Source: Dactylonectria macrodidyma
Taxonomy: Eukaryota; Ascomycota; Sordariomycetes; Hypocreales; Nectriaceae
Direction: 5' to 3'
DNA length: 64,000 bases
NCBI GenBank assembly: GCA_020744425.1
Contig: JAGMUV010000004.1
Span: 3,658,001 to 3,722,000, forward strand
The notes beneath the pieces are model-generated. The model searched no databases. It worked only from the letters and a program-made list of their open reading frames with translations, and was not told the origin of the DNA. The stretch's first letter is position 1, and the number at the start of each line of letters is the position of its first letter. Position numbers and translations under genes: made by a program. Below are positions 1-64,000 of this stretch, in pieces.

Positions 1-879
1 TGTTGCGCTTCTGACCTGCGAGGGCGCTACTGTGGTTACGGGCTTCTCAGCAGGGCTTTTGTCGTTATCCAGGTTTGGCTTGGCTTGCGCTGAAGGTACT
101 GCTCCTGACTGAGCGTCTGGTAATGTGATAGAAGCCTGGGAAATGGTGTTTTCAGACCGGATTGAAGTGTTGCCTTGGCGATGCCTCCTGTACAAAATTC
201 GTTTTCGTCGAAGAAGCATTGCTTGAGCAAGCCTTTTCCGGATAGTTTCGCTAATACCCGGGAACCAGTCGCCAGTGTGATGTTCAAAATGGCTGATCAG
301 GAGTGGCTCGACGTCCCTGTCCTCGTCATCTTTGATTTGGAAATCGCTCGCTTTGAGAACTTGAGTTTCTTTGCTGGCCCGACGAATTGTGTTCGAGATC
401 TTATTGAGACCAGTGATCTCAGTGGCGATGTTAAGAAAGGATTGTCCCAGCCTATCGTTCACGACGCTAGAGGCATCTATTTTCGAAGATTCTGCCAGCG
501 TAGCCAGGGCATTCGAGCCTATAAACGTCAGCCAAATTTGTTCGAGACTAGAGGATAGAGACCAAGGCAGGACAAGCCGAAAGTGAAACCCACAGGTCTG
601 AACGCGGTAGTTCAGGGACTCCAGCAAACCAGTCACGACACTCTGAACTTCTGACGCGAATCGTAGACGATGATCCATGGACGCTGACCCTGGAGCAAAC
701 ACTCCAATGCTAGTAGCCCAGCTAGAGAATCTCGCAAGTTGGTCCTCCACCATAGACAGCTCCCGCGGATGGACTGAAGACGCCCGGAAGAGGCATTGCT
801 GGAAAGATTCCAGGCACTGGTTGGCCGAGGCGGCCACGGTCGGCCCTTTGAGCTCTGGACTGCGGTCCGAGTCCACCAT
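1..879 (-). CDS. Fungal C2H2-associated N-terminal domain protein (partial, runs off left edge)
   Basis: An uninterrupted minus-strand frame of 293 codons runs from ATG 879 off the left edge. The codon at 900-898 is an in-frame TGA, seven codons upstream, which fixes the start. The product resembles the large fungal family often labelled 'oxidoreductase acuF-like C2H2-type zinc-finger' proteins. Recognisable pieces are an early Cys/Phe-rich helix (around residues 20-30), the WATSIGVFAPG..SMDHRLR segment (about 61-80), a VTGLLESLNYR helix (about 88-98), and a basic RKR..RRKRILYRRHRQ stretch (about 221-242). In that family the basic stretch precedes C2H2 fingers. The fingers themselves would lie beyond this window, so they are not seen. 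No signal peptide or membrane segment is visible. It is divergent from the DUF7580-subtilisin gene, with a ~650 bp shared promoter. Function unknown; family assignment is by pattern memory. Confidence 0.72.
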   Translation of the reverse strand, partial: MVDSDRSPELKGPTVAASANQCLESFQQCLFRASSVHPRELSMVEDQLARFSSWATSIGVFAPGSASMDHRLRFASEVQSVVTGLLESLNYRVQTCGFHFRLVLPWSLSSSLEQIWLTFIGSNALATLAESSKIDASSVVNDRLGQSFLNIATEITGLNKISNTIRRASKETQVLKASDFQIKDDEDRDVEPLLISHFEHHTGDWFPGISETIRKRLAQAMLLRRKRILYRRHRQGNTSIRSENTISQASITLPDAQSGAVPSAQAKPNLDNDKSPAEKPVTTVAPSQVRSAT

Positions 880-1526
880 AGTGATCAGCCTGCAGCCTCA
901 GGATTGTAGATGGAACTTAGAACGATCTTGCTCGCGGCGACTTAGCGCATCGGCGCCACAGTCTGGCGGCCAGGCTTGTATTGCTAGCCAGAGAATGTTG
1001 GGATACGGATCGTGCCTCAGTAAGCGTGCCTTTAGCAGCACTCTAATGCCAGTAACAGCCTTATCGCATTGATTGTTGTCGTAAATGCGGGGCACGATCA
1101 GGCAACAAGACAAGAGGCGAATCTAGAGGGCTTTATGATTGGTGAGCTCAACGAGGGCGACACTAACAAATCCTAACTAGTCCTGCTAGAAGTTGCTGTA
1201 AATAAACCGCTAGAATAGCCCATATGGTATAACTAAAGGTTTGCAAAGTCTAGCAAGCTTTGAAGTCTCAGCGACAACCCCCTAGGAGATTTCCAATTGG
1301 ACTCTTTGCCGTCCGGTGTTGATCGCTCCTGCGTATCTGTTATTGCGCGGTATTATACTGTTGCCAGGACTCGGCTTATGCCCCACCTCGACTCAGCCGC
1401 ACCTGCCATGTTCTCCTCTCAAGTTCACCCTCATGCGAGAACCCGCCGATGATACTATAAGTCCTCTGGCTAGCCCCGGCGTGGCTATCAGAGTTTCTAA
1501 CAGGCATATAGCTGAAGGCTGGCGAG
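880..1526. other. Divergent intergenic / promoter region
   Basis: This is the 647-bp space between the partial minus-strand gene and the plus-strand DUF7580-subtilisin gene. Short frames here (for example 898-1113 minus and 1316-1660 plus) lack fungal protein character and are treated as chance. The 1180-1260 part is AT-richer, as expected of a promoter. No copy of the duplicated block found upstream of the gasdermin and NACHT genes was recognised here. Confidence 0.5.
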
Positions 1527-4500
1527 ATGGCCATATCCTCGGCCGCGAAAGACGGGGGCGGGAACGAAGACCTGCTCCTCGACACGGTCGGAACAGTCCT
1601 GCAGATGGCCAAAATAGCTCGAATCAACGAGACCAACGAAGAGGCCAAGGTCTTTTATAGTCACCTGAGCTTACACTGCTTCAGGCTACAAGAACACTTG
1701 ACGCGCTCGCGGCAGGCTTTGTCTCACCTCAATGGGGAACTGGTCGCTCAGGCTCTGGGCCACCTCGGATCCTTAGTTCCCGAGAGTGGTCTTCATGAAC
1801 TCCCGACATATCCTGTCACGCTAGAGTTCCGGCTCAAGATGCTTTACCTCTACTGGGACGAGGCGAGAAGGCGGCATGACGAGGCAGAACTCGAATTCAT
1901 CCGCCGGTGGTTGAGGCCGGGGGTTTCCGAAGAACAGAGACACGAGGTGGACAAGGCGCTAGAAATTTGTGCGGACAAGCTTGACAAGCAACAGCCCGAG
2001 CAACCTTTTTTGAAATCCATTCACAAACTCACATCTCCTGAGATTGGTGAGCCGCCATATGCCGTCTGCAAGGCAGCCAAGTCCATCTTCGATGCATTGA
2101 TGGACTGCAAGGGTTGTTCATGCCCCGACCAGCATGATTTCAAGGCTAAACTCGAATTGGGAACCTACCGGGGCGCTGCGAAGAAGCCTCTTGTCAAACC
2201 TCTTCGAAGACGGGTTCGGAGAGGGCGTTGCGATGATGATGACGCCGGGGGCATTGAGTTAGACATGTTCCTCTCCATGGAGCGAGATTGGCACGAGGTT
2301 CGCGTCCAGACCGTCAAAGAGAGAGTCGTCCGATTCGACGCTCCAGTTAAGGAGGTGTTCTCTCGTGGTGGTAGCATTGTCGAGCAGTACGCAAAGGTGG
2401 AGAGGCTATGCAGGCCAATTACGAAGACGAAGACGAAGGCATTACAGCGACTTATCCTGAGGCTGAACAGTGGCCAACTCTTCGAGATAGGGTTTGAGAA
2501 GAGCAACTTTCAAATCGACCATGCCGCCGAACCAATCTCTTTATCGCAATGTTTCGAAGACCGACAAGACTTCTTTACAGAGAAGACAAAGCGGATCCTT
2601 TCCCTGATCATCGGCTACACCGTTCTCCATCTTCACGGAACTTCATGGCTCCAGCCGGGGTGGGGTTCGTCAAATATCAAGTTCTTCCAGACCACGTCCT
2701 GCAAGACTCCATTGCGACCGTTTATCGAAGCCCAGCTGCCCAAGGCTAGTCCCTCTGGCCAAGCCCATGATTTTCAATCCATCGAGAACCATCCGGATGA
2801 CGATGATGGCATGTCGGATGAGCTAGATTCAGGGCATTGCTTTCCAGAAGTGGTTGCCCTGGCCGTTGTCCTGATGGAGGTGTATTTCGCCAAACCGTTC
2901 AAAAGACTAGCCGCATTGCACGATATCCAACTGATCGAGACTCAGAGCGGCCGCATTACCCTCATGGATGTGGACCAGGTGTTCGAGGGGTATGAGGAAA
3001 ACGAGGAAGGATGGCGATCCCAGATCCCCGAAGACTCCCCTCTTCTGGAGGCCATCGACAACTGCCTGGACGCGGAATTATGGGAAGATGATGAAGGGCA
3101 GCCCCTCGATAGTGCAACGCTGAGGTCGCTGATATATCAAAAGATCGTTCGGCCACTAGAGCTTCACCTCACGAACGGGTTCAGCAACATCCAGCTGGAT
3201 GGCGTCGACCAATATGCCAGGAATCTAGACTTTGGGAAATGGGGCCAACCCATATCTAGCCAAGAGTCAGACGGCCGTTCAGCTCTGTTATGCCCGCGGG
3301 AGGCCATGCCTATTCGCTCTCCGTCCCCAGCGGCGTTTACACTGCTTTCGCCAGGCCAGTTTGCCATTAGGGCTCATGGTTGGAGATATATGCATCAAGC
3401 TTCACGCCTGCAGTCTTTCGTCTCTTCTTCGACATCGGATATGGATTCGATGTCAAACCCCGACGTTGAATACAAGGCCTTCCAGTTCTTTGACGATGAG
3501 ATTGGCGATGATGAGCATTCTGCGGTAGAGTAAGTCCTGACTTGTAGTATCGCGGTCACCTTCTGGCACCTATGACTGTTGATGCCCGAGATCCACTACT
3601 AATACTACCAACCCTAGAACCGAGAAGTACATGAGATGGAGAGCCGAGTACGAGAAGGTTTACAAGAAATTCATCAGTAGCTACCTTCGAGGTCCTCCGT
3701 TACAACCAGTGAAAATTGCGATTCTAGATACAGGCATCGACAGAGACCATTTCGTCTTCGAAGCTCGCGAGGATAACCTGAAAGGCAAGCGAAACTGTTA
3801 TAACGAATCCCAGAAGAACGTACCAGATTCCCATGGACATGGGACCTTTACCGCAAGCCTCATTCTGGATTATGCTCCAGATGCCGCTCTCTATGTTATC
3901 AAAATCGCAGACAAGGAGAATGCAAGACCAGACGCCAAGATCGTGGTGAATGTAAGTAGCAGGGCTGTCTCTACTTTGTCAGAATACTCATCTTGATGCA
4001 CACAGGCGATCAACCACGCTGTTGACAAATGGGACGTCGACATCATCTCCATGTCGTTTGGGTGGCCGTCCTCCGACTTTGATGGCTACGACGCCCTCCA
4101 AGCTGCCATCGACAAGGCAATCTCCAAGAAGGTGCTCATGTTTGCCGCTGCCGCCAACTCCGGCGGCCGACTAGGCCGGGCGTACCCTGCCAGCAGCTCG
4201 CAGGTCATCTGTGTCCACTCAACAAATACAAACGGAAGCGCGTCCGACTTCAGCCCGACCGCCGAGCCCAATGCCATTAACATTGCGACGGTCGGCGAGT
4301 CGGTGCTGTCGGCGTGGCCGATGCTGCTCTGCCAAGACAGGCTGAACCTCAACCCACAGTGCGTAAAGTCCCGGTCCGGCACGTCGTATGCGACGCCCAT
4401 TGTTGCTGGAATTGCGGCGTTTTTGCTGCAGTATGCGCGTCTGCATCTCTCGGAGAGCGAGGCTCTGGCGCTGAAGCGGAGGGAGAAGATGGAGGCCTTG

Positions 4501-4644
4501 CTGAGGAGGTGTGCTGTGCGAGGGCCGAGTTACCAGCCTAGGGATGGATATTTCTACCTTCATCTGGGTTTGGATAAGCACAATCTATTTGGAGGGGAGT
4601 TGGACTGGGTCAGTTATGAGATATCGAGGGCATTGAAGACATAG
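1527..4644 (+). CDS. DUF7580-subtilisin (peptidase S8) fusion, candidate gasdermin-activating protease
   Basis: Three exons (1527-3529, 3618-3951, 4006-4644) give 991 aa. Both introns (88 and 54 nt) have GTAAGT donors and clean AG acceptors, and the frame is kept. Residues ~1-600 match the fungal DUF7580 region: a helical N-terminus, a FEIGF..ISLSQCF core, LHLHGTSWLQPGW near 370, and a kinase-like EVVALAVVLMEVYF helix. Residues ~700-935 are a subtilisin domain with the full triad: Asp705 in AILDTGID, His742 in HGHGT, Ser906 in SGTSYATP, plus oxyanion Asn830 in AAANSGG. There is no signal peptide or propeptide, so it should act in the cytosol rather than as a secreted digestive protease. Fungal S8 proteins of this kind are partners of gasdermin-like proteins (the HET-Q2/HET-Q1 system of Podospora), and a gasdermin-like gene ends 108 bp away. 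Zymogen control by the DUF7580 part is inference. Confidence 0.88.
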
Positions 4645-4752
4645 CAAGCATCTTTGGAAACACTGTGCAATGTAGTTCCTCAGAATCAACTACCTTCACC
4701 CTCACGCCTACTTCAAGCGACAAAAGACCAGTCGTAGGTGTTCTTCTGCTTG

Positions 4753-5654
4753 CTACCAGTCGTCAGGGTCTTCTTCCCTTGGGATAGCGCAGAAAACCAC
4801 TTCCTCATCATCCATCAGCTTCTCAGCGTCAAACCCTTCAACCTGCGCATCCGGCTCTTCAACCTTGAGTACAGACAGTTCCGGGCCTTTGAACTCATCC
4901 CTTTCATTGCCGTACATGGCTCCCTTGCGGTATTCCTCCTCGCTCACGACCTGGCCCACCGCTTCGCCCACCCAAACCTTGCTCACACGAAATGCAAATA
5001 CAAAGTCGCTGCTGCCCTCCCATTTTGTACTTACTTTGTTGCCTAACTTGCCCTCCACTCCGGGACCACCGCTGATCGGAACAGCGCCCGCGGGCCGCAT
5101 GGTAGCGTCTACTTGAACACTAACAGTGCCACCCACGGTACGAGACTTGAGCGTGTTGGCTTCAGCGCCTGTGACAACCTTGAGACCCGTTATGATGTAG
5201 ACGGGCTTGCGGTAGCGAGAGAGTTCCAGAAAGCGACGGACGTTATCGGCTTCGATACATGTCTGGAGATAAGGTGGCGTTGGGATGAATTGCGTAGTCT
5301 CGAGGGTTTCAAAGATAAACGTCTCCTCGTCACTAACGCCGTGAACACCCAGTGTGCTAGCAAAGGTGTGAGCACCCACCTCCTGTCAATTTCGGCGCCA
5401 ATATCGATGCTAAACCCGAGAACGCTGAGGAACTTTGTCAAGATAGAGAACTTCCCGCGCCGCAGCTTCTCCTTGGTATACTGGACGCTCTTCTTCTCTG
5501 TCTTGAAGACGTCGGAGTCCTCCGGCGGCGGAGAGCAGAAGAGGGGCCGCTGGGGGTTCTTGACTGACGTGATGACATTGCCCAGCTTGATTGGACCGCC
5601 AGGCGGGAAATCCCAGGTCGGAGCGAAGAAGAAGAAGAACTCTCGGTTGGCCAT
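4753..5654 (-). CDS. Gasdermin-like pore-forming cell-death protein (RCD-1/HET-Q1 family)
   Basis: Two exons (5654-5380 and 5332-4753) are joined by a 47-nt GTGGGT..TTAG intron and give 284 aa, close to the ~260-280 aa of fungal gasdermins. No signal peptide is present. The order of elements follows a gasdermin N-domain: a hydrophobic FFFFF start, a PGGPIKLGNVITS strand, a basic KEKLRRGKFS helix (about 60-69), then PVYIITGLKVVTGAE, a Gly/Ser-rich VGGTVSVQV strand, and FVFAFRVSKVWV closing the fold near residue 212. In animal and fungal gasdermins the same 'ΦYΦΦT..Φ' and 'ΦAFRV..Φ' strands flank the beta-hairpin that inserts in membranes. The last ~70 residues are strongly acidic and could be the removable inhibitory tail known from HET-Q1. 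It is convergent with a subtilisin gene, the typical fungal context. It could instead be an uncharacterised fungal family of similar pattern; a structure prediction would settle this. Confidence 0.72.
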
Positions 5655-6199
5655 AGTGCCTGCTGCGTCTGTCTTTGGCTCTTTTCGATGGATGGCGTTC
5701 CTTAGGGATTAAATTGACGCTGTTGCTGGGCTGCTGAGATGGTAAAATGGGGCGCGCATGCAGTCATCAGCAGGGATCTCAAGACAGTGCAAGAGAAGCC
5801 TCTGCGATTGGGTGGCTGGTGGGTTCCAGGTAGAATCACCAGAGCGAAAGAGCTAAATGCCTTAAAGAGTGTAGCATTACTAAAATATATATACCTAAAT
5901 TAAAACGGCTTTAAAGTAACTTATATATATATGATGTATATATTGCGGCAGCTGACTTTAAAGGAGCGGAAATGTTAAAATATCGTCATTTAACTGATAT
6001 ATTTTACTTATACTTCCCACTGACTACAGCCTTCCAAGTCGACTAGCTTACTACGAGCAGCCTCTAAACCTGCTTCTAGCAGACGCATGTCTACTGGTGA
6101 ACACCCGGCTTTCTCGAACGCTCTGAAGGCTCTCGTGCAGGAGAGTGGCGCGTTCAAGCCCATGGTCCAAGCGAAAATCGAGGGGTCTTTTTGCTCAAT
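5655..6199. promoter_or_regulatory. Upstream region of the gasdermin-like gene, AT-rich
   Basis: This 545-bp gap lies between the gasdermin start and the decayed ankyrin segment. It holds one copy of a duplicated block (5801-5952, listed separately) that sits 147 bp before the gasdermin ATG. The 5880-6005 part is very AT-rich, with TATATATA runs. No protein-coding frame is supported. Confidence 0.6.
5801..5952 (-). repeat. Duplicated upstream block, copy A (before gasdermin-like gene)
   Basis: About 150 bp align by eye with 11008-11146 at roughly 75-80% identity. Shared words include TCTGCGATTGG, GTTCCAGG.AGAATCACCA, ATGCCTT and ACCTAAATTAAAACG. Both copies lie on the same strand and at nearly the same distance upstream of an ATG (147 and 140 bp). 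Copy A is the AT-richer one. Most differences in the second half are C-to-T or G-to-A, as RIP would leave. Confidence 0.82.
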
Positions 6200-7584
6200 T
6201 CAATCAGCTACACTCAACACGGAAACTCCGGAAGCTAGCAGTCTCCGGAGAGGATAGTTTTCTTGAGAGTCGAGAAGCGCTGCTTTGAGTAGTAGCGGGA
6301 AGTCGTCATTTTCAGCCCCGAGAACAGGACGGTCCGGTCCAAAAATTTGGAGAACAGTGATCAGGCGGCGAGTTGGGCCGTCGTCCATGGTCGATATTCC
6401 CTCTAAAGTGTACGATATTGTGCCATAGTGCGAGGATCCCTGGTCTTCTCTCACCAAGGTTTCCAGAATTCTCAAATATTGAATGTGAAGCATCCGAACC
6501 CACACGTTAATCCCGACGATACCTGCAAGCTTTGATATCAATCTTTTCTTAGGGAAAGGGGAAATCAACCACAGGATGCGTTCGAAAAGTTCGGACGCAT
6601 CGAACGGATCCACGTCTATCAAGAATAGCGATGAGCAGCCCCAGCTTTTGAACGGTGCAATGCTGATGCTGCAGTCCAGGAAACTGTCACATTCAGTATA
6701 TCTATAGTATTTGCACTACGTTCTAGTGGAGTGCGCATTCCCTTTTAGTGTAGCTGGCAATGCGACAGAAACACTTGTCCGCCGCACCATACCTTGAGCT
6801 CCTGAGATATTGCGGTCGTGTCAAGATGGGAATAGCCCTTAAGCGGATTGCAGACGCAGCTAGCTGACTCGAGGGCTTCCTCAGCTTTGGCGATATCCTT
6901 CCAGCGTTGCTGAGAATACCAATCGCCTGTTGCAAAATGGGTTTCAAAGCTATGCTGCGCTTGGTAAATCACTGCTTTCCTCATTGGTACTTCGACTGCC
7001 CTCACATCGAGCCCCTTTTCGCGCACCACCTGACCGAGATGGAGAATTTCAGTCTGTTTAAACGATTCAGCCAGATCAGCTTCGTTTAGCCAAGTGAGAG
7101 TGGTATCGAGCGAGGAGTCCGCAGCTTGGGCTATCCCGCACCCGTTGATCACCGCGCTATGGTTGATCAGAAAGGTAAGCTTGGAACGGCTCTGAGGGGT
7201 AGAGTACTTTGAAGCGGCAGAGACTGCAACGCCGAACACAGACTTGCCGGTGAACTGAGGTCCTGAAGGCTTGCAGTTGACGTCAGTGTCTACTTCTCGA
7301 ATTAAATAGGCGATTCCGCGTGTGTAGAGGGCATCAGCGCAAACGTAGATAAGTTCTTGACTCAAGATGAGGTCTGCCATCTGGAACAAGGAACAAACCA
7401 TATCTCTGAATCTGCCTGCAAGACCCCACAGCCGCAGGAAGGCCGCCCGAAAAAATGAGTAGGGGCTTGGTATAACACTTTTATTCAGCAATAGGTTCGC
7501 CTGTCGAACACGTTCGGAATTACAGCATCGTAAGGTGGCGTCAAGACGATTCTTGAATCTTTTGAGTGTTGGGATCGGATCCAA
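6200..7584 (-). pseudogene. Decayed ankyrin-like segment downstream of the NACHT gene
   Basis: Two open minus-strand stretches (7584-6745 and ~6714-6200) have the leucine spacing and 'G..DVN' turns of ankyrin-like helical repeats, for example LIREVDTDVNCK, LTFLINHSAVINGCG, and LLLKAALLDSQENYPLRRLLASG at the end. Neither starts with a plausible ATG; the first opens on TTG. A third fragment, NTLLRLGSDPNTQ, is readable in another frame at ~7600-7560 and stops at TGA. A possible acceptor at 6684 does not join the two stretches in frame with any good donor. The simplest reading is that the NACHT gene once had a longer ankyrin C-terminus, now broken by the stop at 7648, at least one frameshift near 7570, and stops around 6715-6745. 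A separate small gene with unseen exons is possible. Confidence 0.45.
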
Positions 7585-7647
7585 GACGAAGTAGTGTGTT
7601 TGCCATTACATAGTCCCCTTTGGTACATACAAAGTGAAACATGCTAT

Positions 7648-10600
7648 TTAGAGGCAGATTTTGAGGCGGCAGGTTTCCAGAAGTCTTGTGACCAATGAAT
7701 CAAGAATAGATCGATTCCCGCAAGACGTATTCCGCAGGACTGTGATGATGAAGTAGATCTGCTCTTCGGAAAGATTGTCTAATCTCATGCCGGCATCCAG
7801 AAGGATTTGCGCGAAACGTAAGTTGACAGGTGCCGGCAGTGCAGAGGAGAAGATCCTCACTAGTCTCAAGGCGTTGTCATAAGGATTGACCGCCAAGCCT
7901 CTCTTTGCAAGTAAATAGGCCATGCGGGTGTCGTTCAGTACACGGGCAATCTCGAAAAGAGGTGGCTTCACCCCTTTCAATACACTCATGTCCAAGACGG
8001 AATGCTTGAGAAGAGTTGTGGCCGCGCTGATGTCACGACTGTACACAGCGGCCACAAGCATATCGACGGTGTAGTCAGTCTCTGACATGGTCTCGAAAAG
8101 ATAATTCCTCAGGCGCTTGACGCCAAACGTGATAGCGAATGGTGCAAGCCACATGAGTATATGGTGTTCCATTTGCTTCACCATTGCCGGCACAGGGTCT
8201 GGGCCAGGCCCATAACCAGGAGGAGGTGGAAGGAAGAACATGGCGCCCTCTTCTTTAACCACAGGCTTCGGGCGTCGATAGGTGTCCTCTAGTAAGGAGA
8301 AGATCGCGCCGACGATTTGAAGCTTATCTCTTCCCTTGCACCTGGCCATCTCGTGCCTTAGAAGCAGTAAGTGCGAGTGGCTCAGAGCCCATTTGATTCG
8401 CTGCGGCATGCCAGAGATGATGCTCTTATACCGAGGGTAGTCCAACCAAGGAGATCTCGGAGACATAGCAGCGAAGTCGATGCCAAAAACGGAATGATCT
8501 AGGAGCTTGCACCAATGAGAATATGTGTCAAGGTGCTCAAAGAATTGAGTATGAACAGTCCAAGATTTGCGTGCGTAAGGGAAAAAAGGGTGCGTTTGCT
8601 CAATGTTTGTTGGGTTGCTGCTCCTAATGGCTTCTATCAACGTAGGCCCGATGTTACGACCGCTGCTCGGCCGCAACTTGAATAGTCCAAAGGCAATGTT
8701 GGCAGCCCTGTTTTGGCTCTGCATCGTACTTTGCACCACCTTGGTTGGAATTCCTCCGGATTCAATATCGGGAATGACGGTTGTGGACAACTTCGGCTCG
8801 AACATTTCATAGCTCAGATACGTCACAATGGTCTCGGACATTTCCTTGTGAGCCTCGTTTGTGGTGAAAAGCCAGGCATAAGAATCGTCGGCAGGTCGAA
8901 GACAGAAACTCTTTGCGCTATGGTGTATGAAGCATACGGTGTCCTCCTCTTCATCGACCTGAATGAGGCTTCCGCAAAATCTCAACACGGCCTGGATGCT
9001 GTTGATTTGATGACTTCTTTTCCAAATCGTGTCTCCAGGACAAACACTTATGGCTTCTCGGAGCTGTTCCGTGGTCAATGGCTCGATGGCGGCGACTAAA
9101 AATTTGAAAACCCGGACATTGAAAGCTTTGGAGTCTTCCGAGGAAGCTTTAGACAGGACCCGTTTGTATACCTCGGTGAGATCGCGGGGCATGCTTTTGA
9201 TTGACTCTCTGATGGAGTGGTCCGATGTCTCGGAGCAAATCAAGTCGAGCTGTAACGAAACCCACAAGAACCTATCAGCTTAGTTAAAGGGTCCTCTCGA
9301 AATGGGTAGGAATACTTACATGCCATTTGCCCCATCGTTGAGCGCTTCCTTGATGTCTTGAGCCAAGTGCGGGTCGCCAACGACCAGGCGACCGTCCTGC
9401 AAACAGTGGTCTACTTCGGTTGCGATGTATTCTTTGATATCTTCGTTGTGCTCTGGCATCGACGTATACCAGCGAATCCTTTTTCCAAACCGAAGTAGGT
9501 TTTCGGGTGTGGATCGGACCGATACACATATTTTGTGGTTTGCAAGGGCCTTAGATTGAATCTGGTCGAAGCATCGAAACATGTTATTCTGCTCATCCAA
9601 GTTGCATTCGTCAAGGCCATCCAGTATGAGATAGAACTCCCTGTCAGACGGAAGCACCGAGAGGAGAACCTCAAGGATTTTGTCGACATCCATCACGGGG
9701 GCAGACTCCTCAAGAAAGATATGATCGTGACTGTGGTGCGTAGCAGATTGCTCTAAGAGCTGTCTCGCGAGGCATCCCATGATCGTCCGAGCTTCTAAGC
9801 TCTCAGGAATGTCATATCGGCAGAAGAAATACGCGATTACTCTATTAGCTTCGAGGTTCAAGTCATCGACCATATTAGCTAGTGCAACAGACTTGCCCGC
9901 GCCCAACTTTCCACCAAGCAGGAGGGCGGCCGGGTAGTTCATCGTCTTCTTCCACAGCTGGTAGCCGCTCAGGGATTTCAACAGGAGACGGGCTGACCCG
10001 ATTTTCCGAGTCTGCTTCCACGTTTGCTGGTAGTTGTATGTAGAGCACGCATCTAAGAATCGAGCTCGGGACTTGGTTTTCTTTCGGTGAGCCGAAGATT
10101 CCGACACGAGATTCATTAAAGCGCGAAATTTTGCGCTCTCACGAGCCTCGTCTTCGACTCTTTGGCTGAGAAGAAGGTTGATCTCTTCTTTGATCGAGGA
10201 TGACCATGTTTCAAGCTGCGCCCCAAATTCTCCCAAGTCTGGGTCGCTCATCGACATCGTGAGCCGCGAAAAACGAGATTGCTGCGTGATTTCCAACGCC
10301 CGACGGCAGAGGTTTACCACGACAATGAAGTATTCGAAAAGATAGCGTTGCAGATTCTGCGATCGCGGGTAGACTACGGCCATGGCCTGATATCTTGGGG
10401 CATGTCTGCCAACAGCCATGAATAGAAGCGACAGCTTCTCGAGATGTGATAGATAACCCGTTGCGAACTGCTTTCGTACGTTAAAACATCATCGAGAGAA
10501 GCTCAACAAGGTACACTGACATGGACAGTCATGTGCACAGCAGCCCAGACCCCACACGCGATGAGGTTCTGCGATCCGCCAATGACGACATCTCCAAGCG

Positions 10601-10868
10601 CTGCAAATTGCTGGATAGCCTGCAGCATATTCGTCATGCGCGGGCCGAAGCATCTTACACGGCCATGTTTCCGAGATGCTTCGAGGTCAACCTCTGCTGT
10701 GAGGCGCATAACATCTTTTATCGTGAGCGGCGCATTGCGAGCTGCTGAGCGAGCTGTTCGAAAGGCCGCCTTCTGCTCAGCCGCCAGCGCTGCTTCGAAC
10801 TCGGAGACGGCCTGGGCGAGCCTGATGTCGGGCTTTAGTTGAGAAGCAGTCGCCAAAGCGAGGGCCAT
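7648..10868 (-). CDS. NACHT/STAND receptor (fungal NLR)
   Basis: Exons 10868-10521, 10467-9320 and 9271-7648 (introns 53 and 48 nt) give 1039 aa. The first intron junction restores the family segment FATGYLSHLEKLS, and the second restores GANGMFLWVSLQLD, which strongly supports the model. Residues 1-260 are a helical fungal STAND N-domain resembling DUF7708 (MLQAIQQFAALGDVVIGG, VGRHAPRYQAMAVVYPRS). The NACHT follows: Walker A GGKLGAGKS with Lys308, Walker B FYLILDGLDE near 390, and a SVRSTPE sensor-like strand. After 'GMFLWVSLQLD' comes the usual winged-helix-like region (PLTTEQLREAISV). The C-terminal ~350 residues show no clear WD40, TPR or ankyrin repeats; ankyrin-like remains lie just downstream in broken frames. 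Such proteins oligomerise after ligand sensing and trigger fungal incompatibility or defence. Its promoter shares a duplicated block with the gasdermin-like gene. Confidence 0.9.
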
Positions 10869-11288
10869 GGCTGTTATGAGTGACTCTATCCGACCTGGCC
10901 TGGTTATTGGTTCAGGCCTTCAGTTTATAGGATACCAGAACCATGGTGTGCGAGGGGTTTTGGGGAGATCGCGAGTGCGGCTGGATGTGACGAGGCTGTG
11001 ACACAAGTCTGCGATTGGCTGGGTTCCAGGCAGAATCACCATGGCGAAAAAGCTGAATGCCTTGGAGTGTGGCGTCGCTAAAATATGCACCTAAATTAAA
11101 ACGAGTTCATAGGAACTTAGATATGTACTGCATACATCGCAGGTGGTGTAGTTGGTATTTCTGCACTATCATGTCTGTCCCCAACATTGGGGTCTAGTCA
11201 AGCTTAATGTTGTGATTAACTCTCTTTCCTATGTCATTGATATTAATTAAGTCAGATAGTCAACTTTAAGCAGAGTGATAATGACAGC
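10869..11288. promoter_or_regulatory. NACHT gene upstream region
   Basis: This 420-bp gap lies between the NACHT start codon (10868) and the end of the Cys-rich gene (11289). It contains duplicated block copy B (11008-11146) starting 140 bp upstream of the ATG, and otherwise AT-rich DNA with no supported gene. Confidence 0.6.
11008..11146 (-). repeat. Duplicated upstream block, copy B (before NACHT gene)
   Basis: This is the partner of 5801-5952. It keeps more CpG and GC positions than copy A (for example GGCGTCGC against AGCATTAC). It lies 140 bp upstream of ATG 10868 in the same orientation relative to its gene. Confidence 0.82.
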
Positions 11289-12740
11289 TCAAGCGAACAA
11301 ACCCAACGCAAGGAACCCAGCGATCCAAACGACGAGTAGTGCCCACCCAGACACGAACGGTGTTCCCACTAGATTTGCTGCTGAATCTCCATCAGAGGAG
11401 CTGCTACTATCGCCTCCACTCTGGACCGTAACCGTAACTTGTTCTTGGGAAGTCGTAGTTGGCTCAGCAAGCGACAGACTCAAGGAGCAATCCTCGTCTA
11501 AGGCAAGAACATCGCCAACATCATTCGTAGCCTCCATTGGCGGACACGAGAATCCCAGCTCCGTTGGCACCTCGGTGATAGTCAGTGTAGTTGTCGAGCT
11601 CTCTGTGAAGCCCTTCGTCACATACTTCGTCGTCGTCCTCGTCGCGGGGGCTGCTCTGCACGAGGCCTGTCTCACTTGGAGCCGCTGGCCGCCGTCGCTG
11701 CTCGACGTGGTGGTGCTGGCTGGCTCATAGGTAAGCCCGCAATCTTCGCCTAGAATCAGGGTTTCGGCGTCGTCGTTTGTTACGGTCATCGGTGCGCAGC
11801 TGAAACCAGTAGGTTCGTTGTCGACGACTTCGGTTACCGTGTCTGTACTGACCACGACGGATGTGCTGCTCAGCGTGGACGTGACTGTTCTCGTTTCGTC
11901 GGGGCATAGCGAGCAGTAGCCATCGCTGCCGCAAAAAGCGACATCAGTGCAGCATTCGTTGTCGCAGCAAGTTGTGTCGTCATCACACGAGCCATTGTCG
12001 CAGCAAATTTCCGTATCGGCATCGTAGCAGTAGCCAGTCGAGCAACACTTGTCGGACTTCGGACAAGCCCAGACGGAAGTATCTCCGTCGCAGCATACCT
12101 GCGTATCCGGATCATAGCACTTGCTACTTCCGCACGGCTTCATCCCACTGGGGCAGCAGTCGCCGCCTTCAATGCAGTCGTAGCCCTTGGGACAATGAGT
12201 GCTAGTAGATGAACAGCAGACATACTCATCGGGGTCGTAGCAGCCACCTGTTCCACACGCGTCTTCATTCGCATCACAACATCCGCCGTCCTGGCATGAA
12301 TCCTCCTGGTAGCAGACTAGGCCAGAGCTTCCACAACACTTTGCCTCGGATGTGTCGTAACAATTGTCCGCGCCGCAGAGTGCTGAAGTTGTGCCTCTGC
12401 AGCATCCGCCACTTACGCAAGTGGATGTATCCGGGCAGCAGCCTCCGCTGTTGCAGAGATCTACACAACGTCAGCGACCCCGCAAAGTCAATGAGACGGG
12501 TTGAGGGGCTTTACGCCATCCAGGATCACAGCTCTGTCTCTCTACGAGTCCGGAGAAACCACGAATGTCCAAGTTGGGGATGGATGAGTAGTCGAGTGAT
12601 AGACCCAGAGACTTAAACACGCCCGGCTTTCCTTTTGTCCGGTCAATCAGAGGCTGTTGGGACGACCGCTTCAACTGGAAGTTGAAGGTCCCAAAGTTCG
12701 CCTCCACCCCGAGGGCAAGGAAAGGGATTATAAGCTTCAT
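11289..12740 (-). CDS. Secreted cysteine-rich protein with GPI-type C-terminus
   Basis: Exons 12740-12515 and 12460-11289 (54-nt intron, donor GTAAAG) give 465 aa. A short signal peptide (residues 1-14, MKLIIPFLALGVEA) is followed by ~60 ordinary residues. A dense Cys-rich region (about 72-250) then repeats the pattern C..GGCC, CYDPD...CC and CYDADTEICC every ~20-25 residues, with many CC pairs. After this come Thr/Ser-rich stretches holding two related SCPPM/SCAPM..TND...L.L.EDC units. A final hydrophobic segment (WALLVVWIAGFLALGLFA) is typical of a GPI-attachment signal. It is expected at the cell surface or wall. The paired-Cys repeats suggest disulphide-tied small modules, but I do not recognise a named family. 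It is encoded just upstream of the NACHT gene on the same strand. Confidence 0.85.
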
Positions 12741-14143
12741 CCTGTGAGTCTTGCTTCTAGTATCGGAAAAGAATAATCACAAGACGTTTCGAATACCTGA
12801 TTCAAAGATGGGAAAAAGCCACCAACGCCACAAACCAGCAAGCGCCCGATGGTCCGGATATATAAAGAGCTGGACATGCCCTTTGACATCTTTGGGGCGA
12901 CCTCTTCGGTACAACACTCGGCACCCCTCCCGCGTATTCGACCGTGCTGACGGACCAGGCCCAAAGCCGTTGCCCGATCGCGTGGTTTGAGCCCTGGCAC
13001 AAGGCGTGAAATCCGGCAACATCCCCTGCTAGCCCATGCACCAGAGTTCAGCTCTCATGCAGCTACGACAAGAAGGGAGGGCTTCGCCGATCTCGAAGGA
13101 TCAAAAAAAAACCAACGAACACGCCACTCACCATCAGGCTAAATCCTGGAGATAGAGGTCCGTCTGACTCTTTATCTCTACTGTGGATGCGGCTGTGTGA
13201 TGTGAAGCTGCTTCCATGTTGCGACACGGTCGTGCTGTCTCTAGGATCCCTTGGCCAGCAACATGATCAAAGTGGTAACGTTATCTATATCTCTCATAAG
13301 AAATAACGCAACACAAGGGACGCTCGTGGTGTAACAACTTGCTCGTCTAGATACGCAGATAAACAAAATTCCGCGCCACATGGAGCTACCCCGCAACTGC
13401 TGGTGAGGCGTCCCATGCGATCGAGGGATGATCGATGGGCTGTGCGCCATTTCAGCCTTGGCTTTAAGCCTCACAGCGTGGCATGAGCTTCTACCAAACA
13501 AAAACTCATCCTTGCCTTTGTTCCCCAGTCTCATCGAAACGCTGGTCAAACCGATGCCATGCGTCGCTGGCTTTACTAAGTCAACTCGTGCCGTACTCCA
13601 AGCCTGCGTCAAGTAGCAAGCCTGCATCGAGTAGTATTCCTTATCTCTTTGCTTTACCCTTCTTACATTGCATCGAAAAAGAATGGTTTTGGATCCTAGT
13701 GGCTTGTTCTCGTCCTTTCTTAGCAATGTGCGGAGATATCCTCACTAAACTCCCAGAAGAGTCCGATGCCGATAGCCGCCCGCATGCTTTGCCTCAATTC
13801 GGTCGACGTGCCAAGATACAACCAAGCGCTCGACTTTTCGGTCGATCTCGAAAACAACTCGATACTTCTTCCAAAATTCAGCACACAAACCGAGGATCCA
13901 CTCCAGTGGTCTTGTGGTTCATCGTGACTCGGATTGTTGAATTATTACACAATTCTCCACCCAACCCCGAATGCTAACCAGAGAGGTGCGGGGTAAGACT
14001 CGGTGGACGCAGATTTGTAATTCAACGTGACGATGCAAGAAGCATGAACAAACCTTCTTGGTTTTTTACATCCTTTGTCTATCACACTCTCAAGCCCCAG
14101 ACTTTAACCGAGTTGTGTGGACCGTCGTGTTCAGTGCCCAGTT
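12741..14143. other. Intergenic, 1.4 kb
   Basis: No supported gene. Frames such as 13241-13726 (minus, 161 aa) and 13483-13977 (plus) have no family character, and no splice-linked partner was seen. It holds an 18-bp tandem duplication at 13600-13635 and an A-run near 13105. Confidence 0.45.
13600..13635. repeat. 18-bp tandem duplication, two copies
   Basis: AAGCCTGCGTCAAGTAGC at 13600-13617 is followed directly by AAGCCTGCATCGAGTAGT at 13618-13635, with three mismatches. All three are transitions. It lies in non-coding DNA. Confidence 0.85.
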
Positions 14144-15617
14144 ATGTCGTCCCCGGAACTATACAACCTGACGGCCTCAGAGGTCCAGCGTCGAATCCAA
14201 GCCAATGAGTTGCTTCTAGAGGACTACGTCCAATCGCTTCTCGGCCGATACCGAGCCCGTGACAAAGATGTCAATGCATGGGCGTATATCGAACCAGAGA
14301 ATGTCCTAAAGCAGGCGAGGCAGCTCGACCAGATTCCACCAGAGAAACGTGGCAGTCTACATGGTTTCGTCATTGGAGTGAAAGATGTCATGTTAACCAA
14401 GGGTACGTCAACAGGGTGTTGGAGTTGACCCGATTAATTCTAATCATGGATCAGATCTTCCAACTCGTCATAACTCTCAAGCCCATACTACTGACGGGCC
14501 ACTTCTGGATGCGTCAAGCGTCGCTATTCTACGAAGAAATGGCGCACTAATCATGGGTAAACACAAGCCGCCTCTAGCATTGACGAATTTGTTTACTTAA
14601 GAGTTGTAGGCAAAACCAGGACCACGGAGTTCGCCGCAACTACCGTAAATCCCGGCACCAAAAACCCACACGATCCCTCAAGATCTCCAGGAGGTTCATC
14701 CTCCGGAACTGGGGCAGGTGTTGCCGATAAGCAGATCCCCATCGGGCTTGGAACCCAAACAGTGGGGAGCGTTATTCGACCGTCTTCATTCAACGGGATC
14801 TTCGGCCTGAAGCCAACCTGGAATGCCATCTCGGCCGAAGGCCAAAAGGTGTCTTCGGTGACGCTGGATACGTTTGGTTTTATGGCTCGGAGTATTGAAG
14901 ATCTACAGGCTCTTGCCGACACCTTCTCCCTGCGAGATGATGAACCGCCGAAGCCTATTCAGTTGAGCGAAGCCAGATTTGCCTTGGTCAAGACCCCAGT
15001 GTGGCCAAAGGCGGGGCCGGGGACGATCGCAGCCATGGAGCGAGCAGCACAACTCCTCAAGGATGTCGGGGCAACGGTCGACGAAGTCACATTACCCTCC
15101 GAGTTTGACAATCTACTCTCGCTGCAAAACACGGTACTCCAAGCAGAGGCCGGTGTCGCCTTTTACAGGGAGTATAACACAACGCGAGACAAAATGAGCG
15201 ACGAGCTCGTGGACATGGCCAAAAACATTGATACCTGTTCCAAGAAGAACTTTCTGCGTGCGTTCGACAAGATTGCATCTTTACGGCCGAAGATTGACGA
15301 GATTGCGGATCGCTACACGGCGATTCTCACGCCAAGCTCGGTCGATGTGGCGCCTATCGGCATTGGATGGACGGGAAACTCGTGTTTCAACGGCATTTGG
15401 ACGGTACGTTTGCGAAATGTCCTGGTCAGATGAAACTAACATGACAAAGGCCCTTCATACACCCGTCCTCAATATCCCTGGGCTCGGGGGTGAGAACGAC
15501 ATGCCCGTGGGAGTATCTTTCGTGACCTCGAGATATCGAGACCAGCATCTCTTGCAGGTGGGCAAAGCGGTGGGTCCTGTCTTCGCTGAGAAAGGAGGCT
15601 GGAAGTCGAGCTTGTAG
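14144..15617 (+). CDS. Amidase-signature family amidase
   Basis: Exons 14144-14402, 14455-14556, 14610-15403 and 15450-15617 (introns 52, 53, 53 and 46 nt) give 440 aa. The enzyme hydrolyses an amide; the substrate cannot be told from sequence. The amidase-signature triad is visible: Lys80 in IGVKD, the cis-Ser in GGSSSG (about 149-153), and nucleophile Ser174 in GTQTVGSVIRPSSFNG. The second intron junction gives MGKTRTTEFA and the third gives WTALHTPVLNIPG, both family-typical, which supports the splices. It is slightly shorter than the usual 450-550 aa because the N-terminal helix region is compact. No signal peptide is present, so it is probably cytosolic. It is convergent with a Zn2Cys6 regulator ending 67 bp away. 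That arrangement often marks a small metabolic module, but here it is only suggestive. Confidence 0.9.
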
Positions 15618-15684
15618 CTTCAAAGCAAGCGTGAATAATGTGTAGCTGACAAAGAGTCGGAGCCCCGTGCTCTATTGTTGTCAA

Positions 15685-17432
15685 TCAAAGCACAAACACA
15701 TAGGGTCTATCAAACAATGAATCCCAGTTTTTGACTGAGCCTCCTTTAGAGCCGTGCGGAGATGACCAAACCTTCCTCAGCAAATCTTTCGCGACCAGTG
15801 GAGAAGCCGTCCCAAGAGCCTTGCTCATCCAGGCAAGCTCGCCAAGGATGAAGTCTTTGGACATGTTATCGTCAGAGTCGATTTCAATTCCACCAATGAC
15901 CAAGGGCCAAAACACGAGTTTTCGTAATTGACATTCGGAGTTGGATGCGATGGCGTTTAGGTTTCGTAAAAGAAGATCGCGGTAAGTGGACTTGAGAAGA
16001 GCAATGTCGGCGTGACTTTCCACCTGACCACTCATTGCCGTGGATGGTGTTGTTGAGATCTCGTCGACATCGAGCAGAGACGAAATGCAGTATAGTGCAA
16101 CAGCTGACTGGTAGGCATGAGCGAGAGTTTGCCAGTCCCAGGATTCTATCCGCTGCTGTGTCTTCTTGCTGTCGCTGTCGCCTTCCTCCTCAAGGCCGAT
16201 GTCCTTTGCCCACTTCTCTGCTGAAAAGCACGCGACTCGCCTCAAGATGTCAAAGGCGGCCGTGTTGTGATCAGTCCCAAGCGGTATGATTGCGTCTTTT
16301 TGAGAGCGCAAGGTGTTGATGGAAATAATTTCCGACAATAGATGTGGTGGGCATGGGATAGTGGTGGACAGCCCGTGGCCATAGAAGGCTGGTAGCAAAT
16401 TCATCAGCTCGACGTGGCGTCGCGCTCGGTTTGGGTCGATGCTTGGTGAGGTGGTGCCGCCCATTACGTCTACTCTATGAAGATGTGAGTGTTAAAATAG
16501 TTCAAGTGAATGCGGGGATGCTTGACACGTACAATACAAAGTAGCAGAGAAGGTAGCGGATGATGGGTTGGCAGAGTACGACAGTCGGCATTCCGCCCAG
16601 CATGTCGACGACGGCGTAGACGGCATCGCAGTGGTATCGCCAGTCGGGAGAGAGAGTATGCGAGATCTAAGCAAGCGAGTCAGATGACTGCAGATCAGCT
16701 GCTGGGGAAGAATAGAAACACACTTCAGCAAAGAGAAAGACTAATACGGAAGCTAGAGTGACGCCGCTGGCCTGTGCCCCAGTCTTGAGTTGGAGTGCGA
16801 GGTGTCTAATTGCCGACCCTCGATGGGTCTGCAGCTTCGTCAACAGTGCCGCACGGTCCGACTCAAAGCCATCCTTGAACTGCAGGATGCGATGGGAGAG
16901 GGCGATGGAGACAAGGGTGTGTCGAATGTTGGCTGGCAGGTGTGGCGTACTCTCGATGGGCACGAATAGAGGACCCTTGGGATCGTCCCCACGGCCTGTG
17001 GCAATCAGGTCGGGGCAGATGCGGACGTTGACTAGGAAAGGTGGCTGTCAGAATAGGCATCGGTAGACTACAAGATGCCAAGTTTGGCCGATCGATAGAG
17101 GCCTCTTCTCGCCTTGTACGTGGATGCGAGGGTGGAGGACTAGGGTGGCATCGCACTGGGGGTGTCTGGACGGACGTACAATACTCGATGGCTTCAAAGA
17201 AAGTGGTGGCCTCGCTCGAGTCCTTGAGAGACAGGCGAATGACATTCGATTCGGTCCTCGCGCGTCGGCCCTTGGACCGCGTCTGGCCTGGCGCGAGCCA
17301 AGTGAGCGGCTTCTTGTCGTCGTATCCGGGACACTGGACGTTTCTGGTTTGACACTTGCGACATCGCGGACGGCCAAAGTCGCAAACGAGGCGGCGTTTG
17401 GCGCACTCCCAACACGGTTTAGGGTTGGCCAT
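15685..17432 (-). CDS. Zn2Cys6 transcription factor
   Basis: Exons 17432-17180, 17031-16724, 16666-16533 and 16474-15685 (introns 148, 57 and 58 nt) give 494 aa. The N-terminal zinc cluster is complete: C7, C10, C17, C24, C27 and C34 (CX2CX6CX6CX2CX6C), with basic residues KRR between. After the DNA-binding part, the junctions restore a fungal-specific transcription factor region: EYFNVRICPDL, FAEISHTLSPDWRYHCDAV and FVLVDVMGGTTSPS. These are hallmarks of the fungal_trans_2-type middle domain of putative C6 regulators. It probably acts as a nuclear pathway-specific activator. Its nearest neighbour is the convergent amidase gene, a plausible but unproven target. The first intron is longer than the others here, but both sites are canonical (GTACGT..CCTAG). 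Confidence 0.9.
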
Positions 17433-18581
17433 GTCCCAGGCTGTCGGGAATATTTCACCAGCGGCTTGCTTGCTTGCTTGCTTCAGCAGGTGGCCCTAGT
17501 CGGCTCTTGTAGAAAACAGCGCGTGTGTTATGTTTCCCCAGGGCTGAAGCGGATGAACCGAGCACAGGGGGCGAGCGAGGGCAGATCGTGAGAATTGATT
17601 GCTGACCCTGGCCACGTCAGAATGATGAGCAAGGATGAAATGGATCATCACCCCATGTTCCATTTTAGGACCCTGTTCCTTTTTCGGAGAAATCCATGGC
17701 CAAGACGTACAAAAAGCCAGGATGCCCAAGCTTGGCTTAGGCGCACAAGCATCATTATTGGAACGAGCTGAGGAAAGGCCCCGCCATGATCGAATTGAAT
17801 GCATGACTTGGCTTTTTGCTCTTGGCTGTCTGTGTTCACCCTCGGACTCTTCCTAGGACTCTATGCCTTGTCTCCCCACACGCTTATCCTTACTCTTGAC
17901 TCTCTTCCCCTCGCTCTCACTACGCACTAATACTACGCACTAATACTACGTAGCGCTTCCTTGGGCCGAAACCATGGGCTGTGCCTCGCGAGGCAGTTCT
18001 CGGGAGGCGTGGCGGGTGAGGCTGTGCTCGCGACACGAGGACGTTCCAGAAGGGCAATCTGGCGTCACACCCACTCGCCCCCATGCGGGCGCTCCGAATT
18101 AGCTCCAGGACCAGCGTCACCATCAAACACAGAGTACAGCCACGAATTGCAGCAATGGAAACGTTGGAAGCCTAGAAATGCATCGCCTGCATGTTAGCGC
18201 AATGACGTACGCACTTTCAGGTTGTGATCTCGTGAACATACAGCCCTGTTCAAGCTGATTTGACTCTGGACTGCCCTTGTTCGTGAACACGCTTAAGGCT
18301 GAGTGAGTTCAAAGCTACCTTGGTTTAGCATAGTCAGCCCTGCGCGATGTTACTTGTACCAGGATGGCTCGCCCTCAGAGGACTCGTATAATTAGACCCC
18401 ATCTCCCCGCCATTCGTTCTTGGGTTGTTTTTCATCTTTAACCTGAACAATCTGCTGTGAGAAAGTCCTGAATTGCTGTTATCCCCCATCGCAACACCAC
18501 GGCGATTCGGGGACAAGCAACCACCACTCAACCACACAAAGACGCAGCACATAAAGCCGCAAAACACCTCAAAACTAAGCC
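17433..18581. other. Intergenic, 1.15 kb
   Basis: Upstream of the Zn2Cys6 gene on one side and of the Met-Cys-Phe Gly-rich gene on the other. There is a short GCTTGCTTGCTTGC run at 17463-17476 and a direct CACTAATACTACG duplication near 17925-17950. No gene supported. Confidence 0.45.
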
Positions 18582-19028
18582 ATGTGTTTTGGCAGCCGCC
18601 CAAAATCGGCGCCCGTCGCCATGAGCGAGAGCATGCCGGGCCCGCGGCCCATCAAGTCGAACCGCAAGCGCATGCCCACAGCCGCCGCCCAGTTCCGCGA
18701 GACGCAACTTCGCGAGCAAGCCGCCCAGCGGACGAGCAGCTACAATACCAACAACAACGCCGCTATGTGGGCGTACGGAGGCGCGTACAACGAGGCGTCC
18801 GCGGATGCGAATGATCACCACCGCACCGCCCATCACTCCAGCTACCACGGCGGCTGGGCCGTTCACGGCGACCATGGCAGCCATGGTCACGGAGGAGGCT
18901 CTCACGGGCACAGTGGAGGCTCAGGGGGTCATGACAGCGGAGGTGGAGGAGGTGGTGGTGGAGGAGATAGCGGCGGCGGCGGTGGTGGTGATGGTGGAGG
19001 TGGTGGAGGGGGAGGAGGTGGCGATTAG
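18582..19028 (+). CDS. Small Met-Cys-Phe protein with Gly-rich tail
   Basis: Single exon, 148 aa. It begins MCFGSRPKS, then has a basic, Arg/Gln-rich middle (residues ~20-55), a His/Tyr/Ala region, and a C-terminal ~50 residues that are nearly all Gly with Ser, His and Asp (two G9-10 runs). There is no signal peptide or membrane segment. The Cys at position 2, followed by a bulky residue and basic charge, is the sort of N-terminus that can be S-acylated. Two further small genes with the same start (20242 and 21469) lie downstream on the same strand, and the third shares the Gly/Ser/Asp-rich tail, so the three look like a diverged tandem family. Function unknown. The clean reading frame, the start shared with its neighbours and the biased composition argue for a real gene. 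Confidence 0.68.
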   Translation: MCFGSRPKSAPVAMSESMPGPRPIKSNRKRMPTAAAQFRETQLREQAAQRTSSYNTNNNAAMWAYGGAYNEASADANDHHRTAHHSSYHGGWAVHGDHGSHGHGGGSHGHSGGSGGHDSGGGGGGGGGDSGGGGGGDGGGGGGGGGGD

Positions 19029-20241
19029 ACGATTTGTTCCTATGACTTTACGGCGTTTGACGGTGGGTGAGCGTGGTAGTTTAGGGGGATACTGGAGTAA
19101 CGGCAATGGGATACCAATACCTACTTTTTCCACAATTTGTTGCAAATATCGAGACTATCTGAGTGACTGTTCGCCCCTTTATCGGCGAGTTACTGACACC
19201 ACGGTAAAAAACGTAATGCTATTCGGGCTATATGATATTGCTATCCGGGCTACATTTATCACTCGTTAGGAAGATACGGAGGTCAAATACCCTGCTGCCT
19301 TTTGGAGTTTGCTGAGGCTCACAGCTTCGGTTGCGTTTCTGGCCTTTAGCCATCTTTGGTGAATTAAAAGGGTACGTTCGAGCTGCCGCGACCTTCGGTA
19401 CGCTCTTACAAGAGCTCTCGTTCCTTACCCTCACTTGTAACAAAAGAAGGATTACTTGGTGGCGGAAATACAGCCCGAATAGCAAAAGTTTACCGCACGA
19501 ATAACATCTCAAAGAGATACCGCTTTCCAGAGTTTCTAGCATTCTCTGAGCACAATACTTCCACAGTGACCAAAATCCAATCACATAACAAGGCCTCTCT
19601 GCAACCTGCGGCTCTGTGGCAGCTGTCAGGCTGTTGTGTTGTGCCGCGTGTTGGCATGTGCCGTTGAACCGGCAGCTGGCAACAAACGTCCCAGAGCCAT
19701 TGACCCCTTTCAGTGAATGACTGTGCAGTGAACACAACGCTCCTACGCGTTTTTCAGTCCCGAAATGGAAGCAGCCAAAAGTTCAACATTTATCTTCTTC
19801 GTGCACACCTCTTTGAAATATTCAACTTCTTCACCCTTCCAACAACTTTCCACTCCACCACTCACTTGGAGGCAACGAGGCTCTATCCATTCAACACCTC
19901 TGAGCTCACTCATACTATCACGACTATTGCTTCTAAGCATACAACAACCAACTACCTCGCTCTTTTGACGCTTTTCAGCCTCAGAATCTACCACCGCTTG
20001 CGAGTAACGGAGATTCATCTTCATCTCTTCTGACGAGAAGCTATTCCCACCACAAGGTAAGTCACCCCTTCGCAGCGAGAGCAACGCCATCTATCCTTCC
20101 TTTCATCACAAGAAACTAATCCCATCTCTAGAATCAGCCACGGCTTTGCAGCAAAAGCAAAGCCATCGATCCGACGCGTTCTCACAAGAACCCATTCCGA
20201 TTTCCGAACCGAAAACACCAAACATCGTCAACACCGCGACC
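19029..20241. other. Intergenic and 5' leader of the next small gene
   Basis: No supported coding gene. A minus-strand frame of 169 aa (19228-19737) lacks any family character. The last ~200 bp are probably the 5' leader of the 20242 gene, which contains a canonical intron (20057-20131). Confidence 0.45.
20057..20131 (+). other. Probable 5'-UTR intron of the 20242 gene
   Basis: GTAAGT donor at 20057, AACTAAT branch-like sequence at 20114-20120, and TCTAG acceptor at 20131. It lies between a CT-rich leader and the ATG at 20242, in non-coding sequence. Confidence 0.6.
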
Positions 20242-20613
20242 ATGTGCTTTATCAAGCTCTTCGGCCCCAAGAAGGCCCCCGTCCCTAGGCCCCCTTTCTG
20301 GATCCGCATTTTCTGGCTTCGCAAGAAAGGCCCTGTTTCCACTCCTGAGGCTCGACCTATTATCCCCGACTTCCCCAAGGGCAAGCGAGGCGGAAAGCTC
20401 TTCGCTCGCCGATACAAGGGACCTGCTCCCCGCGTCATTCTTCGTCCTGCGGTCCCGCGCCCTGAGCTTTACGACCCGCCATACGACAACGACGTTGTTC
20501 CATCTGGCACTCGCCGATTTGGCCCTACCCCCCACTACGACTTTGACGACGAGTCTGGCAGCGACAGCGCCCAGCCGCTTTTGCCTACCATTACTGTGAC
20601 CATGTACCTGTAA
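20242..20613 (+). CDS. Small basic Met-Cys-Phe protein
   Basis: Single coding exon, 123 aa, start chosen at the ATG in GCGACCATGTGC. The product begins MCFIKLFGPKK and is rich in Pro, Arg and Lys (PRPPFWIRIFWLRKKG; FPKGKRGGKLFARRYKG). It then has a Tyr/Asp-rich segment (ELYDPPYDNDVV, HYDFDDESGSDS) and ends LLPTITVTMYL. It lacks the Gly-rich tail of its two neighbours but shares their Met-Cys-Phe/Leu start and strand. The N-terminal Trp/Phe/Lys mix would suit peripheral membrane binding, possibly with acylated Cys2 (inference). No named domain recognised. Confidence 0.65.
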   Translation: MCFIKLFGPKKAPVPRPPFWIRIFWLRKKGPVSTPEARPIIPDFPKGKRGGKLFARRYKGPAPRVILRPAVPRPELYDPPYDNDVVPSGTRRFGPTPHYDFDDESGSDSAQPLLPTITVTMYL

Positions 20614-21468
20614 TGGGAATACCGCCATGCTGCACCAGGGTACTTGTACGATTCTATCTGCGAAATGACTTGCACAATCAACATGTCCAGATCAGGCAAG
20701 TGGACGCAGCTGTGGTTGGTTACCAGGCGTTGACTAACTTCTCTAGTCGATACGCCCTGATCTTATTCTAAGCGTGACATCATTTGCCGCCAATCGCGGA
20801 ATCACGGGCTCACAACGGTGGACTCAAATAGGCAAGTGCAACTACATGGAGTCGACTCCCAAAGACCAACTAACTTCTCTATAGTCACAACTTGATGACT
20901 GCGAATCTGTTTCTGTTATCATGCGATGGTTGGAAACCCAATCAAAAGTTCACAACGGTGGACACGAATAGCGTAAATGGAAAACGTGTAATGATCGTCA
21001 GGAAACCACAAAAAATAGCCGAGTTAGTGAATCGATCGGCACTCGGCCCACATGGGGCACTTGTAAATTCTCCTCTTTTTCCTGTGTTCGTAGGCTGCCA
21101 CCGAAAATGAGGCTGACAGCTGAAAGTATTGTGGAACTCGCCAGGGTTGCGAGATGGCGCAACTCCAGCAACCACACTTCTTTCGGGCGAGAGACTAAGA
21201 AGCAGAATGCCTCGTCAGGCGTTTATTACCATATATAGGAAATGTCTCTGTACACGTGGTAGTTTACCCCTCCCGATGACCTGATTTCATCCGCCGCCGC
21301 AATAGGACTTCGGAGTGGATGCATCACCCAGTGGCTATGCGGGATGTCGGGGCTGAGCGGTTCGTAGTTGGTATAAATCAAGGAGCCTTTCCGGCCTCCA
21401 TCACACTCAGCACCTCACTCCCAACTCACAACAACTATTCACTTAAAGAATCCTTCAATTTCCTCACC
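20614..21468. other. Intergenic with short repeated words
   Basis: No gene supported. CACAACGGTGGAC occurs twice (near 20812 and 20951), and AACTAACTTCTCTA-like words also occur twice (near 20733 and 20869). These look like decayed local duplications. A TATA element for the next gene lies at 21372. Confidence 0.45.
21372..21378 (+). promoter_or_regulatory. TATA box of the 21469 gene
   Basis: TATAAAT 97 bp upstream of the chosen ATG (21469). An in-frame ATG at 21319 lies upstream of this box and is therefore not taken as the start. Confidence 0.55.
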
Positions 21469-22050
21469 ATGTGTCTGCCTACCCCAAGATGGTGGAAGAA
21501 CCGCCGCGCGAAGAAGAACGCCCCGACCGATGCTGATGAGGCCGCTCTGAAGAACGCCAGTACGCCCACTTCAGAGCGGTCTTCTGCTGCTCTGCCTGCC
21601 ATTTCAATCTCTACATCTGAGCCTAGTGAGAAGGTGCAGGACTTTGCCAAGCCTGAGGAAAAGCCCAAGCCTCAGGAAAAGCCCAAGCAACCCATTAGCT
21701 ATGACCTGCCGTCAAAGCCTGCACCCCACGATACCCAGAGAGCAAAGAAGCAGTTGAAACCGCCTGCCAAGACTCAGAGCAGAACTTCTCGATCTTACGG
21801 CTCCTCTGGCACTAGCACCAACAGCACCTTCAACAACATGAACAACATGAACACCATGATGTACTCGACCATGGATACCGGCAGCGACCGGAGGACCAGC
21901 AGCCACCATTACGGCAGCTACGGAGGTGGTCATAGCAGCTCTGGTGGTGGTTGTAGCAGCTCTAGCGGAGGAGGCGGCGGTGGAGGAGGAGATAGTGGCG
22001 GTGGTGGAGGCGGCGGCTGCGGAGGTGGTGATGGTGGTGGTGGCTGCTGA
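21469..22050 (+). CDS. Met-Cys-Leu protein with Gly/Ser/Cys-rich tail
   Basis: Single exon, 193 aa. The start at 21469 (CCTCACCATGTGT) is preferred over the in-frame 21319 ATG because the TATA box lies between them. Order: MCLPTPRWWKNRRAKKN basic start; a Ser/Thr/Glu/Pro/Lys-rich, probably disordered middle with two KPKPQEKPK-type units; an Asn/Met run (NNMNNMNTMM); then a HYGSYGGG and Gly-rich tail with several Cys, ending GGGGC. It has the same opening as the 18582 and 20242 products and the same Gly/Ser/Asp tail style as 18582. No signal peptide. Likely a member of a small lineage-level family of disordered proteins; role unknown. Confidence 0.7.
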   Translation: MCLPTPRWWKNRRAKKNAPTDADEAALKNASTPTSERSSAALPAISISTSEPSEKVQDFAKPEEKPKPQEKPKQPISYDLPSKPAPHDTQRAKKQLKPPAKTQSRTSRSYGSSGTSTNSTFNNMNNMNTMMYSTMDTGSDRRTSSHHYGSYGGGHSSSGGGCSSSSGGGGGGGGDSGGGGGGGCGGGDGGGGC

Positions 22051-22515
22051 GACTGGACAGACGCGTCGGAGACCAAGAAGTGCGAGGATAGAATATTAGT
22101 TTTACAGATTCCTAACAGCCTAAATAGAGCCATATCACCAGTTCGTATTGCTAACTCTAACTAAATTGCATTGAACAAGCCCTGCCTCCTTTCGAGATAA
22201 CTCGTGAACGCCCGCGGTGAAACAAACCAACGGTCAGACAATCCGGCAGCGAGCATCGCCTGCAACCACCGAATTACCGAGCCAGGGTTACCGAGCAAGT
22301 AGAGAACGATAAGCCACACGAGGTGTCATCAAGGGCTATCAAAAGTCAGGTCACAGGTGCCATGTCGTAGAACAATCCCCATTGTTACCAATGCAACAAT
22401 GACAGTGCTCAAGAAAGGATGTCTAACATCCAAGTAGATCTATTAAAAAGGAAGGACAGGCATAACTTGGCTTTGTTACATAACGCCATTTATCCAAATA
22501 TCGCACGAAAAGTTT
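22051..22515. other. Intergenic between convergent genes
   Basis: Shared 3' region of the Gly-rich gene and the S28 peptidase gene. Nothing further seen. Confidence 0.5.
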
Positions 22516-24217
22516 CTACAACTCTCCAGGAGAATCCTCGTTCTCTGACTTCGCCTGCACCCACTCCTCTAGCCACGCCTTGACGAAGGCGATTTCTTGC
22601 TCCTGCGCCTTCGCCACGCTCGGCGGCGGCAGTCCAATCGCAGTATCGTTTGGCCGCAGGCCGTTCTCGTCCCAGTGGTGGACGCCGTGCTCGATGAGGA
22701 TGAATGGCTCGCTCACCGTCGACGCCCTCTCAGGGAGGCCGATGCGGTGCGGGGTGGCTGCCCGCCACGGGTCCACGGCTCCGTCGATGAAGGCAACTCT
22801 CGGGTAGCTGAAGTTGAGGCCGCCGAGCTTGTTGATGGACTCGACGTTGGGTGGCGTTGTGATGTTGAAGGCCTCTCGGCAGTGGATGGTGGTGTATTCG
22901 AGATCAATCAGGCGAGACACCAGGGGAAGCTGGTCTTCAGGAACACCGGAACCGGTTTGGAAATATCCCCACCTAGGCGTAAATTAGTATAACGTATCGC
23001 AGTTGTTCGGAGCGAACCTACTGGGTGCATGTCTGATAACCCCAGCTGCGCTCCATTCCCTGGTGCAGATCGATGCGATCATTCCTGCCCCGACTGGAGT
23101 AGCACTCTTCGACGCTTTTGCCCTTGCAATACGTGCTGAGGTCAGTTCTGAGGTGCGACCTAATGTAACCAATGTAGTTCAACACGCGGTTCGTGAACGG
23201 CTGGGCCTGCTCTTTGTGACCTCCCGCTGCGAGAAGATCCTCCACCGTTGGGGCAAGGTGGCGGGTGCTCGCAAAGAGGATATCGTCAGACGAGACGCTA
23301 CTACAGTAAAAACCAAAATCGGAGCTGTCCTCCTCCGGGTCCCAGTTGGTAGATTGCAACCCCTGGATGCCACGGCTGATGGCGTTAGCAAAGTCATCGT
23401 CCCGAAGCTCCCCAAGGCCAAAGATATCCTTGAGCAGCTGCGCCTTGCCCCGGTCGTCGCCCAGCAGGATGTCGTCAACGAAACGCGTCAGATTCTGCGT
23501 CGTGGCAGCGCAGTCGCGGGGGGCAAAAAGCCGAGCCGCCTCGTAGTACTCCCAGTAATCGACGATGGCCTCAGTGACGCCGGACGACGAGATGGCGCCC
23601 CAGAAGACGTCTGGGTAGACCTTTCTCGCAAAAGCAGCAAAAGCGCCCGCGTAGGAACCTCCGTAGATGATGTACGGCGCCTGGGACGCCGTAAGGTCGA
23701 GGTGCTCCAGGCCCGGGAACTTTACATGCTGTGCAAAGTAGGCGGTGTCGGCGAGTGCTTGCTCGGTGGACAGAAAGCGCATGTTGTCGGCACTGAGATC
23801 AGGCACGGGGAAGCTGTCACCGTAGTACCGATGCTCAAGAACAACGCCGATACCACCGGTGGCCTCGGCCAACATGGCGAGTATGCCATGATCAAGGAAC
23901 GGAAGCCGGTCCTCGCCGCTCGTCTCGCCGGAAGCAAGCAGGATGACAGGCCCGCCTTCCCGATAGTGCTGAGCGTCGAACCAGTACCTCAGTGGGAAAT
24001 GCCCAGCCGAATGGGGCTCGTAGATGGAGTCATTGTGGAAGTGGTCAATCGGCACCGAGATATTGATGGCGGCAGGGAAGCCTTCGGGACGGACCGAACG
24101 CGTTGACGGCCCACTGCGGAAGGCGCCGAATTCAGTGCTGGCGCGATGGACACGGCCTGCGGCGAGGGACGCCGCCAGGCTGAGTATCGAGCATGTCAAG
24201 AGCCTCGACAACCCCAT
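22516..24217 (-). CDS. Secreted serine peptidase, family S28 (prolyl carboxypeptidase/DPP II-like)
   Basis: Exons 24217-23022 and 22972-22516 (49-nt intron, GTAGGT..CCTAG) give 550 aa, the usual size. A signal peptide covers residues ~1-21 (MGLSRLLTCSILSLAASLAAG). The S28 motifs are present: VLEHRYYGDSFP, the nucleophile elbow YGGSYAGAFAA with Ser188, a late GAVDPWR holding the acid, and EHGVHHWDENG holding the His. Family members remove residues next to proline at acidic pH. Several N-glycosylation sequons (NIS, NDS, NLT, NFS) fit secretion. The splice junction restores CTQWGYFQTGSG, typical of the family. It is probably extracellular and involved in protein nutrition. Confidence 0.93.
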
Positions 24218-24435
24218 TGCAAAGAATCCCTGATGATGAGTTCTGTGTATGTAAGTGAAGTGTTGCCAAGTGTGTGAATGGCGACGCTGGGAAATGGTTG
24301 GTTGCCAAAGTGTGATGGCTGGGGTGACTCCACTTTGCCTTCAGCCACCTCGGAATTGAGGCCAAAGCAATATAAGCAGCTCCACCTTGGTCCGAAAGCA
24401 CCGATCCAACTACAACAGGCGCTCAACGCCTGCCA

Positions 24436-24507
24436 TCTTCCGTAGTATAGTGGTCAGTATGCAAGCTTGTCACGCTTGAGACCCGGGTTCAATTCCCGGC
24501 GGGAGAG
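24436..24507 (+). tRNA. tRNA-Asp (GTC)
   Basis: A full cloverleaf can be drawn. The acceptor stem TCTTCCG pairs with CGGGAGA (one G-T pair). The anticodon stem CAAGC/GCTTG encloses loop TTGTCAC with anticodon GTC. The T-stem CCGGG/CCCGG encloses TTCAATT. The A-box-like TAGTATAGTGG starts at 24443 and the B-box GGTTCAATTCC is at 24486-24496. No intron. T-runs suited to RNA polymerase III termination follow at 24542-24560. Confidence 0.95.
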
Positions 24508-24541
24508 ATCCGGCCACATGTGCTACACATGTTATTGAATA

Positions 24542-24560
24542 TTTTTTGGAATTTTTTTTT
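24542..24560 (+). terminator. Pol III T-run terminator after tRNA-Asp
   Basis: T6 at 24542-24547 and T9 at 24552-24560 are the first T-runs of at least four downstream of the tRNA. Confidence 0.6.
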
Positions 24561-24959
24561 GTCACCTGTTGGCAGCTGTGAGTCAAAACTCAACAGATTT
24601 GTTGCGAGGGAACCTGAATGAGAATTTCTCAACCGTTGAATTCCATGGCAATAACTCTGCAATGTGTATTCGACGTTGCTTATTTCTTTCTGTATTTATT
24701 TCCTTCAATACGATGCTTACCATCATATTGATCCACATGCTTCCAGAAATATGAACCCACAAACTAATGATCACACTCTAGGGTATGTTGGCAGTATACC
24801 CATCTAGAACAAGGAAAAAGAACGTAGCAGGGTATAGAGACATCATTTTCCTAGAAAGAGAGCATGATGCTAAACATTTTTTAACCTTCAATCCTGCGGA
24901 TATAATACCAGTCAGATTGCATGCACCCCTTTTGTCTAGCTAGCTTCGCCCCACGCCAT

Positions 24960-27758
24960 TTACAAGCCAGACCACCAAAACGTATCCGGCAAATTGAATT
25001 CTCCCCTAAGAATTTCATCTCGAGGATTGGCACTCTTGGCTAGAACGACTCCAAATTTTCCGGCTTCTGCCATCCATCTTCCATGCTCTTCCGACCAGTA
25101 GGATACCGCATACTTGTCCAACACGACGCTGATTTTTTGCTTCTCGCCGGGCTCAAGAACAACCTTCTTGAATGCCTTGAGCTCCTTTTTCGGCCTTTGG
25201 AAAGTGCTATCTGGATCAGTGATGTAGACCTGGATAATTTCGGCTCCTCTGAGTTTGCCAGTATTTTCGAGATCGACCAGTAATTCCATGCTGTGTTCAG
25301 TGTCCGATGCGAATTCGGATGGAACAACGAGATTGGAGTATCGGAATTGAGTATATGACAGGCCATGTCCAAAGTAGAACTCGGGTTCGACTTCCAGCTG
25401 TTCATAGTACTTGTAGCCGATGAACACGCCCTCTCCGTATAGAAGGTCTCGGTCAGCCTTCCCAAAGGTGAGGTACGCGGGGTTATCTTGCATCCTTTTA
25501 GGGAACGTCAACGGCATCCGGGCCGATGGGTTAATGTGCCCGAAGAGAAAGTCGGTCAAACCATGACCAAGTTCCTGGCCTCCTAGCCAGGCGTGTGCAA
25601 GGGTCTTTGCTTTGTGAGCCCAAGGCATTTCGATGGGCATGCCAGACTGAGTAACGACGATCTTAAGCGTGAGCGATTGAGTTAGCATGAAATTGAACAT
25701 AAAGAGGAAGAAGATATTTGGTTGGACTCACAGTGCTCGGGTTGGCATCCAGCACCCTTTGAATCAGCTCGTTTACTCTCCCAGGCAGCTCCAAAGTAGA
25801 ACGGTCAGCGTTTTCGGTCTCCCAGTCGGAAGACAGACCAGTCATGACGATGGGTACATCGACCGATCTAGCCAGAGCGACGGCATCGGCAATAGTTTGA
25901 TCCTCGTCTACCACCTCGCAACCACCCAACCTCGCTCCCGCGGACGGTGCCACGCCTGCAACCGGGCCCATTCCCTCATTTGTAAGGAGAATTTCAAGGT
26001 CGAGCTTCTCCCCTGCCTCAACGTCAAGGTCCACAAAACGCTCCATGGTAAAGCCGTTGAAGCAGGGCGAAATGTCAGTCTTCTTCTTCTCCGGGTGAGA
26101 GTTCCACTGGTCGATGATGACCTTGCCTCCCAGAGACAGCGTCGCCTTGCCCGCAACGCTCAGACCAAACCTCCACTTCATCGTCTTGGGAGCGGTAAAA
26201 GTTGTTCTGAGCCGAGCGTAGTAAGAGTTGGCGAATGGCTGGGGCAAGCTGTCGGCGAAGACGACACTGCTCTTTTTGGTCGTTGTCTCGTAGATGATAT
26301 CTCCATTCAATGCCGTGGGATTCTCCTCAAAGAAATCAATTTTGATACCAGCCTCGTCAGAGCCGGTGATGGTCAAGTCGTCCCAGAGCAATGGTGTCCA
26401 ATTTTGCGCTTTAATGCGTTAGAAAGGCAGGATGCAGAATGAGGAATGGGAGAAGCAAATCGGGACTCACAATTGCAACCAAACGCGAAGGAAAGCTTGG
26501 TTTCGCCAAGAACCTCCACCAAGGCATCGTACGGTTGAACTTTGTAATATGGCTCTACCTCTGAGCTACCGCCTCCACAGAACGCTGCATTCTTGAAGTG
26601 GTCACCAATAAGGCCGTAAGTCTTATCCGCATTGGAGTCCAGGGGCAGGATGGAGTCGTCATTTTTCAGCAGAACGATAGACTCGGCGGCAAGTTTTCTG
26701 ACAAAGGCTCGGCTCCCGCTGGTGTCATTACGTCTCGGCTCGTAGCACGACTGAGCCAAGGCGGGCGTGACCTTTTTGACCAGGTTAAGAACGTTTCGAA
26801 CAGCCGTGTCAATCGTTGGTATGTTGACTTTACGGCTCTCAACGGCGATTTTAAGCAACGAGCCTCGCCACTGAGTTGGGCCTGGCATTTCCAAGTCCAT
26901 ACCTGCATTGATGGATTCAGTTGTACTGTAGGTACCCCACCAGTCACTGAGGACCATGCCATCCCAACCCCATTCTCCGCGGAGAATATCCTGAATCAAC
27001 TTGGGGTTTTCGCTCACGTGTAGTCCGTTAATCTTGTTGTACGATGTCATGAAAATCCATGGGTTTGCGTGCTTGACGGCAAGCTGGAAAGGAAGGAGAT
27101 GTGCCTCTCGCAGTGTCCGCTCGGACATGACAGAGTTGTCATGTAGCGACATGTAGGTTTGATCGTGGGCGCAATAGTGTTTGATACAAGAGGCGATGCC
27201 CTGTTCCTGCAGGCCATTGACGTATGCAGCGCCCATCAGGCCGCTCAGCACCGGGTCTTCGCCGAAGGCTTCAAATCCACGGCCGAGCTGAGGAGAGCGC
27301 TGCAGACAGACAACAGGGGCTAAAGCAATCGAGACGCGACGGCACAGGGCCTCTTGAGCGAGTATGTTGCCTACTCCTTTCATCAGGTCAAGGTCGAACG
27401 TGGCGCCCATGGCTGTTCCACATGACAAAAGGCAACCCGGTTCCTATTTCTCCAGCTGATGTTAGCCCTGCTACCACCCTCACAGGCATGAGCCAAGAAG
27501 TCACTTACCGGGTTGTAGAATCTGTAGCCACGCAATCCATGAGGGCCGTCGGACGTCTGCGGGGGCATATCAATAGCGGCTCAAAGCTATGACGGCGCAA
27601 TGAGACATCGAGAGGCTTACATCAAGGGCTGGGATGTTGAGTCGCTCAACGCCAGTGGTTCTGCACCGGCCCTGTCCCGCAAGAAGATTGATCTTCTCAT
27701 CAAGCGTCAGTTGACTAATGACGCCGTCAACATCCTCAAGAGAATTGAAGCCAGACAT
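24960..27758 (-). CDS. GH3 beta-glucosidase with PA14 insert
   Basis: Exons 27758-27621, 27556-27509, 27443-26471, 26408-25732 and 25661-24960 (introns 64, 65, 62 and 70 nt) give 845 aa, normal for PA14-containing fungal GH3 enzymes. Splices restore ALDTSDGPHGLRG, YNPEPGCLLSCGTAMG and NPSTIVVTQSGMP. The GH3 N-domain has GRGFEAFGEDP, KHYCAHDQ (Lys150/His151) and the nucleophile Asp229 in GMVLSDWWGTYS. The C-domain has AAESIVLLKNDDSILPL. A PA14 domain sits between (about 390-540: YYARLRTTFTAP, WRFGLSVAGKATLSL), followed by GLSSDWETENADR and a C-terminal fibronectin-III-like domain (RGAEIIQVYI, VVLEPGEKQKISVVLD). There is no signal peptide, so it is probably intracellular, cleaving imported cellobiose-like or aryl glucosides. 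It is divergent from the secreted hydrolase gene and sits in a carbohydrate-use neighbourhood. Confidence 0.94.
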
Positions 27759-28921
27759 TGGACTAGGTGAGTAAGATGAACAACGACTCGAAGTACAAAA
27801 GAATGAAGTAAAGTTGAGAGTGAATCTGCAGAGTTTTGCGGTGAGTTATGTTGAAGCGAATTGCAGATCGAGTATTCGCGATGGTTATCTTCCAACTTCT
27901 AAACACAGCTTTTGTGATAAATATCATTGCATGATACGAAAGATCTCCTCTCGGGCCATCAAGGGAGCAGCGGAGCTGGTGTCGGTTGACAATACCCCGA
28001 GTTGCATTTGTTGACGCATAAAGCCGCCGGATGAATGAGTGACTCCGCATCTGCGAGAATAGTCACTTGGCATGTTGTGAGATGGCTACATGGGAGGCGC
28101 GCCTGGTGTCCGTGGAGCAATAATATGGGGTACACTTGGAATGACTGAGGGTATCCCTGTCTACTCTAGCTCTGTAGACAAGAGCCAATCATGTATTATT
28201 CGTTCCGCGGTTTTGGGTGGATGACCATGGACCCACCACATATTTCCTGGGCAGAGATGGAAAATGGCATCACATGGACCTCACTACTTCCATGTTACGC
28301 CATCACCCCGCTCGGCTGTTTGCAATGTGGAGTCATCCCAGCTTCAGACTAGCTTTGCTCTTCAAACCGCGTATTATACCAAGTTTCGAAGAACCACTAG
28401 CTAGTCGCTCAACGCGCTCCTGGACGGGGCTTAGCTAGTCTATGCCCCCTCTCTCATCTCCAGGCTAATGAGTTTAGTCAAAACGCAACAGTGCATACGA
28501 CTTGCGAAAATAACCTACTGGTAGAACTGCAAACTGTAGCAGTGAAGAAGCAAAAAGGGAGAAGGGAAAGGGGGGCTTGGCAAATCATGCTGAGCGGAAC
28601 AAGGCTTGGCTTACCGCACATTCCCTACACTGGCTAGATTACAACTCTTGGCCAGAGTCTTCTGTGATGCGGCATCACCCCTACTAATCTTGACGCCAAC
28701 ATGTACCGTAGGAACCCAAAGGTTACGTCTTAAATAGTCTTCTTGAGCTATCCGATTTCTCGATTTTCTTTTTGTCTTAAGTGTTTTACGACTCGAAAAA
28801 TTTTACCTGAAACTGAGCAAGGCTTCATCGTTTGTCATATCGGATAGAAGGCTACTCAGTGTTGGTCCCATATTTCTCAAAGCCAACTGTAACGCTGCGA
28901 CTCCTGCAGAGACCGGGCAAG
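27759..28921. promoter_or_regulatory. Divergent promoter region (GH3 / secreted hydrolase)
   Basis: 1.16 kb between two divergently transcribed genes. No coding frame of quality. The segment 28720-28860 is AT-rich near the plus-strand gene. Confidence 0.5.
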
Positions 28922-31007
28922 ATGTGGACCCGGTATGTCCTCTGTACAATTGCTGATTGTTGGCTGCCTTCATCGACGAGCTAACATCGATCTTGATAGC
29001 CCATATGCGATGCTTTGGTGGACCTCGGCCCTCGTCCGGGGTATCCTCGCTGCCCCTGTGGCCTCTCCTGAGTGTCTTACCCCAGAAAACGGTCCAATGT
29101 TTGTCACAGCGGACTGCGTGGATCCCGAGTATCGCACTGTCATCATCGATTCAGAGACGCACCAAACCAGCCCGGTCACCCATCGCAAAGTCTCCGGTCA
29201 CTTTGACAACAGTTCCATCATCATCAACATCTACCTGCCGCCCAAGCATAAATGGAAGGGCCGATTCTTCCACTATGTCTACCCAACCCAGACAGAAGAT
29301 GCCGTGGAGGAGGATATTGGATTTGCCATTGATAGTGGCGCATACTGGGTACAGATCACAGGCACAGGTGGTTACCGAGCCGATGCCGCCGCTGCCAAGT
29401 TTGCTCGCAAGTTTGCTGCCCAATACTATCGCTCCCCGTCTCGTCACATCTATGGGTACCTATTCGGCGGCAGTGGCGGCTCTTATCAGACAATCGGCGG
29501 CATAGAAAACAGCAGAGGCGTCTGGGATGGTGCTGTTGCCTTCATCCAAGGGGTTCCAGAATCAAACCCGTCTGATTTCTGCCCCAGAGCATTGGGTGGG
29601 CTTGTCCTCAGAGAGAAATCAGCCCAGGTCGTCGATGCAGTTCGCCCGGGAGGCAGTGGAGACCCTTATGTAGGCCTGTCCACTCTCGAGCAAAGCGTGT
29701 TGCGCGAGGTGTCTTTGGTGGGCGTTCCGCTCCATTCGTGGGAAGACTTCGATAGGGTTGGTGGAACACGCAGCTTGCGTCTTCTCAACTCATCCTATAG
29801 AAGCATCGATCCGACTTACAAAGACGACTTCTGGACACTTCCAGGGTACGTTGGGACCGAGGAGTCCGAACTGGGCGATATTTTCCGCGCCGCCTTGGTG
29901 AACTACACGACAACTATAGAGAAGGTTGTCCCCTCTCAAGCCGACTCCCCCGCCACTGTGGTGTTGGAAGATCTACCGCCGATTTCAGACCCCCTCGGAA
30001 TGGACTTCACCATTTACGATGCCCTAGGCACCGAGTTGGGAATCGTCTGGGGAACCCTGGACGTGGAGACGAGGACCGTGTCTCTCTACAATGCGAGCAA
30101 CTCGACTGCTGTGAGCTCTCTGGCCGAGGGTTTGACAGTCATGGTGGACAAACACTTCCTGGCTTTGCACACATACCACCGCCATCAACTACCGTCAGTT
30201 AGCGGGTTCTACAGCTTTGATCAGTTCCGCGATGACGCAGGCAATCCTCTATATCCGCAACGAAGCGTCGTCCTCTCTGAGTTCCTCTCTCGAGCAGCGT
30301 CCGGTGGTGGCACTCACACAGGCAAAATTACTTCCAACGTCATAGTAGTCGACAACATGATGGATTCTGATGCCTATCCATGGCATGCCAGCTGGTATCG
30401 ATCGCAGGTCCAAAATGCTCTCGGAACGTCATTCGACGACAAGTATAGACTCTGGTACAGCGACAATGCGAACCATGACTACGACGAGGGGGTGCCCGAC
30501 TACCAAGCCTCGCAGCTTGTGCCATTCAGAGGCATCATCCAGTATGCCCTGCGGGAGCTCACTGACTGGGTCGAAAGTGCCATCCTGCCCGCCGAGAACA
30601 CCAACTATACCTTGAGAAGTGCGCAGGTCTCGGTGGCCGAGTCGGCTGACGAAAGGCATGGCATCCAACCAGTGGCGACATTAAAGGTCAATGGTGCGGC
30701 AAAGACGGTTGCACGCGTCTCAGAAACCATAACTCTCAATGCTCACGTCGAGATCCCCGCAGGTACAAGCAAGATCGTTGCTATAGAGTACGACTTCATT
30801 GGCACTGGCGACCTCGTTTCCTACCCGTTGGCGTCCCCTGTCACCAGTATTGACATAGAGATGAAGACTCACTACAACGCCACTGGAACATATTTTCCGG
30901 CTGTTCGGGTCACGTCGCAGCGGGAGGGGAAAATGTCATCGCCATTTGCCAGGGCCATGAATCTTGGTCGTGCACGCGTTGTGATTAACGAGCAGGGGTG
31001 TGAGTGA
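28922..31007 (+). CDS. Secreted alpha/beta-hydrolase-like protein with C-terminal PKD-like domain
   Basis: Preferred model: mini-exon 28922-28932 (ATG TGG ACC CG), 67-nt intron (GTATGT..GATAG), exon 29000-31007; 672 aa. This gives a better N-terminus (MWTRPYAMLWWTSALVRGILAAP, signal-peptide-like) than the unspliced ATG at 28935. The body has a serine-hydrolase elbow in FGGSGGSYQ (Ser162), preceded by YWVQITGTGGYRADAAAAKFAR. A possible acid/His lies in DNMMDSDAYPWHASW and NANHDYDEG. It resembles large fungal secreted hydrolases of uncertain substrate, distantly tannase/feruloyl-esterase-like. Residues ~575-660 look like a PKD/Ig-type beta domain (SETITLNAHVEIPAG...VAIEYDFIGTG...YFPAVRVTSQ). 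Several Asn sequons support secretion. The substrate is unknown. Confidence 0.72.
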
Positions 31008-31930
31008 TCATGGTGATGGATGTTGAGCTGGACCCGTATCAAGTACCAAGTAAATAGGGGTGAACGAACAAATTGACATCATTCCCAAGCACGTGCCTAC
31101 ATACCAAGGTGATCAAGAGCAGACTAGATTGAAGGCAAGAGTAGTATGAATTCCTGGTGGGGACGCTTCGGTTGCTAACACTTGACGGCGGTACCATGTC
31201 ACAATGACATAAACCTGGCTTAATTATCGACTCAGCCCTTGGTTGTATCCCCAAACGCTGTCCAACCAAAAGAATGCTTGACGACTCCGAGCATAATACG
31301 GAGTAGCTCGCTCAATTTGCTAGGATTACTCTTAGATCAGCCACCTTGCCACCATTCCTACTCCTTGGCTGTGGAGTTAAAGGGTCCACATCTGGGAACG
31401 ATTAATCTCTGATAGGTCAATCGTACTAACATGCTGTCCCCATTCATCCGGTTCACCTCTTTAGAGCAGCACTTTACTCACACACCGTTGGATTCCATCA
31501 TTGTGGCCAAAAAGCGACTATCGACGACAAGCCACAATACTCAATCACCCGGTATCACTCCTTTAAAAGTTAGTTCAAGAGTCTCGCTGAATATTTCGGG
31601 CGAAATGGTACCGAAAAGTGTTGGTCCTTGACCTGATCAACTGATGGCGCTTTGTCGCATACTACAATGATATTCTTTATCCACGCTATATGACGTTCCA
31701 AGCACATCCTCTGTTCAAGCTCTCACAAGTCTCTGTAGCATCTCCTTGTATATCAAACCGCATAAAAAAAAAGTTATCATTAAACCGCCAGAAATACTAA
31801 TCAGGACCTTCAATAACTGTCCCCGTACGAGCTCAGGTTCCTACAGAGCGAGCTGATAGGAGTCTAACGAGCCCAGCCCCTCAGACTATGGCTTCCCCTC
31901 TTAGGTGTAAGCTCTACTTCAGACGGTTTT

Positions 31931-31973
31931 CAGCCTAAATTGTGTTTCTAAAAAAACTCGATCATTTTCCGAG
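31931..31973. repeat. Element shared with the GH78 promoter (copy 1)
   Basis: CAGCCTAAATTGT, then after a 14-bp insert TCGATCA.TTT and a CCGAG end. It matches 42122-42161 in the rhamnosidase promoter, same orientation, about 690 bp upstream of the transporter ATG. Confidence 0.5.
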
Positions 31974-32183
31974 GGACCAGTACCATCTACTTCGGTCAAT
32001 CTTGAAACGAACGTCGACCAAACAGAGTTCTCTTACTGCCGCAAGGTACAAGCTCCAGAGCAGACTAGGAGTAGCCCAAAGGGGTAATAATAACCACTCA
32101 TCATTCAATCCGGCTCCAAGCTACCCCGAGAGTGCCTAAGAGCAGCGGAGCGAGAAGGGGTAGGAATGCCTCACTGGGAATAT

Positions 32184-32193
32184 CCGAACTCGG
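32184..32193. promoter_or_regulatory. CCG-N4-CGG palindrome, candidate zinc-cluster site
   Basis: CCGAACTCGG, with a second half-copy CCGAACTC at 32205-32212. Paired CGG triplets with fixed spacing are the classic Zn2Cys6 dimer target. The link to a regulator is inference. Confidence 0.4.
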
Positions 32194-32357
32194 GAAACAC
32201 TGAGCCGAACTCGAGTCAAGAGCAGCTGAGATGCCGTAGCTCGATTCTCCACCCCGGATTCTACTAGCTCAGGTGATGGACAAGTTCACCACGTGTCATT
32301 AGAAGTTGGGCCAACACCTTGCCTCTCCCTTTTCCTGGAATGGTGAAAGTACCAGCA

Positions 32358-32426
32358 CCCCAGACCTAGCGCCACCCACCCCCGCAAGCGACCTCTACAA
32401 CCCCCAGCGGGGAAGTAAATCCGGGG
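32358..32426. promoter_or_regulatory. Cluster of five CreA-type sites
   Basis: Five matches to SYGGRG on either strand lie within 69 bp: CCCCAG 32358, CCCCGC 32380, CCCCAG 32402, GCGGGG 32407 and CCGGGG 32421. They are 190-260 bp upstream of the transporter ATG. CreA/Mig1 binds such sites for carbon catabolite repression. Confidence 0.6.
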
Positions 32427-32618
32427 TACATAGGCCTGTCAGTCTTTGTGTGGTAGTAACTCGTATACAACGGTTGCCGAGGCCGAATAGCTATATCATG
32501 CTGCTGTGTCCGGCTTCTTCTCGATGATTCATCAGCATCTTCTCCCGCATCCTTTACAGCCTGTGGACCCCAGAACACCACGTCTCATATCTCATTTCCA
32601 TCACCTAAACACCACACA

Positions 32619-34469
32619 ATGGGCACTTTAGAAACACAAGATGAGAAACCAGCGTCTCATGCAATCGAGCATGAAGGCACTAGCGACATGCTCTCCCCGG
32701 CGACCAAGGACCTGAGTTCCGAGGCGGCAGCCGCGGGTCAAGGTGTCAGCGGCTATGAGACTCTTACCATCTGGGAGACGGTCAAACAGTTCAAGTTCAA
32801 CTCGTTCGTCTGCTCCCTGGTTGCCTTTAGCGCCGCAACGGATGGCTATCAGATCGGGTATGTGTAACGCCTGTCCTGGATTCCCAAGGGTCTTGAGCCA
32901 CTCGTGACTAACGCTCAATGCGAACAGTATGATCGGAAACATCATCGTCAACGCCGGGTTCGTGAACAAGTTTGCAACCGAAGTCAATGCCGAGGGCGAG
33001 CGCTACCTGGCGTCTCCCATCCTCAGCGGCTGGGGCGCGATCGGTTCCTGCGGCCAGATTATCGGCATGACCACGCTTCCCTTTTTGTCGGGCAAGTATG
33101 GGAGGAAATTCGCCATGTACTGGCTCTGGCTGCTCCTCACCATCAGCATTGCCCTCGAGTGCGTAGCTAATGACTGGAAAGTCTGGCTCGTCTCCAAGCT
33201 CTTTGGTGGCATTGGTGTTGGCTGTCTGCAGTCCACGGTCCCAACCTATATCTCTGAAGTGGCACCAATTCGAATTCGAGGCGCGTTGTTAATGTGCTAC
33301 AGCTTATGGTGGCTCATTGGTCAATTTTTCGCTCCCGTTGCTCTCCAGGTCATGTCTGTCACACGGCCCGACAACTACCTGATCCCTGTTTACACTCAGT
33401 GGTCTCAGATTGGGCTCATGATTATGATCTACTTGTTCGTACCAGAATCTCCGGCTTGGTGTGTTTCCCAAGGCAAGGAGAAGCTCGCAAAGAAGATGCT
33501 CCGTCGACTTCACTGGGAGATTAAGGACTACGATGTGGACCACCAGTACAACCTCCTCCTCATCAACGTCGAGCACGAACGCCTTGTGGCTGAAGAACAG
33601 AACAGAGAGAAGTGGTATGCAATCTTCAAAGGCCAAGATGGTTTGCGTACCGTCATCGCAATGTGGACCTTGATGACCCAGCAGTTCATTGGCCTTGGTA
33701 TCTTCTTCGGATTCGTCACCTACTTCTTTCAACAGACCGGTATCGAGGATCCCTTCAAAATCACCTGCATCACCTCCGGAATCAACATCTTCTTCAGCTT
33801 TGTTGTAATCTATCTCGCGGATGTTGTAGGTCGTCGGTTGCTGGCTTGTTGCGGTACCACCCTTTGCTGGGTCTGCACTGTGGCTGTGGGAATCCTCGGG
33901 GTTGCCCCATCAAGCTCTGCCTCAAACTATCTCCTCGTTCTGTTCACGTGTATTTGGAGTAAGCCTTTATTCTGAGGGGGCATAGCCTCTTATCCGTTCT
34001 ATTTTCTTACTGACTCGGACTACAGATATTGGCTTAGTAGCGAATGGTGCAACCGGCTGGGGGTTTATCGGCGAGATTTCATCTCAGCGTCTTCGACACT
34101 ACACAGCCGGTTTCGCCGCCGCCTCAACTTGTGTTGTGGGCACCATACTGGGAGTTGTTCTTCCATATATGTTGAACGCGAACCAGTGGAACTGGGGCCT
34201 CAAGACTTCTTGGTTCTTCGCCGGCCTTGGACTTCCCTTCACCGTCGCCATGTGGTTCCTGATTCCGGAAACGAAAGGGTACCAGGCCATTTTCCTCCTC
34301 GTCCCACAATCTTTGAGACTCATTCTAATCTCTTTCATATAGGCGCTCCGCGGCCGAACTGGACGAGCTTTTCGAACGAAAGATCAAACCTTGGAGGTTC
34401 CATAAGACGACGACTGTCACCCAGCGCATGGTCAAGAGCAACAATGACCGTTTGGCTGAGGAGGTTTGA
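32619..34469 (+). CDS. MFS sugar transporter (alpha-glucoside/hexose type)
   Basis: Exons 32619-32857, 32928-33958, 34026-34278 and 34343-34469 (introns 70, 67 and 64 nt) give 549 aa, typical of fungal sugar porters. The N-terminus (~75 residues) is polar and cytosolic. Then come twelve expected membrane spans. Sugar-porter signatures are GKYGRKFAMYW (loop 2-3), PTYISEVAPIRIRGALL (after TM4), VPESPAWCVSQGKEKLAKKMLRRL (loop 6), LADVVGRRLL (loop 8-9) and PETKGRSAAELDELFERKI (end). The junction GYQIGMIGNIIVNAG places a Gln in TM1. This is closest in style to fungal maltose/alpha-glucoside permeases or general hexose permeases; the substrate is not certain. The promoter carries clustered CreA sites. 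Flanking GH3, GH78 and DUF1593 genes suggest import of sugars released from plant material. Confidence 0.93.
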
Positions 34470-35610
34470 GGGGTCATGTTTCGGATCTGGAGAGCACCTC
34501 TTTCATTCTGAAATTTCATCAATACTATGATCGAGAAGCTTTGCATCACAGATGACAGCAGGACTCCCAGCCCTCTTGTTGCAACGAGCTATCCCAGAGA
34601 ACCCCACCAGCTAGTCACCTAGATCAACGTGTATGAGTATACTAGCAAATCTAGTTTCTCTTCTGATCCTCAAGTAATATCTATGGTCTACTGTACACGT
34701 TTCTGCTATTCAATAGACTTAGTTACTTCTCCAGTTGCTCAGAGAGTTACGGTCAAATCAGTGTTCACCCTTCTACTTTTGATCACTAAGGGATGTGTGC
34801 ACAAAGGCGAGGGATATTTCTACCCTACATATGGCCTCATGCATTTTTTTCAATGATTTGTTCCGGCTACCTTAGCCAGTCTCTATTGCAGCTGCCTCAC
34901 TCCCGTCGAGACTCGTCGAACTGCAGTGGCGCAAGATTGGAGATGATCTGTGCCAACTATCAGCCACAGGACCACACACACCACACTTGTGGCAACACTT
35001 CTTGATTTGCGCGTGGCTGCTTTTTCAGCGAAGCGAACGCGAGATCCCATCGATTCTCGCATCTCTGATATGAGTCTTCGCCCTTGGCGGTTTTACAGGT
35101 CCTCCGAGGTATGTGGCTAGCCTCGGTTTCGCACACCCCTATCCACCTGTCCAACCCAGACTCCTAGAACACGCGTCTGTTAGAAGCTACACAGAACCAG
35201 TAAGCGGCCTCTAGTGCTCTAGAGACTCGTGGAGAATGAGGAGGGTGCTGGATACGCGGGTACTACAGTCAGTCAGTCTAGCCGCTTATCAAGGGAGCAT
35301 TGCTTTCCCAGAGCTCCAGGGTCCTGCCAACTCAAGAAGGCAAGTCTTACCACCACGTTATTAGCCTGAAATTTGGCCTATCTCCTTCAACCCAAGATTA
35401 CTTTACGTTTGTTCGGCTGATAATGCCCCACAAGCCCTCCCCCCACCCACACCCCTTCCAAACTCCAACCAGACACTGAGCCGACGAAGTATAATGAATG
35501 TGTCGCGCGCATCCGGGGGATGCATCTCGGGCTTGTTTTTATTGCTTCTTTGCTCAGCCAGCAATGCCTTTCTTCAGCTGACGTGTCGTGCATATGAGGA
35601 ATGCATTCTG
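34470..35610. other. Intergenic, 1.1 kb
   Basis: 3' side of the transporter and 3' side of the exonuclease-like gene. Only short chance frames are present; nothing else seen. Confidence 0.45.
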
Positions 35611-37069
35611 TCACAGTGCCGGGCTTGAACCGTTACGGTTCAATCCTTGTAAATCTGCCGTGTCTTCCCCCTCGCAAAGCCTCTCTGCCATTAAGGCCAT
35701 AAGAGCAGCCTTCTTGCTATCAACCAAGGCATCGTGGTGACTGAGACCAAGAGGGTGATTAGGGAAAAACGCAGAAAACAGGAACTCAAGAGAACACAAA
35801 ACCCCTTCAGGTAGGTCGATATTGTATCGGAAGAGACTCGGCAGTCGGATGATATGACTGTTGGGAGGTAAAACCCCATCGAAACCAGCCTGCGAAAGGA
35901 GGTGCTTCAAGGCAGAGGCATCCGCAAAAGTTTTGTGCCAAACCAACAAACAGTCATTGTCGGTCATTCCACTGTTTTTGATGGCTGTGGCCGCTCGGGT
36001 TGGATTCATTGATTGCCCTGATAAGGTACTTTTGTTGTAATGCCAATAGTCGCGTTTGCCAAATGACAGAAGATTCTCATGAAAATCTCCAGCATCTAGA
36101 GACTCCGATTTGCCATCAACGTGCCGAGGGTTGTCGATATTGATGTTGAAGATGACTGGAAGGGTTTGATCGACACCAACTACAGCAACCTGTTCAACTA
36201 CAGGTGGCTTGCTGACAAGATATCCTTCTAGGTCGAGGGCGAAAAATCTGGGCGCGCTCGGAGGCTTGTGTCTCTCCAGAAAGAGGGCAAAATTTGACGA
36301 CTTGTCAATGTCCCAAAGTGTGTCAGCCTTGAGTTGTTGGGAGATTAGACTGCGATTTTCCGCTGTCCAAGGTTGAGGGTGAGCTCCAACGGCGTATGAT
36401 ATAACGTGGAGTGGACAGTAAAGTGCCTAGAACATCCGATCATAGGGACAACCTTTTTCGCTGCATTTTGCCTCGCTGTCGTTCTTGTCCGCCAGTGTGC
36501 CGAAAGCTTTGTACAGCTCATACAATGCATATTCCTGAGCGCATTCAATGCACCGTATGTCAAATCTGAGAGTCATCTGCTGGTCATTTTTCTTGATCTT
36601 CGCTGTGTTCCAATCAAGTCGGCAATTTCGAGGACAGCGTTTCATAATTGAACCCAGCTTCAGGCTTGGCCGAAGGCCAAGGCACTTGTCGCCCCAGTTG
36701 CGGAACTCGACTTGAAATCCAGACAACATCTCTACACCTCAATTAGCTTTGTATCGTCTCTTGTTTGCGCTGAGACGTACCATTCCGAACTTTGTCCAAG
36801 TTGTATGAGAGGACTTCAGCTTATCTCTCCCTTGAAATGTTTGTTGCTCGCGTAGTACCAAGGCCATCAAGAGAAGCTGCTTGCTGCAACAATGTGCCGT
36901 ACCATGCATTTTTGTTGATTTGAGGCAAACAAATACCTGAGTTGGTGGTTGGTAGCTCTTTGTCGCCATCGTGGGTGGACTCGTGCTCCTCTTGCTCGGC
37001 TGACAGTGTTGCAATGTGTTCATGGATTTCTCTAGGCGTCCTCACCCAGGTAACCCTGGCATCTGCCAT
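35611..37069 (-). pseudogene. DEDDh 3'-5' exonuclease-like gene with two in-frame stops
   Basis: From ATG 37069 one frame runs through a 49-nt intron (36780-36732, GTACGT..GTGTAG; junction VRNEMLSGFQ) to TGA 35611: 469 codons before the stop. Two internal stops interrupt it, TAA 36823-36821 and TAG 36429-36427. On both sides of each stop the frame continues with sensible protein. The C-terminal ~200 residues look like a DEDDh nuclease: motif I RFFALDLEGYLV, an Asp in VWHKTFADASALKHLL, and motif III HHDALVDSKKAAL (H....D). The middle has Cys-X2-Cys pairs (MKRCPRNC, IRCIEC). Both stops equal CAR-to-TAR changes. In-frame introns (39 nt from 36859; 174 nt, 36523-36350) could remove them but are poor candidates. 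It starts 6 bp after the homeodomain gene's stop, so the two may once have formed one transcription unit. Confidence 0.6.
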
Positions 37070-37075
37070 TCGGTG

Positions 37076-38628
37076 TCATACGTCGTTCGGGAGATGATCC
37101 AGATGGCCATTCCGCTTGTGAGCTGCCTCATGCGCTGAGAGCTGATGCCGGGTCATGCGGAATTCACCCATGTTCGCTCGACAATTGGGTACTGAGCAGA
37201 CGTAAAAAGGGCCCGTATGACTCAGTAGATGCTTTTTGGCAGTAGATTCTGTGTGACTTGATCTTTCGCAAAATGGGCAGCCGAATTGTTCTCCAATCTG
37301 CTGACGACTTTGTGTATTTGCCCATAGAAAAGTGTCGAGGCCGGCTGTGGAGTCGGCTGCCTGTGGAAGTGTCTTGACTGCAAACACTAGATCTGGAACC
37401 AAATAAGGTTCCGCTTCGTATTGCAATTGTTGCTGTACCTTACTTGGGGACACAGTCTCAGGCGTGACGATTCCAACTATTCTCCCATCCCATGCAAGAG
37501 AGATGGCAGATTGTACGTCTGGATGGTTGCGCAAAAGTGGGGTGATCTGCGTTTCGAGATTCACCCAGCGACCAAGATGCTTCGCAGACTTGAGCTCAAG
37601 CTTGAAGTTGCCGTCGGGGAACGCAGGCTGCTTGTCGACTGGCACAACTTGCTTCTGTCTCTGCTGCAGTTGTGTGTCATCCTGTGGTCTTGCATCGCGT
37701 GCAATGGGAGTTGCTCGGACGATTGACTCAAGACGCTGGAGAGGTGGCGGTGGGTCAGGCAGTAGCGGCTGCGTCGTTGCTGATGCTGACGCAATTGGAA
37801 CGCTTGCTGGCTGCGGAGGTTGAGTAGGCATCTGAGTGTTGAACAGTTGGACGGTAGGATTTGCAAGCTGCACTGGCAATTGACGGGCGGCGAGCCGTGG
37901 GGTGATGTGTGGTTGTTCATCGGTGAAGTCGTGAGGTAATTCAGTGAACGGCTGCTGAATACTCGACGGGGTCTGAGGAGTCTGACGAGCCGTACCCTGT
38001 GCCACCATGTGCTGGGAAACGCTCAGATGCAAGGCTTGGCTGTCTTGAGGATGGGCTAAGCTATCGGCCGCTGCTCCCCTGTGGTTGATGACTTGAAGTG
38101 ATGACTTGGAGATCTGCGGCACGCCGCGGAAGCCCTGATCTCTGGCAAGTCCGTCAGGCTGGCTTCGACATTGGTCTTGATGTTGTTGGACAAACTCGGC
38201 AATACTGTCGGCGCCTAGACCTGTTATATCTCCGACGAGTCGCTTTCCATCTTCGGGGAGGGGTTTTCTCTGGGCAACAGCAACGAAAAATTTGTTGAGA
38301 GTGTCGGTCACACCATGCCCGTGAGTGCCCACGAATCCTCGAGGATTTGCAAAAGCGCGCTCAAGATTGTTCTTTGCCTTTTTTCTGCGGTATGCAAACC
38401 AATTCGTCACTTGTGCCCATCTGATATCTCCCCGCTGCAACATCCAGAGGCTTCGCAAACAGTTCGTAGTTCCGAGCCTTTTCCCGAACGCTTCCGTTTT
38501 TGTGGCAGGATATTGCCACTGGACTTGTCGATTTTCTTTTTGTGTCCGATCAGCTGCGGCACTCGCTCCTTTTCCTGGTCGCTGAGGATGCGGCCGTTAT
38601 GAGCGCGTGCCCACTCCAGATTTGCCAT
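37076..38628 (-). CDS. Homeodomain-C2H2 transcription factor-like gene, 5' end unresolved
   Basis: The long frame 38458-37076 (~460 aa) carries a homeodomain recognition helix (WAQVTNWFAYRRKKAK) near its start. A Gln/Pro-rich middle follows (~120-260). A conserved-looking region comes next (FKLELKSAKHLGRWVNLETQITPLL, SAISLAWDGRIVGIVTPE). The C-terminus has a finger-like pair (FGCPFCERSSHTESTAKKHLLSHTG and YVCSVPNC...HQLSAH). No ATG fits just upstream. A different frame beginning at ATG 38628 (MANLEWARAHNGRILSDQEKERV..., with KRKRSGKG) is also protein-like and overlaps. A frame change is therefore needed between ~38560 and ~38435. A 128-nt intron (38562-38435, weak GTGCCG donor) would do it, or there is a frameshift. 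With two stops in the next gene, decay of both is possible. Expected location is nuclear. Confidence refers to the long exon, not the start. Confidence 0.6.
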
Positions 38629-40165
38629 AGCTACGAATCCATATTGTGAGTCGTTGCAAAGATATATCAGTCCAAGACCTTTGAATGACTTTCAAGGCGT
38701 GGTTAAGGAGATCTAAGGTCCGCTGGGATGAGTGCAAGTTTGTTGTGCGGCCGACCATACACGGTGTTGGGGGAATGCCTCGTGACATCCCTCAGGCAGG
38801 TGTTGCCGCAAATGTAAGGAGAAGAGCCGGAACCTCCAGCGCCCCTGTGGGCCTAAGTCTGACGAAGATGCTCCACAGTGGGCTTTACGCGACGAAGTGA
38901 ATTTTTGCCTTAGGCATCCAAAGCTACATTAGCACCCATCTGGGCAGCCCCACCGCTCCATTTTGATTGGCCAAAGTCCCTTCGGTGTGACGTCTGAGAC
39001 TAGGTCTATAGGTTATTTCAAATGACACGTATTTCGCCTTCGGGCATTTGGTCTATTGAAACGATACGTGAGTTTTTCCGTCAAGGTCGCAGGTTCGAAC
39101 CACGCTAACATCACCACAGAGAGAAGATGTAAGGAATCCACCTCTAGCCCAACGTTCGATTCCCGGACTAACTTGTCTTCAGTAGCATGGCCCCTGCACT
39201 AAGGATGACACGCTCAATCAAAGAGAAGCTACAAATTTTTTTTGCCTTTTTTAAAAATTCTTATCGTAAATGGTGATGATGGATGACACTGTCCAACCTC
39301 CCCGAAGCGGAAAGCGACCTTGATCGCAGTACCCTATGTTAGGGGACATTTGGATGCTCGGGACCAAGTCGTGTCACTTCAGGGACGACGACCGCGTCGC
39401 GGTTTCCACCGTCGAGTGCTGGGCAGCTTCGTTGGTGGATGGCTCTACCCAGAGCGCTGTCGAGGAATTACAGCTGCCGAGACCTGGAGAATCGACATCC
39501 AGCGGTGAGATCGGAAGAACATCGACATCACAGTGAAAGACCCTGGACCCGAAGGAGCAGATGCGCTCCTGCTTGCCCACAAATGACCCTGTCCAAAGCT
39601 TTGAAGGCGGCAAAAATACGGGAGTCTGAACTAGCAGGATGTTTACTGTGAAGTCTGTTATCCTCTCCCCAGACAGCTCGTCTGCCGCTCGGAACGCAGT
39701 CAGCCTATTCTCTAGCCGTACGCAGCCATACAATAACATCTGTATCTCAGGGTTGCCATACAGACTATAGCGCAGGCGGACAGAAAGTCATTTGCACCAC
39801 TCTTTAGTCCTTCTTTAGACAGTTCTCATTCGAGCGATAGGAGGCCTCACATGTAGGGATATGGTCCCAAATGTGGTCCCCGCGGAGGACCCATACAAGG
39901 GTATGCAATCCCAAAAATGGGCTCAGCCCAAGCTCAGCCCGCCTCAGGCTGAACTCTGGGCCCCTCAGCCCGACCTCAGCACCGACTTAGCTTAGAGCGG
40001 CAGGAGCTCAGCTCTAGAAACGGGAATGAATTTTAGTATGCTTGGGTTTCGTCTCCGAGTTCAATGGTTATCAAGGTTCACGCAAGTGCTCCTTGAAGAT
40101 CTGTCAAAGCTCATATCTTTATGGTTCGTCCCCTGCTCAACTTATAACATCACTAAGTAAGGCTC
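38629..40165. other. Intergenic, 1.5 kb, with tRNA-like relics and CAGCCC-rich tract
   Basis: No gene supported; the 121-aa minus frame 39374-39739 has no recognisable character. Two B-box-like words occur (GGTTCGAACC 39092, GTTCGATTCCC 39154) without a foldable cloverleaf. At 39920-39995 there is a short repetitive tract of CTCAGCCC/CTCAGC words. Confidence 0.45.
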
Positions 40166-41650
40166 CTAAATACGTAATAGTAGCCACTCGGCACTTGTCT
40201 GCGCCACCGTACTCCTACCTCCACGGAGCTTCAAGTTGGTTGTTTGGATGACAACTCGCTTGTAAGTTGTTAGACTAGGGGTCCCATTGTCTCTCACCTC
40301 CAATACGAAGTGATACTCCTGGCCCTTTTCCATTGGCTCCCCGCTTAAAAATTCGATGCCACAGTCCTCGGGCGGTGGCATCTGCAACTCAATCTTGCTG
40401 CCTGGGTTTTCCGACTTAAGGTGTTTGATGTCGATGTTTGGAATCATTTCTGTGAGTAAGCCAGAAACCCCAGTAACCTCCCTGTACTGAAACCAATGGA
40501 ACGAAATCGCATCGCCATCCGGGTCATAACTCCGTGATGCATCGAGAAGAATCTTCTCACCAGCTTCGATATGCAAAACCAGCGGCTCCGGGCCTCCAGT
40601 ACTATCGTTGACAAATACAACGGGCGCGTGGTTGACCGTGTCAGTCTTGTCAGTCAGCGTCCACTGCATACGGGCCGCGAAGTCGTTCTGAATGGCGCGA
40701 CGCCAACGCCAGATAGTGACAAAATTGCTGGAATGCTTCTGACCGTCCAAGCCCACGACTGTGTCAACGGCATCGGCAAAGTGGCGACCAGGCATACTGG
40801 GGTCAGAGTAGGTGTACCGTCCACCCCAGCTACCCCAATGGGGATGCTCTGGCGAGCCCAATCCGTTCTGGATGAGATATAGAAACGTCGGTGTGTCACC
40901 TTCGACAAGAAACTTGAAGTCAGGATATTTCTTGCCCAGGGCGCCAATCTGGATATGTTCCCTAAGCCATTCTCTTGTAAATTGGCTCGGGTCTGGGCCA
41001 CCAGGATCAGTAGGGCCGGAAAGACCGAACCACGTCGCGCAGGGATACTGACACCAGCCATGGATTGAGCAGATGTAGAAGATGTCCGGGTACACGATTC
41101 TCAGCCAGGCGCCGGTATCGTCTTGATCGGAGATGGCGTACACCCTGAGCTTTGAGCGAAAGTGAGCGCTCTCCGGTTTGGCCCTAGTCTTGTCGACGTG
41201 AGCCACGGCCTGCGCCAGTGTATTGGTGCCACCCCAGCACAAAACCCATAGAGGCTCTTCAGACTCGTCAACGCGGTTGATGAGCAACTCTGAGCCGCCG
41301 CTCAGTGGTGTGTCGACTTCCAGTGCAATCTTTCCGTATACGGGTGGGCCGCTCCTAATCATGCCGCGGAGAGATTGGGCGTCTGGATACTGGTTGTCTG
41401 GATGTACGTGTGCGTTCAAGTTGCCCACAACTTCGCCGTATGCGTTCACGATATCTTCAATCTCTTGGGGTGCCACGCGAGACTTCATATGCGTGGATGT
41501 ACAAGCCACAAGGCCTCTGGTGTCGAACTCATTACTGTAGAGCAGATATCGGACGAGCGACTGGGAATCATCGGGTTCGTTTGTGATATCAGTAAGAATC
41601 AAGATCCTGGGCTTGCTTGCGCAAACCCGGAACATATTATGTTGGGCCAT
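40166..41650 (-). CDS. DUF1593 / Sde182-type nucleoside-hydrolase-like protein
   Basis: Single exon, 494 aa. The N-terminal ~310 residues match the nucleoside-hydrolase-like domain of DUF1593 proteins. Motifs are LILTDITNEPDDSQSLVRYLLYS (Asp-rich metal/ribose-binding loop), WVLCWGGTNTLAQA and YAISDQDDTGAWLR. The C-terminal ~150 residues form a beta domain (ILLDASRSYDPDGDAISFHWFQY, EYHFVLEVRDNGTP) like the Ig/PKD-type C-domain of Sde182 cellulose-binding proteins. No signal peptide at this ATG, so it appears cytosolic. Bacterial and fungal relatives sit near polysaccharide-degradation genes. Here it is divergent from a GH78 rhamnosidase with a shared 865-bp promoter, which suggests a role in breakdown of glycosides. 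The actual substrate is unknown. Confidence 0.88.
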   Translation of the reverse strand: MAQHNMFRVCASKPRILILTDITNEPDDSQSLVRYLLYSNEFDTRGLVACTSTHMKSRVAPQEIEDIVNAYGEVVGNLNAHVHPDNQYPDAQSLRGMIRSGPPVYGKIALEVDTPLSGGSELLINRVDESEEPLWVLCWGGTNTLAQAVAHVDKTRAKPESAHFRSKLRVYAISDQDDTGAWLRIVYPDIFYICSIHGWCQYPCATWFGLSGPTDPGGPDPSQFTREWLREHIQIGALGKKYPDFKFLVEGDTPTFLYLIQNGLGSPEHPHWGSWGGRYTYSDPSMPGRHFADAVDTVVGLDGQKHSSNFVTIWRWRRAIQNDFAARMQWTLTDKTDTVNHAPVVFVNDSTGGPEPLVLHIEAGEKILLDASRSYDPDGDAISFHWFQYREVTGVSGLLTEMIPNIDIKHLKSENPGSKIELQMPPPEDCGIEFLSGEPMEKGQEYHFVLEVRDNGTPSLTTYKRVVIQTTNLKLRGGRSTVAQTSAEWLLLRI

Positions 41651-41880
41651 TGTTGCAAAAGAATTGTTTGTAGAAAGTTGACAGGCAACGTGTTGGCAGG
41701 CTTCTCATGGATGCTAACTAGTATGAGAGTTCTAGCGCTTAATATGTCCACAGTCCGTAGTCAGACAATGCGTCCATGGTCCCCCAGATGATGGCCACCC
41801 CAAGGGATCCTCCCACCTTAGAATTGAAGCAAAAGCAATCTAGCGGGACAATCAGTTCGCCAAAGCTCGGCTTTCGAAAC

Positions 41881-41892
41881 CCGAGTTTTCGG
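41881..41892. promoter_or_regulatory. CCG-N6-CGG, candidate zinc-cluster site
   Basis: CCGAGTTTTCGG lies 230 bp from the DUF1593 ATG and 625 bp from the GH78 ATG. It is a candidate target for a Zn2Cys6 factor such as the one encoded at 45618; this is inference only. Confidence 0.35.
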
Positions 41893-41998
41893 TTTCGGTG
41901 CGAAAAATAGTTCGCCTGTGTCCAACAGCCGTATGTGGCGATGTTTACCGCTCAGCTTTGAAAGGCCCAATTTTTCGGGTTCGATGCGAGAAATAGAT
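41886..41998. repeat. Imperfect 27-bp direct repeat in the divergent promoter
   Basis: The unit at 41886-41912 (TTTTCGGTTTCGGTGCGAAA..) recurs at 41972-41998 (TTTTCGGGTTCGATGCGAGA..). Spacing is 86 bp, close to eight helical turns. Confidence 0.6.
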
Positions 41999-42120
41999 CC
42001 CTGTTACTTCCAAGGCCCCAGTCCCCTGGCATCAACCTTAACCTTGACCCGAACTCAATTCTTTGTTGTGTAATGTTTCCAAGGGAGGGGGTTTTCGCAC
42101 TCGCTAAAGGGTTGGAGTAT

Positions 42121-42163
42121 TCAGCCTAAATTGTTCGATCACTTTGTGTCGCTGTTCCGAGTC
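42121..42163. repeat. Element shared with the transporter promoter (copy 2)
   Basis: TCAGCCTAAATTGT followed by TCGATCACTTT and a CCGAG end. It matches 31930-31973 apart from small indels, about 395 bp upstream of the GH78 ATG. Confidence 0.5.
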
Positions 42164-42515
42164 CCGCCACCACAACGAGGGGGGGGGGGGGGTTGTAGGA
42201 CACTATGCATGAGCTCGGCCTGTCTTTGCGCGAGCTTCCAATGCATAGCTATGAAGGATTGTGCAGTATTACCTAAACGCAAATATGCAAGTTAGACAAG
42301 AATGGTGGCAGCTGTAGTACGACGCTCATACAGCACAATGTCAAGGCTTCCCCTCAATCTTCATATTTATACCGCCTACGTCGGTGTGAATCAGCTCTAG
42401 AATCTCGTCGTCTCGTTTCGTTATTTCACATCCAGCCCTCTATCACTAGAGGTACGATATCCATATCTTAGCACGTCAGTGTCCCCCAACTGATCTCGAC
42501 AAGTCACATTTCAAA

Positions 42516-45179
42516 ATGTCCGTCTCGATTTCTCAAGTATCTTTTGAGCATCATCGGCAAGCCCTCGGCATCGGCGAACCAGAGCCTCGCATATCATGGC
42601 GCTTCGAAGGAACTGCTGTGGATTGGGAACAACGAAGCTACGACATTGAAGTCAAACGCGGCATTGAAGGGTTCAGCAACACGTATCACTTCGAGTCATC
42701 CGAGTCCCAGTTGGTTCCCTGGCCAGAGAAGCCTCTACAGTCGGGGGACTATGCCAAGGTCCGGGTTCGTGCTCATGGCCTAGAATGTCAAGTCTCTACT
42801 CCATGGTCTCGGTATTTCGATGTCGAGGCCGGGTTGCTGGATGAAGAAAGCTGGTCTGGTGTGCTCGCCATCGCTACAGGCCGAGAGAGCAAACCTGATG
42901 AGCCCAAATGCCCAATATATTTCCGCAAATCATTTTCAACTGGGTCGGCTGCCATCTCGTCTGCTAGGCTCTACGTCACTGCCTTGGGTCTCTATGAGGC
43001 TTACATCAACGGTCATAGGGTTGGAGATGATGTTTTGGCACCTGGCTGGCAGTCATATCACCACCGCCATGTATACCACACATATGATGTGACTGATCTC
43101 GTTTCACGAGGCGAAAACGCTATCGGTGTCATTGTCGGTGAAGGGTGGTATTCAGGACGTCTTTTCAGCTTCGACCCTAGCTGTACCAGGAACCACTATG
43201 GCAGCCGGATTGGCTCCCTCGCCCTCCTGGTAGTCAGATTCGAAGATGGTACGCTTTTAAGGATGCCCACGGATACATCTTGGAAATCGAATACCGGACC
43301 CATCGTCGACTCCCAGATTTACGATGGAGAAATTTACGATTCCAGGTTGGAAGATGATTTCGACGGGTGGTCAAGCGCTTCTTTTAACACTGATCTGTGG
43401 CATCCGACTATACAATTGCCTTCTATTACCCGCAACCTCACTTCACCAGATGGGCCACCAATACGCAGGATCGAGGAGCGCGCGCCTCAAAAAATCTGGA
43501 AATCACCAAGCGGCAAGACCCTCATCGACTTTGGCCAAAACATAGCTGGCTGGCTTCGCGTCCGCTCAAGTGGGCCAAGCGGTACCAAAATCACGTTGTC
43601 TCATGCAGAGGTGCTTGAGAACGGCGAACTCAGTATCGAGACGTTGCGTACTGCAAAAGCGCGGGATATTTTTATATTGAATGGACGCGGTAGCCAAACT
43701 TTTGAACCGCATTTCACGTTCCATGGCTTTCGATTTGTGCAAGTCGATGGCTGGCCAAAGGAAACACCACTGACCCCAAAATCCTTCCAGGCTGTGAGTA
43801 TCCACACGGACATGGAGAGAACGGGCTGGTTCACATGCAGCAACCCCCTTCTAAACCAATTCCATCAAAATGTCCTCTACTCGATGAAGGGCAACTTTTT
43901 GTCGATTCCCTCGGACTGTCCACAGCGCGACGAGCGAATGGGGTGGACTGGCGATGTCACGGTTTTCGGGCCCACAGCCAACTTTCTATACGATTGCTCA
44001 GGTTTCTGGAGAGGCTGGCATCGAGATGTTTGGTCCGAGATGAAAAGCAGTGGCGCCATGATAGTCCCTCACTACGTTCCTAATACCGCCCCGAACCGCG
44101 AATGTAGCGGTAATTGGCCTCCAGTAGCCACAGCCATTTGGGGCGACGTCGCCGTCTCAGGTCCTTGGCAGATCTGGAAGGCGTATGGGGATATGGCCCT
44201 GCTGAAAGAACAGTATGAGCAGTCAAGCGCATGGATAGATTCCGGTGTTGTTCGCGACGACTTGGGGCTCTGGAACAAGTCTGGGTTTCAGTGGGGAGAC
44301 TGGCTCGATCCGTTATCACCAGAGTCCGATCCTGGAGCCGCAACCACAAAATCTGATTTGGTGGCTGATGCATACCTCATTGGCATGACTGATCTTCTAA
44401 CGAGGATGTCTTATCACCTGGGAGAAGATGTCAAGGCTGAGAAATACAAGCGTGAGAGCAAGAAGTTGCGTCAGGCATTCGCAGATGTTTGGCTCCACAA
44501 TGGGAGTATGGTCGATCGAACTCAAACTGCATACTCCCTTGCCATTTACTTCGACTTATTTCTCCACGACTCTGACCGAGAAAATGCAGCCCAAGCTCTT
44601 CGTCAGCTAGTCGCAGAGAACGGCTACCTAGTCGGCACGGGCTTCGCCGCTACTTGGATCCTCGGCCACGCGCTACGCAAGATCGGCGCGACAGAAGACT
44701 TTTACAAAATGCTCTTGCAGACGCGTGTTCCATCGTGGCTCTACCAAGTTGTCATGGGCGGGACGACGACGTGGGAGCGCTGGAATAGCCTGATGCCGGA
44801 CGGTTCTGTCAATGGAAGCGGCATGACAAGCTTCAACCACTACGCATTTGGGTCTGTCGCAGACTGGATCCATCAAACTATCGGCGGTCTCGCGTCAGAA
44901 ACGCCGGGTTGGAAGACAGTTATGATTGCACCTGTGCCAGGGGGAGGAATAACTAGTGCGGACACCAGTTTTCTTAGTGGGTACGGACTTGTGAGAGCTC
45001 GGTGGTGGTTCGAGGATCATGAGGATGAGACGGCGAAGCACCGAAATGGATTCCATTTGCACGTTTGGGTGCCGCCTAACTCGAAAGGGATTATAAAGAT
45101 GCCTCACAGCGGTCAGGTTATAAACGTTGGTTCGGGGTTCCATGAGTTTCATGAAAACGGGTTTCTGTGCCCGAAATAG
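42516..45179 (+). CDS. GH78 alpha-L-rhamnosidase
   Basis: Single exon, 887 aa, the usual size for fungal/bacterial-type GH78. Order: an N-terminal fibronectin-like domain (residues 1-110), a rhamnosidase-N beta domain (about 130-330; LYVTALGLYEAYINGHRVG, LAPGWQSYHHRHVYHTYDVT, GRLFSFD), and a concanavalin-like domain with LIDFGQNIAGWLRVR. An (alpha/alpha)6 catalytic domain follows, with SDCPQRDERMGWTGDV (Asp467, Asp472, Glu473 region) holding the general acid, and VGTGFAATWILGHAL and GGTTTWERWNSLMPDGS later. A C-terminal beta domain ends with HLHVWVPPNSKG. There is no signal peptide, so it is intracellular like many fungal GH78 enzymes that cleave imported rhamnosides (flavonoid glycosides, pectin fragments). 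It is divergent from DUF1593 and upstream of a Zn2Cys6 gene on the same strand. Confidence 0.95.
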   Translation: MSVSISQVSFEHHRQALGIGEPEPRISWRFEGTAVDWEQRSYDIEVKRGIEGFSNTYHFESSESQLVPWPEKPLQSGDYAKVRVRAHGLECQVSTPWSRYFDVEAGLLDEESWSGVLAIATGRESKPDEPKCPIYFRKSFSTGSAAISSARLYVTALGLYEAYINGHRVGDDVLAPGWQSYHHRHVYHTYDVTDLVSRGENAIGVIVGEGWYSGRLFSFDPSCTRNHYGSRIGSLALLVVRFEDGTLLRMPTDTSWKSNTGPIVDSQIYDGEIYDSRLEDDFDGWSSASFNTDLWHPTIQLPSITRNLTSPDGPPIRRIEERAPQKIWKSPSGKTLIDFGQNIAGWLRVRSSGPSGTKITLSHAEVLENGELSIETLRTAKARDIFILNGRGSQTFEPHFTFHGFRFVQVDGWPKETPLTPKSFQAVSIHTDMERTGWFTCSNPLLNQFHQNVLYSMKGNFLSIPSDCPQRDERMGWTGDVTVFGPTANFLYDCSGFWRGWHRDVWSEMKSSGAMIVPHYVPNTAPNRECSGNWPPVATAIWGDVAVSGPWQIWKAYGDMALLKEQYEQSSAWIDSGVVRDDLGLWNKSGFQWGDWLDPLSPESDPGAATTKSDLVADAYLIGMTDLLTRMSYHLGEDVKAEKYKRESKKLRQAFADVWLHNGSMVDRTQTAYSLAIYFDLFLHDSDRENAAQALRQLVAENGYLVGTGFAATWILGHALRKIGATEDFYKMLLQTRVPSWLYQVVMGGTTTWERWNSLMPDGSVNGSGMTSFNHYAFGSVADWIHQTIGGLASETPGWKTVMIAPVPGGGITSADTSFLSGYGLVRARWWFEDHEDETAKHRNGFHLHVWVPPNSKGIIKMPHSGQVINVGSGFHEFHENGFLCPK

Positions 45180-45617
45180 AAAAGTCAATAGTTTTCGTCT
45201 AATGGCCAGTTACCCTGTACCATCAGTATCGTTATGGCCATTTTCTACTGTACCATCACCACATCGGGTTATCAGTACCCGAAGGCCATACTGTAAAGTA
45301 GACGCGAGGGAACTAGAGAACGAAAGTAATCACAAAGTGATTAGTCTGTGGATTGCCTGAGGGGGGGGGCCATTTGCTTGACGATTACAGACAATCACTC
45401 CTCACCTGATGCATCTCAACCCACAACACTAGCGCAAAGCCTCCTCATGCCCTGGCTGCTTCTCCCCGCAGACAGACGGTGCACAGGTCACATCCCTCAA
45501 TGCGACAAATGTGCCATTTTTCGCACCGCCAATGATGGTGTCAACTAGACAGAGGTCTCTCGTCTTTATTGTATACGCCCACCTAACCGCAGATCGTCTG
45601 ATAACACTCCAGCACCT
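45180..45617. promoter_or_regulatory. Intergenic between GH78 and Zn2Cys6 genes
   Basis: 438 bp; 3' end of the rhamnosidase and promoter of the regulator. It contains a G-run at 45361-45369. Nothing else. Confidence 0.5.
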
Positions 45618-46998
45618 ATGACGTCGCTGGGCAGGCGTCCCAAGCGGTGCCATCGCAAATCGAGGGCTGGTTGCGCCGCCTGCAAGTTGCGCAAGGTAAA
45701 GGTAAACGCGCTTCAACGTCAACCCACCCCCTTGTAAACGCGTTCTTGAACTCATCTCATGGTAGTGCGACGAGTCTCGACCAGAATGCGCCAACTGCAC
45801 CCGCTTCTCCTTGCCGTGTAGCTTCTCGGCGACGCCCGGCATCGCCCCGGCCGGTCCGGAGACAACAACTCGGCCTTCGGAAGCCAATCCCGTCTCTCAG
45901 CTGCCCTTTTTGCCTCGTCGGGGCCGTGGTAGGCCACGGAGAGATTGGGCTGCTGGAGATACTGGCAAGCCATCACAGCCGTCACAATCACAGCTACTGT
46001 CGCAACCACAGTCAGAGGCTGTTCCTCCTTCAAACCCAGACACATCACTCCATCTCGCCCAGGCTGAGCTGCTCCACCAATTCATCACTTGCACTGGCCC
46101 CAGTCTAGCCAACTCCGATGATGATCCTATCGCCCAATTCTGGGTCCGCAATGTCACACCCATCGGCCTGTCAAACCCCTCTGTGCTTCATCTCTGCCTA
46201 TCTCTCGCCGCTTATCACCTAGCATATAAAACGGAGAAACCTGGGGATGCCCGCTCTCACTACCAAGACCTGGCCAAACGTCACTTCGACCTCGGCTTGG
46301 TCCAAGCGAACGAGGCGCTGGCCGCCATGAGCGAGTCTAACTGCGGCGCTGTCTACTTGTCGACCATGCTCGTCTGCTTCTGTTCCTTCGCCGCGGGGCC
46401 TGCTGGATCGGGGGACCTGTTACTGTGTCATCTGAACAATGCGAGCCCTCACCAATGGCTCCCGCTCGCTCGCGGAGCCCGGCTTCTACGCCAACTCTAT
46501 GACAGCGACGTGTTGTTCGCCGGTCTCATGAAGCCGCTTGGCCCTGCTGGTGCGCAACCCGAAGATCCTCGTCCGACTTGTGTTCGCGAAGATTTCACAA
46601 GAGTCGATTGGGTTCCACCAATAGAGCGACTCCGTAATTTGGTTGCCGAACAACAAGGGCCTGATAGGGAGGTCTATATGAGTTCCTTCGACATCATCGC
46701 GCAAATGTACGAGGCGACCTTCGGTGATGATGATGGGCGCGTAAAGTGCTCCATGATCTATAAGATGATCCTTATTTGGCCCTACATGATGGACGATTCA
46801 TTTCTAGCGTGTCTGCAAAGGATGGACACCGTCGCACTCATGTTAGTAGCCTTTTATGCTCCATTGTTGAAGACTATGAAACGGTGTTGGTACATGGACG
46901 GCTGGGCTGAACATATCCTCACCCAGTTGCAACCAAAGCTCACAGAGGATTTTGGCGACCTTTTGCAATGGCCGATTGATGCAATTAAAGTCATATAA
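45618..46998 (+). CDS. Zn2Cys6 transcription factor, Upc2-like type
   Basis: Exon 45618-45701, intron 45702-45765 (64 nt, GTAAAC..GGTAG), exon 45766-46998; 438 aa. The intron splits the zinc cluster. Joining it restores CAACKLRKVKCDE and PECANCTRFSLPC, a complete CX2CX6CX6CX2CX6C (first Cys at residue 19), preceded by HRKSRAG as in Upc2-like regulators. The downstream domain has the Upc2-family pattern: HLAQAELLHQFITCTGPSL, VLHLCLSLAAYHLAY, LVCFCSFAAGPAGSGDLLL and WLPLARGARLLRQLY. Nuclear, probably a pathway regulator. Its position beside GH78 and DUF1593 makes it a candidate local regulator, although Upc2-like proteins are best known in sterol and secondary-metabolite control. The start is the only ATG that keeps the first cluster Cys. 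Confidence 0.9.
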
Positions 46999-47073
46999 TA
47001 TTAAAATAATATCCGGTCTAAATTTGCACAGCAAACCTGTTACGACCTAGGTGAGAAGAGACGGCTCGGTGTG

Positions 47074-47924
47074 CTACGGAAGATGATGTGTGTTTACTTC
47101 CCAGCCTGCCTTGACGAGCCAAAACGCGGCCATCAACGGCGTGGTGAACAGGCCGAGCAAGCCACCGAGAATAAACTTGAAAACCTGTGGTGTCCACCGA
47201 TCCGCATACGTATAATCGCCACCGGCCTTTTGTCCCAGCGTGGTCAAGATGCCAACACCAGCTGGCCACAACAGGACGAAGCCAAAGACGGCGAGGATGA
47301 GTCCCCTGAGCGCTTGCTGAAGCAGCGATGCCAACCGACTCGGCCCGATGACCTCGCCCTTCTCTTGCATCGTGGTGGGTAGGAAAAAGAACCACCTCTG
47401 CCAGTGCAGGGTAGGCTCTGGAATAAAGCCTATAGGCTGGACGGAGCGCCTGTCGAGGTCGTAGGCGACCAGGCCCTTCTCGACGAACCAGGTGAGGATG
47501 CACTGGACGAAGATGGTGACGGCTGCGTCGCCAGCCAGCGTGTTGGGCAGCTGGAAGAGGCGGACAGGGTTCTTAACCGTGTCCTGGGTCGTGTACATGG
47601 CTGCCCGTTGTCAGTTTCTCACAATGATCGATCCAATGGAGTATATGACGCACCATACGCCAGCGCGAAATTGACGCCGCCGGAGAGCAGCATGCCACCC
47701 ACGCCGTCTAGCATCAGCACGTAAAACAGCTGGTGACGGGTCATCTGCTTGCTGGGCATTAGGCGCCCTTGCTCTGCGTCCTCATCAACGGCTGCAGGTC
47801 TGGCCTCGGAGACAGGGTTGGACGACCCCCTGTCGGGCCTCGTCTGCTGGGCAGCCCCTTGTTCCAGGTCTGCAGGTGAGGCCCCCGCCGCCGTCTCACG
47901 TTGAGTGCTAGGCCAGAACTTCAT
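47074..47924 (-). CDS. DUF2456 membrane protein
   Basis: Exons 47924-47654 and 47600-47074 (53-nt intron, GTGCGT..GGCAG) give 265 aa. The splice restores FALAYAMYTTQDTVKNP, typical of the family. The N-terminal ~60 residues are polar and Ser/Ala/Glu-rich. About four hydrophobic segments follow: VLMLDGVGGMLLSGGVNFALAY, AAVTIFVQCILTWFV, LILAVFGFVLLWPAGVGIL and FILGGLLGLFTTPLMAAFWLV. The relative in budding yeast (YPL162C) is reported in the vacuolar membrane; function unknown. It is convergent with the Zn2Cys6 gene, 75 bp between stops. Confidence 0.92.
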
Positions 47925-50498
47925 GGCGATGGCCTCAGTCGGAGGTTTTTGCGTCAGGTGAAATGTGAGGAGTTAGAACCAAAAAAAGAGTGCGTCGCAG
48001 GTTCGAGAGATTCTCTCGCAAACGACAAATTCTTCGTTCGCTTGGCGATCTAGGGAGATTTGGCCCGCTAATAGGGGATGTTGGGAAATTGCGTCCGAGT
48101 ACGAATACTTCGTACACATCGCGACAAAATTCGCTTGCTGCCCAGCCTTGTGAAAAAAAAAAAGCATTGAGCACTGAGATTGGTTGCTCGGTTGGTAATC
48201 TGTATCAAGATCCAGCGACGAGTTAGCGAGGAGAAAGAGTATTACGATTACGATTAAGTCTAAACCCCGGTACTGAGTCTTTCGCTGCTGATTGTGGGCA
48301 GTTTTTCGCGTCACAACATGCGATTACTGGCAGTCAGCTGCCGAAGCGCTGGGGATTTGCAGTTGTTTTGCAACGGCATCTGTAGAAGATTCGCGATCAC
48401 CGCACGAAGCAGATCCGTTTGGTACAGTGCCATTGAGTGCAGGTCATCCGTCCCTCCATTATCGGTGATTCTATGATTCACGCCTGTTTCATCCACACTT
48501 GTCTCAGGGATGACGGCTTCGGGTCCGATACCACGTTTTGTTGGAACAATGCGGTGGAACAATGTATTGGAACAGCGAGAGAAACGATCATCCCCAAGGG
48601 TTTGCGTCATCAGTGAGCTCATGATAGAAAAACAGCAATCCTTCGGGTTCCAAAGTCGGGATTTTGATCAACGAGTGCTGTTGGCGTGTGGAGAGCTGAT
48701 GTGGCTTGTGGGGAAGTGTTACCCTAGCAATTAATATCGAGCCGAATCTCAAGACCCAGTGCGAGGATTCGCAACCAACAACAACTCACTTGGCGATTCC
48801 TACCACCCACATGCGCTCAGGGGACTGTTCACACTGCATAATCCTGTATGTATGTATGATATAACCTCATCCACACAAGCCAGTCTCATCGAAATTGAAC
48901 AGCTCCCCTTGCGGGCAGGGGTTTCAAACGCGGCGGGGCTACAGGGTGGGATTTTCCAACCCTGCCAGCAGCATCACGGCCGAGTTGACCAGCGGAAAAA
49001 TCGCACCGTCCGCCGAAGCGGCAACGCCCAGCCGCGGAATATCGATGCAAGGACCCGGCCTGAAAGGGTCCCCGGAGATCAGTGCGGTGAGAGCGCTGCA
49101 AGGAGAGGGATCCCCCCAGGACTGTGAAGGGGCCCCAGCAGTCGATAAATGGCGTAGGGCATTGCCACGCGCCCGGAGACTTGGGATTAGCGGATGTGGC
49201 CCCCGGTGCAAGCTGCGTGGTTATCATTGAACAGAAGCCAACTAGGCCTGTCAACTGACAGCCCCCCAGCCAAGTCCCCTGCCTAGCCGAGAGCGCCTAG
49301 CATCTTGCGCTGCAAGGCACGCAACTTCTAAGCGGTTCTAGTGGGCGTTACCCACTAAAATGTCCCCTCTTACTGGTTAGTGGGTAAGCGTACCGAGGAA
49401 TGGAAACTTGGATCTCACTTCCATCTGAATTGCCCATGATCCTTCATCCACACTTATCCACACCATCCTCATCGCCTTTCTCCCTTTGGCCCACCCGCAG
49501 CGCCCCGGCCGTTGCAAGTCTTTTTTAGTTTCAGGTGGCAGCGGCTGTCGCTTAAACGACAGCCCACACGCCAGATCTCATCCCTGGACGGATGCTCCGC
49601 TGCCCAACCAGCATAGCCGTCGAGCAACATGGGATGGGATGAACTCGCCTGGGCCAGAAGCAACCTGTGCTGCAGCGAAACTCTGTGTTGTTTTTCGCAT
49701 GCAGTGACCTCCTCGAGTTTATCACCCTCTCCACTTTGGTTTCCGCCATCGTCTTGGCATCACTCGCAGCAATGCCCTGGATATCGCCGTCGTCTAATAG
49801 TTAGAGCTTGGTGACTGCCAGCGAGATGTGCTTTTACATGGCCTGATAAAGGCATCGGAAATCATCCCTCACTTGGGGACGCAGCCCCGCCCCCGTACCG
49901 AAGGCTTGGCCTCGCTACGAAGGAGTAGGGACGGAAACGCTCATGGAATTGTATGGAAATCTCACAGCAGACCCGGTTGGATGGCCCAGACTCTCTCTTT
50001 TCTATTCCTCCCCTGCCACCACCCCGGATGCTGAAACGGGGTGGCACATCGGCCCCTATCCCTTCACGGTATCTGGCCCCGACAATCCACAACCTGGGAT
50101 TGATGACAGACACCGTCTAGGCTAGATGAGGCTCTTTGCGTGGACCTGAGCAATCACGGCTACCGGCTGACGGCAACGGGGGGTAAGGGAGGGTCAGAAA
50201 GAGATGGTCGAGAGAGAGGGTCAGAGACTTACAGAGATGGGATAAAAGACCACGCCACCCGTCCTTCTTCAGCTTCTTTTTCTCTCCTCCTCAGGTTCAT
50301 CCCAACAGCATTCAGTTCCACTCTCTCTTTTCCTCCTTGAGGTCTTGCTTTCTTTCCATTCCCTTCACTTTCGCTTCATTGACTGAAGTCGTTCCATTCA
50401 CTATACCGCTAGCCGGACCACGCATTCTTTCAACCCACCGCTCTCCAAACCGTTTCTTCAGCTCAAACCGATTTACTCAAATCATCACACAAGTCAAA
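47925..50498. other. Long intergenic region, 2.6 kb, AA9 promoter at its right end
   Basis: No gene I can support; frames near 48886-49254 and 49862-50113 lack family character. It holds an A-run at 48152, an 11-bp inverted repeat (49348-49387), and a CreA-type CCCCGG at 50022. The last 200 bp are CT-rich, typical of a strongly expressed fungal gene leader. Confidence 0.5.
49348..49387. repeat. 11-bp perfect inverted repeat
   Basis: TTACCCACTAA (49348-49358) and TTAGTGGGTAA (49377-49387), separated by 18 bp, could form a hairpin. It lies in non-coding DNA. Confidence 0.75.
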
Positions 50499-51635
50499 AT
50501 GCCTTCTTCCAAGACTCTCTTCTCCGTCCTGGCCGGTGCCGCCACCGTTGCCGCCCACGGTCACGTCAACAACATCGTCATCAACGGTGCCTCGTACGCC
50601 GGATACGACGTCTTCACCCTGCCCTACCAGAGCGACCCCCCCGTCGTCGTCGGCTGGGCCAACGATGCCACCGACAACGGCTTCGTCGCCCCCTCGGCCT
50701 ACGGCACTGAGGACATCATCTGCCACAAGAACTCCGAGAACGCCAAGGGCCACGCCGCCGTCGCCGCCGGTGACAGCATCTACCTCCAGTGGGATACCTG
50801 GCCCGAGTCCCACAAGGGTCCCGTCCTCGACTACCTCGCTGCCTGCGGTGACTCCGGCTGCGAGTCCGTCGAGAAGACTTCCCTCGAGTTCTTCAAGATT
50901 GGCGAGAAGGGCCTGATCGATGGCTCTTCCAGCCCCGGTACCTACGCCGCTGACGAGCTCCTCGAGAACGGCATCGGCTGGTTGGTCCAGATCCCCACCA
51001 ACATCAAGCCCGGCTTCTACGTCCTCCGCCACGAGATCATCGCCCTCCACTCCGGTGGTAACGCCGACGGCGCCCAGAACTACCCCCAGTGCTTCAACCT
51101 GGAGATCACTGGCTCTGGTACTGAAGTCCCTGAGGGTACTCTGGGAACTGAGCTGTACAAGGCCGACGATGCCGGTATCCTGTTCAACATCTACCAGACC
51201 CTCACCACCTACCCCATCCCCGGCCCTACCCTGATTGCTGGTGCCACCGAGGTTGAGCAGGCCAGCTCTGCCATTGCCAGCTCCGCTGACCCTACCACTG
51301 GCACTGCCCTGGCTACTGGTGCTGCTGGCACTGAGGCCGCTGCCACCTCCGCTGCTGCCACCTCTGCCGCTGCTGCCGTTACCACCGCTGCCGAGCCCGC
51401 CGTCACTTCTGCCGCTGCCACCTCCGCTGCTGCTGTCGTGACCTCGGCCGCCGCTGTCGATGTCACCACCGCTGCCCCCATCGTCATCGCCTCCTCCACC
51501 GAGGCAGCCGCCCCTGCTGCCACCACCACCGCCGCTGCCGGCTCCGGCTCCGGCTCTGGCTGCAGCACCCGCCGCCGCAAGCGCAGCAACCGCAAGGCCC
51601 GCGCTGCCCGCGACGCTTCCCACGTTGCCGTCTAA
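50499..51635 (+). CDS. AA9 lytic polysaccharide monooxygenase
   Basis: Single exon, 378 aa, start at ATG 50499 after a CT/A-rich leader (TCAAAATGCC). The signal peptide is residues 1-19, cut after VAA so that His20 becomes the N-terminal copper-brace His of AA9. The second His is His85 in KGHAAVAAGD, and the axial Tyr lies in NYPQCFNLEI. WDTWPESHKGPVLDYLAACG and GFYVLRHEIIALHS are AA9 hallmarks. It oxidatively cleaves cellulose or related beta-glucans outside the cell. The catalytic domain ends near 240. A ~115-residue Ala/Thr/Ser-rich tail and a short basic end with one Cys (GCSTRRRKRSNRKARAARD) follow, instead of CBM1. Strong C-ending codon bias suggests high expression and explains the long antisense frame. 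Confidence 0.95.
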   Translation: MPSSKTLFSVLAGAATVAAHGHVNNIVINGASYAGYDVFTLPYQSDPPVVVGWANDATDNGFVAPSAYGTEDIICHKNSENAKGHAAVAAGDSIYLQWDTWPESHKGPVLDYLAACGDSGCESVEKTSLEFFKIGEKGLIDGSSSPGTYAADELLENGIGWLVQIPTNIKPGFYVLRHEIIALHSGGNADGAQNYPQCFNLEITGSGTEVPEGTLGTELYKADDAGILFNIYQTLTTYPIPGPTLIAGATEVEQASSAIASSADPTTGTALATGAAGTEAAATSAAATSAAAAVTTAAEPAVTSAAATSAAAVVTSAAAVDVTTAAPIVIASSTEAAAPAATTTAAAGSGSGSGCSTRRRKRSNRKARAARDASHVAV

Positions 51636-53424
51636 GCGGAGAGGAACCAAAAATAACCACTTTGCCCCACGAGTTGAAAGAAAACACGCAGAGCGTGCAG
51701 TTTCATCGAGGAATGCCTTACCTTTTTTTAGGCAGGGAGTGGCTATTGAATCTTCTGCTGTACATATGACCTCGCATTCTCTTTAAATATAGAAAAAAAT
51801 AGCAATGCAAAGCAAGCACCTTTTGGAACTGTAAACTATTGGGACTCAAGCTGTGATGAAGTGAATGTTTCTACTTTCCCTCTTATACATGTATCATCAC
51901 CAAGACGTGAAATACGAGCTGAACTGACTCAAGCGATATGAACACCACGACATTTTGTACGATGTCTTCCACCAAGTGAGGCGACAACCTAAAGTCCAGC
52001 GCCTGATCCCAAGAGAAGCGAGAGAAAAGCCTCCCACCAAGAGGGCCACCCCATAGCCTGGTTTCTGGCCCCCCTTTTTTGTTGGTGTGGACCAGACACG
52101 CGGTCTTGTCAAGATGAAACGGGGGTGATCCGCAAACAACTCGTTTTTTGTTCTCATTGTTTCTGATCTGCCGCACCCTTGCATTGATCACACCATGGTC
52201 GTTTGTAATTTATAGATGATGATCTGGAACAAGGAAAAATGCGTCCACCAATCGAATGGTGACATCATGAAGTTGAATTCGAGTTACCCGTTTCGGGTCA
52301 AGAATTGGTAGAGTCTTGCGCCAAAAGTCTCCGTACACTACCAGTTCTACTCTAAAGCCCAACACCTCAATTCAAGCTTTAGATACAAATGTGGCCTAAA
52401 ATTTGAGTATCTATGGAGAGCTTTAGTTTAGAAAACTATATAATCTACTAAATCTTGAACATGTACATACTATTTCTTAATAGATTGTATTTTGCTCTCT
52501 AAACGGGGAGCGTACGGAGACTTTTGGCCTAAGACTGGACTTGTTTGCGATGAACATCTGAACTGTTTGTTTTTGTATTGATTCACTGTTTCGTTGGTAC
52601 CGAGTCCTATCTCCCGTACCGACGGAGCTGGCCTCTCATATAGTTCATTCAAACGACGTGGCCGGAGTTGATAATCCTTCCATAATGCGTAGATCCCTTT
52701 CGGTCTTCATGCTTCTGAGCTATTCCCGTATTTCATGCCCTGAAACGCGATGCGGATGATATCCCGCCGAAGATGACGTGATCATGAAACTATTTATGGA
52801 GTGTCAGTTAGCATGCATTTCGCTCGTATAAACCCTTTCCATCTCCAATAAGCTCCTACCGCTATGTCCAACTATACTGACCGAAGAAACAAAAGACATG
52901 GCGCGAATTCCCGGATCTATGACTCGGAAGCGTCCAAACGGAGGTGATTTGAGCAGAATCACCTCATCAACAGAAAGATTGACTTGTTACGCGACGAGAA
53001 CAACGAAGACCTCGCGAAGCCAGAATATCTTTGTTTGCCTTTCTCTCTAACGCGTAATTAAGGGAACGAAAACTGTTGTGTTGCCAGTGAATCAACGTGA
53101 GCAACCCGATCCCTAGTTACCCACCGGCAGACTCTATCAAATTACATGCCTCATACCGTAAGTGAGGAGACAGTCAAAAGGGATGAGTATGACAGTCATG
53201 AGTTTCTTGTCCTCGGACGAGTATATTACATCCCAGTGGAGGGGGAATAACCTTAATCGAATGACTAGTAATTTGGGTATCTTGCCTTAAATCTAATACA
53301 TGTAATAATCCCGCTTGAAATGAGCACCTAAGTTGACCTTCGGCCACGTCGCTTTGGCAAACCACAATTTCTCCTAGAACTCCAATCCGTATCCCCACTA
53401 CAAAGAAAACCGCAAATCATATTC
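51636..53424. other. Intergenic, 1.8 kb, containing a MITE-like element
   Basis: 3' regions of two convergent genes. It holds the inverted-repeat element at 52311-52537 and AT-rich DNA around it. No coding frame is supported. Confidence 0.5.
52311..52537. mobile_element. MITE-like element with Tc1/mariner-style inverted ends
   Basis: The ends at 52311-52336 and 52512-52537 are inverted copies. 17 bp (GCCAAAAGTCTCCGTAC) are identical, and an outer AGTCTT is shared with two mismatches between. Total ~227 bp, interior AT-rich (~67%) and without a coding frame. The right end read outward (CAGTCTTAGGCC...) resembles Tc1/mariner/impala-type ends. The left end is flanked by TA; the right TA is not intact. 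The size fits non-autonomous mimp-like elements. Confidence 0.6.
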
Positions 53425-54984
53425 TTACATGCGCTTGGGGTCGAGGTAAGCCATGACCTCCTGGAACGCGCGTCGAATCGATCGTCCCATGGCCTCGAGG
53501 CATTGCCATAGCTTGCGGGGGATGTAGTTGACGAGCCACAAGATGCCGGCGCCAATGTACCAGATGAGCTTCCCCAGACTGCCAAACAGGCCCTTGAGCA
53601 CATCGTAGGACATCTGGCCAAACGCCTTGATGAATCCGAGAATGGCTCGGGGCGTGTCGATGAAAATGGCCGCGAGCACGGAGCAGAAGCCGTCCCATAT
53701 GTCCTTAAGCGTGATGCTACGGAAGAATGAAAGGACAGCGGACACGGCTGTGTGCAGCAAGGACAAGAAACGTGTCAGCACGTTGAGGATGGCTTCGCCG
53801 ACGCTCTTCAAGCCGCGGCCAATCCACATAAAGAAAGTCTTGATGACACCGGGAATGGCCTTGACCACATCCCAAATAGTCTTCGCGAACAGCTTCAGCA
53901 GTGGAGGAATTTCCTTCATCAGGTCCCAAATCCCCATGCCGAATTCCATCAACACACGAGGAACTTCCTTGAGTACTTTCCACACCGCCTTTATAGCGTT
54001 GCCCAGCGCAGAAGGAATCGCCTTGATACCCTCCCAAAAACGCTTCGCTCCATCCTTCGCGAGGCCAGGCAAGGCCACGGCGAATTTCTTAGCGCGTGAT
54101 GGCAGCTCGACAATCTTGTCCTTGAACTGCTTGCACCACTTGGCGACTTTGTGACGGCTCTTCCACACGGACTTGCCAATCTCCTTGGGGATTGTGTAGA
54201 CCAAGAACTTGGGGATGTCCCAGACGAAGAATTGAATGAACCTAACGATGCCGTCTAGAGCCCGGCGCATTCGCCTCATCTCTTCCTGGTGCGCCGTCTT
54301 CCATCGCAGCCAAGCGCCGGCACGACGCGCGGGCAGGTACTGGACAATATCGCGATGGCCGTTTATCGCGGCCAGTCGCAGCGCAATAGCACCGTCGGGA
54401 GCGACCAGGCCGTCATCGGCACCGTAGTCTTCCATCAGGACCTTGACCAAAGCCAAGTGGCCGATCTCGGCGGCGAGCTGCAACGGTGTGCGGTTCGGGT
54501 ACGAAGACTGGCCGGCGCCAGTATCGTTGGCTATCCTAGAGACGCCAAAGGCATTGACGGTGGCGCCGAGAGCGACAAGCCTGCTGACCATGGGAGTCTT
54601 GCGCACGCGCACGGCAGCAAGAAGCGGCGTCTCGCCGTGCTGGCTCGTCACGTCTGGCGACACGAGGCCGCGGGAGACGAAGTCGGCGACGACATCGTCC
54701 CGACCACCCTCTATTGAGGCGAAAAAGGAGTTGACAATGTCGTTCTCGACGCAGCAAGCTTCGTATTCGTCGCCGCACGCGTCGCCCATGTCAAGGCGCC
54801 ATGAGAAGTGGGATTGTTGGCTCTGGGCGGGAGCGTGCAGGATCGGAAGGTTCAGGGTCGAGACCTGCTCGATGCGGGCGAAGAGGGAGTCATCGTCGGT
54901 GGCCGAGTATGCAGGGACCGGTAGCGACGAGGTGTCTGGAGGAGGATGGTATGTTGGAGGTGGTGGAAGGGTTTGGGCGCTCAT
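53425..54984 (-). CDS. Ankyrin protein with amphipathic 18-residue helical repeats
   Basis: Single exon, 519 aa. Residues 1-60 are Pro/Ser-rich. About 85-225 hold ankyrin repeats: HGETPLLAAVRVRKTPMVSRLVALGATVNAFG, NRTPLQLAAEIGHLALVKVLMEDYGA, and GAIALRLAAINGHRDIVQYL. From ~230 the protein becomes a long series of basic/hydrophobic helices. Residues 317-388 are four exact 18-residue units (W..ΦK.ΦP..Φ, listed separately). Further looser helices follow to the C-terminus (FLSLLHTAVSAVLSFFRSI, LIWYIGAGILWLVNYIPRKLW). No signal peptide. An 18-residue helix makes five full turns, so Trp and Pro line up on one side, which suits binding along a membrane or lipid surface. It probably sits peripherally on membranes, with ankyrins as the protein-binding end. 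Function unknown. Confidence 0.85.
   Translation of the reverse strand: MSAQTLPPPPTYHPPPDTSSLPVPAYSATDDDSLFARIEQVSTLNLPILHAPAQSQQSHFSWRLDMGDACGDEYEACCVENDIVNSFFASIEGGRDDVVADFVSRGLVSPDVTSQHGETPLLAAVRVRKTPMVSRLVALGATVNAFGVSRIANDTGAGQSSYPNRTPLQLAAEIGHLALVKVLMEDYGADDGLVAPDGAIALRLAAINGHRDIVQYLPARRAGAWLRWKTAHQEEMRRMRRALDGIVRFIQFFVWDIPKFLVYTIPKEIGKSVWKSRHKVAKWCKQFKDKIVELPSRAKKFAVALPGLAKDGAKRFWEGIKAIPSALGNAIKAVWKVLKEVPRVLMEFGMGIWDLMKEIPPLLKLFAKTIWDVVKAIPGVIKTFFMWIGRGLKSVGEAILNVLTRFLSLLHTAVSAVLSFFRSITLKDIWDGFCSVLAAIFIDTPRAILGFIKAFGQMSYDVLKGLFGSLGKLIWYIGAGILWLVNYIPRKLWQCLEAMGRSIRRAFQEVMAYLDPKRM
53821..54036 (-). repeat. Four tandem 18-residue protein repeats (54 bp each)
   Basis: Residues 317-334, 335-352, 353-370 and 371-388 each begin with Trp and have Lys at position 5, Ile/Val at 7, Pro at 8 and Ile/Val at 18 (WEGIKAIPSAL.., WKVLKEVPRVL.., WDLMKEIPPLL.., WDVVKAIPGVI..). 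The period is exact, with no gaps. Confidence 0.92.
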
Positions 54985-56412
54985 GGCCTATGACGTCGGT
55001 TGTGAATTCTAAGGTGGGTTGGTTACTTGCGAGAGGGACAGAGTCAGGTCAAGTAAAGTAGTAAAGGGATGCTTTGGATGCGGCTGGTTGAGGAGATACC
55101 GAGGTGGTATTTAACGAGGTTATTTGAAGCCATATTTGAAGCTGTGCGGCTGACAGGCTGACGGTTGGTGATATCTATTTCACTGAACTTGTGAGGGGCT
55201 TGGTTGGAAGTGGGAGATTGAACACAAGTCAGAAGCCTCTGTGAGAGCCTTGGCTGCGGTCTGAGCCTCTCTCCACAGCGCTGTTAGATCCCCGCCAACC
55301 CGCTAGCAGATGGACTCCACTAGGACTCGGGATGAGTCTAGAGTCTGCCATGATGGAGTGGAAGCCTGCGCCAACTTGCAACTTGTTAGAGAATGCACCT
55401 ACGCTACAGGTGGGCTTTACGGGCTAACGCTACGTTGGGCATGGCAGAAATGCATGAGCCCCAGCGCCATCCTCCATCATGCCACCTAGGAAATGTGCTA
55501 ACAGCCACTGAGCAATCGCCCTATGGCCCTCCCCCAAACCCAGCCTGTTGGTACGCCGAGGTTAGCGGTGGCTGAGTCCTCCCCTTTCCCCAACAACTTT
55601 CTCATTTACAAGACACATGGTGTCTACCCACCTATTTTTGGCCAAGAAGACGAGGTGTCTTCTAAGCGTCCTTGTCAGCCTCACTGCCTCGGCTTTTTTT
55701 GGTGTATTTTCTCCTCGTTTAAACACTTCTCGTGTTGTGTTCCATGTGACGGCCATCTGTCCCTCAGGCAATTTTTCTCCAGGTATCGTCGGATGCCCCT
55801 CTTCAGAAGTGCATGGCATGAACTGGATGGATGTCTGTCTTTGGATGCAGCAAGCGGCTGCTTATAGCACTGGATGTCCAGACTATGCCTTCCCTAGCTT
55901 CCCTAGCCATGCATGACTGTGTTCCTAGACGGACGGAGTTAAGAGTAAAGCGCAACACCTTGATCGCAAGTAATAGCTTCGTTACAAGCAAATGAACTGA
56001 ACCCAACCATGGCGCCCGCCAATGACGTTTTCGCACTCGCCATCCCGGGCTTTTGAACGAATGCACAGATCTAAACCCTCAGAAATTGGGTAACGCTGGG
56101 TTTATTAAGGGCAACAAAACCACAACCATCTAAACTCCATAATTATCCCACATCCCACTCCTACAATGACAACATCTACCCCAAACTGAGAAAAACTGCT
56201 CCAACTCTACTCCATCACCGAGTTGCGATCCCACTTCTACCCCAAGGCGTCACTTTGCCCCACATTGACGCCAAACCGCTGCAAGGTCGTGATACCGATT
56301 TGTCATCTTGATAAGGGCCTCATCTCAACCCGCCTTTCGCTCTCGTGAAGCCTTAAACCCCGGCCATCTCATTGCCATTCATCAAATAAGCAATTCCAAT
56401 CAAATACCCATC
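54985..56412. other. Intergenic, 1.4 kb, divergent promoter
   Basis: Between the ankyrin gene (minus) and the dehydrogenase gene (plus). Frames at 55523-55867 and elsewhere have no family character. Nothing else seen. Confidence 0.5.
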
Positions 56413-57678
56413 ATGACGTTAATCAGGGTAAGCGACAACCAGACTCTTAAGGGCCACAAGGCCATCATCGCCACGACTACCCCCGCGCCACCCGCTGCAG
56501 TTGAGGCCATCCGCAAGCAGTTTCCGGACCTTCAGTTAAAGCTCTACGTGGTTCCATGGGGCAACACGGAGATTGGCGGCGACTTCAAAGAGGAAGATTG
56601 GAAGGATACCACCCTGCTCCTCACGTCGACTGTGCTCCCGACCATTGAGCAGGCCCAGCGTATCCAATATGTCCAGCTCACCAGCGCTGGCGCCAACCAT
56701 ATCCTGAATAGGCCGTATTTCTCAGATACTAAGATCCCATTCTGCACCGCCAATGGCGTCCATGGGTTAGTTTTCCTCGAAATTGGCCATATTGGGCCCT
56801 GACAAATTAACGCAATGTAGACCTCAGATTTCTGAATGGATCGTCGCTACATTCCTCTCATTCCACCATCAATGTTCGTTCAATCACCTCAAAACTCAAT
56901 GTCCAATTCAGTGAGCTCAATCTAACTATGAATAGTGCAAACATATTATGGCTACCAGCAGGAGGGAAAGTGGAAGAGAGACTTAGATAACGCTGAGTCG
57001 TTGGACGATGCTGTTGGCAAACGAGTGTCAGTTCAATATTAACCACCCCCACAGAACCAAGTTTAACATTTTCACAGTGGCATTCTTGGCTACGGAAGCA
57101 TTGGTCGACAGACCGCCCGTGTTGCCAAAGCCCTGGGCATGGACGTACACGCCTACACTCTGCACCCCCGCACAACGCCCGAGTCAAAGAAGGATCACTC
57201 CTACTCCCCCGCCGGCCTCGGAGACCTAGAGGGCGCCTTCCCGAGCAAATGGTTTTCGGGAGGCTCCAAAGAAGAGATCCACGAGTTCCTCGGGTCCGGC
57301 CTTGACCTGCTCGTCATCGCCACGCCACTCACCGAACAGACCAAGAATCTGATTGCCAAGCCCGAATTCGAGATTCTCTCCAAGAAGAGGACCTTTGTGA
57401 CCAACATCGCCCGCGGGCCGATTGTAAACACGGACGATCTCATCGAGGCCCTAGACAAGGGGCTGATTCAAGGCGCGGCTCTCGACGTCACGGATCCTGA
57501 GCCTCTGCCCGAAGGGCACCCGCTGTGGAAGGCGAAGAACATCACCATTACTCCCCACGTTAGTGCCGCATCGAGTGCGTACTACACGCGGGTGTTGGAT
57601 ATTTTCAGGCTTAACCTGGAAAGGCTGAGCCAGGGTCGACAGCTCATCAATGAGGTCAACCGCAAGGCAGGATATTGA
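56413..57678 (+). CDS. D-isomer-specific 2-hydroxyacid dehydrogenase
   Basis: Exons 56413-56765, 56821-56873, 56936-57026 and 57078-57678 (introns 55, 62 and 51 nt) give 365 aa. The small 53- and 91-nt exons are fixed by frame and by family segments: GVHGPQISEWIVATFLSFHHQ, YYGYQQEGKWKRD and KRVGILGYGSIGRQTARVAK. The NAD-binding fingerprint GYGSIG is intact, although an Asp usual at the end of strand 2 is replaced in HAYTLHPRTTP. That basic/polar loop suggests NADPH preference (inference). Catalytic residues are Arg in NIARGPIVNTDDL, Glu in DPEPLPEGHPLW, and His in ITPHVSA. It reduces a 2-keto acid to a D-2-hydroxyacid; the substrate is not determinable. Cytosolic. It is convergent with a NACHT gene 113 bp away. 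Confidence 0.93.
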
Positions 57679-57791
57679 AGAACCAATTTGTTTAATAGTG
57701 AAAGAAGATACTTGAAGCTTTGAACTATGAAAACGAAACCACCCCAAGGAAAAACCGTTTCTTGACTGAATGAAATGAGTGACAAATATCC

Positions 57792-60700
57792 TCACGTCTT
57801 CTGCTGCTTATCCGCAATCAGACTCTTGATTTCTTGTACTTCCACCGCTCCATACGTCTCATCCAACAACTCAAAAACCCCAAGCGTCGTAATCTCCGGG
57901 TCCCATGCATTCGCCACAACCACTGCGTCCAAATCAGCGCCACCTTCGATAAAGAGCCTCACAATCCGTGCCCATCTCTCTGTGCCGTCCGAGCTGACGT
58001 CGTAATGCTCTATCCAGCCTCTTCGTCGGGCATCACGCAGATGACGCAGCAGAGCCAGCCAGGGAGTTGTGGATGCAAGGTTGTTGAAGCCTGTGTATTG
58101 GTGGTTGGGCCCGGGATTGGACTTGGAAGGATGTTTGAGGAGGTATTCAACGAGGCGAGGGTCTGAGAGCGGGAATAGCGTCTTGTTTCGAGAGCAGAGG
58201 AATTCGATTGCGTAGGACAAAAGAGGTGTCGGTTCTCGCTCATCCGTACTTTCGTCCTCCAACTTTCCATTCTGCAAATTGTCATCTGCCAACTCCCCAA
58301 TGATATACTCGGTCAGACCAAACTTGGCTGCCAGGAGAACGAAAGGGTTCCGGATAGGCGGAGCCTTCATCCGCACCTCATACGAGCCAAACGAGCTCCT
58401 AGCCCAGTGGTCAAGCGGATCCGAGGCCTTTTCCAACCAGTACCACGAGAGCGTGCTTTCCATGGCGTTCAAAAACCTCCGCTGCAGACGTTTCGGGTCG
58501 TCCGCGATGCATCTCGCGTGCGACATGGCCAGCGCAATGTCCGGGTACCACTCGTCGAGCCTGCGATGGTGCTCGACTTCTTCGAGCGGATGCTCGAGGC
58601 GGAGGAGGTATGATCTCAGCAAGCGGAGATGAGGATCAAACGAAGCGTTCCGTATACTCTGCAGACGGCTGCGTGCGCCGCTCGGATCCATGAGCCAGTC
58701 ACGCACAGTCCTGTGGATATAGGTGACCTTGTGCTCCGCGAGGCTTCGCGCGTGGTCGACGCGGTGGTTTTCATCCGCAAACTTGGTGGTGCGTAGATTA
58801 CCAACTCTTCGACGCCGATGGAGAGACAAGAGTCCGGAAAAGCGTGCGTGGACTTGAACTGCCGTGGCTTCGCATCGAGACACAATATCCTCGTCTGTGG
58901 CTTCTGTGACTTGGCGCTCAAGTGCAACGGCATCATCGCTTTTGTTGAGTGCGAACGCCAACTCCCATACGGTTAGGGAAGTGGATGACTCGTCCTTGAT
59001 GAAATCGGCGACTACCTCGCGCGCACATAGCAGTTGGAAGAGGACTGCAGTTTCCGCAATTTGAGCTTTGGTTTGGTCCTCAAAGACTAATTTGTTGAAG
59101 AACCCATCTAATTCTCTCGGGAAGCTCTCCAACGTTGCTTTCAAATCTTCCATGGTATCGCCTTTCCGAAAGAGACTCAACATCCGCTCGACCGCAAGCC
59201 GCACCCAGAGAAAGACGCCGTCCGCTCGTTGCACCGCGGCTTCAACCAAGCCGTCCCCCTCGTCTGCGCTTTTCTTGAAGAGTCTGCGAACGTATGCGTC
59301 ACCTCTCAGCTGATCCCTAGCATACCTGTGCATGTCCTCATACGTGAGGTCCTGTAGACGAGTATTGGGCACGCTGGTGCCGAACGCGTTCTCGAAGACG
59401 GACCACGGGCGAGACGAAAGACATAATTTGATGGCGCTGCCATTTTTGCCCGCCGAAATGGACCTGAAGAAGTCGACTATGCCGTTGTGGTCGCCGTCGA
59501 ATTCGTCTAGTCCGTCGACGAACAAGCAGATGTTCATGAGTGGCAGCGCGGTATCCAGAAGTGATTTGAACGCAGACATCAAGTCTGGCACCGTCCACTC
59601 CAGAGTGAGATTGATTCTCTCCTTGGTTGTCATCTGCCGCAACTTCTGCCACAATGTAGGGAACGTGGAGGGCATCAATTCCGGGTTCGCCGACAGGAGT
59701 TGATGGAGGAGATAGCGCAGCAGTCCAGTTTGTGATCTTTGCTCTTGCGAGCCGCTGGTCCAAAAGAAGAAACCCGCCGTGCAAACAGGACGTCCGTTGG
59801 CCCAGTGCCGCAGGTGGTCCATGGCGACGGGATGGTGAGAGAGAAATCGCACCAAGGTCGACTTGCCCGAGCCTGGTTTCCCAGTGATCCAGTAGATTGA
59901 GCCGAGATCGGAAGTACTCATCCACGACTTGAACTCGCTGCTGAAACGGTTACGATGAGTGTCGTCCAACACTGTCCCATCGAAAATCCACTCCAACGTC
60001 TGGCCGTGCGCTTCGGTGACTTCTTCTTCACGATCGTACATGCTCTTGTAAGCGAGCGCGTCGAGAAGAAAATCGTTGATGATTCCGATGGGTGCCAGTT
60101 TTGGTGGTCGGGGTCGATTGGTGTTAGGGCTAGCCGTGTCAAACATCATGTCTGAAGTGGTTTTCGAGCTACCTGGGCCGTCTTTCTCAAGGGTTGTCGA
60201 ATTTTCGACTCTTGTTGAGGAGTTGGACTTATCACCATTGTCCAGAGTCATGTCACGAAGAGACAGTGGAGACAGAGACAGAGAGAGAGCTTGTGTCATG
60301 TCCCCCACGGGACTATCGGAGATGTGATTGTTAGTCCCCTGTTGAATAAACCCATGCCACCAAGGCCTACCTTTGCGCACGTAATTCTTCCTGTCGCCGC
60401 ATGAGCTCAAAAAGACGAGGTCCAAGGGCGTCGACATTCTCGCGAGGCCAGACGGCGCTAAACTCCTCGGCGTCGACCTGGTCGGTATCGCGGTTGGTCG
60501 AGGAGAAGCGACCACGGTCTAGGTGCACGGAGAGGACTTGGCCGACCTTGATACACGCACGCTTCAGAGACTCTGTCTCGGCACTGTCTGCAGGTGGATG
60601 ATGGTTCTGCATCTGTTCGATGGAAAGCGACAGATCATCGGACAATGTCGCCAAGTCTTGGCCTGTGACCGACGACATGGGCGAGGATTCGACATCATGA

Positions 60701-60804
60701 AGTGCGACCGACGCGTGGTACACATCAGTGGCAGACTTCAGAAAGACCGCGAGTGTGTCCAGGAGGGACTGGTCAGAAGCGACAGCGGGAGCAGCTGATT
60801 CCAT
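57792..60804 (-). CDS. NACHT-domain STAND protein (second NLR-like)
   Basis: Exons 60804-60371 and 60312-57792 (58-nt intron, GTAGGC..GATAG) give 984 aa. An in-frame ATG at 60825 would add seven residues; 60804 has the better context (AAAATGG). Residues 1-140 are a helical N-domain of a type common before fungal NACHTs (SLLDTLAVFLKSATDVYHA, LMRRQEELRAQR). A linker rich in Ser/Thr follows (~145-210). The NACHT has Walker A ITGKPGSGKSTL with Lys295, FFFWTSGSQEQRSQTGLLRYLLHQLL, Walker B ICLFVDGLDEFDGD, and CLSSRPWSVFE. A DUF7791-like region follows (TYIHRTVRDWL near 640). The C-terminus has helical, weakly ankyrin-like segments (PFVLLAAKFGLTEYIIGEL, VRLFIEGGADLDAVV). A cytosolic signalling ATPase of incompatibility/defence type; the trigger is unknown. 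Confidence 0.92.
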
Positions 60805-61257
60805 TTTATAGCATGTAATGGGCACAGCGCTTGGTCAATTTGCTACGTCTACTACAATCCTATGGATAAAAAGTAACGAATTTAGCCTGGGTCTGTAATT
60901 ATGAGGCTACTCAAATTCTTCACCAAGTCTCACAATGTTTTGATAAGGAAGAAACAGTGAGATTTTTAGCGGTGAGGGGCATCGCTGGTTTATATAAGCG
61001 TCGCGACTTCACTGTTTCACGTGGCTGCGGTCGGATAATCGGAACATGACATGTATCTTCCATCTCTCATCCCTGTCTTTACGCAACACTCAACAACCAA
61101 TATCATCCAGCTTCGCAGCGACCTTCCGAATACGGTGAAGTCGGATGCTGGTAAATATCCACCGTATCCCTGGAGTCGGCGGTTCTGATGCATCGAGCCT
61201 CTCAATTGACGCGTAGAATCCAAGCTGTCTGACACCAGCCTGCTTCTCATCGTCGTC
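60805..61257. promoter_or_regulatory. Divergent promoter (NACHT / glycosylasparaginase)
   Basis: 453 bp between divergent start codons, with a TATATAA-like word at 60993-60999. No gene. Confidence 0.5.
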
Positions 61258-62298
61258 ATGGCCCGTCTGACAACACTTCTGTCCTTTGCCGTCCTAAGCG
61301 CGCCGGGCTTCGGGAGCCCCTCACCAGGGCTACCAATGGTGATCAACACCTGGGGCGGCGACTTTACCGCTGCGACGGATGCCGCCTTCTCAGCCCTGCA
61401 ACGCGATGGGTCTTCGGCGCTCGACGCGGTAGAGATCGGATGTCTGGCCTGCGAACGCAACCAATGCGACGGCAGCGTTGGGTTTGGCGGCTCGCCGGAC
61501 GAGAACTGCGAGACGACCCTCGACGCGATGATCATGGATGGCACGACGATGAAGTCTGGCGCTGTCGCTGCTCTCCGCAGAGTTCGCGATGCCATCTCTG
61601 TTGCGCGGCATGTCCTCGACTACACCACCCACACCTTGCTGGCAGGAGATTTCGCCACTGAGTTTGCGATTCAGAATGGTTTTAAGACAGAGAGCTTATC
61701 AACAGATAAATCAACGGAACAGTGCTTGGCATGGAAAGAAGCTCAGTGCCAGCCCAACTATCGACTCAATGTCAGCCCGGATGCATCCTCATCATGCGGC
61801 CCATATGTTCCGCAATCAAAGGGCATTCTTAGAGTTGCTGGTCAAGCATCTCACGACACCCTCTCACTCATAGCCCTGCACTCCGATGGAACCATGGCCG
61901 CAGGCACAACCACAAACGGCGCTTCACACAAGATCCCTGGCCGGGTAGGAGACGGCCCCATCACAGGAAGCGGCTCCTACGTCGACGGCGATGTTGGTGG
62001 TTGCGGCGCCACAGGAGACGGGGACGTCATGATGAGGTTTCTGCCTTGCTACCAAGCAGTAGAGAACTTAAGACGCGGCATGTCACCGACTGAGGCGGCG
62101 GAAGACGCAGTCATCCGGATGGTGAGGAAATACCCGGATATTTCAAGCGGTATCGTCGTCGTCAATAACAAAGGCGAGCACGGGGCGGCTGGTAGCGGCT
62201 GGACGTTTACCTACGCGTATAGAGGCGGCACGATGGGAAGCACGCAGGTCGTGACGGTACCCCCAATAGAAGTGCCTGCGGTCGGACTCGAGTTGTAA
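61258..62298 (+). CDS. Secreted glycosylasparaginase (N4-GlcNAc-Asn amidase, Ntn hydrolase)
   Basis: Single exon, 346 aa, the normal size. A signal peptide covers residues 1-19 (MARLTTLLSFAVLSAPGFG). The mature start LPMVINTWGG and DGSSALDAVEIGCLACERNQCDGSVGFGGSPDE are family signatures. The autoprocessing site is HDT with nucleophile Thr201 (GQASHDTLSLIALHSDGTMAAGTTTNG), followed by KIPGRVGDGPITGSGSYVDGDVGGCGATGDGD, which holds substrate-binding Arg and Gly residues. The precursor is expected to cleave itself into alpha and beta chains and to remove GlcNAc from asparagine, either in the vacuole/lysosome route or outside the cell. It is divergent from the NACHT gene. Confidence 0.94.
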   Translation: MARLTTLLSFAVLSAPGFGSPSPGLPMVINTWGGDFTAATDAAFSALQRDGSSALDAVEIGCLACERNQCDGSVGFGGSPDENCETTLDAMIMDGTTMKSGAVAALRRVRDAISVARHVLDYTTHTLLAGDFATEFAIQNGFKTESLSTDKSTEQCLAWKEAQCQPNYRLNVSPDASSSCGPYVPQSKGILRVAGQASHDTLSLIALHSDGTMAAGTTTNGASHKIPGRVGDGPITGSGSYVDGDVGGCGATGDGDVMMRFLPCYQAVENLRRGMSPTEAAEDAVIRMVRKYPDISSGIVVVNNKGEHGAAGSGWTFTYAYRGGTMGSTQVVTVPPIEVPAVGLEL

Positions 62299-64000
62299 CC
62301 AGCTGTTTACGAGGCATAATCACGAGTTGCAAATAGTCGAAGACAAAAAAAGCAATTCAAACCTATCAATGGTCTGGGCTTCGAACCCAAGTATGACCTG
62401 TAGGTCTTGAATGTCCTGGTCAAGATTAGTAAATTTTGGGCCGAATTCATGGACGTCGCCTTCCTTTATTATCAGCACATAGAGTTTCCCTCCGGTGAGC
62501 CCGATATCTAATGGCAACGGGGTGGGTTGATGAAGCCCTTAGTGCCTTGAGTCTGTCCCGTAATGTGACTTCGCATTCGTAAATGTGGTACTGAGAGACT
62601 GTACCACAAGTATCATCAGCGCTCTTATATTTCCTTCCGTCCTACTGATGAACAACTGGAGCTCTAACCCACCATCCCTTCATGCACCTTATTCTCGGCA
62701 ACGCCTCCGCTCCATCAGTCCCGAGTACGCACCCCTCAACACATGCATTTGCATTTGATACACTTTGATCTGAAGAGTAAGGATAGGTGCCTCGGACTCG
62801 TCAGGTAGATTCGTAACAGTAGGGCTGTCATGGCGTCGTCAAGAAGCTCGGTGGTGTCGGGATTTGCGAAGTCTCAAACCTCATCATCCCTCGCCAGGCC
62901 ATAACGTCTGATAACCATCGAGCCTAATCTCCTCCCCTTTTAAGTTTGAAAAGCCGCCCCCCTAAATCATGATTTGTGTCCATCATCTCTTGACACACTG
63001 GGTCCTCGGCCTGTGAGACACTTCCAGTCAGAGGGCTATCCTTCAGACTGACCTCCTTTTTTGGCTTTGGGGCTTCCTGCTGCTAGGGTTTTTGATGCCT
63101 TTAAATACGTACGCAAAGGATGCTCAATAGGCTTAAGTCAATCTCCTAACTCCAGAAATCCGTTGGTGGAAAGTGTCCGAGAGCAACCTTTGTGCCAACA
63201 AGCTCGCCCTTGATGGAGCCGGCATGCACTAGCCACTAACTAGTCCGAGACCAGTGTACCCATTTATCTTTGTTTTCACAATGGTGGCAAAGAGAATTCC
63301 CGCACTTAAACACGGTGAGTCACCCACTCACCCCGCAGCCTGCATGCCATCGCTGTGGAGCTAGCTCGACAGACCCGATTTTCCTCTAGCGACAGACATG
63401 CAAGGACGATTGGGGAGTTTTCCGAGATGTGGTGCTAGCGTGAGTGGAAAAGTGGAGAGGGTAGGAAGACAAGGGGTTTGATGAGAGTGTCAAGCATTAA
63501 GGGAACTCATCACCAAGGTGCTTGGTCGAGGAGCGCGTGCGGAACATTCCGTAGCGTTGACCAATGCGAAGGTCACAGCACAAGATCGTAGCTCTTCTGC
63601 TTAATCTCCCGAGAAAAAGTTCTTAACGACTAGACTTTTCGTCTTAAACTGGGTTAAGTGATGATAACAACAAAGAATTCGTGTCGTTTTCTTTTCTCAT
63701 TTTCCAGCAGGCTATTTTTCACATTCACTTACCACACATGAGATTCATCAAACCGTCAGGGTTTGAAACTCGAACTACTGTCTGGTGAAAGTCAGGTTGC
63801 CTAGAGTTGATCTAGAAATGCCAATGCGCTGGACGGCATAAACTAGCATGCGTGGATGTTGGGACTGGTATAGAAGAACTAACTCACATTTTATTTCGCA
63901 TGGATTTAGGAGCTAATCGGTCGGTTCATCTTCTTTCTTGGTCAAGTGAATTCAGCCGATACCGACCTCAGGTCCCACGGGGCTCGCACATGGCTCGCTA
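62299..64000. other. Right-end region without a supported gene, 1.7 kb
   Basis: I see no gene here. An ATG with a possible GTGAGT donor near 63281-63316 has no acceptor that leads to a convincing exon inside the window. It may be the promoter region of a gene beyond the edge. Confidence 0.4.

What the first reader, a model, noticed from the sequence alone, without database searches (positions are those of the whole stretch)
1527..5654. Convergent subtilisin-gasdermin cassette: a two-gene pore-forming cell-death switch
Seen: a DUF7580-S8 protein with an intact catalytic triad and no secretion signal, ending 108 bp from a 284-aa protein that follows the strand order and hallmark segments of gasdermin N-domains and ends in an acidic ~70-aa tail. 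Known: in Podospora, HET-Q2 (subtilisin) cleaves the tail of HET-Q1 (gasdermin), and fungal gasdermin genes commonly neighbour protease genes. Inference: this pair is such a cassette, with DUF7580 as the sensing/regulatory part of the protease.
Basis: partly seen in the sequence, partly recalled or inferred. Interest (0 to 1): 0.92.

Follow-up and report, generated by a model that had tools for sequence, protein, structure and literature searches.

The report
Fungal gasdermin–protease self-killing gene cluster
A soil and plant-root fungus carries, side by side, a gene for a membrane-pore-forming 'gasdermin' and a gene for a protein-cutting enzyme that probably switches it on; such pairs are already known in fungi, but here the enzyme carries a poorly known kinase-like module, and a third, sensor-like gene recurs near most of the fungus's other gasdermin genes too.

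Summary

Gasdermin/S8 ('Q2L') clusters are known: reviews put ~80% of ~1900 fungal gasdermin genes beside a protease. The pair is a new member of that kind.

(2) DUF7580 is modelled, with modest confidence, as a degenerate kinase-like fold. (3) The module is fused to a nucleoside-phosphorylase domain in two separate places of its tree. (4) A third, Pfam-unassigned C2H2-like gene, with WD40/ANK/TPR repeats in some copies, lies in divergent orientation near all 9 (8 within 4 kb).

Most likely: sensor, pseudokinase-gated subtilase, cut of the acidic tail, pores, cell death. Cleavage, pores and sensor role are inferred. The third gene's co-divergence fails without one close paralogue, and it was tested in one genome only.

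The parts
1527..4644 (+). DUF7580-Peptidase_S8 protein, 991 aa (exons 1527-3529, 3618-3951, 4006-4644)
   Evidence: (100% identical to P0121)
1557..2108 (+). codons for residues 11-194: predicted helical bundle at the N-terminus of the protease protein
   Evidence: AlphaFold2 model, (ten-residue pLDDT means mostly 67-94, but 38 around residues 161-170)
2232..3173 (+). DUF7580 (residues 236-549); modelled as a degenerate kinase-like domain (residues about 182-554)
3709..4503 (+). subtilase (S8) domain, residues 699-945, spanning intron 2 (3952-4005); D705, H742, S906 and N830
4753..5654 (-). fungal gasdermin, 284 aa (exons 5654-5380, 5332-4753)
   Evidence: (100% identical to P0001)
4879..4917 (-). 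codons for residues 231-243 of the gasdermin: least conserved stretch measured, proposed cut region
   Evidence: column identity 0.45; pore domain 0.65-0.71; rest of the tail 0.52; 231-239 pLDDT <50, as are 82-94, 152-195 and other stretches. Cut site itself inferred
4756..4917 (-). acidic C-terminal tail of the gasdermin (residues 231-284, net charge -14), proposed inhibitory piece
   Evidence: part of it modelled as strands
1..879 (-). 5' part of the third gene, divergent to the protease gene (647 bp between the two start codons); its open frames continue beyond the left edge of the window to about G000:C34:3655071

Best explanation
This is a gasdermin cell-death cassette of the fungal HET-Q1/Q2-like (Q2L) kind. 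At rest the 284-aa gasdermin is held inactive by its acidic C-terminal tail. The cytosolic subtilase is held in check by the module in front of it: a helical bundle and DUF7580, which looks like a kinase fold that has lost its catalytic residues. When a non-self or stress signal is perceived, perhaps by the third, divergently transcribed C2H2-like protein, the DUF7580 module releases or clusters the subtilase. The subtilase then cuts the gasdermin in the poorly conserved linker around residues 231-243, and the freed pore domain oligomerises in the plasma membrane and kills the hyphal compartment. Shown here: homology, gasdermin fold, catalytic residues, conserved adjacency, co-divergence of gasdermin and protease paralogues, a recurrent third gene nearby. 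Inferred: the cut, the pore, the kinase-like nature and regulatory role of DUF7580, the third gene as sensor.
For: Gasdermin. Subtilase with its catalytic residues. Tail acidic in 45 of 45 and linker least conserved. Adjacent in relatives (16 of 18 S8 rows with comparable sequential tags differ by 1; 38 of 80 S8 rows, two of them from this genome, share a contig length with a gasdermin row). Own genome: 9 of 10 gasdermin loci beside DUF7580-S8. Co-divergence of paired paralogues within one genome: r 0.884, 0 of 20,000 permutations; 0.830 and again 0 of 20,000 without the closest paralogue. Third gene in divergent orientation near the protease gene at 9 of 9 gasdermin-linked loci, 8 within 4 kb, one at 11.8 kb, measured between matched domains. 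Reviews describe cleavage of HET-Q1 by HET-Q2 and the clustering of fungal gasdermins with S8 genes.
Against: No experiment. The phenylalanine at residue 239, near the position of the HET-Q1 cut, is not conserved in the relatives shown. The gasdermin model is only moderately confident (mean pLDDT 66). One gasdermin locus (C67) has no DUF7580 or S8 match nearby, and two DUF7580-S8 loci (L013, L014) have no gasdermin in the fetched 10 kb. The third gene's C2H2-like module does not co-diverge with the S8 paralogues once C23 is left out (r 0.001), and some relatives of it lie far from any DUF7580 match.
Confidence: 0.85

Rival explanations
1. The gasdermin is activated without cleavage, as reported for RCD-1 (meeting of two allelic variants after hyphal fusion); the neighbouring subtilase does something else, for instance destroys or processes another partner.
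For: The closest solved relative by sequence and fold is RCD-1, which according to the review works by co-expression of two alleles and not by cleavage.
Against: The adjacency is conserved, 9 of 10 gasdermin loci of the genome are protease-linked and the paralogue pairs co-diverge; an acidic tail is kept in 45 of 45 relatives.
Confidence: 0.12
2. The third gene is the true sensor and DUF7580-S8 is an adaptor-protease, so that the functional unit has three genes, comparable to sensor - caspase - gasdermin in animals. (This refines the best explanation and does not exclude it.)
For: 19 of 34 DUF7580 matches in the genome have a C2H2-type locus within 15 kb, 18 of these 19 in divergent orientation; 9 of 9 gasdermin-linked loci. 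WD40, Sel1/TPR or ANK repeats in the same open frame as the module at C14, C9b and C1a.
Against: No co-divergence with S8 beyond the window/C23 pair. Seen in one genome only. No repeats found by Pfam in the window's own copy. At C9b the gasdermin gene lies between it and the protease gene; at C56 it is 11.8 kb away. Divergent genes may only share a promoter.
Confidence: 0.4
3. The adjacent NACHT gene at about 10868-7650 (-) is the sensor of this cassette.
For: NPHP3_N E 4e-25 and NACHT E 2e-6; it is the next recognisable gene on the gasdermin's strand.
Against: Among 11 tag prefixes found in both tables (compared by eye) no NACHT relative has a tag next to the gasdermin's. The C23 paralogue cluster has a HET-domain gene on that side instead. 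The NACHT relatives compared are only 39-47% identical, so this is a weak test.
Confidence: 0.05
4. Chance neighbours: a gasdermin relative and an unrelated subtilase that happen to converge.
For: None found.
Against: Per-gene chance of a DUF7580 match within 10 kb is about 0.9% if positions are uniform, 9 of 10 observed; 16 of 18 tag pairs adjacent.
Confidence: 0.01

Closest known systems
HET-Q1/HET-Q2 of Podospora anserina (gasdermin and S8 subtilase, heterokaryon incompatibility)
   Same: Gasdermin of similar length (278 against 284 aa), short C-terminal tail, S8 subtilase partner; HET-Q1 structure 9uv9 matched by profile.
   Different: HET-Q2 has 388 aa and the two genes are idiomorphs at one locus; here both genes sit together in one genome and the protease has a long helical-bundle + DUF7580 front part.
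fungal gasdermin / Q2L two-gene clusters (Clave et al. 2022, known here only through reviews PMC10197012, PMC10989679, PMC12881547)
   Same: S8 protease gene within 10 kb of a gasdermin gene; protease multidomain; one review mentions fusions to repeats and to 'other predicted kinase-like domains'.
   Different: The DUF7580 name, its fusion also to PNP_UDP_1, and the recurrent C2H2-type gene were not seen in the passages read.
RCD-1-1/RCD-1-2 of Neurospora crassa
   Same: Nearest solved structures by sequence and fold.
   Different: Reported to be activated by co-expression of two alleles, not by proteolysis.
MLKL (helical bundle + pseudokinase)
   Different: rmsd 18.2, so the two domains are not superposed together; no HeLo-type Pfam family among those matched by 40 members at E up to 1; here an S8 protease follows.

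Membership tests
fungal gasdermin (fGSDM) | sequence homology to RCD-1/HET-Q1 | tested here: met
   E 4e-9; 2.5e-16 and 5e-7
fungal gasdermin (fGSDM) | gasdermin N-domain fold | tested here: met
fungal gasdermin (fGSDM) | short C-terminal tail that inhibits until removed | tested here: inconclusive
   acidic tail present in 45 of 45 relatives; inhibition not testable
fungal gasdermin (fGSDM) | forms membrane pores and kills | not testable with these tools
   needs expression
HET-Q2-like (Q2L) protease | S8 or CHAT protease domain with catalytic residues | tested here: met
HET-Q2-like (Q2L) protease | gene within 10 kb of a fungal gasdermin gene | tested here: met
   108 bp
HET-Q2-like (Q2L) protease | cytosolic (no secretion signal) | tested here: inconclusive
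   N-terminus inspected by eye only (one search prints it)
HET-Q2-like (Q2L) protease | cleaves the gasdermin tail | not testable with these tools
   -
protein-kinase-like fold (DUF7580) | two-lobed kinase fold | tested here: inconclusive
pseudokinase (DUF7580) | loss of catalytic Asp of the HRD stretch (motif recalled) | tested here: inconclusive
   no conserved Asp at residues 370-383 in 66 sequences (the most frequent are D in 12 at 371 and in 12 at 383); residue equivalence rests on a model of modest confidence
MLKL / HeLo family | 4-helix HeLo-type bundle related to MLKL | tested here: inconclusive
NLR (NACHT) receptor, for the third gene | NACHT domain in the same protein | tested here: inconclusive
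   none in the window copy; a NACHT-ANK frame lies directly after the C2H2-type frame at C1c, and it was not settled whether it is the same gene

The most novel reading that the evidence does not exclude
DUF7580 is an MLKL-like pseudokinase sensor/switch module of fungal immunity that works as one half of a divergent gene pair with a C2H2/repeat receptor. The pair is a general chassis whose effector end is exchanged: a subtilase that fires a linked gasdermin in some copies, a nucleoside-phosphorylase-type enzyme in others. The gasdermin cassette in the window would then be one plug-in of a three-gene, inflammasome-like system (sensor, pseudokinase-protease, gasdermin).
Probability: 0.35. Interest if true: 0.8.

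Novelty: new variant of a known kind. Interest (0 to 1): 0.55.

Why it matters
The review read names the stimuli and the regulation of the proteases that control fungal gasdermins as open. In this genome one architecture, DUF7580-S8, accounts for all nine protease-linked gasdermin loci found, and it comes with a recurrent third gene. That makes the question concrete: which part senses, and does the kinase-like part gate the protease? The nine co-diverging pairs in one genome also give a ready set for testing whether each protease cuts only its own gasdermin.

Tried and rejected
NACHT gene as a third cassette member: no tag adjacency in 11 shared tag prefixes, compared by eye, so disfavoured. 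Co-divergence of the third gene: r 0.562 (p 0.012) with S8 and 0.733 (p 0.004) with gasdermin, but 0.001 (p 0.49) and 0.35 (p 0.04) without C23, so it is not claimed. HeLo or protein-kinase families by Pfam in 40 DUF7580 proteins at E up to 1: none among the 16 families matched, apart from one member's inositol-polyphosphate-kinase hit at E 0.003. CHAT proteases beside the gasdermins: none of 49 CHAT matches lies within 10 kb of one of the 10 gasdermin loci; the nearest is about 22 kb away, on C56 (compared by eye). Gasdermin relatives in viral contigs: none confirmed. Pfam gave no family for the gasdermin at E up to 1, and none above its cut-off for the third gene's conserved part. 33 of 120 rows lack an S8 or PNP annotation; most are about as long as exon 1 alone (563-710 aa, two longer) and come from metagenome sources, 7 from annotated genomes; they are probably cut at the intron, so they are not taken as a separate architecture (one, P0175, has a sub-threshold S8 hit). 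No HeLo-type solved structure was seen apart from MLKL itself, which says little.

Full report
WHAT IS THERE. The window belongs to Dactylonectria macrodidyma (Hypocreales; the order is recalled), contig C34 at 3658001-3722000 of the assembly. On the plus strand a three-exon gene (1527-3529, 3618-3951, 4006-4644) encodes 991 aa, and on the minus strand a two-exon gene (5654-5380, 5332-4753) encodes 284 aa. Both equal public proteins over their full length. The stops are 108 bp apart, so the genes converge.

CONSERVATION OF THE PAIR. Of the 120 listed protease relatives, 80 have S8, 7 have PNP_UDP_1 and 33 have neither. Of the 80, 38 (two of them from this genome) share their longest-contig length with one of the 120 listed gasdermin relatives; of the 33, 3 do, and of the 7, none. 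For long contigs this is weaker than adjacency, and each row stands for a 90% cluster. Of 22 pairs with the same sequential tag prefix (tags with DRAFT left out), 16 differ by exactly 1. All 16 are S8-type, out of 18 S8-type pairs; the 4 pairs without S8 annotation are not adjacent. The 16 span Fusarium, Monosporascus, Hypoxylon, Cudoniella, Neonectria, Scytalidium, Xylaria, Trichoderma and Purpureocillium (names).

THE SAME GENOME. Ten gasdermin loci were found (12 matches; the search scores only the best candidates, so counts are lower bounds). Nine have a DUF7580 match within 5.5 kb (chance about 0.9% per gene within 10 kb if positions are uniform). Eight of these have a clear S8 match on the DUF7580 strand, and the ninth (C9:1365308) has a weaker S8 match (E 4e-5). 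The tenth (C67) has neither nearby. Two further DUF7580-S8 loci (L013, L014) have no gasdermin in the fetched 10 kb. Across the nine pairs the gasdermin and S8 distances correlate at r 0.884 (0 of 20,000 permutations reach it), and at 0.830 (again 0) without C23. This is within one genome, so shared species history does not explain it; duplication as a block does, and that is what a unit predicts.

EFFECTOR EXCHANGE. Seven of the 120 rows carry PNP_UDP_1 in place of S8, and Pfam finds it in the 7 of them scanned (of 40 proteins). A tree of 34 S8 and 7 PNP proteins over the shared front part puts the PNP forms in two separate places among S8 forms, as strongly supported branches require. The genome of the window has one such fusion too (C17). 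Which effector is older cannot be said without a root.

THE THIRD GENE. An all-against-all comparison of open frames around the loci showed a third family. In the window it is the gene at 879 down to beyond position 1, divergent to the protease with 647 bp between the start codons. It has an N-terminal part without Pfam family and a C2H2-like module, and at other loci repeats in the same open frame: WD40 at C14, Sel1/TPR at C9b, ANK at C1a. The window's copy has no recognised repeats. Three searches with such frames gave the 28 loci counted, two of which match outside the module. 19 of the 28 lie within 15 kb of a DUF7580 match (17 within 6 kb; 1.4% expected per locus if positions are uniform); 9 do not. 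Of the 19 DUF7580 loci concerned, 18 are divergent to it. All 9 gasdermin-linked DUF7580-S8 loci have it, 8 within 4 kb and one at 11.8 kb between matched domains. At C9b the gasdermin gene lies between it and the protease gene, and at C1a it lies between protease and gasdermin (coordinates). The three query loci are themselves among the 19, and queries taken from DUF7580 neighbours favour such copies, so the rate is an upper estimate; a search with the N-terminal part also met relatives far from DUF7580 (for example C1:191162 and C56:3090929). The third gene's distances do not follow those of S8 once C23 is left out. Whether it recurs in other species could not be tested.

WHAT IS KNOWN. I saw passages of PMC12881547, PMC10197012, PMC10989679, PMC9815663 and PMC12258605, and section 20 of the first. 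Clave et al. 2022 is not held. [quoted passage not shown] The pair is therefore a member of a known kind, and the kinase-like fusion may be among those already seen. The DUF7580 label, its exchange between S8 and PNP, and the C2H2-type gene were not in the passages seen. My searches cover one open-licence library and listings only, so this is not a claim of absence from print.

VERDICT. As a gasdermin cassette it is expected in such a fungus. The added value is the dominance of one architecture in this genome, its co-diverging pairs, its exchangeable effector end and the recurrent third gene.

Noticed in passing
window about 10868-7650 (-): NACHT/NPHP3_N NLR gene (P0241, EDB81DRAFT_925251) beyond the gasdermin on the same strand.
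   Followed up: partly
L018:7158-9158 (-): HET-domain gene near the paralogous gasdermin/DUF7580-S8 cluster on C23.
   Followed up: no
L024:2699-4717 (-) and P0172, P0173, P0177, P0178, P0187, P0189, P0204: DUF7580 fused to PNP_UDP_1 instead of S8; the own-genome copy also has the divergent C2H2-type gene.
   Followed up: partly
L015:4561-5484 (-): Gasdermin on C67 with no S8 or DUF7580 match nearby.
   Followed up: partly
L016:4213-5175 (+): Gasdermin match at C9:1365308 holds an in-frame stop (intron or broken gene, not decided; described only).
   Followed up: no
L013 and L014: Two DUF7580-S8 loci without a recognisable gasdermin within the fetched 10 kb; their target is unknown.
   Followed up: partly
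L028:5369-8800 (-): Third-gene copy at C14 with many WD40 repeats (21 matched stretches), recalling the repeats of known incompatibility receptors (recalled).
   Followed up: no
L025:5572-8160 (-), residues 586-862: C-terminal part of the window's third gene is 54-57% identical to frames on C12, C8 and C35; nature unknown.
   Followed up: no
L030:5199-9632 (-): 1478-codon open frame with the C2H2-like module at one end and a DUF3384 match (E 1e-63) at the other; one gene or two in frame was not decided.
   Followed up: no
window 24436-24507 (+): tRNA gene (Rfam RF00005, 64 bits).
   Followed up: no
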